A DNA stretch of 64,000 nucleotides from Oligoflexales bacterium (GTDB taxonomy: Bacteria > Bdellovibrionota_B > Oligoflexia > Oligoflexales > RGVZ01): positions 1-64,000 of the forward strand of contig CANLUT010000004.1 of NCBI GenBank assembly GCA_947494335.1, in the 5' to 3' direction. Position numbers and translations under genes: made by a program. The first letter of the stretch is position 1; each line of letters begins with the position of its first letter. The notes under the pieces were generated by a model that was given only the letters and a program-made list of their open reading frames with translations, was not told where the DNA came from and ran no database searches. Below are positions 1 to 64,000 of the stretch, one piece after another.

Positions 1-3000
1 AACGCTGCCGACAACACTGATGTCTACAAGGTCTTAGTTAGCGCTACCGGTGGTGCGACGAGTGTCACGTCATCAAGTGCTACACTCACAGTCAATCCCT
101 GTGCAGCCAACGGATGGTGTGCGGGTGAATTGACATATTACATTGGCGGTCAAGCGACTACACTCGATATCAATGGATCTGGCACCTGGAATAGCCAGAC
201 TTACACGGCCGGTGCTTTGAAATCTATTATTACAATTACATCAGAGCCGTCTAACCAGACGGCCACAAATGGCAGTGCAAATTTTAGCGTCTCCGCCAGC
301 GTCACAAACAGTGCGACTCTAAGCTATCAGTGGCAAAAACAGGAATCTGGGGCAGGAAGTTTTACTAATGTCAGCGGCGCGACTGGCTCGACATTATCCT
401 TATCAGGTCTTACGAACGCGGCTGATAACGGAGACGTTTACCGAGTCGAAGTTAGTGCTTCAGGCGGGGCTGAAAGTGTGACGTCATCAAATGCAACGCT
501 TACGGTGTCGGCTCCGACGACCACTACAACCGGCGGGGCATTTGCTCTCTCCGGAGCAGGTAATGCGGCAGTCAACGGGTGCTATGTTGAGTCGGGATCC
601 ATCAACGGACACCCGTACTACACCAACGGAACTTATTTTGTTTGGTATCAGAATAGTTGGAACATAAGGCGTTCGCTTGATGACATGAGTCCTCCAGAAT
701 ATTGGAATAGTAATAACCAGCCCACAGTTCCCAATTCTTGGGATGTTATTTTCCCTCTTGGTCAAGAACCAGCGCCAACTCACGCTACAGGTTGTGGCGA
801 AACCACGACTACCGCTGCTCCCGGTGGAGTTGCCGCTCCGAATGGGCTGACGATCACGGCGCAGCCGAAGAACGACTACGGCACATCATACAATCAAGAC
901 ATTACTTTTAGCGTCACGACTTCTGGTGGCGGTGTGCCCACTTATCAGTGGCAGTATTACGGACCAGATGCAGTTAATGGTGATCTCGCTTTTATATGGC
1001 GCAATATCACCGGAGCGACATCATCATCATATGTAACCAATGGCGGCACGTTCGCATATTTGATTGGCTCCGATTTTACTTACATGGGCATGGTAAAATT
1101 GCGCTGTGTTGTGACAGCTGAGGGCGGCGCGTCTACGCTGAACAGCGATGAAGTACGGTTCCTTCAGCTAGATTTACTGCACGGAAAAAATCTCACCTGG
1201 TACGGTACTATGGGCACCTGGTCGAATTATGTGCATTACACGCAACCCGTCACATTCGCTCCGCAGGTTGGTGAACTCCTTGTACTGGACTTTTACGACT
1301 TCGCCGGAGCTTATCCAGACACGTCGTGGTACACGGGTGCCGATACTACTCTCAAAATTCAAGTCGCTACAAACGGCTACACAGACAGCGCCGACTGGAC
1401 CGATTTGGACACCTTCGATGGCCGCGGATCTGTATCTGTCTCTGGATACACCATTGAGCCCAGTACAGGAACGAAGTATTACCGCGCCATCCTCGTGAAC
1501 AAATGGCCCTACGCTGTAAACAACGGCACGCAGTCGGCAACTCGCACGCCGCAGCATATTTACGAACGCTACAACACCGACACTGTGCAGGTCACGTGGC
1601 CTTCCGCTCCGACGACCACGACTCCCGGCGGGGCGTTTACTTTGAGTGGCGCGGGGACTTCAGCGGTAAATGGGTGCTATTCGCAAGCCGGAACGCACAA
1701 TGGAATGCCCTATTATTCTAACGGAACCTATTTAGTTTGGTACGAAGGTTTTGAGTGGGCTTGGTTTATAAGCCAATCAGTTGGTGCTGGCCCCCCAGCT
1801 TATTATGGCAGCAATGAAAATGATGTGCCCTCAAGTTGGTCAGAAGTGACAGGATCGTCTCCGGCTCCGACATTGTCTAATGGATGCGGAGCCACAACTA
1901 CTACGACAGCGCCGCCTACGACCACCGCAGGGGCGACGGGAGTCGTTGGATACGTTACGGATAATGAAAATTGGATGGGAGCCACTGGCACTTATTGTCC
2001 TGAAGGGACATTTGATGGAGTACCTTATTACAGGAACGGGCAAAATCACTTCATGTATCGAGAGGGTGGATATTGGTATATAGATTACACAGACCAGCCC
2101 GGCGCACACTATGCTGCGCCAAGCGGATCCATTCAAAGCAGTGCGTCTACCCCGCCACTCAGCGGATGGAGTAACGGTGGATCTATTTCAACCGTAACAT
2201 GCCCGCCACAGCCTATTCCGACAGGCAATGTTGGGTATGTCACGACTAACGTTGGCGAAACAAATCCATGGCAATCTGGCTCAGGGACATTCTGCCCGGC
2301 AGGATATAGCGATGGAGTTCTTTACTATGTCAACAATAACGCATCAGGCTCATGGGTAATGTTTAGGAGTCAAGGGTCGTGGTTTTTTTACCCTGGCACC
2401 AACCCGGTATATTCGTCTGCCGGCACGGCCATCGCGAACTATGGCAATGCTTCATCCACGCCTCCTTTGGGCGGCTGGTCTTACCAAGCTCCTGGAAATT
2501 TTGATTACGGAACTTTGGCGAGTGGCGCAAGTTGTGGAGGGGCACCGACCATTACAATTTCGTCACACCCTTCAAACCAAACTGCAGTGAATGGCAGTGC
2601 AAGCTTTAGCGTCTCTGCCAGCGTCAGCAACTCTACCCCACCAAGCTATAAGTGGCAAAAACAAGAAGCTGGATCAGGAATTTTTAGTGACGTAGGCAGT
2701 GAAGTAAGCGGTGCCACAGGCTCCACATTAACCTTATCAGGTCTTACGAACGCTGCTGATAACGGAGACGTGTACCGAGTCGAAGTCATAGTCAGTACTT
2801 CAGGCGGAGCTATTAGTGTGACGTCATCTAACGCTGCGCTCACAGTGGATCCATGTGCTGCAAATGGCTGGTGTGCGGGTGAAATGACATATTATCTTAG
2901 CGGTCAAGCGACCACACTCGACATCAATGGATCAGGCACCTGGAATAGCCAGACTTATACGGCCGGTGCTTTGAAATCTATTATTACGATTACCTCAGAG

Positions 3001-4701
3001 CCGTCTAACCAGACGGCCACCAACGGTAGTGCAAGCTTTAGCGTCTCTGCCAGCGTCACCAACGCTGCCACACTGAGTTATCAGTGGAAAAAACAGGAAT
3101 CTGGATCAGGAAGGTTTAGTGACGTAAGCGGTGCCACAAGCTCCACATTAGCCTTATCAAGCCTTACGAACGCTGCTGATAACGGTGACGTGTACCAAGT
3201 GGTAGTCAGTGCTTCAGGCGGAGCTGCAAGTGTGACGTCATCAATTGCAACCCTTACGGTGGCGGCTCCGACGACTGCGGCTTCATTAGTCGGCTATTCA
3301 ATTTCTGGATCTCATGCTTACTCTGGTGATTACACTATTTACGGAATACTAGACGGACAGCCAGCTTGGCAGCACTCAACCGATGCATATGTTATCAGCT
3401 ATGCGGGAGGCACAAATGTTGGTTGGATGCTTTTCCCCGGAACTATTGATGGAAATGACGGCACTCCAATCGCGTCTCATTCCTGCGGCTATCCCGCCGG
3501 CGGCGACGGATCATGTGCTGTAGAAACAATTACCGGAACATGGAATGGTGACGCATATTCTGGGGGCAATGGTCCTTCATTTACTGTTTCTTCATTGTAT
3601 GGGGCCAACACAACCACCACAGCTGCTCCCGGTGGAGTGGATGGATTTACCGTTACTGCCGTCATGAACGGGCAATTTGACCAATATGGTGGAACATACT
3701 GTGAAAATGGAACATATAATGGAAAGCCAAAATATAGAAAAGCTGGAACGGGCTACTATATTTTTTCGACCGGCACTCAATGGGCGATCAATAATTATGG
3801 AGGTCTTGGAAATTTTGCTTCTGTATTTGTTAACGATAATGGCGCTACTCCCCCAACTACTGGGTGGTATGACTCTGATAATGACGGATCTCCAACAGTG
3901 GCTTCTACAACTTGCGGCGGAGCCGCGAATACCACAACAGCCGCACCTAGCGGCACAACCACCATTACCATTAGCGAGCAGCCAAAAAACAGCTACGCGA
4001 TTTCGTATAACGATACCGCGACGTTCTCAGTGGCTGCCAGCATCAACAATGGCGACACACTTAGATACCAGTGGCAATATTACGGCGAAGACCCCAACAC
4101 GTATGAATCAGGTTGGTTTGACGTCCCCGGCCAAACATCAAACAGTCTTACGATGTCGCCAAACACGTTCGGTTCGATGGGCCTTAATGTTCAAATGTAT
4201 ACAACTCCCCTGTTTCGTTGTGTGCTAACAGGCGTAAACAGTCCTACCAGCCAGACAACAACGGTCGCGCGCTGGGTGCGTTTCGATCAAGTTGGCGAGT
4301 GGGCCGACTTCACTGGCTATAACGGCGCATATCCCGACGGCTACGTTACAGTCAACGGAAAAGGTTACAACACGCTTACGCTGTCTAGTCTCGAGGATTT
4401 GAACGTACGTGTTTTCTTCATGGGTTATCCGGCGGATTCCTCGTGGTACAGCAGCGATGCATTTACTGCGAAAATCCAGGTGTCAGATGACGCGACAACG
4501 TGGAGCGACATCAGCAGCGCGAATTTCCGCTCGAATTATTTTGAGAGCAACATTCAAGTAACCGCGTTGTCTGGCGTCACCAAATACTATCGTTTTCTCT
4601 TGCAATATAACTGGCCGTTCACGACGACTAACGGTACGCAGTCTTCCCGCACGGCGCCTGAGTCGGTGCACGTGACTGGTGCTCGCGTCACGTGGCCGTA
4701 A
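1..4701 (+). CDS. Giant mosaic Ig-like/Thr-linker protein, 5' end outside window
   Basis: The frame is open from base 1, so the first 1566 visible residues are the C-terminal part of a larger protein. Ig-like blocks (motifs SYQWQKQ and NAADNGDVYRVEV) lie near nt 1-96 (tail only), 230-508, 2549-2845 and 2990-3268. Between them are small blocks with conserved Cys and aromatic residues (for example NGCY..NGTYFVWY) near nt 535-800, 1630-1890, 1940-2220, 2225-2540, 3280-3610 and 3640-3930. Two larger related domains, each starting with a QPKN.Y motif and ending in VTWP, occupy about 850-1605 and 3960-4698. Blocks are joined by Thr-rich linkers such as TTTTAAPGG. No catalytic motif, membrane segment or sorting signal is visible. 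The architecture resembles surface or virion decoration proteins. Thr/Ala/Pro linkers of this kind are familiar to me from marine phage structural proteins, so a phage origin is possible; a host adhesin is the alternative. Confidence 0.8.
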   Translation, partial: NAADNTDVYKVLVSATGGATSVTSSSATLTVNPCAANGWCAGELTYYIGGQATTLDINGSGTWNSQTYTAGALKSIITITSEPSNQTATNGSANFSVSASVTNSATLSYQWQKQESGAGSFTNVSGATGSTLSLSGLTNAADNGDVYRVEVSASGGAESVTSSNATLTVSAPTTTTTGGAFALSGAGNAAVNGCYVESGSINGHPYYTNGTYFVWYQNSWNIRRSLDDMSPPEYWNSNNQPTVPNSWDVIFPLGQEPAPTHATGCGETTTTAAPGGVAAPNGLTITAQPKNDYGTSYNQDITFSVTTSGGGVPTYQWQYYGPDAVNGDLAFIWRNITGATSSSYVTNGGTFAYLIGSDFTYMGMVKLRCVVTAEGGASTLNSDEVRFLQLDLLHGKNLTWYGTMGTWSNYVHYTQPVTFAPQVGELLVLDFYDFAGAYPDTSWYTGADTTLKIQVATNGYTDSADWTDLDTFDGRGSVSVSGYTIEPSTGTKYYRAILVNKWPYAVNNGTQSATRTPQHIYERYNTDTVQVTWPSAPTTTTPGGAFTLSGAGTSAVNGCYSQAGTHNGMPYYSNGTYLVWYEGFEWAWFISQSVGAGPPAYYGSNENDVPSSWSEVTGSSPAPTLSNGCGATTTTTAPPTTTAGATGVVGYVTDNENWMGATGTYCPEGTFDGVPYYRNGQNHFMYREGGYWYIDYTDQPGAHYAAPSGSIQSSASTPPLSGWSNGGSISTVTCPPQPIPTGNVGYVTTNVGETNPWQSGSGTFCPAGYSDGVLYYVNNNASGSWVMFRSQGSWFFYPGTNPVYSSAGTAIANYGNASSTPPLGGWSYQAPGNFDYGTLASGASCGGAPTITISSHPSNQTAVNGSASFSVSASVSNSTPPSYKWQKQEAGSGIFSDVGSEVSGATGSTLTLSGLTNAADNGDVYRVEVIVSTSGGAISVTSSNAALTVDPCAANGWCAGEMTYYLSGQATTLDINGSGTWNSQTYTAGALKSIITITSEPSNQTATNGSASFSVSASVTNAATLSYQWKKQESGSGRFSDVSGATSSTLALSSLTNAADNGDVYQVVVSASGGAASVTSSIATLTVAAPTTAASLVGYSISGSHAYSGDYTIYGILDGQPAWQHSTDAYVISYAGGTNVGWMLFPGTIDGNDGTPIASHSCGYPAGGDGSCAVETITGTWNGDAYSGGNGPSFTVSSLYGANTTTTAAPGGVDGFTVTAVMNGQFDQYGGTYCENGTYNGKPKYRKAGTGYYIFSTGTQWAINNYGGLGNFASVFVNDNGATPPTTGWYDSDNDGSPTVASTTCGGAANTTTAAPSGTTTITISEQPKNSYAISYNDTATFSVAASINNGDTLRYQWQYYGEDPNTYESGWFDVPGQTSNSLTMSPNTFGSMGLNVQMYTTPLFRCVLTGVNSPTSQTTTVARWVRFDQVGEWADFTGYNGAYPDGYVTVNGKGYNTLTLSSLEDLNVRVFFMGYPADSSWYSSDAFTAKIQVSDDATTWSDISSANFRSNYFESNIQVTALSGVTKYYRFLLQYNWPFTTTNGTQSSRTAPESVHVTGARVTWP
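100..508 (+). repeat. Long intragenic repeat, copy 1
   Basis: This stretch encodes a CAANGWCAGE-type linker, a beta-rich segment and an Ig-like block, and it matches bases 2851-3268 almost base for base over long runs. Differences are mostly silent changes in the first part. Such near-identity at DNA level points to recent duplication or gene conversion inside the mosaic gene. Confidence 0.85.
2851..3268 (+). repeat. Long intragenic repeat, copy 2
   Basis: This is the second copy of the linker plus Ig-like unit found at bases 100-508. It follows another more diverged Ig-like block at about 2549-2845, so the Ig units form an array of unequal age. Confidence 0.85.
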
Positions 4702-4764
4702 GAGAGCCAAGTCATGTCTTCCGCATTTCCAAATAATTCCTTCTTACTATAGAAGGCGAATGTT

Positions 4765-5028
4765 ATGAAACTTAATGAATCGGTAAGGTTGGCTGTAGGA
4801 ACAGAAACCATTGAGCTTGACGCTTTGGACGTTGTGACCATAGACGACAACTCCAGAAAACTAATTACTGCTAGATTAGCGCCATTTTTCAGACCTCTCT
4901 TCTTGTGGGCTGGCGACGGTTATGACAATGTTGGCGACTATACCCAAGCTAAAGTAGAGTCTAAAATATTCGAGTTACTGGGCGACAACGCCCATGAAAA
5001 GATGCAGAGTCTGATAAAAGCCCGATGA
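4765..5028 (+). CDS. Small protein of unknown function next to the mosaic gene
   Basis: It encodes 87 residues beginning MKLNESVRLAVG and is preceded by a GAAGGCGA ribosome-binding region. The protein is soluble, acidic in its middle (ELDALDVVTIDD) and has no signal peptide or membrane helix. It lies 63 bases after the mosaic gene on the same strand, with a weak hairpin terminator directly after it, so the two are probably co-transcribed. I do not recognise a family. The pairing of a large linker-rich structural protein with a tiny conserved-looking soluble protein would suit a phage structural module, but no phage hallmark gene is inside the window. Confidence 0.7.
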   Translation: MKLNESVRLAVGTETIELDALDVVTIDDNSRKLITARLAPFFRPLFLWAGDGYDNVGDYTQAKVESKIFELLGDNAHEKMQSLIKAR

Positions 5029-5049
5029 ACCTCCGGGTTCGACATTTTT
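5027..5049 (+). terminator. Weak rho-independent terminator
   Basis: Bases 5027-5031 (GAACC) pair with 5036-5040 (GGTTC) around a four-base loop, followed by ATTTTT at 5044-5049. It overlaps the stop region of the 87-residue gene. Beyond it, bases 5050-5299 hold no convincing gene on either strand. Confidence 0.45.
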
Positions 5050-5299
5050 GTAGTTTGACCTTTGCCGATTTAACCAGCATGTGAGATGCGTTGATACGGC
5101 TTGGGGTGGGCGTCCAGATCGGCATCACCAGATCTGCTACCATTGAACCAGCGATGTCATCACTTTGTATTGTCAACGAACCTGTCCATTTTACGAGCTA
5201 GCTCTCGAAGCCTCGCCATTCCCTTAATATCATCCCCGCCTGACTGCTGACGCGATTTCGGCTCCATTTGGGCCGCGTCACTTTACGTGGAAAGACTTG

Positions 5300-5776
5300 C
5301 TAGCGTGTAGAATCTCTTTTTAGGCGATCAGCGATGGCAGGCCAGAGTCCGGATGAATGCGGCGCAGCGGTGGCTAGAATCACTTCTGCCTCAGAGTTGT
5401 CGAGCTCGCGCATACCAGTGAATAGTTTTTGCGCGGCCTCGCTGTCATGACCATGAGCAGAGAGACAGACCGTATTACTTGGCTTGGAATGAATCGCTGC
5501 CAGCGCTTGTTGTGCATTTTCGCCGGTTCCAGAAGTCACTAATAATCCAATTTTCTTGTTTCGCCATGGCGCACCGTCGCTTGCATTTAGGCTTGACCAG
5601 TCCTCGATGATATAAAGATTTTTTCTTGGGGCGTAGTGACTGGCAAGCATCCCGGGCGAAGCTTTTTCGTACGTGGACGAAGAGCGTTCAACTGAGATGG
5701 ACGTGGCCTCTTCTATGGCTGTAACTGTAATTTTTCCCGGCCTTAGAAATGAACCATTTTCATGGGAGGCCTTCGG
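5300..5776 (-). pseudogene. 3' remnant of Sua5/TsaC-type threonylcarbamoyl-AMP synthase gene
   Basis: The frame reads LRPGKIT, then SPGMLASHYAPR about 30 residues later, then a Rossmann-like C-terminal domain ending PAIADRLKR. The LRPG element and the SPGM..HYAP linker are hallmarks of long Sua5 proteins, which make the threonylcarbamoyl adenylate used for t6A tRNA modification. The catalytic N-terminal YrdC domain (KxR, SxN, the PTDTVYGL-type segment) is absent: a TGA at 5777-5779 closes the frame and no other frame up to base 6006 encodes it. The first ATG inside the fragment lies at 5650. A free-standing Sua5 domain has no known activity, so I read this as a decayed gene whose function should be covered by another tsaC/sua5 copy elsewhere. 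Bases 5780-6006 contain no recognisable coding sequence. Confidence 0.75.
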
Positions 5777-6006
5777 TCAGCTGGCTCCGCTCGTTAAGAC
5801 AGGCAGTTGTCATCGCTGTCTTTTTTGATTTGACCAGTAAGCGTTTGGATGTTTTCCGTTATGACTGCGAAAATCCCAGTCAAGGACTTGTGAAGGCTGT
5901 GTCCTACTTGCTTGCCGGTAGAAAAAGCCCTACTGACCGACGTCATTTCTATCCAAAACCAAAGACATTACCTATCCTGGACAGGATTCGGGAACTCGGC
6001 ACCATA

Positions 6007-6735
6007 TCATTCGTGACATTTATTGGCGATGAAGCCGCGCACTCCGCCTTGACTGCGAATATCTTCTAAAAACTTGGTGATACGTCCATATTTGTCAGAA
6101 CTGAGAGATGCGGATTTTCGGTAGTCACATTCAATGGCCTGAATCTCTGCGTCTGTGAGCTCACCGTCTTGCTCCAAGAACCATGCTGCAATGAGGGCCG
6201 TCATTGCACCTGTTCGGTCTCGACCAGCCTCACAATGCATCAAAATTCTTTTACCAGATTCAATTTCTGAAACGGCACTCTTAAAAAAAGCACATGAATC
6301 TTTGACCATGCCAGCTTGGGTTTCCCATGTTGATAAAAACTCTAAATCACTGAGCATCTCATGCTGAAAGGTCCGACCAATTCTCAGCTCCTCATGATCG
6401 CGGCAGTAGTAACGGCGATTTTCCGAATCGGAGTAATTCAGAGAATAAATTACATCTGGGTTCCCGACACGGTCACAGGCCCACCCAGAAAAAAATCCCG
6501 AAGCGCGCCAAATTTTACCCTCTGGCAAAATCTTTGTGCCAGAACATTGATTGATACTTGCACCAGCATCACGCAGATTGAGCTTGGAATCCAGAGCGCC
6601 TTCAATCTTGAAGGCAAGCGGCACCCCTTCCGCTATCAGAGTTGGGTAGTAAGCCCAAAGAAGAAACGAAAGGAGTGCCGTGACGCAAGAAAAAATAATA
6701 AGTCGAGATTTAAATTTCACGGCCAATAGACCCAT
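6007..6735 (-). CDS. Membrane-anchored or exported tyrosine/dual-specificity phosphatase
   Basis: A 242-residue protein. Residues about 8-32 form a hydrophobic signal-anchor, followed by a phosphatase domain containing the P-loop HCEAGRDRTG (C-x5-R: Cys168, Arg174), the defining motif of cysteine-dependent phosphatases. A catalytic loop Asp cannot be assigned by eye. The domain should face the periplasm if the anchor works as expected. I place the start at the ATG at 6735, just after the agmatinase stop; an ATG at 6777 in the same frame would add 14 residues and overlap that gene. It is last in a minus-strand run subtilase - ureohydrolase - phosphatase. The substrate is unknown, and phosphoinositide or phosphotyrosine are both possible for this fold. 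Confidence 0.75.
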   Translation of the reverse strand: MGLLAVKFKSRLIIFSCVTALLSFLLWAYYPTLIAEGVPLAFKIEGALDSKLNLRDAGASINQCSGTKILPEGKIWRASGFFSGWACDRVGNPDVIYSLNYSDSENRRYYCRDHEELRIGRTFQHEMLSDLEFLSTWETQAGMVKDSCAFFKSAVSEIESGKRILMHCEAGRDRTGAMTALIAAWFLEQDGELTDAEIQAIECDYRKSASLSSDKYGRITKFLEDIRSQGGVRGFIANKCHE

Positions 6736-6740
6736 CGGGA

Positions 6741-7805
6741 TTAGCAAAGCTTCTGGGTGCGCAATAAACAACCGCACAATTTATAAAGCATTCGAGCGCC
6801 AACATTGGCGTCCCACTCTCCGCCCTCTTCCGAAGGAGCGACTTCCGTCAGATCAAAGCCAACCACACGTCGACCGCTAGCAGACAGCGCTTCTAGAATG
6901 TAACAAGCTTCATCGAAGGAAAGACCACCCGGTACTGGCGTGCCAGTGGAAGGACAATACGATGGATCAAGACCATCGATGTCAAACGAGACATAAACAT
7001 TTTCAGGAAGCGTTGCTATGATTTCATCAGACACGGATTTAAAGGTTTTTCCTTCGGCTTTTGCTTTAAAAAGATCACGACCATAAAAGCAGGTACCTCG
7101 ACTACCCAATGAATCCATGAACGCACGTTCGTCACGACTATAATCACGTATGGCGACTTGAGTCAGCTTTGTCACCTGAGGGTAACTGGTCATCACATTG
7201 TAAAAGATCGATGCATGGCTATAGGTAAACCCTTCGTAAGCGCAGCGAAGATCATGATGAGCATCAAAGTGCAGAACTCCAAAGCCACCTTTGACGGTTT
7301 CTGCAAGGGCGTGAATGAGTCCTTGAGGACTTGAATGATCGCCACCTAATACACAAACAAATTTGCCTTTAGACAACCAATGTTTGGCTGTCTTATATAC
7401 GGATTCATTGATCTTCACGCTGCATTCGTTCACAAATGCGAGATCATCATCTGCCTCCTGACGATGTTCACAGGCTTCAATCACCCTCTGAGCAGCGTCT
7501 TTGGCTTTGTCATTCAATGAGCGAATGACTGGATCTTCCGGTAGAACAGTAATGCCCGCTCTAAAGGCTTTTCCGAATGCGGCATCTTCCATATCTAGCT
7601 GATGGCTAGCAGGAATCACAACATCAGGACCTTTCGACGTTCCTGCGCCGTAAGAGGTTGTCGCCTCCCAATGAACTGGAATCATCACCAGCTTGGCATC
7701 TTCTGGGTTAATCGAGACTCCCAAAAAGCCTGCATCGGCCGCTGGCGGAAGGCCTTGTTCCAGCTCGGCCATTGCATCCTCAAACTTCATATATTTCTTC
7801 ATCAT
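6741..7805 (-). CDS. Agmatinase/arginase-family ureohydrolase
   Basis: A 354-residue protein of the Mn-dependent ureohydrolase family. Metal-binding motifs are intact and in the usual order: GGDHS, FDAHHDLR and SFDIDGLDP. Members hydrolyse guanidino compounds, usually agmatine to putrescine plus urea, and the SYGAG..GPDVVIPAS substrate-side segment is typical of the agmatinase branch. The exact substrate (agmatine, guanidinobutyrate, arginine) cannot be fixed from motifs. I prefer the ATG at 7805, preceded by GGAAATGGAA, over an upstream ATG at 7862 that would overlap the subtilase gene by 41 bases. No polyamine gene is adjacent, so the genomic context adds nothing on the role. Confidence 0.85.
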   Translation of the reverse strand: MMKKYMKFEDAMAELEQGLPPAADAGFLGVSINPEDAKLVMIPVHWEATTSYGAGTSKGPDVVIPASHQLDMEDAAFGKAFRAGITVLPEDPVIRSLNDKAKDAAQRVIEACEHRQEADDDLAFVNECSVKINESVYKTAKHWLSKGKFVCVLGGDHSSPQGLIHALAETVKGGFGVLHFDAHHDLRCAYEGFTYSHASIFYNVMTSYPQVTKLTQVAIRDYSRDERAFMDSLGSRGTCFYGRDLFKAKAEGKTFKSVSDEIIATLPENVYVSFDIDGLDPSYCPSTGTPVPGGLSFDEACYILEALSASGRRVVGFDLTEVAPSEEGGEWDANVGARMLYKLCGCLLRTQKLC

Positions 7806-7821
7806 ATCATTCCATTTCCGC

Positions 7822-9327
7822 TCAATGCTGGTTGAACAGTCGTCCGGCGTGAGCTCGTCCATAACCGTAATGTAAACTATGACCAGTCGAGGGGCTATAT
7901 TGAGCCGCCTCAGGGTTTGCCTTTATGGCAGATGCTTTGACACGAGACAAGGCCTGTTCACGGGTTAATTCAGGTTCATGGCTTAAAAGGAGAGCAAAAA
8001 GCCCTGCGACATTGGGTGTAGCTGCTGACGTACCCCAAAATCCATTATGAAAATCTAGTTCCTCAAAATTTCCTTGGCCGTCCTTGTTATAGCCAGCCTC
8101 ACCAGGCCGATCCGTGGCTGGAATCCCATTAACGCTGCTTGTAGAAGACGGACCCAAAAGAGCCAGGCAGGGACCAAAGGCAGAATTTGGAACTTTAACG
8201 TCATTGTGGTCAATCGAACTCACAGCAATGACATCCGGATGAGCAGAAATATCAGGAAAGGTCGCGCGGCAATCATTGACTCCCGAATTGCGCATCGCAA
8301 ACAAAATGGGGGTACCCCTGCCTCCTCGGCCTTGACGTGCAACACGCGCAAGAGCCTCACTGACAATATCCGTCTGAGGTGACTCCAGTGCGTAACCCCA
8401 GCTATTACTTAAAACCGTGGCTCCCATCGCTTGGGCATATCCGATTGCGCTCGCATCTTCGCTGACGCGACCACTCACGACAACTGGCAAAACGACGCAT
8501 TCAGGGCATACACCGGTGATTCCTATCCCGTTGACACGAGCGCCAACAATTCCTGCAGTTGCCGTTCCATGTTGGGGAGCCGAACCATAAATCAACTTAT
8601 TGGAGTTCGTTGAAAAGTTCCAACCGCTCACATCATCAATTAAACCGTTGCCATCATCATCTTTTTTGTTTGCAGGTATTTCCCGTGGATTGATAAACCA
8701 CGCTTCCGTCAAATCCCGGTGATTTTGCTCGAAACCAACGTCGAGAACCGCGACTATTGTGGACGGACTACCTCTTGTAACAGCCCAAGCAGACTCTATA
8801 CCCATGTCCACGCCAGGCGTACCGCCACGCTGTCCCTGGTTGGATAAGTTCCATTGCGATGAAAAATATGGCTCCCCAGTCGGCGCACTTCGCACATCGA
8901 GAGGCAAAATCAGATCAGGGTGAGCGTAACGCACTGACTTCTGACTTTGAAGCTCCATTGCGACCCTTAGAGCCGTTGCTGGCGAGTCTGTGCGGATGAT
9001 GTATGCGTCTGTGAATGGTATAGGCTTTGGAGTTTGATCAGCATTGATCTTCACGTCAGCAATATGCTCACTCCCGATGATCACCGAAGATGTTAGAAAA
9101 CCACCACCTTGGGCTTTGCCATCATGAAAGAATCGCACTGGAGACATGTGTTCACCCGATTGAGTCGACATCACAATCTGATCTTCCACCGTCACACTCA
9201 GTGTCCATTCACCTAGGGTCAAAGTCCCAGATATTTCCGCCTCGCAGATTCCAGCTCCCATCAATAGATAGAGAGAGACCACCAGGTGGGACATCCCAGG
9301 GTTCATTGAAACTGACCTGAGCTTCAT
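7822..9327 (-). CDS. Secreted subtilisin-like serine protease (peptidase S8)
   Basis: A 501-residue preprotein. The N-terminus (MKLRS... with a hydrophobic core ending GAGICEAE) is a Sec signal peptide, followed by a pro-region of about 130 residues. The S8 triad is present: Asp in VAVLDVG, His in QHGTATAG and Ser in GTSAATPNVAG, plus the oxyanion Asn in MRNSG. An Asp-rich segment KKDDDGNGLIDD resembles a calcium-binding loop. It probably digests protein outside the cytoplasm. I chose the ATG at 9327 because ATGAGG precedes it at usable spacing; the in-frame ATG at 9342 lacks a ribosome-binding site. It opens the minus-strand run that continues into the ureohydrolase. Confidence 0.9.
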   Translation of the reverse strand: MKLRSVSMNPGMSHLVVSLYLLMGAGICEAEISGTLTLGEWTLSVTVEDQIVMSTQSGEHMSPVRFFHDGKAQGGGFLTSSVIIGSEHIADVKINADQTPKPIPFTDAYIIRTDSPATALRVAMELQSQKSVRYAHPDLILPLDVRSAPTGEPYFSSQWNLSNQGQRGGTPGVDMGIESAWAVTRGSPSTIVAVLDVGFEQNHRDLTEAWFINPREIPANKKDDDGNGLIDDVSGWNFSTNSNKLIYGSAPQHGTATAGIVGARVNGIGITGVCPECVVLPVVVSGRVSEDASAIGYAQAMGATVLSNSWGYALESPQTDIVSEALARVARQGRGGRGTPILFAMRNSGVNDCRATFPDISAHPDVIAVSSIDHNDVKVPNSAFGPCLALLGPSSTSSVNGIPATDRPGEAGYNKDGQGNFEELDFHNGFWGTSAATPNVAGLFALLLSHEPELTREQALSRVKASAIKANPEAAQYSPSTGHSLHYGYGRAHAGRLFNQH

Positions 9328-9638
9328 CTTTGCTAACCTCATATATTAATAGACTGGAACTTCATGACCGATTTACTTGTTTGAAATGTTAGTCGAGATG
9401 ACCTGACTAGGACAACAAGAGCATGATGCACAGCCGAATTAAAAATCAAAAATTATGACTTACCTTATGCGCACAGCAAAAGCGCAATGGCTCAATGGGG
9501 TTAAATTACCCAATAAAAACCGAAGCATATGAAAAATCGAGGAACAAGCATCCAAGGCACAACGAAATGCCGATGCTTGATCGATTGTTTAACTATTGCA
9601 GCGAGAGCTAATGATGTTTATCTTCTTACGACCACTGC
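9328..9638. other. Intergenic region without a gene
   Basis: I see no open frame with coding character, no strong hairpin and no repeat here. It must hold the promoter of the subtilase gene (minus) and that of tRNA-Arg (plus). TTGTTT near 9586 and TAATGA near 9610, about 18 bases apart, could serve the tRNA, but this is a weak match. Confidence 0.4.
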
Positions 9639-9712
9639 GCACCCATAGCTCAGCTGGATAGAGTACTTGGCTTCGAACCAAGTGGTCGGAGGTTCGAATC
9701 CTTCTGGGTGCG
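9639..9712 (+). tRNA. tRNA-Arg, anticodon UCG
   Basis: A complete 74-base cloverleaf. The acceptor arms GCACCCA (9639-9645) and TGGGTGC (9705-9711) pair fully. The D arm is GCTC/GAGT, the anticodon stem CTTGG/CCAAG encloses the loop CTTCGAA with anticodon TCG, and the T arm carries TTCGAAT. This tRNA decodes CGA and other CGN codons. The CCA end is not encoded. The T-run at 9715-9721 directly after it can end transcription and also touches the end of the convergent ligase gene. Confidence 0.97.
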
Positions 9713-9720
9713 CTCTTTTT

Positions 9721-11625
9721 TTAAATTCGCTTCAACAATTCAGCTTCACTCCACACGGTGACCCCGAGATCTTTGGCTTTGACCATTTTGCTCGAAGTCG
9801 AGTCAGTTTCATTTGTGACAAGAACCGAAGTGGTTTTTGACACTGAAGATCCAATGCGGCCCCCTGACTTTTTGATGGCATCCTCGATGTCTTTGCGGGG
9901 ACGACTCAATGCACCCGTGATGACAAACGTCATGCCGTCAAGCGGACGAGGACCATCCCCCGTCGACTGCGGCGCTTCCGGCGAAACACCCACAGCTAAA
10001 AGTTGATCAATTAAATTAGATTGTCTTGAGAGGCCTTCCACAATCTGCTTTGCAGATTTCTCTGCAAAACCATCAATGGCTATCACGTCGGCAACAGTGG
10101 CCGAGCGAATTTTTTTGAGGCTTGGGAACACCTCTAGTAGTTTTTCCCAGGTGGTTTGTCCTGAACCTTCGATTCCAAGTCCACATAAAAACATGGCAAG
10201 AGGCACAGTCGTGGTTGATTGAATATTTTCATAAAGCTTCTTCGCCATTTTTTCTTTGGTAGCCGGAAGCTTTAGAAAGTCATCCATCGTCAGCTTATAG
10301 AGATCCGGTATCGACGAAACGAGACCAGCGTCTATCATTTGCTGCAATCGTTTTTCACTCAAATCCTCAATGTTGACCGCCTTGATCCAATTCAGAATCC
10401 CCCCTGAACGTTGCGCTGGGCAGAGACTCTGATTGCTACATTTTATGCGAACGTCATCAGAGACGAGCTCACTTTGACAACTTGGACATTTTTGAGGAAT
10501 TTTACAGTGCCCTGCTGCGGAGGTTACGACACTTAAGAACTTGGGAATCACTTCGCCCGACCGTACAAGCTCAATAAAGTCTCCTGATTTGAGGTTATAT
10601 CCGCGAACATGGGCAGCGTTATGCAATGTGATATTAGTAATCGTAGCACCGCTCAGCTCAACAGGTTCGATAACGGCCACCGGCGTCACAATGCCTAGGC
10701 GGGATGTAGCCCAGTCAATTCTCGTAATCTTGGATCGCGCCGTTTCTCCCTGCCATTTAAAGCTAAGCTTATAGCGAGGATGATGCGCTGTTGATCCTAG
10801 TTCTTCGTGGGTTACTAAATCATTGTAACTGAAGACCGCACCATCACAGCCGATCTCGTCTTCCTCCATTTTTTGCCTGACATGCTCAAGATACGCCTCG
10901 ACGTCCTTAGGCTTTTTTAGCAGCCGAGGCTCAGGAAGGCGAAAACCCTGTTTTTCCAGCCAACCCATCTTGTCAATCTCAGTTTTGAAAGAATCAACAC
11001 CAATGACATCAAAAGCGAAAAAATTGAAATAGCGCGCCAGCTCGCCATGAACTTTACGTCCTAAAATTCCCGCCACAATATTGCGTGGACTTGTTGGACG
11101 CTCCAGACCTAACGACTGCATTTCTTCTGCAAGCCGAATAAAATTTGATTCGCTGCAATAAAGCTCTCCGCGGACCTCGAAATTTTTGGAGATACTGACC
11201 GAAGGAATTGCATCAGTCACCCATTTGAGCTTGGCCGTGACGTCCTCTCCTTGTCGACCATCGCCACGAGTTTTAGCCAAATGAAATTGACCCTCGCGAT
11301 AAACCAATGACATCGAGGTGCCATCAACCTTTAATGTCCCTAAAACGTCGTGACCCGAAGCCCATTTTAAGAGATCATTGACCTCATAGGTCTTATCAAG
11401 CGACAACATCGGCTGGTCGTGGGTCACCTTAGCGTTCGCTGACTCTATGTTGACACCTCCTACCACAGTCAAAACTGGATGATTGGGCGCAAGCTGCCGC
11501 AACTCATCCTCCAATTTATCGTAGTCGACGTCCGCTATCTCGGGATGACCGGCATAGTAAAGTTTCTTGTGCCGCATTATCTCACTAGAAAGCCAGGCTG
11601 CACGCTCCGGGTTGTACATTCTCAC
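9721..11625 (-). CDS. ligA: NAD-dependent DNA ligase LigA
   Basis: A 634-residue ligase that seals nicks in replication and repair using NAD. Visible parts in order: the Ia NAD-binding domain ([14 protein letters not shown]), the adenylation domain with AMP-accepting Lys99 in KVDGTS, the OB fold, a four-Cys zinc finger (CPSC...CSNQSLCP), the helix-hairpin-helix region and a C-terminal BRCT domain ([10 protein letters not shown]...). It is slightly shorter than the common length of about 670 residues, but no domain is missing. The gene stands alone, convergent with tRNA-Arg, and its TAA lies within the T-run that follows the tRNA. Confidence 0.97.
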
Positions 11626-11728
11626 TCCAATTGAGTCACAAAATAAAGATAGCCTATTAAATTACAGTTTAATCAATATGCAATCAGTTATGTGTCCCCA
11701 ATTCTAAATTTGTTGTAGACTCGACCCG

Positions 11729-13078
11729 ATGAGCGAGGCCACCACACAAGTTCAGCAGTTATATGAGCGGCACCCATATCCGCACTATCCGTTGTTGGCC
11801 AAGCCGCGATGGCAAGACGGCTACTTGGGAAGCTCACTTTTTGCGCGCAGCCTTTTTCACGGGGAATCGGCGGACCCAACGAGGCCAGCACATTTTCTAA
11901 GCATTGGATCTGGGGAAATGCTTCCTTATATTATCCGGCAGTGGGAGCCGTCATCCACCAAATTAACTTGTGTGGATTTAAGTCGCCGGAGTCTTAGGCG
12001 AGCCCAATTCCGAACTGCGCTTTTAGGACGCTCGATAATCTTTCAGCAGTCCGATGTAAATGAGTACCTTAGCAGACCTGACACATCTGGCGCCTGCTAT
12101 GACCACATCGAAGCATACGGGGTTCTGCATCATATTTCATCATTCCAAAAAACCTTAAACTTAATTCGTGATAATTTATCCCCTAATGGAATCGTGCGCA
12201 TCATGGTCTATAACGCCAAGGCTCGTGACTGGATCTGGGAGTTGAATCGTGGATTTGTGCAACTTGGACTTAGATTCGGTAGTGATGCAGATGTGAAAAC
12301 AGCCCGCGAAATCCTTTTTCGACTAGCAAGTATTTCACCGCAGCTTGACGAAAGACTGCAACAGATGGGTCTCACTTCATTGAACAACAACACACGATTC
12401 GCAGATACATTTTTACATCCATGGGAGTCCCGAGCATCGATAATTCATTGGTTTAAAGCTTTTTCGAGTGCCGGATTAAAGCCGGTTGGACTCTATGATC
12501 GCTATGCTGAACTTGATGATTTAGACAATCCACTCTGGACTTGTCCGACAGCCGAACAGTTATCCGAGCGAGCTCAAGATCTTCGCTTTGAAAATAATCT
12601 TGAGGTCTGGCTGAAACGCGAGAACGCCGATGATGGTGGAGCCTTCGACAAATCGTCACCTCATGCACACCGAGGCGCGATTCCATTGCGACTTCGGATG
12701 ACGATGCCTCCGAACCAATTCAACAAATTTGAAGAAACGCGCACTCTTCCAATAGGAACCAAGCTAGCCATTTGGCAGGGTTATTTACGCAATTTGCATC
12801 AAATTCCGGACAAAACAAGCCTTGGCATCTTATCTGGACTTGATCTGAGAGTATTGAAACGCCTCTCTAGAATCGGCCTCTTACTACCGCAAACGGCATC
12901 GGCTTTAAAACTAAAAGAGACATTATCAAAACCCCTTCACCCCAACATGTCACCTCCTAAAATTGCGCCTCGAGCCGAGCCAAAGCAGATAAAAAAAATA
13001 TCTGAAATTATTGGAAATTTATCTACAAACGAACAGCACCTTAACCAAGCGCTGCGACGTTTTACTCGTGCAATCTGA
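11729..13078 (+). CDS. Class I SAM-dependent methyltransferase
   Basis: A 449-residue protein. Motif I is FLSIGSGEM, motif II ends in CVDLS, and a GVLHHI segment with preceding acidic residues forms the usual post-motif III region; together these show a seven-strand Rossmann methyltransferase in residues about 50-190. The N-terminal YERHPYPHYP element is common in bacterial methyltransferases of unknown substrate. The C-terminal 250 residues have no recognised domain. It is divergent from ligA and followed by an M48 peptidase gene 46 bases downstream. The substrate is unknown. Confidence 0.8.
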   Translation: MSEATTQVQQLYERHPYPHYPLLAKPRWQDGYLGSSLFARSLFHGESADPTRPAHFLSIGSGEMLPYIIRQWEPSSTKLTCVDLSRRSLRRAQFRTALLGRSIIFQQSDVNEYLSRPDTSGACYDHIEAYGVLHHISSFQKTLNLIRDNLSPNGIVRIMVYNAKARDWIWELNRGFVQLGLRFGSDADVKTAREILFRLASISPQLDERLQQMGLTSLNNNTRFADTFLHPWESRASIIHWFKAFSSAGLKPVGLYDRYAELDDLDNPLWTCPTAEQLSERAQDLRFENNLEVWLKRENADDGGAFDKSSPHAHRGAIPLRLRMTMPPNQFNKFEETRTLPIGTKLAIWQGYLRNLHQIPDKTSLGILSGLDLRVLKRLSRIGLLLPQTASALKLKETLSKPLHPNMSPPKIAPRAEPKQIKKISEIIGNLSTNEQHLNQALRRFTRAI

Positions 13079-13124
13079 CAGTTGGCCTGATACCATTTGG
13101 ATTAAACTGAAGGATGGACCATCA

Positions 13125-14444
13125 ATGAAATCACGCACTGCTTGCATATGGCTGTGTAGCGCTTTGTTTGCGTTATTATCTTGCAAAACACGGCAGCAGT
13201 TATCACAGTCCAAACATGTTTTTGGCAGAACTGCTGTTGCGCCATCGTCTCCACTAAATCCTTGTAAAGACGGCACTGATTATCCTGAGGCGGTCGCATA
13301 CGTAAAAGAGCTTGCCAACTGGATCATGGCAAGAAATCCAGAAACTTTTACAGCTGACTACAGCCCTGCGAAATTTTGTTTTGTCGTGTCTGACTTAGCG
13401 GGACTCAATGCTCACTCCGATCCCGCCACTGGACTTATTACAGTACGCGCTGAGATGGTCCGCATGTCTCCAAATACGGACGATGCACTTGCCGCAGTAC
13501 TAGCCCACGAACTAGCGCATGTGACCATGCAACACAGACGACGAGAGCCCGCGGCCGCAGACTTACCCAAAGACCTTGATCTAGCCGAGCTATCTCGCCG
13601 GCAGGTTGCGCAGAAAACTTGGCAAATAAAAATCGAAAGTTCACGCACGGGCGTTATTGATGATGCTTTAAGATCAGGATTCATTGAAAACACTTCTGTC
13701 CTTATGAAAGATCATGATCTTTGGCAGCGAATTATTCCTTACCTGGGGCAGATTGACAAAGGTAGTTACGAGCAAGCGGCGAAGGCCTTCTCAAAGATGG
13801 ATGAGCAGTTTGGTATCGCAATAAGAAATCCACACTATGACTCTATGTCTACCTGGCGAATGCTGGATTCAATTATCTTAAACTTTGATCAACTGTCAGC
13901 CAGCATTCCTAATTTTCAAAACTTTATCAAAACCGATACCTCCACCTGCCTGCCGGAGAACATTTGTCAGGACCGAAAAAATATCGAATCGATTTTTAAA
14001 TATATTGAAAGCAAACTTCGCCCAACTATGGACGCGACCTGTGGCATACACCTTGATCCAAAAGACGATCCAAATCATTACGCGCCGTGGATGCAGTGGA
14101 TGGAACAGCAAGCTGATGAAGTGGGATTTGAACTTTACCTCAGAGCAGGTCTTTCTGCCGCCCACTACACCACATTTCTTGAATCCCTCATGGTCGCAGA
14201 CAAGAAGTTCGATATCTGTGTCGAAAACATAAAAAAATCCAACTGGAGAGCACCCCGCATCACAGATGAATTCGTCGACGGACATCCGCCATATTGCTTT
14301 CGATACGAAAACTTGACCATTCAAGAAATGCTAAAACATGAAAAGGAATATACTGAACTCGCAACGAAGGCAGTGCTCCGCGCGGTACCGGAATTACTGG
14401 AATTACGTAATGCAGCACACAGTGCGCTTACACCAAAAAAGTGA
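13125..14444 (+). CDS. M48-family zinc metallopeptidase lipoprotein
   Basis: A 439-residue lipoprotein. The N-terminus MKSRTACIW...LFALLSCK has a lipobox ending in Cys, so it is probably anchored by lipid in the periplasm. The zinc motif HELAH (His128) is followed downstream by EQQADEVGFEL, which supplies the third ligand Glu as in M48/BepA-type proteases. Proteins of this type often act in outer-membrane protein quality control. The ATG at 13125 has AGGATGG ten bases upstream; the frame stays open back to 13011, inside the methyltransferase gene, but that extension would destroy the signal peptide. Confidence 0.85.
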   Translation: MKSRTACIWLCSALFALLSCKTRQQLSQSKHVFGRTAVAPSSPLNPCKDGTDYPEAVAYVKELANWIMARNPETFTADYSPAKFCFVVSDLAGLNAHSDPATGLITVRAEMVRMSPNTDDALAAVLAHELAHVTMQHRRREPAAADLPKDLDLAELSRRQVAQKTWQIKIESSRTGVIDDALRSGFIENTSVLMKDHDLWQRIIPYLGQIDKGSYEQAAKAFSKMDEQFGIAIRNPHYDSMSTWRMLDSIILNFDQLSASIPNFQNFIKTDTSTCLPENICQDRKNIESIFKYIESKLRPTMDATCGIHLDPKDDPNHYAPWMQWMEQQADEVGFELYLRAGLSAAHYTTFLESLMVADKKFDICVENIKKSNWRAPRITDEFVDGHPPYCFRYENLTIQEMLKHEKEYTELATKAVLRAVPELLELRNAAHSALTPKK

Positions 14445-14472
14445 TGCTAGCACTGTCACTTTGTAAGTGATT

Positions 14473-15468
14473 TCAGTCCACCGAGGTTTGATTCATCTGC
14501 GATCGAATTGCCGCTTTCAGCACGTCACTCCAAATGTGGACTTCCTGTAAATCCTGCTTCGAAATCCACGGATAATGAAAAAAACCAGCCTTGGTCAAAC
14601 CCAGCCCCGACACCTGCATTTTAATTCGATCACCAGCTAGAACAAGCGGTAGCCCCTGAAGTCCTGCCAACACCAGGTAGCTCACATTATTGCAAAGATA
14701 CTTGCCAGGGGTTTCCTCGTCCGATGTCCGCACGTCAAAACCTGGCATTTCCTTGCGAATAATGGATTGAGTAGCCTCAAGCAGTTTAGTCGCGTTCCAC
14801 GTCATCTTAAGAACAGCTGGACCGCCTTTCAAAATCTCTGGTTCACTTGTTTGACTTCCAGAGACTGGGGTAACCGAGCTCTGAGATCCATCCGCCTCGT
14901 ATCCGTGGGATGGTACAGCAACGTTGACTGCATGATGTTCCCATGTTCCCATCTCATGCTGGCTACCATCCATTCCTGCCATAATAATAAGGTTGGGTCG
15001 AAACAACTGAGCTTCATGGAGGTAGATAGCCGCAGCAAGATCCCAAATGACTGAGGCAGAAACTGCACAAACCTCTACCCGAAGACCGTCAATCGTAACC
15101 ACGTCCTGACGAGTAATTCCGTCTGCATCGTCTTTGCTAATGATAGGCGACAATAAGTCCGACTGGGATTGATTGAACCTGTCAGCAAAATTCATAGCCA
15201 CCAGACTGGACGTGTTGAATTCTATGTCGCTAAACGGACCAAATCCCGTCAACATAACCCTGTAATCAGATTTCGAACGACCATCAAAATGACAATGCTT
15301 TTTCTTGCCCTTATAAGCTTCAAATCGACTGGCCACGGCATCATTATCAGCTCCGAGGTCAGTTAAAACCTTACTTCTGATTGCCGCCGTAGATCGGCAA
15401 CCACAAAGAGTCGCTAGTACGGCAATCAGAAGCGCATGTCGCAATAAAGTATATTTGCAACCAATCAT
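14473..15468 (-). CDS. Pyroglutamyl-peptidase-like (C15) lipoprotein
   Basis: A 331-residue protein with a lipoprotein signal (LIAVLATLCGC). Residues about 70 onward carry motifs of pyrrolidone carboxyl peptidase: LTGFGPF with a later N-S pair, a Gly-rich AGMDGS..E segment, and LCNNVSYLVL, matching the catalytic CN..Y segment of C15 enzymes. The classic enzyme is a cytoplasmic protein of about 215 residues that removes N-terminal pyroglutamate. Here the fold is lipid-anchored and enlarged, so the substrate may differ. The start ATG overlaps the stop of the peroxiredoxin gene by four bases (ATGA), showing translational coupling. Confidence 0.7.
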   Translation of the reverse strand: MIGCKYTLLRHALLIAVLATLCGCRSTAAIRSKVLTDLGADNDAVASRFEAYKGKKKHCHFDGRSKSDYRVMLTGFGPFSDIEFNTSSLVAMNFADRFNQSQSDLLSPIISKDDADGITRQDVVTIDGLRVEVCAVSASVIWDLAAAIYLHEAQLFRPNLIIMAGMDGSQHEMGTWEHHAVNVAVPSHGYEADGSQSSVTPVSGSQTSEPEILKGGPAVLKMTWNATKLLEATQSIIRKEMPGFDVRTSDEETPGKYLCNNVSYLVLAGLQGLPLVLAGDRIKMQVSGLGLTKAGFFHYPWISKQDLQEVHIWSDVLKAAIRSQMNQTSVD

Positions 15469-16133
15469 AGGTTTCTTAATTCATCCAAAACCGCCTCAGT
15501 GTGGCCTTCAACTGAAACCTTAGGCCAAACATAAGCCACGCGTCCCGACGGATCGATCAAGAAGGTTGCCCTCTGAATCCCCATCTTCTTCTTACCGTAC
15601 ATGTTTTTCTCAACCCACACCCCATACGACTCCGCAACTTTGTGATCTTCATCCGCCACAAGGATAAAATCTAAGCCGTATTTTTTGCGAAACTTAGCAT
15701 GACTTTCGACAGAGTCCGGACTGACACCGATAACCACAGCACCAGCACTCATCAGCTTATTTTTATTTTCCTGGAAGGAACAGGCCTCGACCGTACATCC
15801 TGGGGTGTCATCTTTTGGATAGAAGTAAAGTACAACATTCTTACCGACAAACTTCGACAGGCTTACCACTCCACTTGTATCGGACTTCAAAGCGAACGCG
15901 GGTGCCAGTTGACCGACTGCGGGCATTCCATGAAGAGCCTTACTACCGGAAGATTTGAGTTTTGGCGTTTTCTTTGAAACCGTATTTTTAACTGTGATCT
16001 TCTTGGACGTTGACTTTTTGCCAACTGCTTTTTTAACAGATTTTTTTACGGCTTTCTTTGCTGTTGGCTTCTTAGAAACTTTTTTTACGGATTTTTTGGT
16101 TGTTTTTTTTCTGGATACACTTTGCGTTTTCAT
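15465..16133 (-). CDS. bcp: Bcp-type peroxiredoxin with lysine-rich histone-like N-terminal tail
   Basis: A 222-residue protein of two parts. Residues 1-60 are very rich in Lys, Ala, Ser and Thr with repeated KKxxKK patterns, like histone H1 or AlgP tails. Residues 70-222 are a complete atypical two-Cys peroxiredoxin: YPKDDTPGCTVEACSF gives the peroxidatic Cys113 and the resolving Cys118. These enzymes reduce H2O2 and organic peroxides with thioredoxin. The basic tail could bind DNA, RNA or acidic membranes; nucleic-acid targeting is my inference. An internal ATG at Met70 falls exactly at the domain border, so a short form is conceivable. The gene leads an operon with the C15-like lipoprotein. 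Confidence 0.92.
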   Translation of the reverse strand: MKTQSVSRKKTTKKSVKKVSKKPTAKKAVKKSVKKAVGKKSTSKKITVKNTVSKKTPKLKSSGSKALHGMPAVGQLAPAFALKSDTSGVVSLSKFVGKNVVLYFYPKDDTPGCTVEACSFQENKNKLMSAGAVVIGVSPDSVESHAKFRKKYGLDFILVADEDHKVAESYGVWVEKNMYGKKKMGIQRATFLIDPSGRVAYVWPKVSVEGHTEAVLDELRNL

Positions 16134-16236
16134 GAAATCTCCACAGTATTAATGTCTGTTTGAATGGTTGATCCTGAGTCTTTCTGGTATAGTTGGGCTA
16201 CGTACACTATAACCACTTACTAGACATTGAGGAACC

Positions 16237-16596
16237 ATGAAAACACTCGTGCTTGGAGCCTCCGATAAGCCCGATCGCTACTCTTACAAGGCGATGCTGA
16301 TGCTTGAAAGTCATGGTCATGAGGTCGTTTTGGTTCACCCGACTCTGAAATCTATTGGCACACGTCCAGTCATATCTGACCTGCAAATGGTTAAGGACTC
16401 TATTGATACCGTCACCGTTTATTTAAATCCCTCTACCAGTGACTCTCTTGAAACAGCATTGAAGACGCTCCATCCGCGTCGGGTCATCTTCAACCCGGGG
16501 GCAGAAAATCCAAGACTTGCCAGAGGTCTTCGTGCAGTCGGGATCGAGACTGAAGATGCATGCACACTTGTTTTGTTGCGATCAGGTCAGTTCTAA
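16237..16596 (+). CDS. CoA-binding domain protein (YccU type)
   Basis: A 119-residue single-domain Rossmann protein. It has the opening MKTLVLGASDKPDRYSYKAM, the VHPT segment and the C-terminal FNPGAENP element of the CoA_binding_2 family related to the succinyl-CoA ligase alpha N-domain. Its cellular role is not known; members are proposed to sense or bind CoA. Seventeen bases separate it from the YkgJ-type gene, so they are probably one transcript. Confidence 0.85.
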   Translation: MKTLVLGASDKPDRYSYKAMLMLESHGHEVVLVHPTLKSIGTRPVISDLQMVKDSIDTVTVYLNPSTSDSLETALKTLHPRRVIFNPGAENPRLARGLRAVGIETEDACTLVLLRSGQF

Positions 16597-16612
16597 CGCG
16601 AAGGGTGACACC

Positions 16613-17179
16613 ATGACATCTTCAGATAATGAGCACCCGACAGAGATTCGACTTGAAGTTATCGCTGCGTCCGCGGAACCCACATGGGCTGATAATTGGA
16701 ATTTTCGCTCATACTTGTTTCAGAATGTCCCTTCGGAGTTGGTAGACCAGACCGTTCATACTTTAAATAAAGAAATCTCATCAAAAATTGATTGCACTAA
16801 ATGCGGACATTGCTGCCGTGAAATTCAGCCCTTCATGGATGCTAGCGACATTGCTCAAATGGCAGATGGTCTGAAAGAAACGCCGGAAAAGGTTTTAGCC
16901 CAGACAAAGCCCGAAGATCACAACTGTGTCTCGTTTTTAAAAAAACCTTGCCCCATGCTGAAAGACAATAAGTGTACGGTCTACCAGTTTCGTCCCCGCG
17001 ATTGTCGAGAATATCCTCATTTGGATAAACCCGACTTTCTTGCAGGTTCGGTGGGCACGATCGAAAATTACGGCACCTGCCCCATTGTATTTAATGTCTA
17101 TAATCGTTTGAAGACAGCCTTCCCATACGATCCAAATATTGACTATATCGGTGACTCAAATCCTGAGGACATGTTTTAA
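16613..17179 (+). CDS. YkgJ-family Cys-rich metal-binding protein
   Basis: A 188-residue protein. Conserved Cys residues CTKCGHCC and, further on, CPMLKDNKC and RPRDCREYP define the YkgJ (UPF0153) zinc- or iron-chelating family. The function is not established in any organism that I can cite. The ATG at 16613 follows AAGGGTG; the frame extends back to 16517 inside the CoA-binding gene, without a better start. It ends six bases before the convergent trmD gene. Confidence 0.85.
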   Translation: MTSSDNEHPTEIRLEVIAASAEPTWADNWNFRSYLFQNVPSELVDQTVHTLNKEISSKIDCTKCGHCCREIQPFMDASDIAQMADGLKETPEKVLAQTKPEDHNCVSFLKKPCPMLKDNKCTVYQFRPRDCREYPHLDKPDFLAGSVGTIENYGTCPIVFNVYNRLKTAFPYDPNIDYIGDSNPEDMF

Positions 17180-17185
17180 TCTAAA

Positions 17186-17887
17186 TTATTTTCTCAATAA
17201 GTCCGGACGTCGCTCGCGTGTTTTAATTGTCGATTGAACGAGTCTCCACTCCCGAATAGCTTTGTGATCACCTGACAGCAAAATATCCGGAACTTTTTGC
17301 CCCTGCCACTCGACTGGCCGGGTGTAACTTGGATACTCAAGCAAGCCCTGTAATCCCATTCCAAATGAGTCTTCGATTGCACTTTGTTCATCCCCAAGGA
17401 CACCGGGAACCAAACGAAGAAAGCTTTCAGCCATCAGTAAGGCTGGTAATTCTCCACCGGCGTAAACCACGTCACCAAGCGAGTATTCTTCATCAACACA
17501 GGAATCCAAAAATCTCTGATCGACGCCTGCAAATCGTCCGCAAATAAAGACGACTGAGTCATTGGAATTAGAAAACTGCTTGGCGGCCTCTTGAGTCCAC
17601 AACTTTCCAGTTGGTGAGGTTGAAATCACTTTTATTGATTTTTCAAATCCGATTTTTGCACGCGCAGCCTCAAGGGCTTGATTCAGACAGTCAGGTCGCA
17701 GCACCATGCCATCTCCGCCGCCGTAGGGAGTGTCATCGACAGAGCCATGTTTGTCCGCTGCATAATCACGCAAATCAATGGCAAAGGTGCTTGCAATGGC
17801 CTTCGACTCGGCCGAACGAAAAACACCAAAAACCTTGTAGGCCTCTATTATTTTCGGATGAATTGTTATGAAGGATATTTGTCTCAT
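17186..17887 (-). CDS. trmD: tRNA (guanine-N1-)-methyltransferase TrmD
   Basis: A 233-residue SPOUT methyltransferase that makes m1G37 in tRNAs reading CNN-type codons and prevents frameshifting. Signature segments are DDTPYGGGDGMVL (many members have GGGPGM or GGGAGM), the FICGRFAGVDQRF knot, and EYSLGDVVYAGGELPAL. The gene lies three bases after rimM. Unlike many bacteria, no rplS follows; the next gene is convergent. Confidence 0.97.
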   Translation of the reverse strand: MRQISFITIHPKIIEAYKVFGVFRSAESKAIASTFAIDLRDYAADKHGSVDDTPYGGGDGMVLRPDCLNQALEAARAKIGFEKSIKVISTSPTGKLWTQEAAKQFSNSNDSVVFICGRFAGVDQRFLDSCVDEEYSLGDVVYAGGELPALLMAESFLRLVPGVLGDEQSAIEDSFGMGLQGLLEYPSYTRPVEWQGQKVPDILLSGDHKAIREWRLVQSTIKTRERRPDLLRK

Positions 17888-17890
17888 GCT

Positions 17891-18424
17891 TTATTTCTTT
17901 TTGCGCGCATTCCATATCTCTTCAAATGTCGATGCTGGAACAACCAACTTGAGTCGATTGTCGTTTCGCTCAAAATTCATATCCACATAAGCAGGAATCA
18001 CGGGAATCTCAACGTCTGCAGATTTGGCTTGATTGAGGACAATCAAATTAATGGACGCAGGCATTATCACCACATCGGCAACGGAACCCATCTCGATATT
18101 TTCGCAATCATAAACAGAGCGACCTACCAAGTCTTTCAGCAGGAACTCTTTGGAGTCATCAATCTCTATTTCAGACGACTTGACCCAAATTGATAATCCG
18201 CGCAGCGCCTCTGCAGCAGTTCTATCTCCAGCGAGAGAGCACTTAATCAAAGGTCGATCGCGCTGCCAACTCACAGATATCATCTGTGCGAGCTTGGCAT
18301 CTTCTGCTGCCTTGCCGATCAAGACCGTCTTTATGTTGGCCGGAAATGGCTCATCGCGACCCGAAACGTAAAAAGAGCCTTGGAGTCCCAAAGCTCTTCC
18401 TACAGTTCCCAACTTAAGAAACAT
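17891..18424 (-). CDS. rimM: 16S rRNA processing protein RimM
   Basis: A 177-residue protein of the RimM family, which binds ribosomal protein S19 and helps mature the 30S head. The N-terminal barrel motif LGTVGRALGLQGSFYV and a C-terminal PRC-barrel (KDLVGRSVYDCEN...SVADVV) are visible. The canonical IGRI.GAHGVRG sequence is somewhat altered (GRALGLQGS). The start ATG overlaps the rpsP stop by one base (TAATG). Confidence 0.93.
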   Translation of the reverse strand: MFLKLGTVGRALGLQGSFYVSGRDEPFPANIKTVLIGKAAEDAKLAQMISVSWQRDRPLIKCSLAGDRTAAEALRGLSIWVKSSEIEIDDSKEFLLKDLVGRSVYDCENIEMGSVADVVIMPASINLIVLNQAKSADVEIPVIPAYVDMNFERNDNRLKLVVPASTFEEIWNARKKK

Positions 18425-18774
18425 TACTTAGCAGGCTTCTTAGCTGCCGCTTTTGGTGCTGCTTTGGCCGCTTTCGGGGCCTTAGCTTTTGTAGCGCCAC
18501 CAGCTTTTGCAGCGGTTGTTTTAACACGCTCAAGCTTCACGCCTTTTTTGTTCAACAGAACCTTCAACGTGTTGCTGACAGTCGCACCAACACCGTACCA
18601 GTAACGTAAACGAGCCTCATCAACCACTAAAGTGGATGGCTCAGTAGCTGCATCATAGTAGCCAAGCTTCTCAAGAAACTTCTTGGTAGCAGAGGCGCGG
18701 CTATTCGCAGCGACAATGTGATAAAAAGGGCGATGAGCGTTACCGTGGCGCTGCATGCGAAGGGTGGTTGCCAT
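18424..18774 (-). CDS. rpsP: 30S ribosomal protein S16 with Ala/Lys-rich tail
   Basis: A 116-residue protein. Residues 1-85 are a normal S16 (RMQRHGNAHRPFYHIVAANS, then LEKLGYYD). The last 30 residues are an Ala/Lys/Pro tail (KAAKAAPKAAAKKPAK) absent from short S16 proteins such as the 82-residue E. coli one. A GGAGG site sits just upstream of the ATG. It is the first gene of rpsP-rimM-trmD, so ribosome assembly and tRNA modification share a transcript. Confidence 0.97.
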   Translation of the reverse strand: MATTLRMQRHGNAHRPFYHIVAANSRASATKKFLEKLGYYDAATEPSTLVVDEARLRYWYGVGATVSNTLKVLLNKKGVKLERVKTTAAKAGGATKAKAPKAAKAAPKAAAKKPAK

Positions 18775-18957
18775 GAATCCTCCAAAATTCGTAAACTAAT
18801 ACGAGGGGTTACATCAAGCTCCGGACTATCTCCGAAGAATCTCCGAGGTGCTTGGGGTACCGCCCCGAAAGCTGATCCATCAAGGAAGCAGTGCTATAGC
18901 ACGCAGCTGGCCTAGATTTCAAGAAAAAATGATATGAAATAAGCAGGGGCCCTGCAT

Positions 18958-19413
18958 TCAGGGCTCAAAAATGCTTAGCTGTCCGGGGTTAACCAACTCC
19001 ATCTCTTCCTTGCACTTAGGGCACTCAGGATTTAGAGCTTTGGGGTCGGGTTGGGGTGAAACCTGACTATCCGTGACTCGGAAGTCCTCCTGATGTTGGC
19101 ATGCGTAGCACTCATATGGAATCATCGCACTAATCACATGAGCCGACCTCGACTTGATACCCCTCAAGGCCGGAATGATGGCAATTTGATCAGACACAAC
19201 AACGGGACACTCCAAATATTTCAGTGTCTTATCACCCCATTGAACCATAAAACGCATCCAGGATCTGAGTCCTACGGAATTGACCCGCTCAACACCTGAT
19301 AAATTCAGAGATAAAGGAGCCTCTTCCTGTAGAAGAGGCGAAAAGTCAGCACTCTCATCGATCACGCCGGAAAGAAAAACGACGCCTGCAGAGCGTGTAA
19401 TTTTCATTGTCAT
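18958..19413 (-). CDS. STAS-like protein with C-terminal zinc-ribbon cysteines
   Basis: A 151-residue protein. Residues 1-95 resemble a STAS/anti-sigma-antagonist fold: short beta strands, then SLNLSGVERVNSVGLRSWMRF, where the SVGLRSW segment matches the conserved helix following the regulatory Ser. The C-terminus adds two Cys pairs (YECYACQH and CPKCKEE), likely a zinc ribbon. I know this combination only as uncharacterised proteins. The ATG at 19413 follows AAGGGA; the frame extends to a TTG at 19437. A role as a switch in a partner-binding signalling pathway is inferred. Confidence 0.65.
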   Translation of the reverse strand: MTMKITRSAGVVFLSGVIDESADFSPLLQEEAPLSLNLSGVERVNSVGLRSWMRFMVQWGDKTLKYLECPVVVSDQIAIIPALRGIKSRSAHVISAMIPYECYACQHQEDFRVTDSQVSPQPDPKALNPECPKCKEEMELVNPGQLSIFEP

Positions 19414-19531
19414 GTCCGGCTGTTCCCTTTGCGGCAAAAATAAATCATACTAAAAGTAACTGATCTTAAAAAGAAAATCAACGGACTGCGGAATTGTGGT
19501 CAAGTCCACAATCAGCAGAATCGGGGGTCAT

Positions 19532-20512
19532 GTGAAGATAAAATTTTGGGGGACTCGCGGTTCGTTACCTCAGGCGATGTCCAACTCCGAACTGGTTTCC
19601 ATCCTAGGAGATCTGCTCACAGAAGCAGAAAAGAAGGGACTAAAAAGCCCCGCCTCCATCAAAGAAGCCATCGAAAAGGGTCAGTTATCTCATCCAATTA
19701 GCTACGGCGGAAACACCACCTGCACAGAAGTAAGTCATGGGGACGAACTAGCATTTGTGGATATGGGATCAGGTCTAAGAGAGGCTGGGACGTACCACAT
19801 GGCCTCCGGTCGCAAAATTTTCCATATTTTTTTGACTCACATGCACTGGGACCACGTGATGGGGCTACCGTTTTTCGTTCCGGTCCACGTTCCCGGCCAC
19901 ACCATCAAAATCTACCATGTTCATCGCAATGCCCCAGAAGCAGTGAAAATCAATTTTAATGGCGTGAACTTCCCTCTAACATTCGAACAGCTTGGCGGCA
20001 AAATCGAGTTCGTCCAGCTTAAGCTCTATGAGCCTCATCAGCTAGGCGCGATGAAAGTCACCCCATTTGTTTTGGATCACCCGGGCGGATCATTTGGTTT
20101 CAGATTTGACGCTGACGGGAAATCCTGCGCGGTTGGTGTTGACGGAGAATTCAAACGAATATCGCGCGAAGAACTCGGTAAAGATCTGGTCTATTACCAA
20201 AACCTGGACATGCTTATTTTTGATGCACAATACGAAATTGCAGAATTAGCAAGCCGTTTCGACTGGGGACATTGTTCTCCGAATATCGGTGTGGATCTAG
20301 CTCTGCGCGAGACCATCAAAAACCTGGTTTTTACGCATCACGATCCTTGGGCAAATCCTGCGAAATTACGACGCATGTACAAAAGTGCAGCGACCTACGC
20401 AAAGACACAGCTCGGAGCCTTCAAAAGCCAATGGGAAGCTGCGTCTCAGCCCAGCGGGCCAAATCTTATAACCGCTTGGGACGGCTTGACAATTGACCTC
20501 GACAAGGCCTGA
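19532..20512 (+). CDS. MBL-fold metallohydrolase
   Basis: A 326-residue metallo-beta-lactamase-fold protein. It begins with KIKFWGTRGSLP, typical of the PhnP/RNase Z-like branch, and has the metal motif THMHWDHVMG plus later VLDHPGG, FDAQYE and FTHHDP ligands. Such proteins are phosphodiesterases or related hydrolases; several are annotated as cyclic-nucleotide phosphodiesterases without proof. I place the start at GTG 19532 with GGGGG a few bases upstream; an in-frame GTG at 19496 is less well supported. Confidence 0.8.
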   Translation: MKIKFWGTRGSLPQAMSNSELVSILGDLLTEAEKKGLKSPASIKEAIEKGQLSHPISYGGNTTCTEVSHGDELAFVDMGSGLREAGTYHMASGRKIFHIFLTHMHWDHVMGLPFFVPVHVPGHTIKIYHVHRNAPEAVKINFNGVNFPLTFEQLGGKIEFVQLKLYEPHQLGAMKVTPFVLDHPGGSFGFRFDADGKSCAVGVDGEFKRISREELGKDLVYYQNLDMLIFDAQYEIAELASRFDWGHCSPNIGVDLALRETIKNLVFTHHDPWANPAKLRRMYKSAATYAKTQLGAFKSQWEAASQPSGPNLITAWDGLTIDLDKA

Positions 20513-20560
20513 TATCCAAGACTAAACTCCATCCCCGGAAACCATTACTGGGGAGGACTT

Positions 20561-21925
20561 GTGGGTATCTGGAGATACGTCCCTTTTCTATTAGTTTTGC
20601 TTGGCTTTACGTCAAAGGTTGAAGCTGTTGATCAGCCCATACTTTCAGGAATGATCCAACGCGGTTCCAGTGTTAGCTCGTTTACGCTAACCGTAAAGAT
20701 TGGCTCTGTCGAAAAATTTGGACTTCAGTCGGGAGAGACAGACCTATTTAGAAACCGCATACGAGTTTACATCAACGGCAAGTCTGATGCCGTGCCAATT
20801 CAAGGTGATCCACCGTTGGCGGCAATGCCATTTTATGTTTCCCAAAGTAATGAACTCCAGATCACCAATCATGCGTCAAATGCCAACCTGAGAGACTTTA
20901 CATACACGCTGCTCATCTCAGCAAACAGCTACTCTGATTTTAAAACCTTTCTGGATGAAAACGGTGGAAAATCTCTCAAGTTAACTGTGAAGTACCTAGA
21001 GGGGACAACTGAAGTCACAAAGAAAGAAAACGAGGTCATTTCGATAAGTTCTGCTGTAGTCAGCTCTGCCCCAGAGAGCGTGATTGCAAAAGGGACCCAC
21101 AGGGAGCTCGTTCTCGGTTGGTCTACTTCGGCAACTGTCACTTGGTCCGGAACCACCCCGTCCACAAAGCCCTCAAACATTACACTGATAGCCATCGACA
21201 AATCGGCAACGCTGACAAGTTTGCCAGCTTATATCTACAATGAAACAGCGGACAGCGATAGCGAAGCGGCAGACGGCACCTGCAGCTTTTCATCTGGCTT
21301 TGGTGATGGAGCCGCATGTGTCACCTGCTCGAATAGCAAGGCCTACCTGAACACCGAGGAACTGCAAAACCTATCGACCTCTGGTGTGTATATTGCTCAA
21401 GCGTCTGCAGATAGTGGGCTGGCGTCCATTTCTGGATTAGACAATGGCAAATCATACGCTGTCTTTGCCTACTATGAACCAGGTGGACTGAACCGCAGTG
21501 CTTGCGTTTCTGCCAGTCCCCAAGCTAACACAACTTACTCGGAACTTAATGGCGAGGATGATGCAACCTTGTCTGACCCTAAATGCTTCATCGCCACAGC
21601 TGCCTATGGCTCTTCACTACACAAAAACTTGAAGCCACTGCGTTGGTTCAGAGATCACGTCCTCTCAACATTTGAGATTGGTCGAAACTTTATTGATTGG
21701 TACTACGAAAACGGTCCCGTTGCGGCTACTTACGTAAGCAACTCAGCAGTGCTTCAGACTTTAGTTCAAGGTGCACTTTGGATCCCCGTTTTCCTTCTGT
21801 CTCTTTGGATGGCATTTGCCAATTCAATGGTAGCGTTCCCAGAGAACTCCCTGCTCATCGTGACATGTATTGCGGCGGCCATTGCTGGATCCATGTTGTT
21901 ACGCAGAACGCGGGGAGACAGATAA
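20561..21925 (+). CDS. Exported CFI-box C-terminal protein
   Basis: A 454-residue protein starting at GTG with GGGGAGG upstream and a signal peptide (LLVLLGFTSKVEA). Residues about 25-330 are beta-rich and probably extracellular or periplasmic. Near residue 345 comes KCFIATAAYGSSL, the CFI box, followed by an amphipathic region and two hydrophobic segments, ending in a basic RRTRGDR tail. This layout (box, membrane helix, positive tail) resembles sorting signals such as PEP-CTERM, and the domain is common in delta-type bacteria. The processing machinery is unknown. The dnaQ-like gene begins two bases later. Confidence 0.75.
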   Translation: MGIWRYVPFLLVLLGFTSKVEAVDQPILSGMIQRGSSVSSFTLTVKIGSVEKFGLQSGETDLFRNRIRVYINGKSDAVPIQGDPPLAAMPFYVSQSNELQITNHASNANLRDFTYTLLISANSYSDFKTFLDENGGKSLKLTVKYLEGTTEVTKKENEVISISSAVVSSAPESVIAKGTHRELVLGWSTSATVTWSGTTPSTKPSNITLIAIDKSATLTSLPAYIYNETADSDSEAADGTCSFSSGFGDGAACVTCSNSKAYLNTEELQNLSTSGVYIAQASADSGLASISGLDNGKSYAVFAYYEPGGLNRSACVSASPQANTTYSELNGEDDATLSDPKCFIATAAYGSSLHKNLKPLRWFRDHVLSTFEIGRNFIDWYYENGPVAATYVSNSAVLQTLVQGALWIPVFLLSLWMAFANSMVAFPENSLLIVTCIAAAIAGSMLLRRTRGDR

Positions 21926-21927
21926 AC

Positions 21928-22617
21928 ATGCTTCTTCGCCATTCGGTATTTCATGATGCACTTTTCCCCTCTGACCTTAACGTCACTGGCAGTGCGTCAT
22001 CATCTAACGATGACTTTGCGTTGAGGCGAATTGTACATTTTTCATTGCCACCAACGACATCGCTCCATGACACGCCGCTTGTTTTATTTGACACCGAGAC
22101 AACCGGTTTGGACAGCGAACTCGATCGCATCATCGAATTCGGAGCACTAAAAGTCGTCGGCGGAAAAGTCGTAGACGAGTTCTGGAGCTTTGTTCGGACA
22201 GACATCGAGCTCACCCAAAACATTGTTAATTTGACAGGTATCACACAAGATATGCTTGTCGGGCAGCCAGACATCAACGATGTGCTGCCTAAGTTCTTAA
22301 AGTTTGTCCGGGGCTCAATTATTGTGGCTCATAATGCCGAATTCGACATGTCAATGTTGAAGGCTGCTGGTAATCGCCAAGGACTAGAAATCCAATGGCC
22401 ATGTTTTTGTACGTTAAAACTAGCCCGCAAAGTTCTGCAAGGTCTCCCAAGGTATAATTTGGACACACTAGCTGAACACTTTAAACTTAAATTCGAAGCG
22501 CGACACAGGGCTGTAGGGGACGTCAAAGTACTAAACGGTGTGCTTCAGGAAATTTTGGAAAACGATGAACTCGGTATTTCAACCTGGGGTGATGTTGCCG
22601 ACTGCGTTGTTGTTTAA
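21928..22617 (+). CDS. DnaQ-like 3'-5' exonuclease (DEDDh)
   Basis: A 229-residue protein. Exo I FDTETTGLD, Exo II AHNAEFDMSML and Exo III HRAVGDV give the complete DEDDh catalytic set of the DnaQ/epsilon family. It could be a polymerase proofreading subunit or an independent RNase T/exonuclease. The N-terminal 50 residues before the domain are not conserved. The start ATG at 21928 follows GGGGAG; the frame extends upstream inside the CFI-box gene but without a credible start. Confidence 0.88.
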   Translation: MLLRHSVFHDALFPSDLNVTGSASSSNDDFALRRIVHFSLPPTTSLHDTPLVLFDTETTGLDSELDRIIEFGALKVVGGKVVDEFWSFVRTDIELTQNIVNLTGITQDMLVGQPDINDVLPKFLKFVRGSIIVAHNAEFDMSMLKAAGNRQGLEIQWPCFCTLKLARKVLQGLPRYNLDTLAEHFKLKFEARHRAVGDVKVLNGVLQEILENDELGISTWGDVADCVVV

Positions 22618-22658
22618 CAATAAATGTTGGATCAGAATAAAAAGGCAAAGTGTAGTTC

Positions 22659-24248
22659 ATGAAAATTCAAAGTCAGATACAAACCAACACTCCTGAGTTC
22701 ATTGCAAATCATTCGTCCCTGCTGAGGTTTGTGACGGAATACGAAGAAAAAATTAGTGACACCATTGCCAGACCACCGTCTACAACAAACCAAGCTAAAC
22801 TTTCTGCTCGTGAGCGCGTCCGCAAACTGATTGATCCGGGCACAGAGTTCATGGAGCTAAGCTCACTGGCAGGCGATGGCCTTTACGAAGATAATGTGCC
22901 ATCAGGTGGAATAGTGACCGGCATCGGAATGGTCTCGGGTAAAGCGACAGTTATCGTTGCCAACGACCATACGGTTAAAGGTGGAACATACTATCCCATT
23001 ACGGTGAAGAAACATCTTCGCGCCCAAGAAATAGGACTTCAAAATAAACTTCCCTGCATTTACCTGGTGGATTCGGGCGGCGCATTTCTCCCCATGCAGG
23101 ACGAAGTGTTCCCCGATAAAGACGACTTTGGCCGTATTTTTTTCAACCAAGCACGCATGAGTGCTGCCGGCATTCCACAGATTTCCTCGGTGCACGGCTT
23201 CTGTACCGCTGGAGGAGCCTATATCCCGGCCATGAGTGATCAAAGCGTGATCGTCCGTAAACAGGGCACAATCTTTTTAGCTGGTCCTCCGTTGGTTAAG
23301 GCCGCCACTGGAGAAGATGTTACCGCCGAGGAACTGGGCGGCGCGGATGTGCACACAGGGATTAGCGGTGTGGCTGATCATATCGCTGACAATGATGAGC
23401 ATGCTCTTGCGATCATTCGTGACATTATCAGACACATGGGCAGACGGCAAAATGCCCCTGTCCAGCTTGCAGATCCGAGACCACCTGCATACGATCCAGA
23501 TGAGATGCTCGGACTCATACCAAGTGACTCAAAGAAGTTTTTCGACGTGCGCGAGGTTATAGCACGTATCGTCGACGGCAGTGAGCTGTTCGAATTCAAG
23601 AAGAACTACGGCACAACTCTCGTAACAGGTTTTTCACACATAAATGGGATACCGGTCGGCATCCTTGCAAATAATGGAGTTTTGTTCTCTGAGAGCGCAC
23701 AAAAGGCCGCACACTTTATTGAAGTCTGCAGCCAGGAAAAAATCCCGCTGGTGTTTTTGCAGAACATCACAGGGTTCATTGTCGGAAAAAAATACGAGCA
23801 CGGTGGCATTGCTAAAGACGGCGCCAAGATGGTCCACGCCGTTGCGAATGCAAACGTTCCCAAGATCACCATGGTCATTGGTGGAAGTTTTGGAGCAGGA
23901 AATTACGGTATGTGTGGTCGAGCATATGACCCACGTTTTCTTTGGATGTGGCCAAACGCGCGGATATCGGTCATGGGTGGCGAACAGGCTGCCGACGTGC
24001 TCGTAACTGTAAAACAGCAACAGTTGGCGAGAAAAGGCCAGAATATGTCCGATGCAGAAATCAGAGAGATGAGGGCTCCCATTCTCGAAAAATATGCTCG
24101 AGAAGGAAGTGCATATTACTCGTCCGCAAGACTTTGGGATGATGGAATCATTGACCCACGTCACTCTCGCAAAATTCTTGCCATGTCGCTGGCATCGACT
24201 CTTCACCACGATTGGGATGAGACCAAGTTTGGAATTTTCAGAATGTAA
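22659..24248 (+). CDS. Acyl-CoA carboxylase carboxyltransferase, methylcrotonyl-CoA type
   Basis: A 529-residue carboxyltransferase beta subunit with both crotonase-like halves. Segments [34 protein letters not shown] and [19 protein letters not shown] are those of methylcrotonyl-CoA carboxylase beta (MccB/LiuB) rather than propionyl-CoA carboxylase. It transfers the carboxyl group from biotin to 3-methylcrotonyl-CoA in leucine breakdown, together with the biotin carboxylase encoded at 26956. First gene of a four-gene run. Confidence 0.92.
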
Positions 24249-24287
24249 GGCCTGGTGAGATCACCAGCTAAGGGAGCTTTTATTTTT

Positions 24288-26114
24288 ATGACGCGAAAGA
24301 AAACAATCAGAATCGGTAACGCAGGAGGATACTGGGGAGACGACCCCGGCGCCTTATCGCTTCAAGTTAACGGTGGTCACCTTGATTATATCTCCATGGA
24401 CTTCTTGGCCGAGATCACCATGTCCATCATGCAGAAGCAACGCTCCCACGATCCAAAGCTCGGCTACGCCCGTGACTTTGTCTCAATGCTGGAAGAGGTT
24501 CTGCCGACTCTCCTAAAAAACAAAACAAAAATTATCACCAATGCGGGCGGTGTCAATCCGGTGGCCTGCGCAGAAGCGATTGCGTCATTGGCGACGAAAC
24601 TTGGCCTGAAACCAAAAATTGCTATTGTCCATGGCGATGACATCCTGACCCAACTTGATGATCTACGTGGCAAGGGATGCGCCTTTAAAAATATGGAAGA
24701 TGGGCGCGAATTTTCGACGGTTGCCGGCAAAGTTGAGGCTGCCAATGTATACTTTGGCGCTGGTCCAGTTGTGGAAGCTTTAAAGTGGGACCCTGACATC
24801 ATTGTTACCGGTCGCGTCACTGATACTGGAATCACTGTCGCAGCCATGATTCATGAATTTGGCTGGAGCAACAAAGACTGGGACAAGCTTGCTGCTGGGA
24901 TTGTCGCAGGCCATATTATTGAATGTGGATGCCAATCCACAGGCGGTAACTTTACTGATTGGCACCTCATTCCAAGCTTCAATAAAATGGGTTACCCCAT
25001 CATTGAAATGAATGATGACGGCACATTCGTTGTCACAAAACATCCGGGAACAGGCGGGCTGGTATCCGTTGATACTGTTCGCGAACAGCTATTCTATGAA
25101 ATGGGTAATCCTAAAGCCTACATTACGCCAGATGTCGTCGCAGATTTTGCTTCCATTCGCCTCGCCGCGGACGGAAAGGATCGCGTCAAAGTATCCGGAG
25201 TAAAAGGCTATGAACCAACTCCCCTTTACAAAGTTTCAATGGCTTATCAGGATGGATATAAGGTCCTTGGAACCATCTGCATATCTGGACCCCATGCTCG
25301 AAAAAAGGCTGAGCAGTTCTCGGAGATTTTTTGGAGCAAGGTCGGGAAAAACTTCGCTGCAACAGAAACAGAATTTTTTGGTTGGAATGCTTGTCACCGC
25401 AGCCTTGGACACAGCGAAGACGGTAATGAAATCATTTTGCGTGTTGGTGCCCGTGACTCTGATCAAGCCAAACTGCGCAAGTTCAGTAAAATGGTTCCTG
25501 CCCTGATACTAAGTGGTCCGCCTGGAGTTTGTGTTTTGGGAGGCGCTCCAAAACCAACAGAAGTCGTTAGCTATTGGCCAGCACTCATGCCCAAATCAGC
25601 TGTTCGTCCCCGCGTGGCTTTATATGACGGTGGCGTCAAAGAGGAGCGACTTGTGGATGCTGACGTCATAGGCAATTTTGAAGCTCCAACGATGGACACA
25701 CAGGTGGCTAAGTCTGCTTCGAAACCTGTCAGCTCAGCTATCAAAGAAGGTTTTGGAACAACATCTGTGCCACTGTCAACCATCGCATTGGGCCGATCCG
25801 GAGACAAGGGTGATATGGCCAATATTGGCATCCTAGCTCGAAGTCCAAAAGCCTTCGCGTGGCTTGATCAATGGTTGACCGCTCAACGCGTCAAAGACCT
25901 TTTCCAGGAAATCTGCTTTGGCTCAGTCGTTCGCTACAAACTGGACAACATGAACGGATATAATTTTCTTTTAGACGCGTCTTTGGGTGGCGGCGGAACG
26001 TTGACGCTCAGAACCGACGCTCAAGGCAAAACATTTGCGCAAGCCCTTCTTAGACAGATGGCGCCTGTTCCAAACGACGTCCTTGAAGATGTTCGCAATC
26101 ATCAAAGGGCGTAA
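24288..26114 (+). CDS. AtuA-like (DUF1446) acyclic terpene/acyl-CoA utilisation protein
   Basis: A 608-residue protein opening IRIGNAGGYWGDDPGA, with NAGGVNP, GDD and TGRVTDTG segments typical of DUF1446 proteins. AtuA is required for acyclic terpene use in Pseudomonas, and relatives occur beside leucine/isovalerate genes elsewhere; the reaction is not known to me. After the DUF1446 core a C-terminal domain of about 110 residues (IALGRSGDKGDMANIGI) matches the small AtuA-partner domain and is fused here. Start at ATG 24288 after AAGGGAG. It sits inside the carboxylase operon. Confidence 0.85.
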   Translation: MTRKKTIRIGNAGGYWGDDPGALSLQVNGGHLDYISMDFLAEITMSIMQKQRSHDPKLGYARDFVSMLEEVLPTLLKNKTKIITNAGGVNPVACAEAIASLATKLGLKPKIAIVHGDDILTQLDDLRGKGCAFKNMEDGREFSTVAGKVEAANVYFGAGPVVEALKWDPDIIVTGRVTDTGITVAAMIHEFGWSNKDWDKLAAGIVAGHIIECGCQSTGGNFTDWHLIPSFNKMGYPIIEMNDDGTFVVTKHPGTGGLVSVDTVREQLFYEMGNPKAYITPDVVADFASIRLAADGKDRVKVSGVKGYEPTPLYKVSMAYQDGYKVLGTICISGPHARKKAEQFSEIFWSKVGKNFAATETEFFGWNACHRSLGHSEDGNEIILRVGARDSDQAKLRKFSKMVPALILSGPPGVCVLGGAPKPTEVVSYWPALMPKSAVRPRVALYDGGVKEERLVDADVIGNFEAPTMDTQVAKSASKPVSSAIKEGFGTTSVPLSTIALGRSGDKGDMANIGILARSPKAFAWLDQWLTAQRVKDLFQEICFGSVVRYKLDNMNGYNFLLDASLGGGGTLTLRTDAQGKTFAQALLRQMAPVPNDVLEDVRNHQRA

Positions 26115-26117
26115 ACG

Positions 26118-26942
26118 ATGTCGCAATCTGATCAAACAGTGCTTTCGTTCACCAATCTTGAAAAAGATGGTCGAATCGCTCACCTCACCCTAAATAGACC
26201 GGAGCAGGCTAACGCCTTCTCCGCACAAATGATGGATGAGATCACCCGACACGCGACGGCGTTGAGCACTATGACAGACATCCGAACGGTCATTATTTCT
26301 GGCGCCGGAAAGCATTTTTCGGCAGGCGCCGACTTGGCCTGGATGAAGCAGGCCGCAGACCTGACTTATGAGCAAAACATTGAAGACGCGATCAAGCTTC
26401 GCAAGATGTTCGAGTCAATCGTTGCGATTGATGCCCCTAAAATAGCTGTGATTCGTGGCGCAGTTTACGGCGGAGCGGTTGGTTTAGTCGCTTGCTGCGA
26501 TTTTGCGATCGCCGATGAAAATTCAAAATTCTGTCTAAGCGAAGCAAAGCTAGGGCTACTACCAGCCGTGATTGCGCCATATTTGATGCGCAAAATGAAC
26601 CCTGGCCAACTTCGTCGCATGGCATTGACAAGCCGCGCTTTTGGTGTGAACGACGCAAAACAATTTGGTCTCATAGAAATCGTGACATCAGAATTGGATG
26701 ACGCGGTATACGATGAGGTAAAATCTTTACTCGGTTGTGGTCCAGAGGCTCAAAAAGCCATCAATCGACTCTTTGAAAGCCTGCGCGCCAAAAGCTTTTC
26801 TCAATGTGACGAAACGGTTCAGGCAATTGCCAAGGCTCGAACAGGGCGAGAGGGACAAGAGGGTCTGCGATCATTTTTTTCTAAGTCTACAGCTCCATGG
26901 GTGCGGAGTGTAAAACACGCTGACATTCAGGAAAAGTTATAA
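26118..26942 (+). CDS. Enoyl-CoA hydratase, methylglutaconyl-CoA hydratase type
   Basis: A 274-residue crotonase. The oxyanion-hole segments are SGAGKHFSAGADLAWMK and RGAVYGGAVGLVACCDFAIA, and the SAGADL.WM wording is characteristic of methylglutaconyl-CoA hydratase (LiuC/AUH). It would hydrate 3-methylglutaconyl-CoA made by the neighbouring carboxylase to HMG-CoA. It is three bases after the AtuA-like gene and 13 before the biotin carboxylase gene, so the order carboxyltransferase - AtuA-like - hydratase - biotin carboxylase forms one module. Confidence 0.88.
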   Translation: MSQSDQTVLSFTNLEKDGRIAHLTLNRPEQANAFSAQMMDEITRHATALSTMTDIRTVIISGAGKHFSAGADLAWMKQAADLTYEQNIEDAIKLRKMFESIVAIDAPKIAVIRGAVYGGAVGLVACCDFAIADENSKFCLSEAKLGLLPAVIAPYLMRKMNPGQLRRMALTSRAFGVNDAKQFGLIEIVTSELDDAVYDEVKSLLGCGPEAQKAINRLFESLRAKSFSQCDETVQAIAKARTGREGQEGLRSFFSKSTAPWVRSVKHADIQEKL

Positions 26943-26955
26943 GGGTTGCTCCACA

Positions 26956-28992
26956 ATGAATGCATCTCACAGTCACTCTCGGATCAAAAAAATATTTATT
27001 GCCAACCGCGGGGAAATCGCCCGTCGCATCGCAACAACCGCAAAAAAAATGGGGATTGAAACTGTTGCAATCACGGATCGCCAGGTGCCGCCTGCATATC
27101 TCGCTGACGTGGTAACACAATTTGTTCACGTCAAAGAGGAGACCACTCAAACCTATCTTAATCCCGCGCTCATGGTTGAATATGCAAAAGCGAGTGGAGC
27201 CGATGCGGTACACCCTGGCTTTGGCTTTCTCTCGGAAAATGCAGGCTTTGCCGAGGTGGTCGGCAAAGCGGGGTTAACTTGGATTGGCCCCCGGCCAGGT
27301 GCCATTGACGCCATGGCAAGTAAAGCCACAGCGAGAGTACATGCCGAAAAGACTAATGTCCCCTGCCTTCCCGGACTTAATGGTCTTGACCTGACTCAAG
27401 GCGAGACGGCAGCAATTCGCCAGCTTGAGTCCTTCGCTGAGAAAACTGGATTTCCATTATTGATCAAAGCGGCCTATGGCGGCGGCGGCAAGGGCATGAG
27501 AGTTGTAAATAAACAATCAGAACTGGCCGATAATGCCCGACGTGCCGCCGCAGAAGCGGTGAGCTCATTCGGTAACGGCTCTTTGATCGTTGAAAAATAC
27601 TTACCTGCTCCACGCCATGTCGAAGTGCAAGTTATGGCGGATAAGCATGGTAATGTTTGTATTTTTGGCGACCGCGACTGCTCCCTGCAACGTCGCCACC
27701 AGAAGATTCTTGAAGAAGCTCCTGCACCAAATCTTCCGCCCGAGGTACGCGATGCGATGCATGCGGCAGCAAAAGGCTTGGCGTTAGGCGTTGGCTACGA
27801 CAATGCTGGTACAGTAGAATTTCTTGTCGATGAAACGAATCGGCATCATGTGACTTTTTACTTCCTTGAAATGAATACCAGACTTCAGGTTGAACACACC
27901 GTAACGGAGGATGTGTTTAACGTGGACTTGGTAGAGTGGCAAATTAGGGTGGCCCGGGGAGAGGAGCTACCTCAAGAGTTCAAAAACATGAAACCGCGCG
28001 GTCACTCAGTTGAAGTAAGGATTTATGCGGAAGATCCTGGCACCAATTTTTTCCCGGCACCCGGACCCGTGCGAGCATTTGCTCCAGCATCTGGTCGCGG
28101 TATTCGCTGGGAGATTGGACTGGATACCGTCGACGAAATTACGACGGGTTTTGACCCCATGATTGCCAAGCTTGTTTGCTCAGCGGGGGACCGGAAGCAG
28201 GCTCTTGAACTCGTGGCTCAGACACTGGAAAGGACCCTCTTCGCTGGTCCGCGAAATAACATTCCGTTCCTGATTTGGCTGACCAGACACCCAGAGATTG
28301 TTGAGCGTCCGAGCAACACCCATTTTATTGGCAGTCACGTAGAAGACGCTCTCAGCTGGGAAACATCTGCGCGGAATTCATTGGCTGTCGATCAGGAGAG
28401 TCTGATGATAGCTCTGGAGGGGCGTCGCGTTTTAATTCCCGATAGCACCGCACACACGTCTCTCGGATATCCGTCCCACACCAACGTGACCGCCTCGGCG
28501 TTTGCACAGACAACGCAAAGACCAGCAGGCCATGAATCTATTTCAACCCAAGTAACGGCGAAATACTTAGCGTGGAGCCCTAGGGAACCACGATCCATCA
28601 GTCGGTACGGATTTGGACGTTACGAGTCAGGCCAAAAATTATCCAAGGCATTCAATTTCGTTGTACATCAAGCACCAAATCGAACTGAGTATTGGATTGG
28701 ATTACATGGACACAACTGGGTTCGCGTGGATGAACGCGCATCATCTGGAGGATCAGGAGGCGCTGGCACTCAGGGTGATGGCATGTCCGCCCCCGTACCT
28801 GGGAAGGTTGTGCAAGTGCTAGCCAGCAACGAGCAAACCATTGAGCCTGGACAAGTTTTATTTGTGCTGGAAAGCATGAAAATGCAGTTTGAGGTGAAGT
28901 CATCAAAATCTGGAACCGTTGGTCATATTCTCGTGAAGGTGGGTGACCAAGTGATGGCCGGTCAAACTCTCGGAGAATGGACTAACACTTAA
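26956..28992 (+). CDS. Acyl-CoA carboxylase biotin carboxylase/BCCP subunit
   Basis: A 678-residue alpha subunit. N-terminal biotin-carboxylase parts FIANRGEIARR, HPGFGFLSEN, ATP-grasp KAAYGGGGKGM and EMNTRLQVEH are intact, and the C-terminal biotinyl domain carries VLESMKMQ with the biotinylated Lys near residue 642. With the beta subunit at 22659 it should form methylcrotonyl-CoA carboxylase (MccA/LiuD). Isovaleryl-CoA dehydrogenase and HMG-CoA lyase genes, which complete the pathway, are not in the window. Its stop overlaps the convergent methyltransferase gene by four bases. Confidence 0.93.
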   Translation: MNASHSHSRIKKIFIANRGEIARRIATTAKKMGIETVAITDRQVPPAYLADVVTQFVHVKEETTQTYLNPALMVEYAKASGADAVHPGFGFLSENAGFAEVVGKAGLTWIGPRPGAIDAMASKATARVHAEKTNVPCLPGLNGLDLTQGETAAIRQLESFAEKTGFPLLIKAAYGGGGKGMRVVNKQSELADNARRAAAEAVSSFGNGSLIVEKYLPAPRHVEVQVMADKHGNVCIFGDRDCSLQRRHQKILEEAPAPNLPPEVRDAMHAAAKGLALGVGYDNAGTVEFLVDETNRHHVTFYFLEMNTRLQVEHTVTEDVFNVDLVEWQIRVARGEELPQEFKNMKPRGHSVEVRIYAEDPGTNFFPAPGPVRAFAPASGRGIRWEIGLDTVDEITTGFDPMIAKLVCSAGDRKQALELVAQTLERTLFAGPRNNIPFLIWLTRHPEIVERPSNTHFIGSHVEDALSWETSARNSLAVDQESLMIALEGRRVLIPDSTAHTSLGYPSHTNVTASAFAQTTQRPAGHESISTQVTAKYLAWSPREPRSISRYGFGRYESGQKLSKAFNFVVHQAPNRTEYWIGLHGHNWVRVDERASSGGSGGAGTQGDGMSAPVPGKVVQVLASNEQTIEPGQVLFVLESMKMQFEVKSSKSGTVGHILVKVGDQVMAGQTLGEWTNT

Positions 28993-29852
28993 GTCGCCTT
29001 CTCCAACATAACAACCCCTAGTTGGCGGCTATAGGCATCCATGCGTTCAGGCGGAATGATGAAACTGAAGAGCCCAAACCAGTCTGGTCTTCCGATGGAG
29101 CGACCGCACCGATCAGACTCTTCTTTGAGGGTTGTGCTCTCTTTGACCTTCCAGCCGAGACCTGCAAAATACTGAAACCAGTTTTCAACCTTGAAAACCA
29201 TCTGAGCATGGCGCATCCGCCACATGATCCAAAGTTTTGGAATCCCCGAGGCGTATCCACCTTGCCGGTAGTCGTGGACCCAATATTTTACGCACGATAA
29301 TTGATGTAAGCTTTTAGCTAAACTCTCCACATCAGGGTTAGACAAATAAGGAAGTACACCTTCTGTCAAAATCAGAGTTGGCTCATTTGTTGCGTTGAGT
29401 TCGTCAAAAAATCTTTGTCTTTCATTAAGATCTGTCAAATTGACTCCCACACGTGTCAACGGTAGTAGCGGCATCTCGGATTTTAGAAGGTTATTTTTAT
29501 GATCGATAAGACCAGGAAAATCGACCTCCAACCACGAGACTTGCACCGACAGTTTTAGACGATACGGACGTGTATCAAGACCAGCGCCGAGATTTACAAT
29601 TCTGGTGATACCACTGTTAACGGCACTGATTATCATGTTATCGATAGCCACAGTTCGCATGGCCATCATCCAAGACATAAAATCGCCTCCGGCCATTTTC
29701 TTTGCGATTTGCTCGCCGCGTGGACCGGCCAATTTCAGTGACAGTGGATCTTTATAAAGCGCGTCTGGACGCGTCCCCTCGCAAGCTCTATGGACTGCCA
29801 CCCATAGAGCTGTGTCCGAAACATCCTTTATCCCACTCATAGATTTCCCCAT
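28989..29852 (-). CDS. SAM-dependent methyltransferase of the leucine carboxyl methyltransferase-like family
   Basis: A 287-residue protein. It has the opening SDTALWVAVHRA, KDPLSLKLAGPRG, the SAM motif IVNLGAGLDTRPYRL and ILTEGVLPYL, the signature of the family described as putative SAM-dependent methyltransferases (TIGR00027) related to PPM1/LCMT. Substrates are unknown in bacteria, where members methylate diverse small molecules. It is convergent with the carboxylase gene and transcribed alone. Confidence 0.85.
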   Translation of the reverse strand: MGKSMSGIKDVSDTALWVAVHRACEGTRPDALYKDPLSLKLAGPRGEQIAKKMAGGDFMSWMMAMRTVAIDNMIISAVNSGITRIVNLGAGLDTRPYRLKLSVQVSWLEVDFPGLIDHKNNLLKSEMPLLPLTRVGVNLTDLNERQRFFDELNATNEPTLILTEGVLPYLSNPDVESLAKSLHQLSCVKYWVHDYRQGGYASGIPKLWIMWRMRHAQMVFKVENWFQYFAGLGWKVKESTTLKEESDRCGRSIGRPDWFGLFSFIIPPERMDAYSRQLGVVMLEKAT

Positions 29853-30027
29853 TGAGCCTTACGTTTTCAGCTTTCCCCACCAAATGGAGTTTTCCGAAAT
29901 AACGATCTAATGATTTTAATTTTTGGACACTTGGACCTTTACGACACCCTCGAGCCGAAGCCCATGGTATCATAAATGAAAGTCTGCGGAATACTCTCAG
30001 ACTCAGCTGTAAGTGATGGAAATTTAT

Positions 30028-30984
30028 ATGAACACCAATATCCAAAGATTTTTACGCGAGTCAGGACTTAAAGTTCTGGCCGTGTCACGCATGAACTCCT
30101 GTGAATACTCAGTCGTCATGTATTTACTAAACGCTGCCATGACGGGTCTTGAGAATTTAATCACCACGGAAAACGAACTAAGCTCCATCATTGGACACAG
30201 CCCCCGTGAGGTCCGTCAGGCGATTGAAGAGCTAGAGGCTCGCCATATTATCAAATCCAGGTATGGTGATGGATCTCAAGCGCCAAAATTTCAAAGTCTT
30301 AGTTTAGGCATTCAGTGGGATCTTAGTCGCTGGAAGCTTGGACTCAAAGAAGTACCCACCCATCACGAAGCTGTGATTCTTCCATTCCGTCGAGGATTTC
30401 CAAAGCTCTCCGTGGTGGAAGGAAAACGACATGAAGACCACAGTGATAAACCTGTAATTCACAAGGCACACTCAGACGAGGACACCACTCAGCGCATTAT
30501 CGATGCGTTCTCCCGTGGTCGAGAACTGGATGAGCATGAACGAAAAATTAATAAACAAGTCGCCGAAGCATTGGGCGCCGCGCACCCCGTCGACCAAATT
30601 CTGGTCATGATTCGTCACTTTGATCATCGAATTCCGACTCTATCATTACTTGCATCTAACTGGGATCACTACGTCGAGCAATATGAGCATGAGCATCAAA
30701 AGCTTGATCTATTCGGACAGCGTCAAAAGCAGCATGAGCTGGACCAAAAGGTTCGCGAGGCCGCCCAGCATGCTCTTGAACGTCGTGAGCAACTGGATTT
30801 ATCGGAAGAGGAACTGCAGGTTTTGGATCTCCTTGCAAACCATCGACATCCAAGACGTCAGCTTTTTTGGGCTTATCAAATGCGAATTCGCTACCCAAAA
30901 CTCACGGGATTTTTCACAGAAACACACAGTTTGATGCTACCGATCACACAAAGTGGAACGGTCGTTAAGCGGCCGACTGAATAA
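30028..30984 (+). CDS. Winged-helix-like DNA-binding protein of unknown role
   Basis: A 318-residue soluble protein. Residues about 20-85 (ELSSIIGHSPREVRQAIEELEARHIIKSRYG) read as a MarR/GntR-like winged helix with recognition helix and wing. The rest is helical and charged, with a long Gln/Glu/Lys-rich stretch (residues about 215-265) likely to be coiled coil, and a basic end. No ligand domain is recognised. Three starts are in frame: GTG 30013, ATG 30016 and ATG 30028; I prefer the last because TGGAAA precedes it. A replication-initiation or regulatory role are both possible. Confidence 0.6.
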   Translation: MNTNIQRFLRESGLKVLAVSRMNSCEYSVVMYLLNAAMTGLENLITTENELSSIIGHSPREVRQAIEELEARHIIKSRYGDGSQAPKFQSLSLGIQWDLSRWKLGLKEVPTHHEAVILPFRRGFPKLSVVEGKRHEDHSDKPVIHKAHSDEDTTQRIIDAFSRGRELDEHERKINKQVAEALGAAHPVDQILVMIRHFDHRIPTLSLLASNWDHYVEQYEHEHQKLDLFGQRQKQHELDQKVREAAQHALERREQLDLSEEELQVLDLLANHRHPRRQLFWAYQMRIRYPKLTGFFTETHSLMLPITQSGTVVKRPTE

Positions 30985-30999
30985 TTTAATTAAGCATCG

Positions 31000-32670
31000 T
31001 TACTGACTCGATGGCAGAACACACCTGACATTGGCAGAATGAGAAAACTCCAGCTGAGAAGCCCCAGCGGTCCCCCAAACTCCATAAAAATAGCCCGGGT
31101 TATCCACCGAACTGACACCAGTTGCTGTCCACGTCCACGTGGATGCCCCAGGCGCGCTACTAGAAATGGGGGGCACTCCTAGTCTTCCGCCCATTGTGAG
31201 ATCTTTGGGCTCCGCCGGGCCCTCAGTCAGACGTGCCTCAGCAGTAGTTTCAAATAATGTCGGAAGTCGCATGCCTTTGGAACCACAAACCTTGATATTT
31301 CCATGGAACCACATCGGTGCCTTCACCAGGAGGCTCGTCCAGCTTGTTAAATAATCGATCCCGGGTATATTTAATCTTACATTGGTCCCTGCGTTTAATG
31401 GTTGCTCTCCATTTCCGACATCATAGTAAAGGCAGGTGTTCGCTAGAGTTTTAGCTACATATACGGCTGGCGGACAGACTCGACCAACGATTGGACTCAC
31501 TCTATTTTCGACCAAGAAATCCAGGTCACTCATTACATGTCCACCAGGAAAAAGTTTTTTCTGCCATACCAACGACCGATCACTACTCCATTGACCACGG
31601 GCGTTCAAAATCCTGTTCCCAGGCTTAGCTGCGGGACCCTCTCTCCAAATCAAACAGTCCACGGAACCATCTGCGCAAGATCCCAAATTAGCTAAATGAA
31701 CAATAAAATTTGTTTCCTCAATCATAGCCTCCATATTCAGCTTTTTTTCCGCCACGGCGTAGCAGCTGCCAGTCTTCGGACCGCCGCAGATCATTCTTTT
31801 TTGAACTGGAGGTTTAATGCGGTACTTCATACGCGTAGGCTCGGACTGCTGACTTCCGCGACAAGCCACCACGTTCAGATAACTGATGGCACCATTTGAG
31901 AGCACCTCCATGAAGTCGGTAAATTCCTTGCTATCCTTGCAGTTTGCGCGTTCTTTGCTTCCCACCGTGTAGCGATAACTCACACCATCAACCACATTGA
32001 TGACTGCTTTGACGGGAAGATCAAATTCCCCACTGTCTGGCTTCACTTGTGGCGGTAAAAGATCCTCAGACTTCGCGGGAAGCATCAATTGGAACACACC
32101 CAAACGATTCGTTTTAAACGAGAACTTTCCGTTTCGGATGCTGCCCCTGACATTAGTTAAAATTTCGGGCGCGTCACTTTCACACTTGCGACCAAAACAC
32201 TTATGAACAACGCTATAATCACCCTCAGCCCGCTCATCCAAGGCCCAAAAGTTTTCAAAGCTCGCTAACCCAGTACCACCACTAACGGGAAGTGTAATGG
32301 TCATAGGAGACGACAGCTGGGAGTTCTCTCCTGCTGTCACCGAAACAGCAGACCCAGCTGGAAGAAAGGAGACGCCTGACGATGCTAACGCAGCATAGAT
32401 GTCACCTTGTTGTGACACTGCCACGGTGGCTGGAATCGCCAATGCACCCGCAGGAATTAAAATGCTTGCATCACTTTTCGTGCAGGTTGCCTCTTGAAGA
32501 GCACCGGCAGCAGGATCAACCGTAAACTGGCACTCGTCCTCGCTCGTCCCCGCATCCGATAGAGACGTTATTTTTTCTGCCCCTGAGATGCGCGACTGCG
32601 CGTGATTTTGACTGAGGGCGCCAAGTCCGCACCTGGATAAAACCAAAATTGATATTAAGGCTAGACGCAT
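31000..32670 (-). CDS. Large exported protein with ZU5-like and Cys-rich C-terminal domains
   Basis: A 556-residue protein with an N-terminal export signal (MRLALISILVLSRCG); the Cys is preceded by Arg, so lipidation is doubtful. Residues about 65-200 (ASILIPAGALAIPATVAVS) resemble a ZU5-type beta domain. The C-terminal 250 residues hold several Cys and a GMRLPTLFET...NVRCVLP pattern like the DUF1566/Lcl domain found on bacterial surface proteins. The stop is 15 bases from the convergent helix-turn-helix gene. Function is unknown; a surface-exposed location is inferred. Confidence 0.6.
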   Translation of the reverse strand: MRLALISILVLSRCGLGALSQNHAQSRISGAEKITSLSDAGTSEDECQFTVDPAAGALQEATCTKSDASILIPAGALAIPATVAVSQQGDIYAALASSGVSFLPAGSAVSVTAGENSQLSSPMTITLPVSGGTGLASFENFWALDERAEGDYSVVHKCFGRKCESDAPEILTNVRGSIRNGKFSFKTNRLGVFQLMLPAKSEDLLPPQVKPDSGEFDLPVKAVINVVDGVSYRYTVGSKERANCKDSKEFTDFMEVLSNGAISYLNVVACRGSQQSEPTRMKYRIKPPVQKRMICGGPKTGSCYAVAEKKLNMEAMIEETNFIVHLANLGSCADGSVDCLIWREGPAAKPGNRILNARGQWSSDRSLVWQKKLFPGGHVMSDLDFLVENRVSPIVGRVCPPAVYVAKTLANTCLYYDVGNGEQPLNAGTNVRLNIPGIDYLTSWTSLLVKAPMWFHGNIKVCGSKGMRLPTLFETTAEARLTEGPAEPKDLTMGGRLGVPPISSSAPGASTWTWTATGVSSVDNPGYFYGVWGTAGASQLEFSHSANVRCVLPSSQ

Positions 32671-32855
32671 ACACTCTCCCTCATTGCTCAGGGTCGGGTA
32701 GCGTCATCAACTACTTTAAATTTCAAACGACAGCGAACGTCAGGAGTGCAAGGGATTAAAACCATTGGATTTTATCGATGTCCCGATGGCCTTCGCCCCG
32801 GGAATTAAAGATGAACGGCCTACGAGGTACTTTGGCCAGCTGATAATTCAAAATA

Positions 32856-34031
32856 TCAGGTCCCGAGCAGTCCTCGCATAAATTCGGAACTCTCGAAAGC
32901 GCGCAGGTCAGCGGCTTTTTCACCGACTCCAATATAACGAATGGGTATTTTAAACTGATCGGCGATTCCAATGATCACTCCACCTTTGGCGGTTCCGTCC
33001 AGTTTAGTTACCACAATACCAGTCACCTGCGTCACCTCACTGAATGCCTTGACTTGTTGAACCGCATTTTGTCCGGTTGTCGCATCCACGACAATCCATG
33101 TTTCGTGAGGCGCTTGCGGTAGTCCTTTACCTATGGATTTGTTGATTTTGGATAGTTCTGCCATCAACTCATTTTTATTATGAAGACGACCAGCGGTATC
33201 GATAATCAGGACGTCCATACCGCGCGCTTTGGCAGCCTGCACACCGTCAAAAGCAACAGCTGCCGGATCTGCGCCTTGATGTTGTTTTATCACCGGCACA
33301 TGATTACGCTCTCCCCAAACCATCAACTGATCGATAGCCGCTGCACGAAACGTATCTGCAGCGCAAAGCATAACTTTCTTACCTTCCGCAGTGAATCGGG
33401 CCGCAAGTTTTCCAATCGTCGTCGTTTTACCAACACCATTCACACCCACAACGAGTACAACAAACAGGCCCTCAGCAGGCGTATTTAAGGGCTTCACAGC
33501 CTCGGAAAAGATTCCTTCAGCCCGTCGCGACAGAGACTCTGTAACCTTTGTCCATTCAACGGTTTGTCCAGCAAGATCATTTCGAATGGCCTCAACAAGA
33601 CGATCAGCCGTTTTAACACCAACGTCGGCTCGATACAGGACCTCGTGAATCCGCTCCAACGTTTCTTCATCGATTCTGGATGCTCCGGAGAAAATACCGG
33701 CAAGTCCTCCTGTCAAAGAATCTCGAGTTCTTGCCAAGCCTCCTCGAAGTCGCGTAAGCCAAGTGTTACGATCCTGAGATCTTATCTCCTGAACATCAGT
33801 TGCAATGAGTTCAGCTTCTAATGCGGGGAGTGCCACATCTTTCTTTGCTGCAACTAAATCCTCCTTGGTTTCACTCGATATCGCTTGGTCGGTTTTGCGG
33901 CGAAGCACGCGCACGTATGCCGCGGCCACAATCAGCACCAACATGAGAATCAAAAGTGGTCCAACCACCAAGAACCAGGTGTTCGAGTGACTTCCTGCGG
34001 TCATCAAATACTCAAAAGGATCACTTTGCAT
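32856..34031 (-). CDS. ftsY: Signal recognition particle receptor FtsY
   Basis: A 391-residue SRP GTPase that docks ribosome-SRP complexes at the membrane. A single transmembrane helix (WFLVVGPLLILMLVLIVAAAYV) near residue 20 replaces the amphipathic targeting helix of E. coli FtsY, followed by an acidic linker and the NG domain: GVNGVGKTTTIGKLA (G1), DTFRAAAIDQL, DTAGRLHNK and TKLDGTAKGG. The ATG at 34031 has GGAG at six bases; the frame runs back to a GTG at 34073. It is divergent from the outer-membrane protein gene with only 74 bases between. Confidence 0.96.
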   Translation of the reverse strand: MQSDPFEYLMTAGSHSNTWFLVVGPLLILMLVLIVAAAYVRVLRRKTDQAISSETKEDLVAAKKDVALPALEAELIATDVQEIRSQDRNTWLTRLRGGLARTRDSLTGGLAGIFSGASRIDEETLERIHEVLYRADVGVKTADRLVEAIRNDLAGQTVEWTKVTESLSRRAEGIFSEAVKPLNTPAEGLFVVLVVGVNGVGKTTTIGKLAARFTAEGKKVMLCAADTFRAAAIDQLMVWGERNHVPVIKQHQGADPAAVAFDGVQAAKARGMDVLIIDTAGRLHNKNELMAELSKINKSIGKGLPQAPHETWIVVDATTGQNAVQQVKAFSEVTQVTGIVVTKLDGTAKGGVIIGIADQFKIPIRYIGVGEKAADLRAFESSEFMRGLLGT

Positions 34032-34105
34032 CAAAGACTCCAAAACATTATGATTAAGTCGAGCGGATCTCACCGCGCGATCTCAGATATGAGGGCCACA
34101 TCATA

Positions 34106-34840
34106 ATGCGAAACAAATTTTTGATAAAGTATGGCCTTGTGTCTCTGTTTTTTTATTTTTTAACAATAATTCCAATAAGTTACGCTGAGATCTCGACGGA
34201 AGATCAGGTTGTAACTGAGCCTGGGGGCGGATTGGCGCTCCACGTTTGGGACCGATACGTGAGGCGTTTCAGACGGGATCACAACTTAAGTCTGTCTGCA
34301 GGATACCAATACGTAACATGGAACGTTCAACGATTCGGCGATTTCACAGACAAATCGTATAACAGCGACCAAGCAAGTCTCATGCTCGACTACACATTTC
34401 ACATCCTAATATCAGGTAAAACTGGCTACTTCCTGGGGTCCAGTGCCGGCTATATTTACGCCAAGCCCGACAAGCTCGATGATGAATTTCAACCGTCAAC
34501 ATCATGGCTCCTCCCCGGCGTCCGCGCTGGCTTGGCGTATAACTATGACCCGTCTGGACGACTTTTTGCGGGTTTCGGAGCGCAGTTGGAACGATTCAAT
34601 GGCTTGAGAACCCATCGTCTTTCGGGTCCATGGGAGTCTGCCCATTTAACGGGTGAAACATATCAGCTGTACGCAGGTATTGACCTTTTTTTTGCACTGG
34701 ATATGGCGATACATTTTACCTTGGTTAGTAATACAACCGTATTTCAGAAACCTGCAGATGCTGGAGATTTTCTCGTAAACGCGCGCCTGTCACGACGAAG
34801 CCAGGGCGCCGAGCTTGGCCTAATGATGCACTTTCTTTGA
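34106..34840 (+). CDS. Predicted outer-membrane beta-barrel protein
   Basis: A 244-residue preprotein with a clear signal peptide (LVSLFFYFLTIIPISYAE) and then alternating polar and hydrophobic strands rich in Tyr, Gly and Phe. It ends LGLMMHFL, a hydrophobic C-terminal strand as in many outer-membrane barrels. Length suggests an eight- to ten-stranded barrel. No family is recognised. It is followed by a 75-residue gene and a lipoprotein gene on the same strand. Confidence 0.65.
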   Translation: MRNKFLIKYGLVSLFFYFLTIIPISYAEISTEDQVVTEPGGGLALHVWDRYVRRFRRDHNLSLSAGYQYVTWNVQRFGDFTDKSYNSDQASLMLDYTFHILISGKTGYFLGSSAGYIYAKPDKLDDEFQPSTSWLLPGVRAGLAYNYDPSGRLFAGFGAQLERFNGLRTHRLSGPWESAHLTGETYQLYAGIDLFFALDMAIHFTLVSNTTVFQKPADAGDFLVNARLSRRSQGAELGLMMHFL

Positions 34841-34893
34841 TATGATCATGATATACTTAGAAAGCGTTTATCAGGAATAATCAGAGATTTAAT

Positions 34894-35121
34894 ATGGCCC
34901 AGGACAGTAGCAACAAATCAAAAAACCAAAGTGGTGGAATTGCCAAGTCAAGTCATCGTGGCAACATGGATGAATATGAAGCCGTGCGCACAATCGTATC
35001 CGAAAATCCTGGACTTTTGATGCGGGTCCTCGAAAAAATTAGATCAGCACGTAACGGTGATGGAAACCAAAAGACCAACATCACCAATAAAGACGAAGAT
35101 AAAAATCAAAATAAAAAGTGA
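34894..35121 (+). CDS. Small hydrophilic protein of unknown function
   Basis: A 75-residue protein with a charged low-complexity start and end (SSNKSKNQSGG; KDEDKNQNKK) flanking one likely helix (YEAVRTIVSENPGLLMRVLEKIRSA is the only ordered-looking part). There is no signal peptide. It lies 12 bases before the lipoprotein gene, so co-expression is likely. I do not recognise it. Confidence 0.55.
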   Translation: MAQDSSNKSKNQSGGIAKSSHRGNMDEYEAVRTIVSENPGLLMRVLEKIRSARNGDGNQKTNITNKDEDKNQNKK

Positions 35122-35133
35122 GCCTCGCGAGTT

Positions 35134-35754
35134 ATGAGAAGTCTCGTTTCAATTCTGATTGCGATTGCTCAAATCCTCCAAATGACGGGGTGTGCATCCC
35201 TGACGTCAGATAAACGCCCTGAAGGGGTTATCGTTGAAAGAAACAAACAGTCTCGACCTGTTTGGGTCGATTCCCCAACCACCAAACTGATCACCAACGA
35301 AACCGAAACTCGCTACCATTTCGCAATGATTAAACAGCGAGACCTCCCGATCGCTGTAAAACTATCACAGACAAACGCTATCAAGGAAAGCTTTAGGCTG
35401 TGGCGGAATATTTTTGGACAAAATCTTCATCAGCTGTCGCAGGTCCGCCGCCTTCAGACGTCTACCAAGTATGCGAAAGATCTCACAAACATTTTTGATT
35501 CTGTTGCTAGCAGAATTCACGGAGACCTTGCCCAGGTTGAGGATATTTACTACGAACGGATTCGTATTGATAATTATGGGCCTGTTCCGGAATTACAGGG
35601 AGTACCAGAATACTTTGATGTCCATACCCTTGTTAAAATACTACCGCTGGATCAGGATCGCCTCAGAAAATCTCTGAGCACTGCTTTAATCTCTGCTCGA
35701 TTTCCTGAGTTCAAGAAGGTTGGCCGAGAGCTTGCTGTTGCGGCCAAGAAGTAA
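35134..35754 (+). CDS. Predicted lipoprotein with RPVWV motif
   Basis: A 206-residue lipoprotein. The signal peptide ends QMTGCAS, so the mature protein starts at a lipidated Cys. Soon after comes SRPVWVDSP, a motif seen at the start of LPP20-like bacterial lipoproteins, and a helical region follows. It probably sits on the periplasmic face of the envelope. Its stop lies three bases from that of the convergent von Willebrand A lipoprotein gene. Confidence 0.7.
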   Translation: MRSLVSILIAIAQILQMTGCASLTSDKRPEGVIVERNKQSRPVWVDSPTTKLITNETETRYHFAMIKQRDLPIAVKLSQTNAIKESFRLWRNIFGQNLHQLSQVRRLQTSTKYAKDLTNIFDSVASRIHGDLAQVEDIYYERIRIDNYGPVPELQGVPEYFDVHTLVKILPLDQDRLRKSLSTALISARFPEFKKVGRELAVAAKK

Positions 35755-35757
35755 TTT

Positions 35758-36894
35758 CTAGTAGTACTCGACCTCAACAACGGAGCCAAAATCCGGGACT
35801 GTGTCGACATCAAATACAATCGCCTGTCGCGAATCGATATAGCGCCAACCAGATTCAATCACAAGGCCATCGACTTTCAAAATAATGCTTCGAGGATCCT
35901 GCGGGACAGTAAATAATTTAAAGCTAGATACCTGTGCCGAAAAATCATCTGCCATTGCCTGTAGTCCGCCAGCCCAATCACTCTCACATATGTCTAATGT
36001 AAACCCACCACTCATCTGACTTGCTCGTAACTGCTCGGCACCAACTTCTAACGTCCCGTCTGCGCCACATGGACTATCCAAACTTTGTTTGCGACTAAGA
36101 CCGACAACACTGGAGACACTAAACGCACCATCGGGACGCACTTGGCGTAGAAACTTGATCAAATCATCCGATCTAAATTTATATCTTGTCGCACCCTCAG
36201 CCCACCAATTTCGCCCCGCCTCGTCTTTTTTAGATAGACCTACGCCGTCATCCTCTTCATCACTAACGATGACAACCGACAGGAAAGAATTATCGCGTAC
36301 CAGTCCAAAATTATTTCCGGTCAAGCTTGCCTCAACTGCTGCTTTCGCTGCCGTCAAACCATGCTCAAATGAAGATCCAGACGTACCTAATCGAGCTAAT
36401 CGGAAAAACTCACTGCGAGCGTCTTCGCCCATACCGCGGATAACCCTATTTCCAGCCAATCGGCCACGCAGACCTGCCACTGTTTGCGCACGATCCGGGC
36501 ACATAATTTTGTCAGGATCACTCGGACGAACAGCTTCACACATGTCGGTAGAGGTCACACCCATTTGAATATCAGCATTCCAGTCACTTGCCGCCTGTAA
36601 AAAAGCATCAATATTTGAAGCTAGCTGATCCTGATATGGTGACATGGACGCCGAATTATCAATAACCCACAACACATCGAGATTGGTCTTTTTTGATTGT
36701 TCAAAACGCTGTCGTTTTAATCTCAGAGACCCGGGATCATCTGTCTCGTTTATCTGCGACTCAGGTTCAGAGACATAAAAAGGATCCTCGCCACGGTAGC
36801 GTTCCGAGAAGTCAGATTTATCCGAGCATGCTATGGGCAGTAGGCTTGCCAAGAGCCAAATAGTATTTAGGCTGAATTTTCTGCTAAGAATCAT
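35758..36894 (-). CDS. von Willebrand factor A-domain lipoprotein
   Basis: A 378-residue lipoprotein (signal ending LLPIACS). Residues about 55-270 form a vWA domain with an intact MIDAS site DNSASMS and a later acidic SDEEDDG loop; vWA domains bind partners through a divalent metal. The last 80 residues resemble a beta domain (PRSIILKVDGLVI...VEVEYY). A gap of 85 bases separates it from the sigma-like gene upstream, so it may have its own promoter. Binding partner unknown. Confidence 0.8.
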   Translation of the reverse strand: MILSRKFSLNTIWLLASLLPIACSDKSDFSERYRGEDPFYVSEPESQINETDDPGSLRLKRQRFEQSKKTNLDVLWVIDNSASMSPYQDQLASNIDAFLQAASDWNADIQMGVTSTDMCEAVRPSDPDKIMCPDRAQTVAGLRGRLAGNRVIRGMGEDARSEFFRLARLGTSGSSFEHGLTAAKAAVEASLTGNNFGLVRDNSFLSVVIVSDEEDDGVGLSKKDEAGRNWWAEGATRYKFRSDDLIKFLRQVRPDGAFSVSSVVGLSRKQSLDSPCGADGTLEVGAEQLRASQMSGGFTLDICESDWAGGLQAMADDFSAQVSSFKLFTVPQDPRSIILKVDGLVIESGWRYIDSRQAIVFDVDTVPDFGSVVEVEYY

Positions 36895-36979
36895 AAAGAC
36901 CCCCTAAATCTTCAATCGGCGCCAAAAGCACTGATCTTAGACAGCGGTTTTTCTGTTTTGAAAAATAGCTGTACTAAAG

Positions 36980-37741
36980 TCATTCATTTGCAGAGCTTAA
37001 ATATTCGGAAAAAATCTTTAGAATATAATCATACTTCCAAACACTTAGGACCGTGCCAGAGACCAACACTATCCACAGCAAAAGGCGTAACCACGCACTG
37101 GGAGTCCGGCGCGAGGATTTCTTCAAATTCTTGAAAACCAAACTCAAGTTTTGAGTCGTATCACTATTTGATTCAGGCAGGGGAAAAACCTGTAATTTTG
37201 TCATAAGCTCCGGAACGGAATTTGAATTTCCAGACATCGCAGATTCGACGATTCCCAATGTGAGAGCAAAAGTCTCTTCAACATCTGACATGGAAAAGCT
37301 AGTAATTTCAAAGATTTCATCAGGTGCAAAACCGTAGCGTTCGTGAAGCAGCAATATTTCTCGTTGCTTGGGGGCAAGCGACCTTAAAACGTGTTCCAAG
37401 CTGATCATAATCAACTTTTTTTCTGCGGACTTTTCTGATTCATAGGCGATATTTTCTAACTTCGACGTATCGGCATTCCATGCATCAATCGCAAAATTAC
37501 GTGCAGTCTTGTATAAAATAACCAAAAGGTCTTGTAGAGACTCCTCATGGTCGGCAACAGCTCCTACCACGTTTGATGCTTCAATGGAGGTATCCATCGA
37601 CTTTGAAAGCTGTCCGGTCATTCGTATCAGATAATCAAAAAGTCGCTCACGCTCAGAGGCCAGTATCTCTTCGATGACTTCCATCTGACCGTCTTTGAAC
37701 ATTTTGAACTGCTTTTCTAAAATCGCCGGACGATAACGCAT
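36980..37741 (-). CDS. Sigma-70 (ECF)-like protein with C-terminal membrane helix
   Basis: A 253-residue protein. Residues about 25-85 (ERERLFDYLIRMTG...LYKTARNFAIDAW) resemble sigma region 2, and residues about 115-165 (LRSLAPKQREILLLHERYGF) resemble region 4 with its helix-turn-helix, the classic ECF order. Unusually, a hydrophobic helix (about residues 219-234, LLLWIVLVSGTVLSVW) sits near the C-terminus, so it may be membrane-tethered. This could be a sigma factor kept inactive at the membrane, or a degenerate anti-sigma-like protein. ATG 37741 and GTG 37750 are alternative starts. It is last in a seven-gene run. Confidence 0.6.
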   Translation of the reverse strand: MRYRPAILEKQFKMFKDGQMEVIEEILASERERLFDYLIRMTGQLSKSMDTSIEASNVVGAVADHEESLQDLLVILYKTARNFAIDAWNADTSKLENIAYESEKSAEKKLIMISLEHVLRSLAPKQREILLLHERYGFAPDEIFEITSFSMSDVEETFALTLGIVESAMSGNSNSVPELMTKLQVFPLPESNSDTTQNLSLVFKNLKKSSRRTPSAWLRLLLWIVLVSGTVLSVWKYDYILKIFSEYLSSANE

Positions 37742-37759
37742 AAAGCCCACAAACCTCTC

Positions 37760-39070
37760 TCAATGGTTCTGCTTCACTGCATCTTTGGCAAACAGGAGCA
37801 TCAACCAGTAGTATAGCAGAGATAACGGAAGCATATAGATCATCACCCGTTTAGAGTTCTGATGAACAAGTCCCGAGTGGGCAAAAACTACATAGACTAG
37901 TGCACTTGCGAAGTGAAACTGGGCAAATTTTTGCCAGAAACCAATCGTAAGCCATCGCGTTGGACTAAAGGGACGTCCTTTGATCATCATCCCAAATGTC
38001 GGAATCATCACAATCCAATCCAGCGGCCAAAACAAAATCAAATTTACATTATGGTAAAGGTCAGTGTGCGATGAAAAGAGCCACGCCACTAAATGAATTA
38101 TCCCCAGCAACCCCGTCGTCAAACCCCACCAGAGAGAAACCAGTCCAAACAAGCGAAACTGAATTGACTGCAGTTCCGCAGAAACAGGCCGCCGTAAACC
38201 CAAAACAAAAATCAAAAGGACTAATGCCATAGGCAGGCCTGACAGCATTGCCGTCACTTGATAACCATCGATCCACGCCGCGTCCATCTCAGGTAAGTCA
38301 ACAAGCACTCGCCGAGCTCTAACGAGCTTGCGCCCTGTAACTAATTGGCCGTTATCGTCAACAGCCTCCGAATTCCTTAAATGATCTCTGAGCTTTGGGG
38401 GATAAAATAATTCATCCCATTTGGTTAAAGTGACATCTGTATCGCCATTGAAAGCGGCATCAAGAATCCATCCAACAAAAATATTGGAAGCCATATTTTC
38501 CCATACGTAGTCCCTGTAAGAAACCCCCGAACCCCCTATATTGAGCTGGGCGCGCAAGCCACCATTCAGAGCATAGTCCAAATAATCTCTTGGCTTCGTC
38601 GCGCAATTATTTCTGAAGAATTGGTAGGAGTAATAAATATTTTCTGGACGCGCATTCCAAATAATCTTCTCAATAAGGCGCTTTTTTTGCAGATCAGTCA
38701 AATCAAGCTCATCTTCTGTCACTGATCGGCCTTCGACATCTCGATAATAGCTTATCGTTCTATCAAACGGACTAAATGCCATGCGGTATTGCAGTCCACC
38801 TCGCATAAATTTGGGGATAAATAAAGGATCCCTAAAGTCGAACATCCCCCAATTAGCCAAATAGTCCATGTTATTGGAAAAATCTTGAATACGGAGAATT
38901 GAGTGGCCCATACGCGCGTGAAGCTGCGTTGATCGTCCCACGGTCATCAGACTGATTACGGTTTTACTGTAGTCCAGAGGCTCCGGCGGTGAAAATTGGG
39001 CTTTTGCCACCCCAGAATAGAACATCAGTGAGATTAAAAAGATCGCCGTGAGTTTCGAAATCACGGACAT
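37760..39070 (-). CDS. DUF4105-family membrane protein (Lnb N-terminal periplasmic domain)
   Basis: A 436-residue protein with a signal peptide, a periplasmic domain of about 240 residues and four or more membrane helices after residue 265. The domain has MGHSILRI, LANWGMFDF and YSYQFFRNNCATKPRDYLD, hallmarks of DUF4105, a papain-like fold with conserved His and Cys; the related Lnb enzyme remodels bacterial lipoproteins. Whether this one acts on lipoproteins is unproven. The stop is nine bases from the sigma-like gene and the start follows the thioesterase gene by one base. Confidence 0.78.
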   Translation of the reverse strand: MSVISKLTAIFLISLMFYSGVAKAQFSPPEPLDYSKTVISLMTVGRSTQLHARMGHSILRIQDFSNNMDYLANWGMFDFRDPLFIPKFMRGGLQYRMAFSPFDRTISYYRDVEGRSVTEDELDLTDLQKKRLIEKIIWNARPENIYYSYQFFRNNCATKPRDYLDYALNGGLRAQLNIGGSGVSYRDYVWENMASNIFVGWILDAAFNGDTDVTLTKWDELFYPPKLRDHLRNSEAVDDNGQLVTGRKLVRARRVLVDLPEMDAAWIDGYQVTAMLSGLPMALVLLIFVLGLRRPVSAELQSIQFRLFGLVSLWWGLTTGLLGIIHLVAWLFSSHTDLYHNVNLILFWPLDWIVMIPTFGMMIKGRPFSPTRWLTIGFWQKFAQFHFASALVYVVFAHSGLVHQNSKRVMIYMLPLSLLYYWLMLLFAKDAVKQNH

Positions 39071-39071
39071 C

Positions 39072-39584
39072 TCAAGATTGGCCCTTTCGAGCCTGTAGGT
39101 CGCTTTTCAACTTAAGACGCGTTGCACGACGAATTTCTGCAGCGGAATGCCGACGACGTTGCTCATCATTTTCAAGGATTAGTCCAGGCATTGGCGTAGG
39201 ACGATTGTGACTATCAAGGGACACAAAAGTAAGATAAGCGGAAGCCGTGTGAAACGTCTCGCCTGAAATGGGATTTTCCGAGGTTACCTTGACCCCCACT
39301 TCACAGCTAGTTCCCCCAACAAAGTTGATCGAAGCTTTAATCGTAACAATCCAACCAAGTCTTATAGGGGCTAGAAAATGCAATGCATCAACACTGGCTG
39401 TCACTACCTGACGAGAAGAGTGACGCATGGCGCACGTGGCTGCCGCGATATCAACCCAGCTCATTACAGTTCCACCAAATACACTGCCTAAAGCATTTGT
39501 ATGTTGTGGGAGAACCATCTCTGTCATGATGACTTCACTTGTGCTAACTTTTTTTGGCGTCGTTAAGGCCTGTGAATTAGACAT
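39072..39584 (-). CDS. Acyl-CoA thioesterase (YciA/BACH-type hotdog)
   Basis: A 170-residue single hotdog-fold protein. MVLPQHTNALGSVFGGTVMSW is the signature catalytic helix region, and ALHFLAPIRLG follows as in YciA and mammalian BACH. It hydrolyses acyl-CoA to free acid and CoA, probably in the cytoplasm. The start overlaps the diguanylate cyclase stop by one base (TAATG). Confidence 0.88.
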   Translation of the reverse strand: MSNSQALTTPKKVSTSEVIMTEMVLPQHTNALGSVFGGTVMSWVDIAAATCAMRHSSRQVVTASVDALHFLAPIRLGWIVTIKASINFVGGTSCEVGVKVTSENPISGETFHTASAYLTFVSLDSHNRPTPMPGLILENDEQRRRHSAAEIRRATRLKLKSDLQARKGQS

Positions 39585-40696
39585 TAGATTTGACCCGCTT
39601 GCACAGTTTTATCCGCATTCATTTGCCCGGATCCTTTCGACATTACAACACTGTTCTTTCCAGACCTCTTCGCTGCATACATTGTTTCATCCGCGAGTCG
39701 AATAATCGTTGATTTATCTCGAGCATGCTCCGGACAACATGAGACACCAATAGAGGTTGTCACCCTTATCACTTCACGAGCACCCTCCGCCCTGAAGTCA
39801 TGGCGATGAACACGACTGCGAATTCGCTCAGCAGCAAGCCATGCTTGGTGGCTATTTGTTCCGAGCAGAACGACAACAAACTCATCTCCACCGTAGCGGA
39901 TAACTATATCAACATCACGGACAGCCGCCTTAATTTCTGCACCAACCTGTCGCAAAATGCTGCTTCCAGTTAGATGGCCGAACTGATCGTTTACGTCTTT
40001 GAAATTATCCAGATCAATGAATAATAGACTGAATGGGGAGTGGAAACGTTGATGTCTTCGGAGCTCACTGTCCAGAGCAACATCAAGATATCGATAATTG
40101 AAAAGACCAGTCACTTCGTCTTGATACAGCATGGCCTGGGTCGTGTCGATCCGTCTCAACCATTGAGCAGCCTGTTGTGCACTTCTAACCAAAAATTCCA
40201 ACGGCGCATCCGAACTCGTAGGGTTTACGGCGCCGACACAAATATCGGCACGAACCTTCGAAAGATCGCGCCTCCAGACAAGCACACCTCGAATCGCCTT
40301 CGTTTCATCAAATTGTGCGCAAAAAAATTCCTCACCCATGACCTGAATAACATGATGACCCAGGCAAATTTCGTCTTCTCCTGATACAACGGCTTGCACT
40401 GCCGCTCTTATGCCGGAAACAATGTCATCCCTGATCGGATTGACCGGAGGAAAGCGCATAAGCTGTCGAGATGATTCGGTAGATATGAGACCAGTATCAA
40501 GCGTCAAATAGACAACTTCAGTCAGCCCGAACCAATCAGAGAGATTACGAACCAGTCGACGCAAAACACCTTTGTAATTCGATTCCAAATTGAACTGGTC
40601 AATACACTGCTGCGCAAATTCAAGTCCGGTTCCGCGAAAGGACCCCACTAAATTATCAGTGATTGGCTGGATTTCCACATTCAGATGGTTTGTCAT
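39584..40696 (-). CDS. Diguanylate cyclase with N-terminal sensory domain
   Basis: A 370-residue protein. The C-terminal GGDEF domain has an intact active site RYGGDEF and the product-inhibition site RDVD exactly five residues upstream, so it should make cyclic di-GMP and be feedback inhibited. The N-terminal 200 residues look like a GAF-type sensor fold without visible ligand residues and without membrane helices. It follows the prepilin peptidase gene by eight bases. Confidence 0.9.
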   Translation of the reverse strand: MTNHLNVEIQPITDNLVGSFRGTGLEFAQQCIDQFNLESNYKGVLRRLVRNLSDWFGLTEVVYLTLDTGLISTESSRQLMRFPPVNPIRDDIVSGIRAAVQAVVSGEDEICLGHHVIQVMGEEFFCAQFDETKAIRGVLVWRRDLSKVRADICVGAVNPTSSDAPLEFLVRSAQQAAQWLRRIDTTQAMLYQDEVTGLFNYRYLDVALDSELRRHQRFHSPFSLLFIDLDNFKDVNDQFGHLTGSSILRQVGAEIKAAVRDVDIVIRYGGDEFVVVLLGTNSHQAWLAAERIRSRVHRHDFRAEGAREVIRVTTSIGVSCCPEHARDKSTIIRLADETMYAAKRSGKNSVVMSKGSGQMNADKTVQAGQI

Positions 40697-40704
40697 TTAT
40701 AGCC

Positions 40705-41544
40705 CTACCCACCAGTCATTAACGCAATAAGCTCGGATCCAAATAGTAGATGAGCCACCGCACCAGCGGCCAAATATGGTCCGAAAGGTATCTTCGCCTG
40801 CCAGGAAAACTGACGGGCCAACATCATGATGCCTATAGCCATTATACTCCCAACAATGCTTCCAAGGAATAAGGTCGGGAACACGGCCTGCCAACCAAGC
40901 CAACCTCCTATAGCTGCTAGGAGTTTTACATCCCCGAACCCAAGGCCGTACTGCTTTCGAAGCAGCCAGTAGGCCCAGGCAACAGCGTAAAGAACCCCGC
41001 CCCCAGCTAAGGCGCCGACGACCGAATCCACTAAGGTCAAGTCCGGATGAGCCCAAGCCACAACAGGTGACATTGCTAGCATACCGAGACTGAGGACATC
41101 CGGGATAATCATTAAGCGCGCATCAATGACACTCATCGTCAGCATCAAGCTAATAAAGATACACGCATGAAGCCATCGCAACAGCTGATCAGCATCAAAC
41201 TGCAGAGCTGATAGATCCCAACCCATAAAAGGAAAAAACACATAAAGAACTGCAAATATCACAGCCGTCGTCAATTCAACCAAAGGGTACTGCCACGACA
41301 ATTTAGCCCCACAGCAATTGGCACGACCTTTTAACAGGAAAAAAGAAACAATCGGTATATTCAAATAGAACGGAATAAGGGCTCCACAAGCGGGGCACAC
41401 TGATCGACGATTTGACCAAAATGTTTTCTCAGGGATGCGCAAAATACAAACATTGAGAAAAGAGCCAACACAAGCACCAATTGAAAAAGCAAACCAGAAA
41501 AAATATGATTTTAAAACGACAACAACTGAAAAAAAAGCAGTCAT
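40705..41544 (-). CDS. Type IV prepilin peptidase (PilD/GspO)
   Basis: A 279-residue polytopic membrane aspartyl protease. CPACGALIPFYLNIPIVSF and the later NCCGAK provide the cytoplasmic zinc Cys cluster, and the catalytic Asp residues lie in SVIDARLMIIPD and GFGDVKLLAA (the GxGD motif). It cleaves and N-methylates prepilins for type IV pili or type II secretion. ATG at 41544 begins the first helix; the frame extends into the previous gene. The rest of the pilus machinery is elsewhere. Confidence 0.92.
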   Translation of the reverse strand: MTAFFSVVVVLKSYFFWFAFSIGACVGSFLNVCILRIPEKTFWSNRRSVCPACGALIPFYLNIPIVSFFLLKGRANCCGAKLSWQYPLVELTTAVIFAVLYVFFPFMGWDLSALQFDADQLLRWLHACIFISLMLTMSVIDARLMIIPDVLSLGMLAMSPVVAWAHPDLTLVDSVVGALAGGGVLYAVAWAYWLLRKQYGLGFGDVKLLAAIGGWLGWQAVFPTLFLGSIVGSIMAIGIMMLARQFSWQAKIPFGPYLAAGAVAHLLFGSELIALMTGG

Positions 41545-41548
41545 CACA

Positions 41549-42658
41549 TCAAGGCTCCTCGGTTTGATTTTCAGAGTCTTCCGGATGTACGACAGACGGT
41601 TGTTTTTCGTCTTGAACTGGCGTTGCCGCACTCTCAGGGGTGGTTGTTATCTTGGTTTCTTCTTGGATTTTATTTTCCTGACTTGTCGCGACGTCTGGCT
41701 TTTCATCGACAACAGCAGGCACTTCATTCGGTATCGAAGTGTCGGCAGCCCCCTCTTCACACTCCTTGTCCCCGCGGCAATCTTCCTCGTCATCCAACGG
41801 GCCGTAGCCGGCGATCGGATTGCCAAAATTTCCTCGGGCAAGGGCCATGTTCTTCTGAAGCTCGTTTATGTAGCCACCTAAATACAAATTATTGACGATT
41901 CGAGCAAAGCGGCGATGTCCAAAGGGAGTCAATGCTCCCGCCCTCAAACCTTTACTCCATTTGTTGGGACTTGGAATAACGACCGCCAAATGCACGGCCT
42001 GTTCTATCGTTAATAATTCTGGCCTGGTTTTAAAGTAAAACCTCCCGGCAGGCTTCACCCCGTATATCCCACCACCAAACTCACAGAGGTTGATATACCA
42101 CTCTAAAATTTTGTCTTTTGGCATCAGAAGTTCCAAAACAACAGTTCCGGCTGCTTCGCGAAATTTCCGAATCAAGGTTTTCTCGCGACTTAAAAACGCC
42201 ATCTTGACCACCTGTTGGCTGATCGTAGAGGCTCCGCGAACGTATCTTCCTCTTTTTCTGTTGAGGTCAATCGCCTTTGCAATAGCTTCAAAATCAAAAC
42301 CATGATGCTGGTAAAACTTACTGTCTTCGGCCACGATGATGGCATTGATCACGTGCCGTGAAACTTTCTTGATTGGAACCCACTGCTGCGTGGCTGGTCC
42401 CACCTCGCTGTCAGTGACCTTACCCTTCGCGTCAAGCCTCTTGACGGAAATAGATCCAAAATAAAGAGCAGGAATAAACGGAATGAACCAAGCTAGGAAT
42501 ATAAGAATCAAAACAGTAACAATTATAATGCGACGCCTACCACTACGGTGCGCCGCCCGATCAGAATCTAACAGATGCTTCAAACTTGAATCATCTGTGT
42601 GGGGCAACGAGCTCGGTGTGACACTAGATACCTGATCTGACCGTTCATCAACCGACAA
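41549..42658 (-). CDS. GT51 monofunctional peptidoglycan glycosyltransferase with acidic tail
   Basis: A 369-residue protein. After a basic cytoplasmic start and one membrane helix (residues about 45-65) comes the GT51 domain: IVAEDSKFYQHHGFD with the catalytic Glu, RGASTISQQ and KILEWYIN. It polymerises lipid II glycan strands. Unlike typical MtgA (about 240 residues), it carries an extra 110-residue acidic, Pro/Glu/Thr-rich C-terminal tail. It begins three bases after the cyclophilin gene. Confidence 0.9.
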   Translation of the reverse strand: MSVDERSDQVSSVTPSSLPHTDDSSLKHLLDSDRAAHRSGRRRIIIVTVLILIFLAWFIPFIPALYFGSISVKRLDAKGKVTDSEVGPATQQWVPIKKVSRHVINAIIVAEDSKFYQHHGFDFEAIAKAIDLNRKRGRYVRGASTISQQVVKMAFLSREKTLIRKFREAAGTVVLELLMPKDKILEWYINLCEFGGGIYGVKPAGRFYFKTRPELLTIEQAVHLAVVIPSPNKWSKGLRAGALTPFGHRRFARIVNNLYLGGYINELQKNMALARGNFGNPIAGYGPLDDEEDCRGDKECEEGAADTSIPNEVPAVVDEKPDVATSQENKIQEETKITTTPESAATPVQDEKQPSVVHPEDSENQTEEP

Positions 42659-42661
42659 ATG

Positions 42662-43507
42662 TTATTGTCCTTGGCCGCGGGCAAACTGAAACTGCTGAAT
42701 TTCAATGGTCTTGGTGTCTTTTACAGAGAATAAACCAATGAACTGAGCGCCTTTTGATTTGGCGTAATTGACAGTGTAACGAACTTGCATTTGGTCACCG
42801 CGCGCGACGCCGTCACTGAAGGTCGCACCCGTCATCTTACCAAATCCTTGGGATTCTCCAATTTTAGTCAATAATGTTTCAACGGGCTTTTTGGAGATTA
42901 CCTTGATGTCATCCTGGGACAGTTCACGGGTTTTCTTAAAATCAACCGGTTTGAACCAATCGCCAATAATTTCCAATTTTTCTATTTTGACGTCCTTATT
43001 GGGTTTATCGTTTGTCGCCTTCACTTCAGAAATCTTTTTGACAACATCGTATCCAGAGACCACTTCACCAAAAACTGAGTGTCGATTATCTAGATGCGGT
43101 GTGGCAGCAACTGTAACGAAAAACTGGCTACCGTTCGTACCCGGCCCACTGTTTGCCATGGACAACATTCCAGGCTTGGAATGTTTAAGTGATGGATGAA
43201 ACTCATCAGCAAAGGTGTAACCTGGACCGCCGGTCCCGTTACCTTTGGGGTCTCCACCTTGAATCATGAAGTTTGGAATGACACGATGAAAGATCAATCC
43301 GTTGTAATAACCCTTGCGAGCCAACTCCACGAAGTTTGACACTGTCACGGGAACTTCTTTGTAAAAAAGCTTTGCCTCAAACGTTCCCTCTGAGGTGGTG
43401 AACTTGGCTCGCAAATCTTTGTCATCGGCGGCATCAGCACCAGAGATAAGAAGAGAAGAAACAATGACTGAAACCAACGCGGACTTCAAAAAAGTTAGAA
43501 CGCGCAT
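42662..43507 (-). CDS. Periplasmic cyclophilin-type peptidyl-prolyl isomerase
   Basis: A 281-residue exported protein with a signal peptide ending GADAAD. Residues 35-190 are a cyclophilin domain: [46 protein letters not shown] and NRHSVFGEV include the catalytic Arg and the QGGD pocket. A C-terminal extension of about 90 residues has no recognised domain. Such enzymes fold envelope proteins. It heads the minus-strand run reaching 36980. Confidence 0.93.
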
Positions 43508-43617
43508 GAAATACCCCCCAAAAAAAACAAACTTCGCCAGCTATTTATTCATCCACATCATACCAAATTCATCAGCACTCGCGAGTAAGATTTGAACCAA
43601 GGATTGCTGTCGTTTGA

Positions 43618-44211
43618 TTAGTCCCCAACCCCGATCCACTGACCCCCGAAGACTACGCCCAAAAATACAGCTGACTGCACGGGAGCGTCTTTAGCAAATG
43701 CCTTCTGAGCCCCAAGGCCACCGCGAAACCACATCAAATCCGCGATAGGCATATCAATGGCCAAAGATGCTAGCATGTGAGCGCACCACACATGGCGGGT
43801 GGCTACTTCATCCTTGTGCACCAAGGGTTTGTTGTCCTTGTCAATATAGGAGTTAGCAACCCCCAAACCACCACGAATTCTCAGAGCATGAAACCCTTCT
43901 AATAAAGCCAGGGAGTACTCCCATACCGCATCATAAGCCTGGGTGTTGACACGATCGTAATGCTCGGTGGGTCCATGGTGCAGAACATTCACCGCTAAGC
44001 CATAAGCATGAGCCGGCCTGAAGGTTCTCAGAACCGTTGCCCCAAAGCCAACTCCGGGAGCTGGTGAGGCCGTGGCAAGGGACGCATCCAAACGTAAAAT
44101 ATCTCGTTCATTAGAACGAGCTGTCCCAGGAATCTCTGCAAATACCGCACCTTGGATTCCCAGCGTCAGCAAAAATAGAATTAGACATTTACCCACAGTC
44201 ACTCCCGGCAA
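43618..44211 (-). CDS. Exported protein of unknown function, possible small beta-barrel
   Basis: A 197-residue preprotein with a signal peptide (LILFLLTLGIQGAVFAE). The mature part has repeated Gly-rich amphipathic strands (VGFGATVLR, RIRGGLGVANSY, VFLGVVFGGQWIG) compatible with an outer-membrane barrel, but no aromatic final residue. The start region lies 112 bases from the divergent penicillin-binding protein gene. No family recognised. Confidence 0.6.
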   Translation of the reverse strand: MPGVTVGKCLILFLLTLGIQGAVFAEIPGTARSNERDILRLDASLATASPAPGVGFGATVLRTFRPAHAYGLAVNVLHHGPTEHYDRVNTQAYDAVWEYSLALLEGFHALRIRGGLGVANSYIDKDNKPLVHKDEVATRHVWCAHMLASLAIDMPIADLMWFRGGLGAQKAFAKDAPVQSAVFLGVVFGGQWIGVGD

Positions 44212-44323
44212 ATATTTTGGCTATCTATTAATATACACATTCGAGCGGCACGTCCCAGCACATTTGTTCTTTTTAATCGAGGGCTTAGATGTTATATTCG
44301 GGCCCTTTCATGATCGGGGAACC

Positions 44324-46372
44324 ATGGCGTCCGCTAGTCGTCACTCAAATGCTGGTTTTTTTACAATTATTTTCGGCTCTCTAGTGGGTGCGATCCTAAT
44401 TTTTGCGGCCTACCTGTGGTCAGAGGGAGTGTTTGAAAGTGAGGAGGAACAGTTAGCAAAGCTAACTGCGGCGATCATACCAGACAACTCAGTTGTGTTG
44501 GACAAAGCCGGAAACAAGATTGGTGAGTACTACAGCTTTTATCACATTCAAGTGCCACTCGATAAGATTCCAAAATCAATGATCAACTCCCTCTTAGCCA
44601 TTGAAGATCGAAAGTTCTATGAGCATGAAGGTGTGAACTGGAAGTCGATCGGTCGAGCCTTTTTAAGCGTTGCCACCTCTGGACGCCTGAAACAGGGTGG
44701 ATCTACGATCACCATGCAACTTGTAAAAAACTATCTCCTGACCCGCGAGAAAAAAGTCTCCAGGAAGCTCCGGGAGATTATATTGGCTTACTATGTGGAA
44801 AAGAATCTTTCTAAAGATCGCATTCTAGAACTCTATCTGAACACCATGTACATGGGACACGGCGCATATGGCGTGGGGGCTGCGGCGAGAGTTTATTTTG
44901 CAAAATCAGTTGAAGATGTTTCTCTAGCCGAAAGCGCACTATTGGCAGGGTTGTTTCAGGCACCAAGTCTATACGATCCGCATAAAAATCCAGATGCTGC
45001 CAGGAAGCGTCAACGTGTTGTCCTGGAGGCTCTCCGCGACTCGAAGCTAGTAACTGAAGATCAGGTGGACGCTGCAAAAAAAGAACCTCTTGAGTTCAAA
45101 CCTTGGACGCCAATCAACGAGACCGTCGCGCCACATTTTGTTGCTTGGATTCGTACTGAAGTAGAAAAAATTTTGGGGGCCGACGAACTGACCCTCAACG
45201 ACAAAGGATATAAAATCACCACCACTTTAGATAAAGCCTACCAAGAAGCTGCAAACAGGGCGGTTGCTGAGAATACGGCGCCGCTCCTGGCGTTACAGGA
45301 CCAGATAAACAAAAGACCCAAACGTAAACAACCTGAGCGAATTGAGTCAGCTTTACTAGCCTCTGATCCAAAAACTGGCGCTATTCTTGCGATGGTTGGT
45401 GGCCGCAATTTTCGCGAAAGCCAATTTAACCGGACCATCTCATCCAAGCGATCTCCTGGCTCTGTATTCAAGCCAGTCGTATTTATGCTAGCGCTTGAAA
45501 AGGGAATGACATGGGCCGACCTTGTCTTTGTTAGTCCTATTGATGTGCGCGGCTTTAGGCCAAAGAACCATAAGGGTGAGGATATGACCGAGGTCACCCT
45601 TTTAAAGGCTTTAGCAAAATCAATGAACACCCCCGTTGTCAGCCTGGCCCAAAAATATGGCATCAAAAATGTCATCGAGCGCGGACGCGCAATGGGGATT
45701 TCAGCGGACATGCCAACAGAAACCGGAGTGGCCATTGGAGGATTTAGCGCTTCCATGAAAGATGTGGACACCATTTACCGGACGCTCGCAAATGAGGGTT
45801 CCAGGACGGAGTCTTTCGCAGTCACTAAAATTGAAGATCGCCAGGGTCAAACACTTTACGAATACAAACCTGAATCAAATCCAGCAGTCCAAGTTATTCC
45901 ACCGGAAATAACTGCGCTTATGCGATCAGGTCTACAAGCTGTGTTGACCAGCGGAACCGCCTCAACAATTGCAGGCATGGGGGGCTACGCTGCAGGCAAA
46001 ACTGGAACATCCGATGACTCTCGAGATAATTGGTTCTCGGGCTTTACTCGTAGTATTGTCGCGACGACCTGGGTGGGCGGAGACGGCAACTCCTCCCTTG
46101 GTGAGGCCGCCAGTGGCTCAACCTTAGCTCTTCCTATCTGGAAATCATTTATCGAGACCCTGATCAGTAATGGCCTTCCAACAGAGCCTTTTCCAATTCC
46201 TGACAGCCTTACTCCGGTGACAATTGATCTGGACTATGGGACTCCCGTCGATGTGGGCGTGACAGCACTTTTCCCGAAGGGACGCTTACCAAGAAAATCT
46301 CAAGCAGCCGAAGATATTCGCGCACTAAAGCAGGACAATGGAAGTTACCGGGAGCTCAAACTTGGCAACTAG
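44324..46372 (+). CDS. Class A penicillin-binding protein (PBP1A type)
   Basis: A 682-residue bifunctional peptidoglycan synthase. After one membrane helix the GT51 domain shows AIEDRKFYEHEGVNWKS, GGSTITMQLVKN and RILELYLNTMYMG. The transpeptidase domain has SPGSVFKP with catalytic Ser380, SMN near 464 and KTGTS at Lys559. ATG 44324 follows GGGGAACC; the frame continues upstream only into sequence antisense to the divergent gene. Its stop is overlapped by the lipoprotein gene, which suggests translational coupling. Confidence 0.95.
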   Translation: MASASRHSNAGFFTIIFGSLVGAILIFAAYLWSEGVFESEEEQLAKLTAAIIPDNSVVLDKAGNKIGEYYSFYHIQVPLDKIPKSMINSLLAIEDRKFYEHEGVNWKSIGRAFLSVATSGRLKQGGSTITMQLVKNYLLTREKKVSRKLREIILAYYVEKNLSKDRILELYLNTMYMGHGAYGVGAAARVYFAKSVEDVSLAESALLAGLFQAPSLYDPHKNPDAARKRQRVVLEALRDSKLVTEDQVDAAKKEPLEFKPWTPINETVAPHFVAWIRTEVEKILGADELTLNDKGYKITTTLDKAYQEAANRAVAENTAPLLALQDQINKRPKRKQPERIESALLASDPKTGAILAMVGGRNFRESQFNRTISSKRSPGSVFKPVVFMLALEKGMTWADLVFVSPIDVRGFRPKNHKGEDMTEVTLLKALAKSMNTPVVSLAQKYGIKNVIERGRAMGISADMPTETGVAIGGFSASMKDVDTIYRTLANEGSRTESFAVTKIEDRQGQTLYEYKPESNPAVQVIPPEITALMRSGLQAVLTSGTASTIAGMGGYAAGKTGTSDDSRDNWFSGFTRSIVATTWVGGDGNSSLGEAASGSTLALPIWKSFIETLISNGLPTEPFPIPDSLTPVTIDLDYGTPVDVGVTALFPKGRLPRKSQAAEDIRALKQDNGSYRELKLGN

Positions 46373-47753
46373 CTATTCATTTTTTCGCGTTTTTACTTTT
46401 GTGCTTCTAGTAGCGACCATACAAAGCTGTGCACTTATCAGGCCGTCGCGAAGCATCCAAGTGATCAATCAATCAGGTACGGTAGAATCTGTGGATCTGA
46501 CTCCCCGGCACTACAAATCAATAGAGCATTGTGAAGCAGCAATTGCAAAAATTCCGGCAGCCCTTGAAGTATCTCTTAAACCTTTGACAGACGAGCAACG
46601 TAAGTCAATTCGCTGGCCTTCACAGATTGCTGGATTTAAAGTTTCCGACTGTCGTTCTTTCAAAAAACGCGGCCAAATACTCAGTGTCTTTGATGAGATA
46701 TTCTCCTCGAAAACAAAAAGAATTGCTTTTTTATTGCCCCCCTCAGGGGGCAGTGAGCCCGCATTACAAATCATTCTCGAACAGGTTCGACGAGAGTTCC
46801 GACGGGAGGGCTATAACCCGGAGACTGCCATTCTTGTTCGACGCGCGGAAAGGACGCGCGAAGACGCCCTGCGGGTGGCGTCGCAATTGGTGCACATGGA
46901 CCGGGTCGCTCTGATCGTTGGCGGACTTTCGCCTGAACACGCTGGTGCTTTGAATCAGATTTCAGACCAAACTCAAACTCCGGTCCTCATGCTCAGCGCA
47001 AATGCACCTCTTGGAAAAACCATCCAATCGATGCGGGTGTATCCCCCTCTTAAAAGACTGGCCACCAAGTTGGTGGATACGTTCAAAGCCCAAGGCGTTC
47101 GAGAAACCTTTGTCTTTTACCCGCAGAACGCAAATCTCGAGCTATTTCACCTGATGCGCGGAATTCCAAACAGCAACATCAGTTATTCTGAAAGAACATA
47201 TAATCCAGAAAAATCAGACTCTATTTTAGCTGCGGTTAAATCCCAACTGGGTCGTATTGGGGCGACAAATGGTCGACCAGCCGTTCTGATCCTCGATAAC
47301 TTCAGAATGGTCCGTCACATCGTCAATATTATTGGCACCTCTCTGCCCGGCACGCCAACTTTGTTTGCGGGTAATCAGCAATGGAGATCCCCAGCCTTGG
47401 TGGTGCCACGTGACGACCTGCTTCAGGGCGCCATCTTCGTCGACTTTATTGGCAGTTATCGCAATTTACCAGATCGGATTGAAACTCCAATTTCAGACAA
47501 TGAGTTTTTTACCACAGCACAAGCGGCAAGCCGGATAGACTATCAAATCATTGGTCACAGACTTGCATCGCTGAGCCTGGAGGCCACAAAGTTTGCGGTT
47601 AGTCGCCATGAAGTCGCAAACCGTCTCCAATCAATCCGCAATAGTTGGGACAGCTATTTCCCGAAGACAGAGCTTGCTTTCGACCATCAGCGGGAGAGTA
47701 GCTGGCCAGTTTTCATGTTTGAAGTTAGCGGTGAAAACATTAGGGAGCTGTAA
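46338..47753 (+). CDS. LpoA-like lipoprotein with periplasmic-binding fold
   Basis: A 471-residue lipoprotein (lipobox ATIQSC). Residues about 125-400 have a type I periplasmic-binding fold: IAFLLPPSGG, ALIVGGLSPEHAGAL, TPVLMLSANAP and ETFVFYPQN, as in the PBP activator LpoA (YraM) and in branched-chain amino-acid binding proteins. Its start overlaps the PBP1A gene by 35 bases, and this adjacency to a class A PBP makes an activator role attractive though unproven. A TTG at 46362 with GGGAG seven bases upstream is a good alternative start that leaves a shorter signal peptide. Confidence 0.8.
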   Translation: MEVTGSSNLATSYSFFRVFTFVLLVATIQSCALIRPSRSIQVINQSGTVESVDLTPRHYKSIEHCEAAIAKIPAALEVSLKPLTDEQRKSIRWPSQIAGFKVSDCRSFKKRGQILSVFDEIFSSKTKRIAFLLPPSGGSEPALQIILEQVRREFRREGYNPETAILVRRAERTREDALRVASQLVHMDRVALIVGGLSPEHAGALNQISDQTQTPVLMLSANAPLGKTIQSMRVYPPLKRLATKLVDTFKAQGVRETFVFYPQNANLELFHLMRGIPNSNISYSERTYNPEKSDSILAAVKSQLGRIGATNGRPAVLILDNFRMVRHIVNIIGTSLPGTPTLFAGNQQWRSPALVVPRDDLLQGAIFVDFIGSYRNLPDRIETPISDNEFFTTAQAASRIDYQIIGHRLASLSLEATKFAVSRHEVANRLQSIRNSWDSYFPKTELAFDHQRESSWPVFMFEVSGENIREL

Positions 47754-48199
47754 TGAAAGCGGAAATCAGATACTTGGGTCAAACTGCATTTGAGACTTCT
47801 ATCCGAGATCACAAGTTCATGATGGACACTCAAGTCGCCGCGGGTGGCGAGAATCAAGGGCCTTCACCCAAAGAGCTGCTTCTAGCCGCCATCATTGGAT
47901 GCTCAGGGATGGACGTGGCAGCCTTGCTAAAAAAGCATAAAATGGCTTTAGAGAGTCTCACGGTACATGGGGATGCTGAGCCGCGGAAGGTGCACCCAAG
48001 AGTCTTTTCCTCAGTTCAAGTTACATTTTCTGCCACTGGAACCAATATCTCACCCGAGGGTTTAAATGATGCCGTGTATCAAAGTTTGACCAAATTTTGC
48101 GGCGTCAGCGCCATGGTCAATAACGTGTCCCCCATAAACTACGTCGTCTTTCTTAATGATAAAGAAATAGGTCGCGGATCAGCAAAATTTGATCTTTAA
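47753..48199 (+). CDS. OsmC-family protein
   Basis: A 148-residue OsmC/Ohr-superfamily protein. PSPKELLLAAIIGCSGMDV holds the peroxidatic-type Cys, and a second Cys (TKFCGVSAM) lies at the conserved later position, so peroxide reduction is possible. YhfA-like members lack proven activity. The start codon overlaps the previous stop by one base (TAATG). Confidence 0.85.
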   Translation: MKAEIRYLGQTAFETSIRDHKFMMDTQVAAGGENQGPSPKELLLAAIIGCSGMDVAALLKKHKMALESLTVHGDAEPRKVHPRVFSSVQVTFSATGTNISPEGLNDAVYQSLTKFCGVSAMVNNVSPINYVVFLNDKEIGRGSAKFDL

Positions 48200-48206
48200 G
48201 CCCTAA

Positions 48207-48695
48207 TCAAGACAGTTCTTCAAACTCGCCGAGTTTACGATTTTTACGGACATTGTCCCAATTAAAGACGCGCCCATTCATAGCAATATAAACTCCATGG
48301 GGTAGGGATTGTACAAATCCCAAAGCACAGCCCATATTGAACAGCCCATCAGAGCTTCCAAATTTAAATGGGATCATAGCTCCAGTCATGACAATGGTTT
48401 TTGGGAGTTTTGCATCCCCAAGGGTCTTAGCCGTATCCACCATCGTATCGGTTCCATGGGTAATAATAATTTTATCCTCCGAGCAGCGGCGGCAATTATC
48501 CGCAATCGTTTGACGCTCGGGGTCTCCCATATCAAGGCTGTCAATCATCATCAAAGTCGTATGCACGTAAGGCACTTTACATCGTCCTAACTGCAAGAGC
48601 TCGTTGATGTGTGAATCTTTGAAATAAAGCTTGCCATCAATCTCGTTGTACTCTTTGTCAAAGGTACCACCGGTGACGAAGATTCTGATCGACAT
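48207..48695 (-). CDS. Single-domain asparaginase-like protein
   Basis: A 162-residue protein equal to the N-terminal domain of L-asparaginases: FVTGGTFDKEY and ITHGTDTMVDTAK carry both Thr nucleophile motifs, while the C-terminal domain of full-length enzymes (about 330 residues) is absent. Short proteins of this kind are widespread and intact, so this is unlikely to be a truncation; activity on asparagine is doubtful. It is separated from the upstream pyrophosphatase gene by a strong terminator, so it must have its own promoter or arise by readthrough. Confidence 0.8.
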   Translation of the reverse strand: MSIRIFVTGGTFDKEYNEIDGKLYFKDSHINELLQLGRCKVPYVHTTLMMIDSLDMGDPERQTIADNCRRCSEDKIIITHGTDTMVDTAKTLGDAKLPKTIVMTGAMIPFKFGSSDGLFNMGCALGFVQSLPHGVYIAMNGRVFNWDNVRKNRKLGEFEELS

Positions 48696-48717
48696 GATTT
48701 AATATCTCCTCTGACAC

Positions 48718-48757
48718 AAAAAAAGGGGGAGGCGCAACAAAATGCGACTCCCCTTTT
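48718..48757 (-). terminator. Rho-independent terminator of the pyrophosphatase gene
   Basis: Read on the minus strand, AAAAGGGG pairs with CCCCTTTT around an inner CGCA/TGCG stem, and a run of seven T follows. It lies 39 bases after the hppA stop. Confidence 0.75.
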
Positions 48758-48795
48758 CATGCGAGGACGCGCCTAAATTACGCGTCTTCATCATA

Positions 48796-50934
48796 TCACT
48801 GGCCTAAGCCAAGCGCAGCCAACAACCACTTATGCGCCGAATCAAAGAACGGCACAAAGACCAAGCTGATGATCGCCATGAGTTTCATGAGAATATTTAG
48901 GGACGGACCGGACGTGTCTTTAAACGGATCACCAACGGTGTCACCAACAACGGCAGCTTTATGCTTGTCCGTTCCTTTGCCCTCGTTTTTCTCTATGTAC
49001 TTCTTGGCATTATCCCAGCCGCCACCAGAGTTGGAGGTAGAAAGAGCCATCACAACACCAGAAATCAGGGAGCCGGCCAATACACCTGCCAATGCTTCGA
49101 CTCCAAACACCACGCCCACCAGGATAGGACTGAAAATCACGAGGATCGCAGGAGCCACCATTTCCCTCAAAGCAGACGCCGTGGAGATGGCAACACAGCT
49201 GCGGTAGTCCGCACGGGCCTTACCCTCAAGTAGTCCTGGGATTTCACGGAACTGACGGCGGACCTCATGGATCATACCCTCAGCAGCACGTCCAACGGCT
49301 AGCATGGTTTGCGCTGTGAATAGGAATGGCAATACACCACCCACAAACAGACCAGCGAAGACCATTGGACTTAGCATGTTCAGTGATTGGAAGTTAGCGC
49401 GGGTCAAGAAGGCGGCAAATAGCGCCAATGCGGTGAGTACTGCTGAGCCGATTGCAAAACCCTTACCAATGGCGGCTGTTGTATTCCCTGCGGCGTCCAG
49501 GAGATCTGTACGGGCACGAATTTCTTTTCCGAGTTCAGCCATCTCAGCAATACCACCTGCGTTGTCAGAGACGGGACCGTAAGCGTCGATGGTCAAGCCG
49601 GTCGCAATCGTCGAAATCATACCGATGGCAGCAAGTGCGATACCGTACATGCCGGCCATCGTCCACGACGCATAGGTCGTGACAGCGATAGCAATAACCG
49701 GAACAACTGCGGATTCGTATCCAAGGGAAAGACCATAGATAATATTAATCGCTGGACCCTTGTCAGAGGCAGCAGCAACTCGGCGAACGTGCTTGAATCC
49801 GTGAGAGGTGTAAACTTCAGTCATATAACCAATGAGGAGCCCAGACCAGAGACCTGCCAATACCGAGTATAGAGCCTGCGAATTGGAGACAGACAGAGAG
49901 CCAATTAAAAAAGATTCCGGTAAGACTTTGTCAGTGACCAGATAGAGCGCCACGGTCATCAAAATGGTCGAAATAATCAATTGGCCACGTAGGGTCGGCT
50001 CGACCTGAGTTGCGTCCGGCTTCAAGCGCGCGAAAAAGGCTGTAATCAGACAAACTGGAATGCCAAGAGCACTGATAAGAAGTGGATATAAAAGCGTATT
50101 TAAATCGCTTGTCAACGCCGCAGAAGTCGCACCGATCACAAGGGCCGCACAGGTTGCCTCCGCGCAAGAACCAAAGAGGTCGGCTCCCATACCGGCAATA
50201 TCGCCCACGTTGTCACCTACGTTATCAGCAATAACTGCAGGATTGCGAGGGTCATCCTCTGGGATGCCGGCCTCAACTTTACCGACCAAGTCTGCACCTA
50301 CGTCGGCGGCCTTTGTGTAAATACCTCCGCCCACACGTCCAAAAAGTGCCACAGTGGAGCCGCCTAAACCGAAGCCGGCGACCATCTCCATAATATAGTG
50401 ACGCTCGATGCCTGACGACGCGAGCATACTGTCAAAAACAACAACCACGAGCAGTAGACCCAGAACCGCCAAGCCCGTAAGACCAAAACCCATAACTGCA
50501 CCCGATTGGAATGCAACACGGAATGCGTCGGTAATACTGCGGCGTGCGGCAACGGTGGTCCGCACATTCCCTTTGGTCGCAATCTTCATGCCCATGAATG
50601 CGCAAACACTGGAAATAACAGCTCCGATCACAAAAGCCGATGCACTGTATAACCCCTCATTGACACCCGTTGTTGCGGGATTATCCAGCGTAAAAGCGAT
50701 AACCACCGCAAATGCAGATGCAAAAATCGCAACGAATTTGTACTCCTGACTCAGGAAGGCCATCGCGCCTTCAGATATCGCGCCAGAAATTTCCCGGAGG
50801 CGAGCAACGACATCTTCTGAAGCGCCAATGTCAGCAGCCGTTAGCTTTAAAGAGTTAACCTTAACTGCGTAAAATGCAGCGACAACTAAGGACAAAATCG
50901 CGCATGCCGCAATTATTCCCACAACAGAAACCAC
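48796..50934 (-). CDS. hppA: Membrane-bound proton- or sodium-pumping pyrophosphatase
   Basis: A 712-residue integral membrane protein with about 16 helices. The active site [30 protein letters not shown] and the C-terminal [13 protein letters not shown] are intact. It couples pyrophosphate hydrolysis to ion export. The segment [15 protein letters not shown] has Ala where K+-independent enzymes have Lys (GNTTKA), so I infer the K+-dependent branch, which includes both H+ and Na+ pumps; the ion cannot be told by eye. Single-gene transcript ending at a clear terminator. Confidence 0.96.
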
Positions 50935-51066
50935 CGGAACCTCCCAGAAACGAGTTCTTACAGATGTATGACATTCTCAAAAACGAGCCCTACCTTATGC
51001 CAACAATGAGGCTTGGTTTCAATAGATATAGGGCTAAACTGGTTAAATTTTATACACATTTAAGTT

Positions 51067-51100
51067 AAAAAAAGCCCCGCGTGAGCAAATCTCACGCGGG
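51067..51100 (-). terminator. Rho-independent terminator after the histone-like gene
   Basis: A perfect ten-base stem (51076-51085 with 51091-51100, CCCGCGTGAG/CTCACGCGGG) with loop CAAAT. On the minus strand a run of seven T (51067-51073) follows. It is 43 bases past the stop of the Lys-rich protein gene. Confidence 0.88.
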
Positions 51101-51142
51101 ACTCGATTTTCAAGGATTTCCAAAGAGGAAATCCAAGAAGAA

Positions 51143-51343
51143 TTACTTCTTCTTGGATGCCTTCTTAGTAGCCTTTTTACGGGTTGCTTTCTTAGTAGCT
51201 TTCTTAGCGACCTTCTTGGTTGCCTTCTTAGCAACTTTCTTAGCAGCCTTCTTGGTTGCCTTCTTCTTCGTTGCCTTCTTCTTCGTTGCTTTTTTCTTAG
51301 TTGCTTTCTTAGCCACAGCTGCTCCTTGTTCCATGCTATCCAT
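51143..51343 (-). CDS. Lysine-rich histone H1-like protein
   Basis: A 66-residue protein almost wholly of Lys, Ala and Thr. After MDSMEQGAAVA comes an array of KKATKKKAT and KKVAKKAT units, like chlamydial Hc1/Hc2 or the C-terminal tails of eukaryotic H1. It likely coats DNA or neutralises RNA. AGGAGGA precedes the ATG, and a strong terminator follows, so it is a real, separately expressed gene. An antisense frame rich in Phe is only its shadow. Confidence 0.88.
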   Translation of the reverse strand: MDSMEQGAAVAKKATKKKATKKKATKKKATKKAAKKVAKKATKKVAKKATKKATRKKATKKASKKK

Positions 51344-51702
51344 TTTTACACTCCTCCTAAAATTTATCTCGATTCACTTCTCAGTCCGACGCCATACTCT
51401 CACGAGTATAGATTTCAATTCTTCACTTAAGAAGTCTCTAAAAAAAATCATAACACAAGACGAGTTGAAAATCCTATACCTCACGTTAATTTTTTTTCAT
51501 TTTTTTTTCGCTGGGATTTTTTGAGAAGAGCAAACTTGTGTCCATAGTCACCACTCACAGGGAGGAAAACAGTGGTCACGAAACATTGCTCGTGATTTCA
51601 TTGCAAGCGTTCAAGTCACGCATATAAAGCCACCAAAACATTGGGGCCCAATGGTTTTACTGGATGGTTAAAATCGATCGCGAAGACTTCAAAGGTGCTT
51701 AT
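51344..51702. other. Intergenic region with a palindrome, no gene
   Basis: It contains the AGGAGGA site of the histone-like gene and an AT-rich, T-tract-containing stretch (51430-51520), possibly its promoter. The palindrome at 51635-51658 is listed separately. Nothing here looks coding. Confidence 0.4.
51635..51658. terminator. Palindrome, possible bidirectional terminator
   Basis: AAAAC ATTGGG pairs with CCCAAT GGTTTT around a central G, with A/T tracts on both flanks, so either strand would form a hairpin plus a short U-run. It lies 45 bases beyond the stop of the minus-strand reading frame at 51703, and could end transcription coming from the SMC-like gene. Confidence 0.4.
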
Positions 51703-52116
51703 TCAGCCCCGCAGCAACTCGTCATTGATGACATTTGGTAGACCATGACCGCTCCACTCGGGGGTGCCATTAGCGGTCAAAAAAATTTGGAGACACCCTT
51801 CCCTTTCGACGGCACTCAAGTCACTTTGGATGGCAAACAAGACCCTAAGCTCACTGCTCAAGACCGTTCGAGCAACAGATATCAAGTCCCCAACATCTTG
51901 TGCCTCAACGAGTCGACGCAATGACTGAGATCCCGAGAGAGGTCGAGTCAATGCATAGGCAGGAGGGGGCAAATTAAAGTTGAAGGGGGGGTAACGCCAA
52001 GCGGGTCCTCGCCACAAGCATGCCCGTGAATTATTTGGGTTCCAATTTCCGAGCAAGGTAAATTTTGCCTCCGACGATGAAGATCGGGCGTAAAAACCGT
52101 CGACATGCCGGCGCAA
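51703..52116 (-). CDS. Doubtful hypothetical reading frame downstream of the SMC-like gene
   Basis: 137 codons from a TTG start with no clear ribosome-binding site. The second half (RRLVEAQDVGDLISVARTVL) has a natural helical pattern, while the first half is Pro/Arg-rich and unconvincing. It lies 37 bases after the large minus-strand gene and before a palindrome. It may be a real small gene, a degraded one, or non-coding; I recognise no family. Confidence 0.3.
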   Translation of the reverse strand: MRRHVDGFYARSSSSEAKFTLLGNWNPNNSRACLWRGPAWRYPPFNFNLPPPAYALTRPLSGSQSLRRLVEAQDVGDLISVARTVLSSELRVLFAIQSDLSAVEREGCLQIFLTANGTPEWSGHGLPNVINDELLRG

Positions 52117-52153
52117 TCAATCACCAGATAGATCGTTTGGAATAGGCGATGTA

Positions 52154-54496
52154 TCAGGGTTTTGGGGTTCGCGGGTTCAAAATTCGAAGTGCTGCCTCGG
52201 CGCGTGGATTCATTAATCCGCGCTTTTCTGGCTGCGTCGACTCGGCTACTGGAGCGACCGGTTTCGCAACCGGTGCCGCATTTCGTTTGGCCTTCATCTC
52301 GGCCTTAACGACACCGCCCTCTCTCCGCGGACCATCCACCGCTGCTGGCTCGGATAGCTCCGAAACTGCAGAAGATCCTGTTCCTGCTTTCGTAAGGGAT
52401 TGGGCCAGTTCATGGTCACTGATGAGCAAAAGTACGGGCACACCGGCATCACCTGTGAATGCATTCAGTGATTTAACGAAGCTAGTACGCTGGGGGGGAG
52501 GCACATGACGCACAGCCCACCGATATAGGACAACTGCTGAGTCAAGACGTGATGGCCATAGAGATGCTGCCGCAAATCGCTCCTGCTCTTCTAGCCGGGC
52601 GATATCTAAAAGGGTTGCACAGCGAAGCGCAACCTCACTCACTTGCTTAGCGAACTCACTCTCCAGATCCGGCGCGGTTAGATCTGATATTGCAAACAGT
52701 TTCTCCCAGTCCTTTTTGAGCTCGTCCTTCCTGGCCATAACCCACTGGGTCGTATTCTTAACCGCGATAGCTCGAGATGATTCTTCAAGACCCTTCTGAA
52801 TTCTTTGCTTCCGTCCATCGCGGTACCGCAAAGCACCTTTGGCCTCCACAATCAGAAACGAAATATTGCTCAGGTCTGTAGATTTTTGGCTGCCAATGAT
52901 GTCCCACCATCTGCGGACTAGTCCCTCCAGGGAGGACTGTACGTGTCGTCGTTCTTCGACTCTGACTGCCAGATCATGCCGACCATCATTTAAGACAAGT
53001 TGCTCATTGGCATCCCTAATCAATGCAACTAGCTGCTCCATGCCGATTGACTCATCAATGCTCAAAAGAGAGGTTGAATTGATCCAATCTGAACGAAGAC
53101 GCTCCCATTCCGCTCCGGCTTTTTGCAAAATCGATGTGATCACACCCGTATCTGCTTGAAATCTTTCCTTACCCTGATTAACCCGATCCACAAGACCTTG
53201 AGAGGACTGAAGCGCGAACTCGGTGGCGACTTTCACAGCCTCAATTTCGCGAGCGAGGCGAGCAATCCAATCCCTTTGCTGGTGGATTGCCGGTGATGGG
53301 TCGCGGAACTTGCTTTCTTCGATAACCTTGGTCGATCCTGCCTTGAGCCGGTCAAACCAACCGGTGGACTTCATGGGACGACCACTATCCATAATTGCAC
53401 TTTGACCGACGTAGCGATCCACTTCCTGGGCCATCTGTTTGACGCCCAGAAGCATACTTGCCAAGCAACTCTCTATATCCTGCCCATTAGTGCCAGAGTT
53501 GCTAAGGAAATTGTCCCAGACCTTAAGGCTGTCAGTTGCGACAGGTAAGACTTGTTCTTCAAGGATGCCGCGAGCTTTACGTAGGTTTTCAACTAGGCGT
53601 CCCCATGCTCTGAGGCGTACCGCCTGCTCAATCAACTTCGAAGGATCGCCTAACCTTTGAACGGCACCCAAGGTTTCCTTGGACCATTTTGATTCGATCT
53701 CTTCGATCCTGCGATCAAAGGTCTCAAGCATTGTGGAGAGACGACCGTATGACTCACCACCTTCATTGATCCGACGAATGTGTTGGTCAATTTGGTTGAG
53801 AACATCCACTTCTGACTGAATGTTCTCCAACGCGGGATCTACATCTGACTCCAGCACAACACTCTCAGAGCAGAGCTCGGCTGTTTGATTATTTAACTCT
53901 TCAAAAGCTCCTAAAATTCTTGAGGCGGGACCTGCTATCCGAGAGAGCTTACGCGGATCGCTCCAGTTTTCATGCCCAGCGCTTGCTGCAGTTTTCTTCG
54001 CAAGTTCTTTAGCAGCGGCAAGACTTAGAACATCGGTGCGGCCATGGCGAGCATTCGTATCCCAAACTGTGGCAGCCACATCTGCGCCTTGAGAAATGAT
54101 CTGACGCAGCTCTACAGGAGCAACCAAAGCTTCAGACTGATTTAAGCTAGCATCAAGATCCAGTAGGGCCGCCAACAGGGAACGTTGTGCTTCCTCTATG
54201 GTTAATAGACGGCTGTTACGCCTAAAAATACTGCCCTTTAAGCCGCGTTCAATAGTCCAGACGTCGCCTGCATCATCGGCTGCATCTAACCACACTTCCG
54301 CGATATCCTGACAACGCTTCCCGGCTAGGGCAAAGTTGATGGCGTGAGCTAGGATTTCAAGAGACTCGTCATCACCGGTGACTGTGACCACGGGCCGCAT
54401 TTTTCCAACACCTTGGGTAAACCGCCATGATGTTGCGGCGGTGACTCCCTGTCGGCGATAGCGAATTCCCGTAATGTACACGCTTTGAGCCCCCAT
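52154..54496 (-). CDS. SMC/YhaN-like coiled-coil protein lacking Walker A
   Basis: A 780-residue protein. The first 130 residues have the plan of an SMC/RecF-type head (a beta-rich start, RPVVTVTGDDESLEILAHAINFALAG, then VWTIERGL), but the expected GxNxxGKST P-loop is replaced by TGDDESLE. Residues about 130-600 are helical and charged, largely coiled coil. Near residue 690 VPVLLLISDHELAQSL recalls the D-loop/H-switch end of such ATPases. The last 90 residues are Ala/Pro/Lys-rich and disordered. I infer a structural, non-hydrolysing relative; an unrelated coiled-coil protein is the alternative. Confidence 0.65.
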   Translation of the reverse strand: MGAQSVYITGIRYRRQGVTAATSWRFTQGVGKMRPVVTVTGDDESLEILAHAINFALAGKRCQDIAEVWLDAADDAGDVWTIERGLKGSIFRRNSRLLTIEEAQRSLLAALLDLDASLNQSEALVAPVELRQIISQGADVAATVWDTNARHGRTDVLSLAAAKELAKKTAASAGHENWSDPRKLSRIAGPASRILGAFEELNNQTAELCSESVVLESDVDPALENIQSEVDVLNQIDQHIRRINEGGESYGRLSTMLETFDRRIEEIESKWSKETLGAVQRLGDPSKLIEQAVRLRAWGRLVENLRKARGILEEQVLPVATDSLKVWDNFLSNSGTNGQDIESCLASMLLGVKQMAQEVDRYVGQSAIMDSGRPMKSTGWFDRLKAGSTKVIEESKFRDPSPAIHQQRDWIARLAREIEAVKVATEFALQSSQGLVDRVNQGKERFQADTGVITSILQKAGAEWERLRSDWINSTSLLSIDESIGMEQLVALIRDANEQLVLNDGRHDLAVRVEERRHVQSSLEGLVRRWWDIIGSQKSTDLSNISFLIVEAKGALRYRDGRKQRIQKGLEESSRAIAVKNTTQWVMARKDELKKDWEKLFAISDLTAPDLESEFAKQVSEVALRCATLLDIARLEEQERFAAASLWPSRLDSAVVLYRWAVRHVPPPQRTSFVKSLNAFTGDAGVPVLLLISDHELAQSLTKAGTGSSAVSELSEPAAVDGPRREGGVVKAEMKAKRNAAPVAKPVAPVAESTQPEKRGLMNPRAEAALRILNPRTPKP

Positions 54497-54646
54497 GAAT
54501 CAGGTGCTGACAGATGACGATCTCAACTCTGGCTGTCGTTAGATCGCCTGCCAAACGACCTATCGCGTAATGCTGACTTTTGAAATCGACACTTTTACTT
54601 AACGTTTCACCAATGATAACTGATTTTTATGTAAATATTATACAAC

Positions 54647-54677
54647 AAAAAATCCGACATGCCTCCCTTTGGAGGCA
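54647..54677 (-). terminator. Hairpin with downstream T-run
   Basis: TGCCTCC (54660-54666) pairs with GGAGGCA (54671-54677) around CTTT; on the minus strand six T follow after a seven-base spacer. It begins three bases after the stop of the 41-codon frame at 54680 and could end its transcript. Confidence 0.4.
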
Positions 54678-54679
54678 AA

Positions 54680-54805
54680 CTAGACTCGAGTCACCGGCTC
54701 GGCTTTAATTTTTGAGACTTTCGGAACGGACTTCACGATCTTCAAGAAATCTGAAGGATTAGCCTTCCATAGACCTCGCGCGGTGGCTACAATGTTTACC
54801 GCCAC
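54680..54805 (-). CDS. Possible 41-residue protein upstream of pyrD
   Basis: On the minus strand a GTG at 54805 opens a 41-codon frame whose product contains LWKANPSDFLKIVKSVPKV and ends PVTRV. The composition looks like real protein, not random sequence. A hairpin with T-run follows the stop. No strong ribosome-binding site is seen. It does not overlap pyrD if pyrD starts at 54843. It could be a small basic protein or the surviving end of a lost gene. Confidence 0.35.
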   Translation of the reverse strand: MAVNIVATARGLWKANPSDFLKIVKSVPKVSKIKAEPVTRV

Positions 54806-54842
54806 GGGATCTCAGTCACCACGCAAGGAATGCTCAACCTGG

Positions 54843-55895
54843 ATGATAGACAACTTTGACAGATTTGGTCGCGCGCTTACATCGATTTTAAGGATGGCGC
54901 CTCCTGAGCTTGCTCATGACATTGGACTTGCCGCGATGGAGCGCGGTTTTTTAAAACTTTTACCGCCCCCAGCCCCGCCACAACTCGCCGTACCCTTACA
55001 AGTGACCATTCCAGGACTAGGTCGGCTCCGTCATCCAATTGGACTAGCTGCAGGCTTTGATAAAAACGGCCGCTGCCCAGCAGCCTTTGAGTATATGGGA
55101 ATGTCATTTATCGAGCTCGGAACAGTAACGCCTCGACCTCAACCCGGCAACCCTAAGCCAAGACTCTTCAGATACCCCGAGACACGCTCGATTATCAATC
55201 GTATGGGATTTAACAGTGAGGGTGCCGAAAAGGTCCTACGCAGATTGCAGGAGCTAAAGTGGAATACCACACGAGTTCCACTTGGAGTTAATGTTGGCAA
55301 AAATAAAAATACGGCTAACGAACAATCCATCAGGGACTTTGTGACGGGCATTGAGGCTTTTGCTCCACTGTCATCATGGATAACGATAAATATTTCATCG
55401 CCCAACACTCCAGGGCTTCGAAGCCTGGCGACGCCCGAGTTCCTGAGAGACCTAGCTCAATCTGCTGGTGATCATAAAAAGAAATGCTGGATCAAACTTG
55501 ACCCGGATATGGAACGTAAAACATTTCAAAAGCTGATAGACGTAATCGGCGGCCTCGATGTCGCTGGTGTTATTGCATCAAACACACACCGAGTCGAATG
55601 GCCTCAGGCTGGAGGCCAAAGTGGTTATCCTTTACTTTCACCCGCAAATACTTGTCTTGAGTGGATCTGGGAGGTCTCCAAAGGATCTGTCCCGGTGATT
55701 GCTAGTGGCGGCGTTTTGTCGGGAGTTGATGCTTTTCATAAAATCGCTCGAGGAGCCTCTGCCATTCAGATCTATACGGCCTTGGTTTACCGGGGCCCTG
55801 GTGCAGTTTTCAGAATTTGTGAAGAACTAGCCCAAGAGTTAAAACTTCGGGGCTTTGGCTCAGTAGAGGAAGCAATAGGCTCGTGCTACGCCTAA
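54843..55895 (+). CDS. pyrD: Quinone-dependent dihydroorotate dehydrogenase
   Basis: A 350-residue class 2 enzyme that oxidises dihydroorotate to orotate in pyrimidine synthesis, passing electrons from FMN to quinone at the membrane. GLAAGFDKNG, GFNSEGAE, GVNVGKNK and ISSPNTPGLRSL (with the catalytic Ser) are diagnostic. The N-terminal helices MIDNFDRFGRAL...PPELAHDIG match the class 2 membrane-binding extension, so I start at ATG 54843; earlier in-frame starts (GTG 54783, ATG 54792) add residues without homology. It is followed 34 bases later by the HD gene. Confidence 0.95.
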   Translation: MIDNFDRFGRALTSILRMAPPELAHDIGLAAMERGFLKLLPPPAPPQLAVPLQVTIPGLGRLRHPIGLAAGFDKNGRCPAAFEYMGMSFIELGTVTPRPQPGNPKPRLFRYPETRSIINRMGFNSEGAEKVLRRLQELKWNTTRVPLGVNVGKNKNTANEQSIRDFVTGIEAFAPLSSWITINISSPNTPGLRSLATPEFLRDLAQSAGDHKKKCWIKLDPDMERKTFQKLIDVIGGLDVAGVIASNTHRVEWPQAGGQSGYPLLSPANTCLEWIWEVSKGSVPVIASGGVLSGVDAFHKIARGASAIQIYTALVYRGPGAVFRICEELAQELKLRGFGSVEEAIGSCYA

Positions 55896-55929
55896 TCTCC
55901 TCGAAAAAGACATAAGGAATCGCAGCGCA

Positions 55930-57486
55930 ATGGAAATCAAAAGACGTATTCGCGAAAACATTCACGGCACCATAAACGTATCCGCGTTTGAAGACTTGGT
56001 CATTAGTCATCCGATGGTGCAAAGACTTCGACGTATCAAGCAACTAGCTTTCCTGCAATATGTCTTCCCGGGGGCAAGCCACAGTCGCTTCGAACACAGT
56101 TTGGGAGTCATGCATCTTGCTGGGGTAGCTTGGAATAAACTTTATGAGAATCAAAAGTCGCTACGACACACAACTAAAAAATATGATGATTTTGCAAAAA
56201 TTGAGCGGACAACTGGTAAAGACCCTGGATCTCACGGGTTACTCCACCCAACATTCGGGATGATCGACGAGATCTTTGGCGATGAATACCCTCTTCAAGC
56301 ATTAAGACTTGCCGCCCTTTTGCACGATATTGGACACTCACCCTTTTCTCACAGCGGAGAGGGCTTTATGCCAACCTGGCAGCAAATGTTTGACGCCAGA
56401 CATGAGTTCCCTACCTACATTGCAGCGTATATTGAGGGAAAATGTCAGAGCTGGAGTACCAAAGGCCGATCGCCGTCTGAAGTTCAGGTTCGTCATGAAC
56501 TGTATACACTTCTTGCTATTGATCGCGTGTTAGCCGATGTCTACCGCGAGAACCCAAAAATCAAGGGACCCAAAGTAACGGCTCAAGATATCGCCTCGAT
56601 TATCGCCCCCGAAATACCGCCTTCGAAAAATAGCCCACTTTGGAAGTACGGTATCCACCAGCTCTGTCATGAATTAGTTTCTGGAGAGTTTGACGTGGAT
56701 CGCATGGATTACCTTCTGCGTGATAGCCGCGAGTGCGGGGTCGTTTACGGAATTTTCGATGAAAGTCGCATTCTCAATTCTCTTGCAGTTTATTGGGACG
56801 ACTCCGGCCAGTCTCTCCACTTAGCAATTCAGTTTTCAGGATTAGCTGCCTTTGAGGACTACCTGCGCGCCCGGCACTCCATGTACCTACAGCTTTATTT
56901 CCACAAAACGTCAGTTGCAGCCGAGGCCATGATCAAAAAAATAACCGCGATGCTGCGTGGCTGGACTCTGCCCCTCAATGTTGATGAGTATGCTGCCATA
57001 GATGAGCACAACATGCCCTCCATTTTACTGGAAGCAGCAAAATCACGAATCAGAGACTCCAAAGAGCTAGCGGACTTCAATACGATAGTGTCCGACCTTA
57101 TGTTTCACCGGAGACTTTGGAAGCGAGCGTTTGAAGTGGCATCGAACACTGGACGATCGACTGGAATTGAAAGCATTGATGAGGCTGCAACTGTGATCGC
57201 TGGTCTGGGTTTAAAGTTCGAAAAGGTTTCCAGTAGTAACTCACTCACAAGATTTCGACCCAGATCAGCTAACGAGCCGAGCAAACACTCTTTACGTCTG
57301 ATTAAAAAAGATGATTTCCAATTCCCAAGAGTCATCCCCATCGAAGATCAGATGAGTCTTATTGATCAAAACTCGCAAATTCACATAACCCGTCTTTATG
57401 TGGAGAATCACAAAGACCCCTCATCTGGACGCGCATCAGTTGACATTGTCCGAGAGGAACTGCAAAAGTTGATCAGATCGCACTGA
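55930..57486 (+). CDS. HD-domain phosphohydrolase (dGTPase/SAMHD1-like)
   Basis: A 518-residue protein. HSRFEHSLGVMHLA, LAALLHDIGHSPFSHSGE and later DVDRMDYLLRDS give the HD metal set (H, HD, D) of the SAMHD1/YdhJ-like branch. Related enzymes hydrolyse dNTPs or related nucleotides; the exact substrate is open. The C-terminal 150 residues are less conserved. It follows pyrD, a natural pairing for nucleotide metabolism, and is convergent with the PrkA-like gene. Confidence 0.85.
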   Translation: MEIKRRIRENIHGTINVSAFEDLVISHPMVQRLRRIKQLAFLQYVFPGASHSRFEHSLGVMHLAGVAWNKLYENQKSLRHTTKKYDDFAKIERTTGKDPGSHGLLHPTFGMIDEIFGDEYPLQALRLAALLHDIGHSPFSHSGEGFMPTWQQMFDARHEFPTYIAAYIEGKCQSWSTKGRSPSEVQVRHELYTLLAIDRVLADVYRENPKIKGPKVTAQDIASIIAPEIPPSKNSPLWKYGIHQLCHELVSGEFDVDRMDYLLRDSRECGVVYGIFDESRILNSLAVYWDDSGQSLHLAIQFSGLAAFEDYLRARHSMYLQLYFHKTSVAAEAMIKKITAMLRGWTLPLNVDEYAAIDEHNMPSILLEAAKSRIRDSKELADFNTIVSDLMFHRRLWKRAFEVASNTGRSTGIESIDEAATVIAGLGLKFEKVSSSNSLTRFRPRSANEPSKHSLRLIKKDDFQFPRVIPIEDQMSLIDQNSQIHITRLYVENHKDPSSGRASVDIVREELQKLIRSH

Positions 57487-57497
57487 ATACCAGATAT

Positions 57498-59801
57498 TTA
57501 TTTCGCCGATGATGACTTAAATTCTTTCGCCATCATGAGGAACTTGACACACTCACGGGCCGACGTTTCATCATAACCATATCGAGACCCCAACTCTGTG
57601 AGCGTAGAACGAGCGGCTACTATTTGTTTTTCCGAAAACTGCCGTTCGTTGTCTGTACCCAGAGCCAAGACAGCTTTTAAATTAGCCTCAATCAATCGTG
57701 ACTTTTCCTGGTAGTAGTGATCCTTGATCATCTGCAAATGATCGAAAAATATCACGCTGTAATCGATTTTCGCCTTGGGGTTGTCTATTTTGTAGCCAGC
57801 GATTCGCGCTAGAAGACTTTCTCTAAACCTGCCCGGATCACCACTTGCAACTCCAAGAATCGTCTCCACATCTTTCATCAGCATTTCTGACGGCGACTCT
57901 GAACCTTCCGTTTTTCTATTGAAGATTTTTTCCTTTTTTACAAATGCAACGGCATGCTCCACATAACGAGCCAAAAGCTGGTCATACTGACCTTCTTCAA
58001 CGAGATTCATAGCACCCAGAACTTCATCTTCAAATGTGTTAGCAAACCAATCGCGCACATTTCGGATAAAATATGCGGCGTCGTGATACTTGTTGCGTGA
58101 CTCGAACTGCAGAAAGTCATAAACGCTACGATCTTTAAGCAAGCGCTCCAGCTCGGAAAAAATCGCCATGGGCGTTACTGTTTTGTTGGAGGATTCCTCA
58201 GCAACACGGTACAAAAGTGCACGCACCTCCCGAGGCGATGCGCCAAATCGACCCTCATAAATGACATTGCCGACAGACTCACCGAGGATGAGCGATCTAA
58301 TCTGCCTCAGAAGAATCTGATCTGCGGCAACATAGGCTTCACCTAAAGGCCTGTGGTCATAAAGCATCGCCTTCGCAAAAGGCTCAAGGCGATTAATGAC
58401 GCCTCGCAATTCGTTCGGAAACATTTCAGGATCGGGGTGTTTCAGCCGAGTCAGGACAGCCCAAAGGCATAAAGCTTCGACCGCATGGGGAGCAATTTTC
58501 TTTGACTTACTGATTGCTGCAACATCTTTTTGATAAATTTTTATCTCTTCGGAAACCTTCAGTAAATACGGAACGGTTACCAGTTCAAACCTACCCCTAA
58601 ACGAGCTGAAGTCTGGAAGGGTTTTGAAAGCATCGAGATGCTTCTCGTTTGCTGTCGCAAAAAAAACGACATCTAGGTTCTGTGTCGCCGAGGGAAGCCC
58701 CAGCGTGGCTCGCTCAACTGTCGTCAAAAGATATTTAAACGCCTCTAGTGGACGCTTGAGTAAGTCACTAAATTCTAGAATACCTCGGTTAGCCTCGACA
58801 ATTTCTCCAATGGACTCGGTAAAACGAATATTGTGCAAAACCGCTGGGAGGTTTGAAATATTTCGGTCCATCGTCAGCTGCTTTTCGGTTGCATCCATGG
58901 ACATTTGAGGTTCAACGGTCGATATTCCAATCCGGTATTGTCGCGAATAGAAGAAACGCTCCACCTGAATGTGACGATAAACTTTTTCAACTTCGCCATC
59001 ATATGCGGCAAGAAGATTTTCGAAAATTAGCTGATTTCTCTTGCTCAGTCCTGAAAGCAGGATATGCGGAGGCAGCTCGACGGCGTCTGGAGATATGCCC
59101 TCCTGCTCCGCCACAAATCGCCTCAGAACAGACTCCCGAAAAGGCATTGGAATCAGAAATAGTGGATTCTCTTTGAATTCACTTTGGAGCTTACTGGATA
59201 TCTGACTGTCATCAAGAAACGCGTAGCTCTCGTCACGATTACGCCCATCGTCATAGCGCGCCGCAAATCCGATTGGACCGGATTCACCACTGACAGCGCG
59301 GGGAGTTGCTCCTTTATCAACGGGGAAAATCCAATTGAATCGATAAACTGCACCCTCGTCCGTCTCGCTATACTTTTGCATTCCATGCGCAATGGCTTCG
59401 ATCGTCGATGACTTAGCCGACCCATTCGGACCATGCAGAAAAATCACCTTATTGGCAACTCCCTGTCTAACAAAAGCCTGCAGAATCCGAAATATGTCCA
59501 GCTGGACCATCTCTCCACCGACTATTGGAACTCCTTTTTCAGTTCCGATGTCAAATAACTTGAAACGAGGCAAGTCATCAATCTGCTCAATACTCTTGGA
59601 TTCTGAATCCTTTGCGGACTTAACCTCTCCGAAGTGTTTGAAACTGTCACGCACATACTCGGCAGAATTCCGCATCAGAAGTCTTGGTTTATTCTTGACC
59701 AGATCCATAAATTGATCGAAAGAGAGCAGACTTTGACGCTCTTTGAAGATACGCTTCACGTCCTGGGACAGGTCTTTGATCATATGGTCTTTGCTGTTCA
59801 T
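57498..59801 (-). CDS. PrkA-like AAA serine kinase
   Basis: A 767-residue protein. An N-terminal helical region (about 100 residues) precedes the PrkA AAA domain: Walker A FLHGPNGSAKSS, then AVSGESGPIGF and VFFATANEKHLDAF followed by FRGRFE. The C-terminal PrkA kinase domain (about residues 400-600) is followed by an extra C-terminal helical segment, making it longer than E. coli YeaG (about 640). PrkA proteins act in stress and stationary-phase responses, and kinase activity is established for Bacillus PrkA. Its start overlaps the receiver gene by four bases, so the two are translated together. Confidence 0.82.
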   Translation of the reverse strand: MNSKDHMIKDLSQDVKRIFKERQSLLSFDQFMDLVKNKPRLLMRNSAEYVRDSFKHFGEVKSAKDSESKSIEQIDDLPRFKLFDIGTEKGVPIVGGEMVQLDIFRILQAFVRQGVANKVIFLHGPNGSAKSSTIEAIAHGMQKYSETDEGAVYRFNWIFPVDKGATPRAVSGESGPIGFAARYDDGRNRDESYAFLDDSQISSKLQSEFKENPLFLIPMPFRESVLRRFVAEQEGISPDAVELPPHILLSGLSKRNQLIFENLLAAYDGEVEKVYRHIQVERFFYSRQYRIGISTVEPQMSMDATEKQLTMDRNISNLPAVLHNIRFTESIGEIVEANRGILEFSDLLKRPLEAFKYLLTTVERATLGLPSATQNLDVVFFATANEKHLDAFKTLPDFSSFRGRFELVTVPYLLKVSEEIKIYQKDVAAISKSKKIAPHAVEALCLWAVLTRLKHPDPEMFPNELRGVINRLEPFAKAMLYDHRPLGEAYVAADQILLRQIRSLILGESVGNVIYEGRFGASPREVRALLYRVAEESSNKTVTPMAIFSELERLLKDRSVYDFLQFESRNKYHDAAYFIRNVRDWFANTFEDEVLGAMNLVEEGQYDQLLARYVEHAVAFVKKEKIFNRKTEGSESPSEMLMKDVETILGVASGDPGRFRESLLARIAGYKIDNPKAKIDYSVIFFDHLQMIKDHYYQEKSRLIEANLKAVLALGTDNERQFSEKQIVAARSTLTELGSRYGYDETSARECVKFLMMAKEFKSSSAK

Positions 59802-60166
59802 ACTGCGATCAACTTTCTTATAGTTTCGGTTATCAACCTTGGGTCTCTAATTGGCTTCTCCAAAACGTCTGTCCCGCCGGCTTTCAGCGCATTCAGAACA
59901 TCATCATCGTTTCGCGACAACCCCGTGACCAGAAGAATTGGCACTAATGGATTAACCGCCCTAATGGATTTCACCACGTCCACCCCGCCCATCTCCGGCA
60001 TTCCTATATCGGTTAAAATCAACCGTATGTCTGAGTTTGCTGCCTTTGTTATCGCCAACATAGGGTTTGTAAAACTCTCTACTGCATAATCATCGATCAA
60101 CGTCATTTCGAGAACGTCAATAAAATCGGGCTCGTCATCAATAATAAGCAGCAGCGGCTTGTCCAT
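59798..60166 (-). CDS. Single-domain response regulator (receiver)
   Basis: A 122-residue receiver with Asp10/Asp11 in IIDDEPD, phospho-acceptor Asp53 in LTDIGMPEMGG, the Thr of LLVTGLS and Lys of EKPIRD. It has no output domain. It likely conveys a histidine-kinase signal by protein contact, and coupling to the PrkA-like gene (ATGA overlap) makes that protein the probable partner. It is divergent from the PhoH gene across 172 bases, the likely promoter region. Confidence 0.92.
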   Translation of the reverse strand: MDKPLLLIIDDEPDFIDVLEMTLIDDYAVESFTNPMLAITKAANSDIRLILTDIGMPEMGGVDVVKSIRAVNPLVPILLVTGLSRNDDDVLNALKAGGTDVLEKPIRDPRLITETIRKLIAV

Positions 60167-60338
60167 GCTCTTATTGTAACCTCTTTTCTTAATTCACCGG
60201 CAGATTTGCGCGACATGACGCCGAAAAGCAACTTCGGATGGGAAAATTTGCCGGCCACAGGCTGTCATGGTAAACTCCGAAGAACGCTTGAAAAGATCCA
60301 GAATTTTAAAAGATTTACAATAAGAGGATCCTGACCTC

Positions 60339-61667
60339 ATGAAGAAAACGTTTATCATCGACACCAACATCCTTCTGAACAACCCTGCCAGTATTTTCAA
60401 GTTTGATGACAACGACGTGGTGATACCAATCTCAGTCATTGAAGAAGTAGACACTTTCAAAAAAGATTTGAGCGAAACTGGTCGCAACGCTCGCGAAGTC
60501 AGTCGTATTTTGGATCGTCTGAGAGAGCGCGGCACTCTTTCAGCGGGAATTCCATTATTTGACGGACGACAAGATAGTGGCCGCCTTTTCGTGAATCTCG
60601 GGGCTGATTACGAATTAGTCGGACGATTGGCGCAAAATACAGATAACCAAATTCTTGCGGTTGCGCTGACGCTTCAGAAACAGCATGGAAACACGCGCAA
60701 CGTCGTGATCATCACTAAGGACTCAAACCTCAGGATAAAAGCTGACGCATTCAATATCTCAGCGGAAGACTTTGAGGCCGATAAAGTCGACATAAGTCAT
60801 CTGTACAAAGGCATCGCCACGATGCGGGTTTCATCGGACGTGATTAATGAGTTTTATTCTCGTCGAGAAATCAAAATGGACGACAAAGGACTTTTCCCAA
60901 ATCAGTTTGTGATCCTTGAAGATGAGTCCGATCCAAACCAATTTGTTTACGGTATGTACGATGGCCAAGATCGAATCCTTCGCATGTTGGACCCTCACAG
61001 CGAGGGCGTTTGGGGAATTTACCCAAGAAATATTGAACAGACGTTTGCGCTCGAGGCACTTCTTGACGACAACATTAAATTGGTCACTTTAAGTGGTGGA
61101 GCAGGTACTGGAAAAACATTGATGGCCATTGCAGCCGGCCTATCAAAAACCACTGATGACGATGAATATCACAAGCTACTGGTTGCGAGACCTATTTTCC
61201 CACTCGGAAAAGACATTGGCTTTCTTCCCGGTGACCTGGACGAAAAACTGAATCCATGGATGCAACCGATTTTTGATAATTTGGAATTGCTGCTCAGCGG
61301 TGGCCAGCAAGGTAGAACCAAGCGCTTCAGCAAAAGCTATCAGGAGCTCATCAATCAAGGCATGCTTGCGGTCGAGCCTTTGACTTACATCCGAGGACGC
61401 AGTCTGCCTAATCAGTTCTTCGTCGTCGACGAGGCTCAAAACCTTACGCCACACGAAATTAAAACGATCCTGACTCGCGCGGGGGAAGGCACAAAAATCG
61501 TTCTCACGGGCGATCCTTACCAAATCGACAACCCGTACATTGATAGCGAGAATAACGGACTTACATACGTGATAGAGAAATTCAAGTCGGAGAGGATTGC
61601 TGCTCACATCACATTTAATCGCGGTGAGCGCAGCGAATTGGCAACGCTGGCTGCAGCGTTATTGTGA
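60339..61667 (+). CDS. PhoH-family ATPase with N-terminal PIN domain
   Basis: A 442-residue protein. Residues 1-130 are a PIN nuclease domain (FIIDTNILLN, then ISVIEEVDTFKK and later NTDNQILAVAL with further acidic residues). The C-terminal PhoH domain has Walker A SGGAGTGKTLMA, Walker B FFVVDEAQNL and TGDPYQID. PIN-PhoH proteins are RNA unwinding and cutting enzymes. The start is at ATG 60339 with AAGAGGA about ten bases upstream. Confidence 0.93.
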   Translation: MKKTFIIDTNILLNNPASIFKFDDNDVVIPISVIEEVDTFKKDLSETGRNAREVSRILDRLRERGTLSAGIPLFDGRQDSGRLFVNLGADYELVGRLAQNTDNQILAVALTLQKQHGNTRNVVIITKDSNLRIKADAFNISAEDFEADKVDISHLYKGIATMRVSSDVINEFYSRREIKMDDKGLFPNQFVILEDESDPNQFVYGMYDGQDRILRMLDPHSEGVWGIYPRNIEQTFALEALLDDNIKLVTLSGGAGTGKTLMAIAAGLSKTTDDDEYHKLLVARPIFPLGKDIGFLPGDLDEKLNPWMQPIFDNLELLLSGGQQGRTKRFSKSYQELINQGMLAVEPLTYIRGRSLPNQFFVVDEAQNLTPHEIKTILTRAGEGTKIVLTGDPYQIDNPYIDSENNGLTYVIEKFKSERIAAHITFNRGERSELATLAAALL

Positions 61668-61891
61668 GGTAGTGGAAAATCCAAATTCCGGAGAAATCAC
61701 CCCATAACGAGATCATAGCTTGAACAGCGCAGACACGTTGCTTTCTTAACGCCCTGAAATCTATGGGCAAATGTAGAAATGTATCGGGAACCTTTTGATT
61801 TTCCGGGCTTTTCAATGCCTACCCGTTTGTGCTAGCCTTGGAGGCTCAGTGGTCAGTCTCCACTTTCTTTAACCTCATGAGGAGTCGTTTT

Positions 61892-62365
61892 TTGCAAGTT
61901 ATCAATCGTGCTGCAGCCCGCAATTACACCAAAGTCCGCCTAGTTGGCGAAGAATCAAATGAAATCGTATCCGTTCTGGAAGCTTTGTCTCGCGCTGAAG
62001 AGGCAGGACTTGACCTTGTCATGATCAGTGACAAAGGTGACTTCCCCGTCATGCGAGTTCAGGACTTCAAAAAAGTTCAGTACGAACTGAAAAAGTCCAA
62101 GAAAAAGCAGATTGTGCAAGAGTTGAAAGAAATTCAGCTCAAACTGAACATCGCCGATCACGACTTCCAGACGAAAATGAACGCCATCGAAAAATTTCTT
62201 AGTCGCGGCGACAAGGTGAAAGTGGTTGTTCGACTTAAAGGACGTGAAAGAGAGAACCCAGAACGCGCGCGTGCGCTCCTGGAAAAAGTCATCACGGGAA
62301 CAAAATGCAAAGCAAGCCATGTTCCAGGCCCGATCACCATGGCCATTCTGGAACCAATTAAATAA
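61892..62365 (+). CDS. infC: Translation initiation factor IF-3, TTG start
   Basis: A 157-residue IF-3 that keeps 30S subunits free and proofreads start codons. VRLVGEESNEIVSVLEAL, EEAGLDLVMIS, FKKVQYELKKSKKKQ and the C-terminal KVKVVVRLKGRERENPERA are recognisable; the segment ISDKGDFPVMRVQDF departs from the usual ISPNAxPPVCKIMDY. The AGGAG at 61880-61884 is seven bases from TTG 61892, so I choose this start; the ATG at 61877 overlaps that site. IF-3 genes often have rare start codons that allow self-regulation. No rpmI or rplT follows. Confidence 0.9.
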   Translation: MQVINRAAARNYTKVRLVGEESNEIVSVLEALSRAEEAGLDLVMISDKGDFPVMRVQDFKKVQYELKKSKKKQIVQELKEIQLKLNIADHDFQTKMNAIEKFLSRGDKVKVVVRLKGRERENPERARALLEKVITGTKCKASHVPGPITMAILEPIK

Positions 62366-62391
62366 TCTGCCCTTCAACCTCATCAAAAATC

Positions 62392-62421
62392 ACCCATGGA
62401 TCTAAATTCCATGGGTTTTTT
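62392..62421 (+). terminator. Rho-independent terminator of infC
   Basis: ACCCATGGA (62392-62400) pairs with TCCATGGGT (62408-62416) around a seven-base loop, followed by a T-run to 62421. It separates infC from the next gene. Confidence 0.88.
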
Positions 62422-62653
62422 ACAGGCCTTGGGCCCCGAGGCTAAATTACCTTGTGCCAAGGATCAATTGCCTTAAAACCCCAAGTTTTTTGAGCATGAT
62501 GCCCCTGAGTTGACATGACACCCGGAAGTGCTGTCTAATTTCATAGAGAGAGATTTCACCACATTTAAAAAAAGCCAGCGGCAGGATGCTGTGGCCAAAT
62601 CAATTGTCGCCAAACGGCTCGCGTCGTTTTTTGATACCAAGGAGGTAGTTGCG

Positions 62654-63556
62654 ATGAAGAAGATTGCCGAGAACCGGTACCCACATTCGGCCACACTTTT
62701 CAAGTTCTGCAAAGAGGCTCTTGAGATTCGATATGAAGGCAATGTGAAGGTCATCGATCAGGACGTTGGCGCGATCCTCGGCTACGATCCAGCTGACTGC
62801 AGCCACTGGAAAAAAGGCAAGAAGAATATTCGCGCGCTTTCCACTCTTCGCACGATCGCAGACCACCTATCCATCGACGAGAGACTATTGATTGATATCG
62901 CATCAGGGAAGGTCGGATTTGACGAGGCCGTATTCGAATATCGCGGTTATGGAGCCTTCGGACTATCTGGACGTACGAGCGAGAATCTTAAAAAAGAGTT
63001 CTTCAAAAACCCGACTCGCTACCAAGGGGAAAATACTCGAGCCACTTTCGAAGAGCTGTTTGACGTTGATCGTCCCAGCATTTCAAAAGCAGTCGACTCC
63101 ATTTTGGCTGCAGGTCGATTCGAGGAAGCCCCCATCTACATCCCTGAAATTTGCCAGCTATTTCCGAACTTCGCAGTGACTGCAGATGCCACCACGTCCA
63201 AAACCATTGAAGTCAAAACGGAAGGTCAGGGCGCTGACACGAAAGTGTCTGTTCTCTATAGCGGCAGCGAGATGAGACCTTATTTACGCTTCTTAGCAGC
63301 TCGCGAGTTATTTAAATATCTAGTGACAAGCGGAAACGGTCACGTGGCGCACCTCAGAGCTTGCCCAGACGAGGTTCTTGATATTCGAGCCAATCTTTTT
63401 GCTGGCTTACTGCTCATACCAGGCAAGATGCTAAGGAAAGAAGTTGAGAAAGTTGACGCCTCACATGATATTGTCAACCAGCTTTCAGAAACCTTCTGGG
63501 TGTCTAAGGCTATGTTGAATCAAAGACTTCGTGATTATATGGAAAACCTGACCTGA
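62654..63556 (+). CDS. IrrE/ImmA-like regulator without intact HExxH
   Basis: A 300-residue soluble protein with a strong AAGGAGG site seven bases before ATG 62654. Residues 1-90 (VIDQDVGAILGYDPADCSHWKKGKKNIRALST) read as an XRE-like helix-turn-helix with a recognition helix. The C-terminal part (AARELFKYLVTSG, then DIRANLFAGLLLIPGKMLRKE and VSKAMLNQRL) follows the ImmA/IrrE peptidase plan, but the zinc site HExxH is replaced by RELFK, so catalytic cleavage is unlikely. ImmA/IrrE proteins act on partner repressors in phage or stress control. Its own terminator follows. Confidence 0.7.
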   Translation: MKKIAENRYPHSATLFKFCKEALEIRYEGNVKVIDQDVGAILGYDPADCSHWKKGKKNIRALSTLRTIADHLSIDERLLIDIASGKVGFDEAVFEYRGYGAFGLSGRTSENLKKEFFKNPTRYQGENTRATFEELFDVDRPSISKAVDSILAAGRFEEAPIYIPEICQLFPNFAVTADATTSKTIEVKTEGQGADTKVSVLYSGSEMRPYLRFLAARELFKYLVTSGNGHVAHLRACPDEVLDIRANLFAGLLLIPGKMLRKEVEKVDASHDIVNQLSETFWVSKAMLNQRLRDYMENLT

Positions 63557-63578
63557 GTTTTTGTGATAATACATGAAT

Positions 63579-63606
63579 GCCAAAGGAGAAATCCTTTGGC
63601 TTTTTT
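63579..63606 (+). terminator. Rho-independent terminator
   Basis: GCCAAAGGA (63579-63587) pairs with TCCTTTGGC (63592-63600) around GAAA, followed by six T. It closes the IrrE-like gene. Confidence 0.9.
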
Positions 63607-63734
63607 GTTTTTATCAATCGACTCCAAAGTACCGAGAACTTGCCCCCATTCAAGTTCACCCTACAAGAGCCGATCAACCCATGGAATTCAGGTGTCAGTC
63701 AGGTGAGCAATCTACTCGCTTCTAGGGATGGGTT

Positions 63735-64000
63735 ATGAGCAACACATTTAAATTGCGAAATGGGCGTATTCTTTTGTCCACCGAGGCTCCTGGAGGCATT
63801 TACAACTCATCACAACTTAAAAAAATCGCCGCCTTGTGCGATGGGGACTCCGTAACCGTAAAAGCCACCGAAGATCAACGCTTGGCACTTATTGTCAATC
63901 CAGATAAGGCAGCGTTCGTCGCCTCGGAACTCAAGTCGATGGGCCTCGGTGTGCGCCATTACCAGGATGGCCTTCATCAACCAGTTTCATGCATTGGGGA
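63735..64000 (+). CDS. Start of nitrite/sulfite reductase-like protein, cut by window end
   Basis: An ATG at 63735, after TAGGGATGGG, opens a frame running past the window end (88 codons visible). The product has a ferredoxin-like half domain: RILLSTEAPGG, then VKATEDQRLALIV and GLHQPVSCIG. This is the pattern of the NiR/SiR half domain (a substrate-channel strand, then the loop before the 4Fe-4S CxxxxxC site), so a siroheme reductase or related protein is likely. The cofactor Cys residues would lie beyond the window. Confidence 0.6.
   Translation, partial: MSNTFKLRNGRILLSTEAPGGIYNSSQLKKIAALCDGDSVTVKATEDQRLALIVNPDKAAFVASELKSMGLGVRHYQDGLHQPVSCIG

Follow-up and report, generated by a model that had tools for sequence, protein, structure and literature searches.

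Phage adhesins built from immunoglobulin (Ig) domains hold virions to surfaces. For modular Ig-like adhesins of gut phages adhesion has been demonstrated (PMC13370021), and these resemble the protein presented here in that several Ig-type modules are combined in one phage protein; their modules are BACON, PKD, and unspecified Ig domains, whereas here they include two further types, designated Cys block and A block. Compared with the T4 Hoc and Hoc-like capsid decoration proteins (PMC10385173), the protein differs in its length of at least 1,566 residues, its additional module types, its Thr linkers, and its C terminus. Cyanophage Ig-like head or virion structural proteins (PHROG 613) are 39 to 49% identical to it across the Ig domains, but the matches cover just 5 to 9% of the query, and the Cys and A blocks tested have no counterpart in the named-phage collection. 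Also similar are tail-fiber regions with Mtd_N genes in two uncultured viral contigs, L032 and L057, which share with our locus the A block and a neighbor gene of 87 amino acids and, in L057, the Cys block. In contrast to these regions, the window (the whole stretch of DNA analyzed, 64,000 nucleotides from an Oligoflexales bacterium) lacks the surrounding phage genes and holds more module copies.

The protein is encoded by an open reading frame on the forward strand (positions 1 to 4701) that runs for 1,566 codons with no stop and, at its left end, no start. Because the first base of the window is also that of its contig (C4; the genome comprises 8 contigs, 3.34 Mb), the 5′ end has been lost from the assembly itself. 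The first-pass annotation's estimate of more than 1,560 visible residues is correct, the 5′ end being absent from the contig and not just from the window. Any signal for attachment to the virion or for secretion would be in the N terminus, which lies outside the contig, and this was counted against a phage fiber.

Profiles built from the protein itself placed in this frame three full and one partial Ig_3-like domains, five Cys blocks (about 90 residues), and two A blocks (about 250 residues, an Ig plus a second beta domain); two CAANGWC mini-blocks were recognized in the sequence. Thr/Ala/Pro linkers were mapped at residues 170 to 180, 268 to 276, 534 to 545, 630 to 647, 1204 to 1212, and 1311 to 1321, bearing out the earlier description of repeated block types joined by such linkers. 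The visible part opens with the C-terminal portion of an Ig-like domain (positions 1 to 93; residues 6 to 31 by the A2 profile) and the first mini-block (97 to 225; Cys pair at residues 34 and 40), a duplicate of that at 2851 to 2979. These are followed by an Ig_3-like domain detected by Pfam Ig_3, PHROG 613, and profile (226 to 507; residues 76 to 169), Cys block copy 1 (532 to 801; residues 178 to 267), A block copy 1 (844 to 1605; residues 282 to 535), and three successive Cys blocks, copies 2 (1627 to 1890; residues 543 to 630), 3 (1939 to 2205; residues 647 to 735), and 4 (2224 to 2541; residues 742 to 847). Next come an Ig_3-like domain found by Pfam and profile (2548 to 2847; residues 850 to 949), the second mini-block (2851 to 2979), the last Ig_3-like domain (2980 to 3261; residues 994 to 1087), Cys block copy 5 (3631 to 3921; residues 1211 to 1307), and the C-terminal A block copy 2 (3961 to 4698; residues 1321 to 1566). 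A sixth Cys-like stretch (residues 1097 to 1144) reached a profile score of 4 bits only and was left out of the count.

The mini-block and the Ig domain after it form a duplicated unit, which had been described as nearly identical at the DNA level in two places. This proved too strong, as the measured identity is 86.6% in the core (100 to 508 versus 2854 to 3262) and 84.7% over 491 ungapped bases in a wider comparison (31 to 521 versus 2785 to 3275). The two copies score 548 bits by BLAST versus at most 29 bits in 20 codon shuffles, and their codon differences comprise 42 synonymous and 25 nonsynonymous changes, an excess of the former that suggests upkeep at the protein level. The Ig domain is present a third time, at 76% identity.

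The small domain with the NGCY..NGTYF..W pattern, here the Cys block, could not be named by the first-pass annotation, and it had no match in Pfam, PHROG, or NCBIfam either. Structure prediction for copy 1 gave a confident all-beta model (pLDDT, 86; pTM, 0.76) with no match in a fold search of the PDB (best E, 4.3). The same search against viral models returned three matches (probability, 0.94 to 0.99; E, 0.1 to 0.5), among them a protein of an uncultured phage and one of an Aureococcus virus, the latter a weak structural match with a probability of 0.96 but an E of 0.32. Copies of the block were found in viral contigs L057 and, as a weaker match, L059, and none in 57 other genomes of the host phylum. 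Only one of three viral copies has the Cys pair, so the cysteines are no core feature of the block. Matches of the Cys motif to HNH genes of Salmonella phages and to L060 were rejected as a chance NGHPYY motif. The Cys block may be an unnamed beta-domain family, with a fold unmatched among solved structures, that might serve phages as an interchangeable binding module of tail fibers and is perhaps shared with algal giant viruses.

The viral relatives L032, L057, and L059 are contig fragments of uncultured viruses, which was counted against a phage fiber. The A block of L032 (19 kb) is 66% identical to copy 1 and belongs to a protein that also contains fn3 and Gly-rich domains. In L057 (34 kb), a 1,347-residue protein (L057:6719-10762) ends in an A block (55% identity to copy 1), as the giant frame does. 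The A block was not found in 42 other genomes of the host order. Its predicted model was weak (pLDDT, 63; fold-search TM of at most 0.37 on the query), the PDB matches, all with low TM, being to larger proteins and to Ig or fn3 folds of a generic kind; because of the weak model, the reading by fold search was dropped and "Ig-like beta" alone was retained.

Immediately downstream of the giant frame lies the 87-amino-acid gene (4765 to 5028, forward strand), the homologs of which sit beside viral A-block fiber genes: in L032 one gene downstream of the A-block gene (45% identity), and in L057 directly after it. The gene that comes next in L057 encodes a Cys block with 48% identity to copy 3. The family also occurs in a 186-kb viral contig (L055), near terminase and portal genes. 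It had no significant Pfam or PHROG match that would name it and was not found in the genomes of 55 relatives. In L059, the gene for a protein with a weaker Cys block is preceded by a large gene of the tail region and one for a tape measure (PHROG, 5.5e-36). Neighboring genes of the viral relatives carry Mtd_N, collagen, RCC1, and LamG domains according to Pfam, Mtd_N being found solely in these viral genes, with the corresponding end of the giant frame cut off. The relatives in L057, L032, and L059 lie among phage structural genes; in the window, only the 87-amino-acid neighbor is left and the upstream side is cut by the contig end. A phrog_2 match in L057 sits, as judged by eye, in a PhoH-like frame and was not counted as a terminase. 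RCC1-like repeats occur in the phage fiber region L057:2885-6379 (Pfam) and, by eye, in a giant protein of the host (L024).

The frame at 1 to 4701 is, in our view, probably the C-terminal 1,566 residues of a phage-derived tail or virion adhesion fiber, lying with its neighbor gene at a foreign insertion. A phage origin is supported by the A block, the Cys block, and the 87-amino-acid neighbor being shared with viral contigs, by the tail and tropism-type genes near the viral relatives, by the absence of both signature modules from the other genomes of the host order and phylum searched, by the matches of the Ig domains to PHROG head and cyanophage virion proteins, and by the insertion described below. 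The earlier suggestion of a module from either a phage virion or a surface display protein stands in its phage part, through the viral relatives, which in turn suggest membership in a virion. Rigid beta modules (Ig-like, Cys block, and A block) would be strung on flexible Thr/Ala/Pro linkers, and the protein may have gained modules as they were duplicated in frame and shuffled. As part of the virus, such a protein would take its place among the tail or baseplate-distal fibers, where many weak contacts, probably glycan-directed, would keep the virion attached to its host; the 87-amino-acid protein would be a conserved companion, possibly in fiber assembly. We infer the virion location, the adhesion, the ligand, and the steps by which the gene came to lie in a host contig. 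A role as a virion adhesion fiber is suggested by analogy with Hoc (PMC10385173) and the gut-phage Ig adhesins (PMC13370021), and what points to the tail rather than the capsid is the set of genes neighboring the relatives.

To the known Ig-domain adhesins the protein adds a module that has no name, is predicted to fold with confidence, and bears a Cys pair at its end, together with a linked neighbor gene. The two provide a handle for locating receptor-binding regions in uncultured large phages, and the shared genes link viral contigs with a lineage of bacteria.

In the nearest relative, the counterpart of the phosphatase gene at 6007 to 6777 converges on metG with 17 bp between the two, whereas in this genome metG is the gene with which contig C1 opens, away from the phosphatase gene; the stretch here is therefore an insertion between the two. 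Within it, a sua5-type fragment (5303 to 5745, reverse strand; Pfam), C-terminal and devoid of the catalytic domain, is 49% identical to the host's intact sua5 and likely represents a foreign pseudogene fragment. Profile searches of the genome yielded no terminase, PF17289 being absent and phrog_2 giving a weak match (5.6e-4) to a 764-codon frame on another contig, which leaves a prophage remnant, an isolated transfer, and a chimeric contig all as candidates. The last of these, an assembly artifact in which a phage contig was misjoined to a bacterial one, we consider rather improbable though deserving of weight. It concerns residence, since a misjoin would leave the protein a phage fiber, and hence overlaps with the phage-derived fiber favored above, so that the likelihoods given need not add up to certainty. 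Such a misjoin would fit the position of the phage-like genes exactly at a contig end, the lack of other phage genes at contig ends (outer 20 kb read by eye), and the abrupt change marked by the foreign sua5 fragment and the stretch 5029 to 6006. However, the junction falls at a site that is variable among relatives, the GC3 of the giant frame (0.479) is close to that of the host (0.469), and its synonymous codon score, about 1 standard deviation below the host mean, is within the host range. With this codon use and GC3 the gene does not look freshly foreign; such usage fits long residence or a host-adapted phage and speaks somewhat against a foreign chimera. Counted against a phage fiber were this host-like usage, the negative terminase search, the lack of phage genes in the by-eye reading of contig ends, and the Ig domain of the same type in giant surface genes of the host. 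In the search for the missing 5′ end, the first 5.3 kb had no blastn match at any of the contig ends read, and a tblastn match at a contig end was rejected as such, being only 36 residues in an Ig stretch of the C3 giant gene. Between the start of contig C1 and the insertion, the search for direct repeats gave a 13-base match only.

A product of phage origin that decorates the capsid in the manner of T4 Hoc, outside the tail, is unlikely. The giant frame does have Ig-like domains in tandem that are akin to phage virion proteins, as expected of phage Ig-like fiber or decoration proteins in general, with Ig_3 the sole Pfam family recognized in it (5.6e-14, four stretches; NCBIfam returned nothing) and PHROG 613, a head protein, matching five stretches (2.4e-50). 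Capsid decoration is favored by this PHROG 613 match, by that of Hoc-like PHROG 2973 to the Ig domains (4e-8), and by the annotation of the cyanophage relatives as head or virion proteins. The named-phage matches, all in cyanophages, cover the Ig domains only, the A and Cys blocks tested having no match in that collection. Yet the best Hoc-like stretch (residues 849 to 954) amounts to one Ig domain, the giant frame ends in an A block with no recognized capsid-binding domain, and the viral neighbors carry Mtd_N and, in L059, tail genes. Two bacterial homologs from the genome collection (L009 and L010) were set aside, sharing with the giant frame Ig domains only.

A surface adhesin displayed by the bacterium, whether bacterial in origin or domesticated from a phage gene, is quite unlikely despite the host-like codon use, the terminase-free search result, and the presence in the genome of several giant proteins with repeats, the C terminus of one being an Ig domain of the same type, because the modules and the 87-amino-acid gene have viral relatives and none in the other order and phylum genomes searched; an ordinary host adhesin with blocks lacking viral kin, the outcome that the first-pass annotation had named as contrary to its idea, did not materialize, as the A and Cys blocks were both matched in viral contigs.

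Three contigs of this assembly end within giant repeat genes: L031 (C8), L024/L025 (C3), and L029 (C6). The giant frame on C3 has 11,093 codons, with RCC1-like repeats as seen by eye and, at its C terminus, an Ig domain like those described above. The starts of contigs C1 and C8 are 79% similar (L016:1-441 versus L022:1-455); they apparently represent a repeated lipoprotein gene, at which the assembly may have broken.
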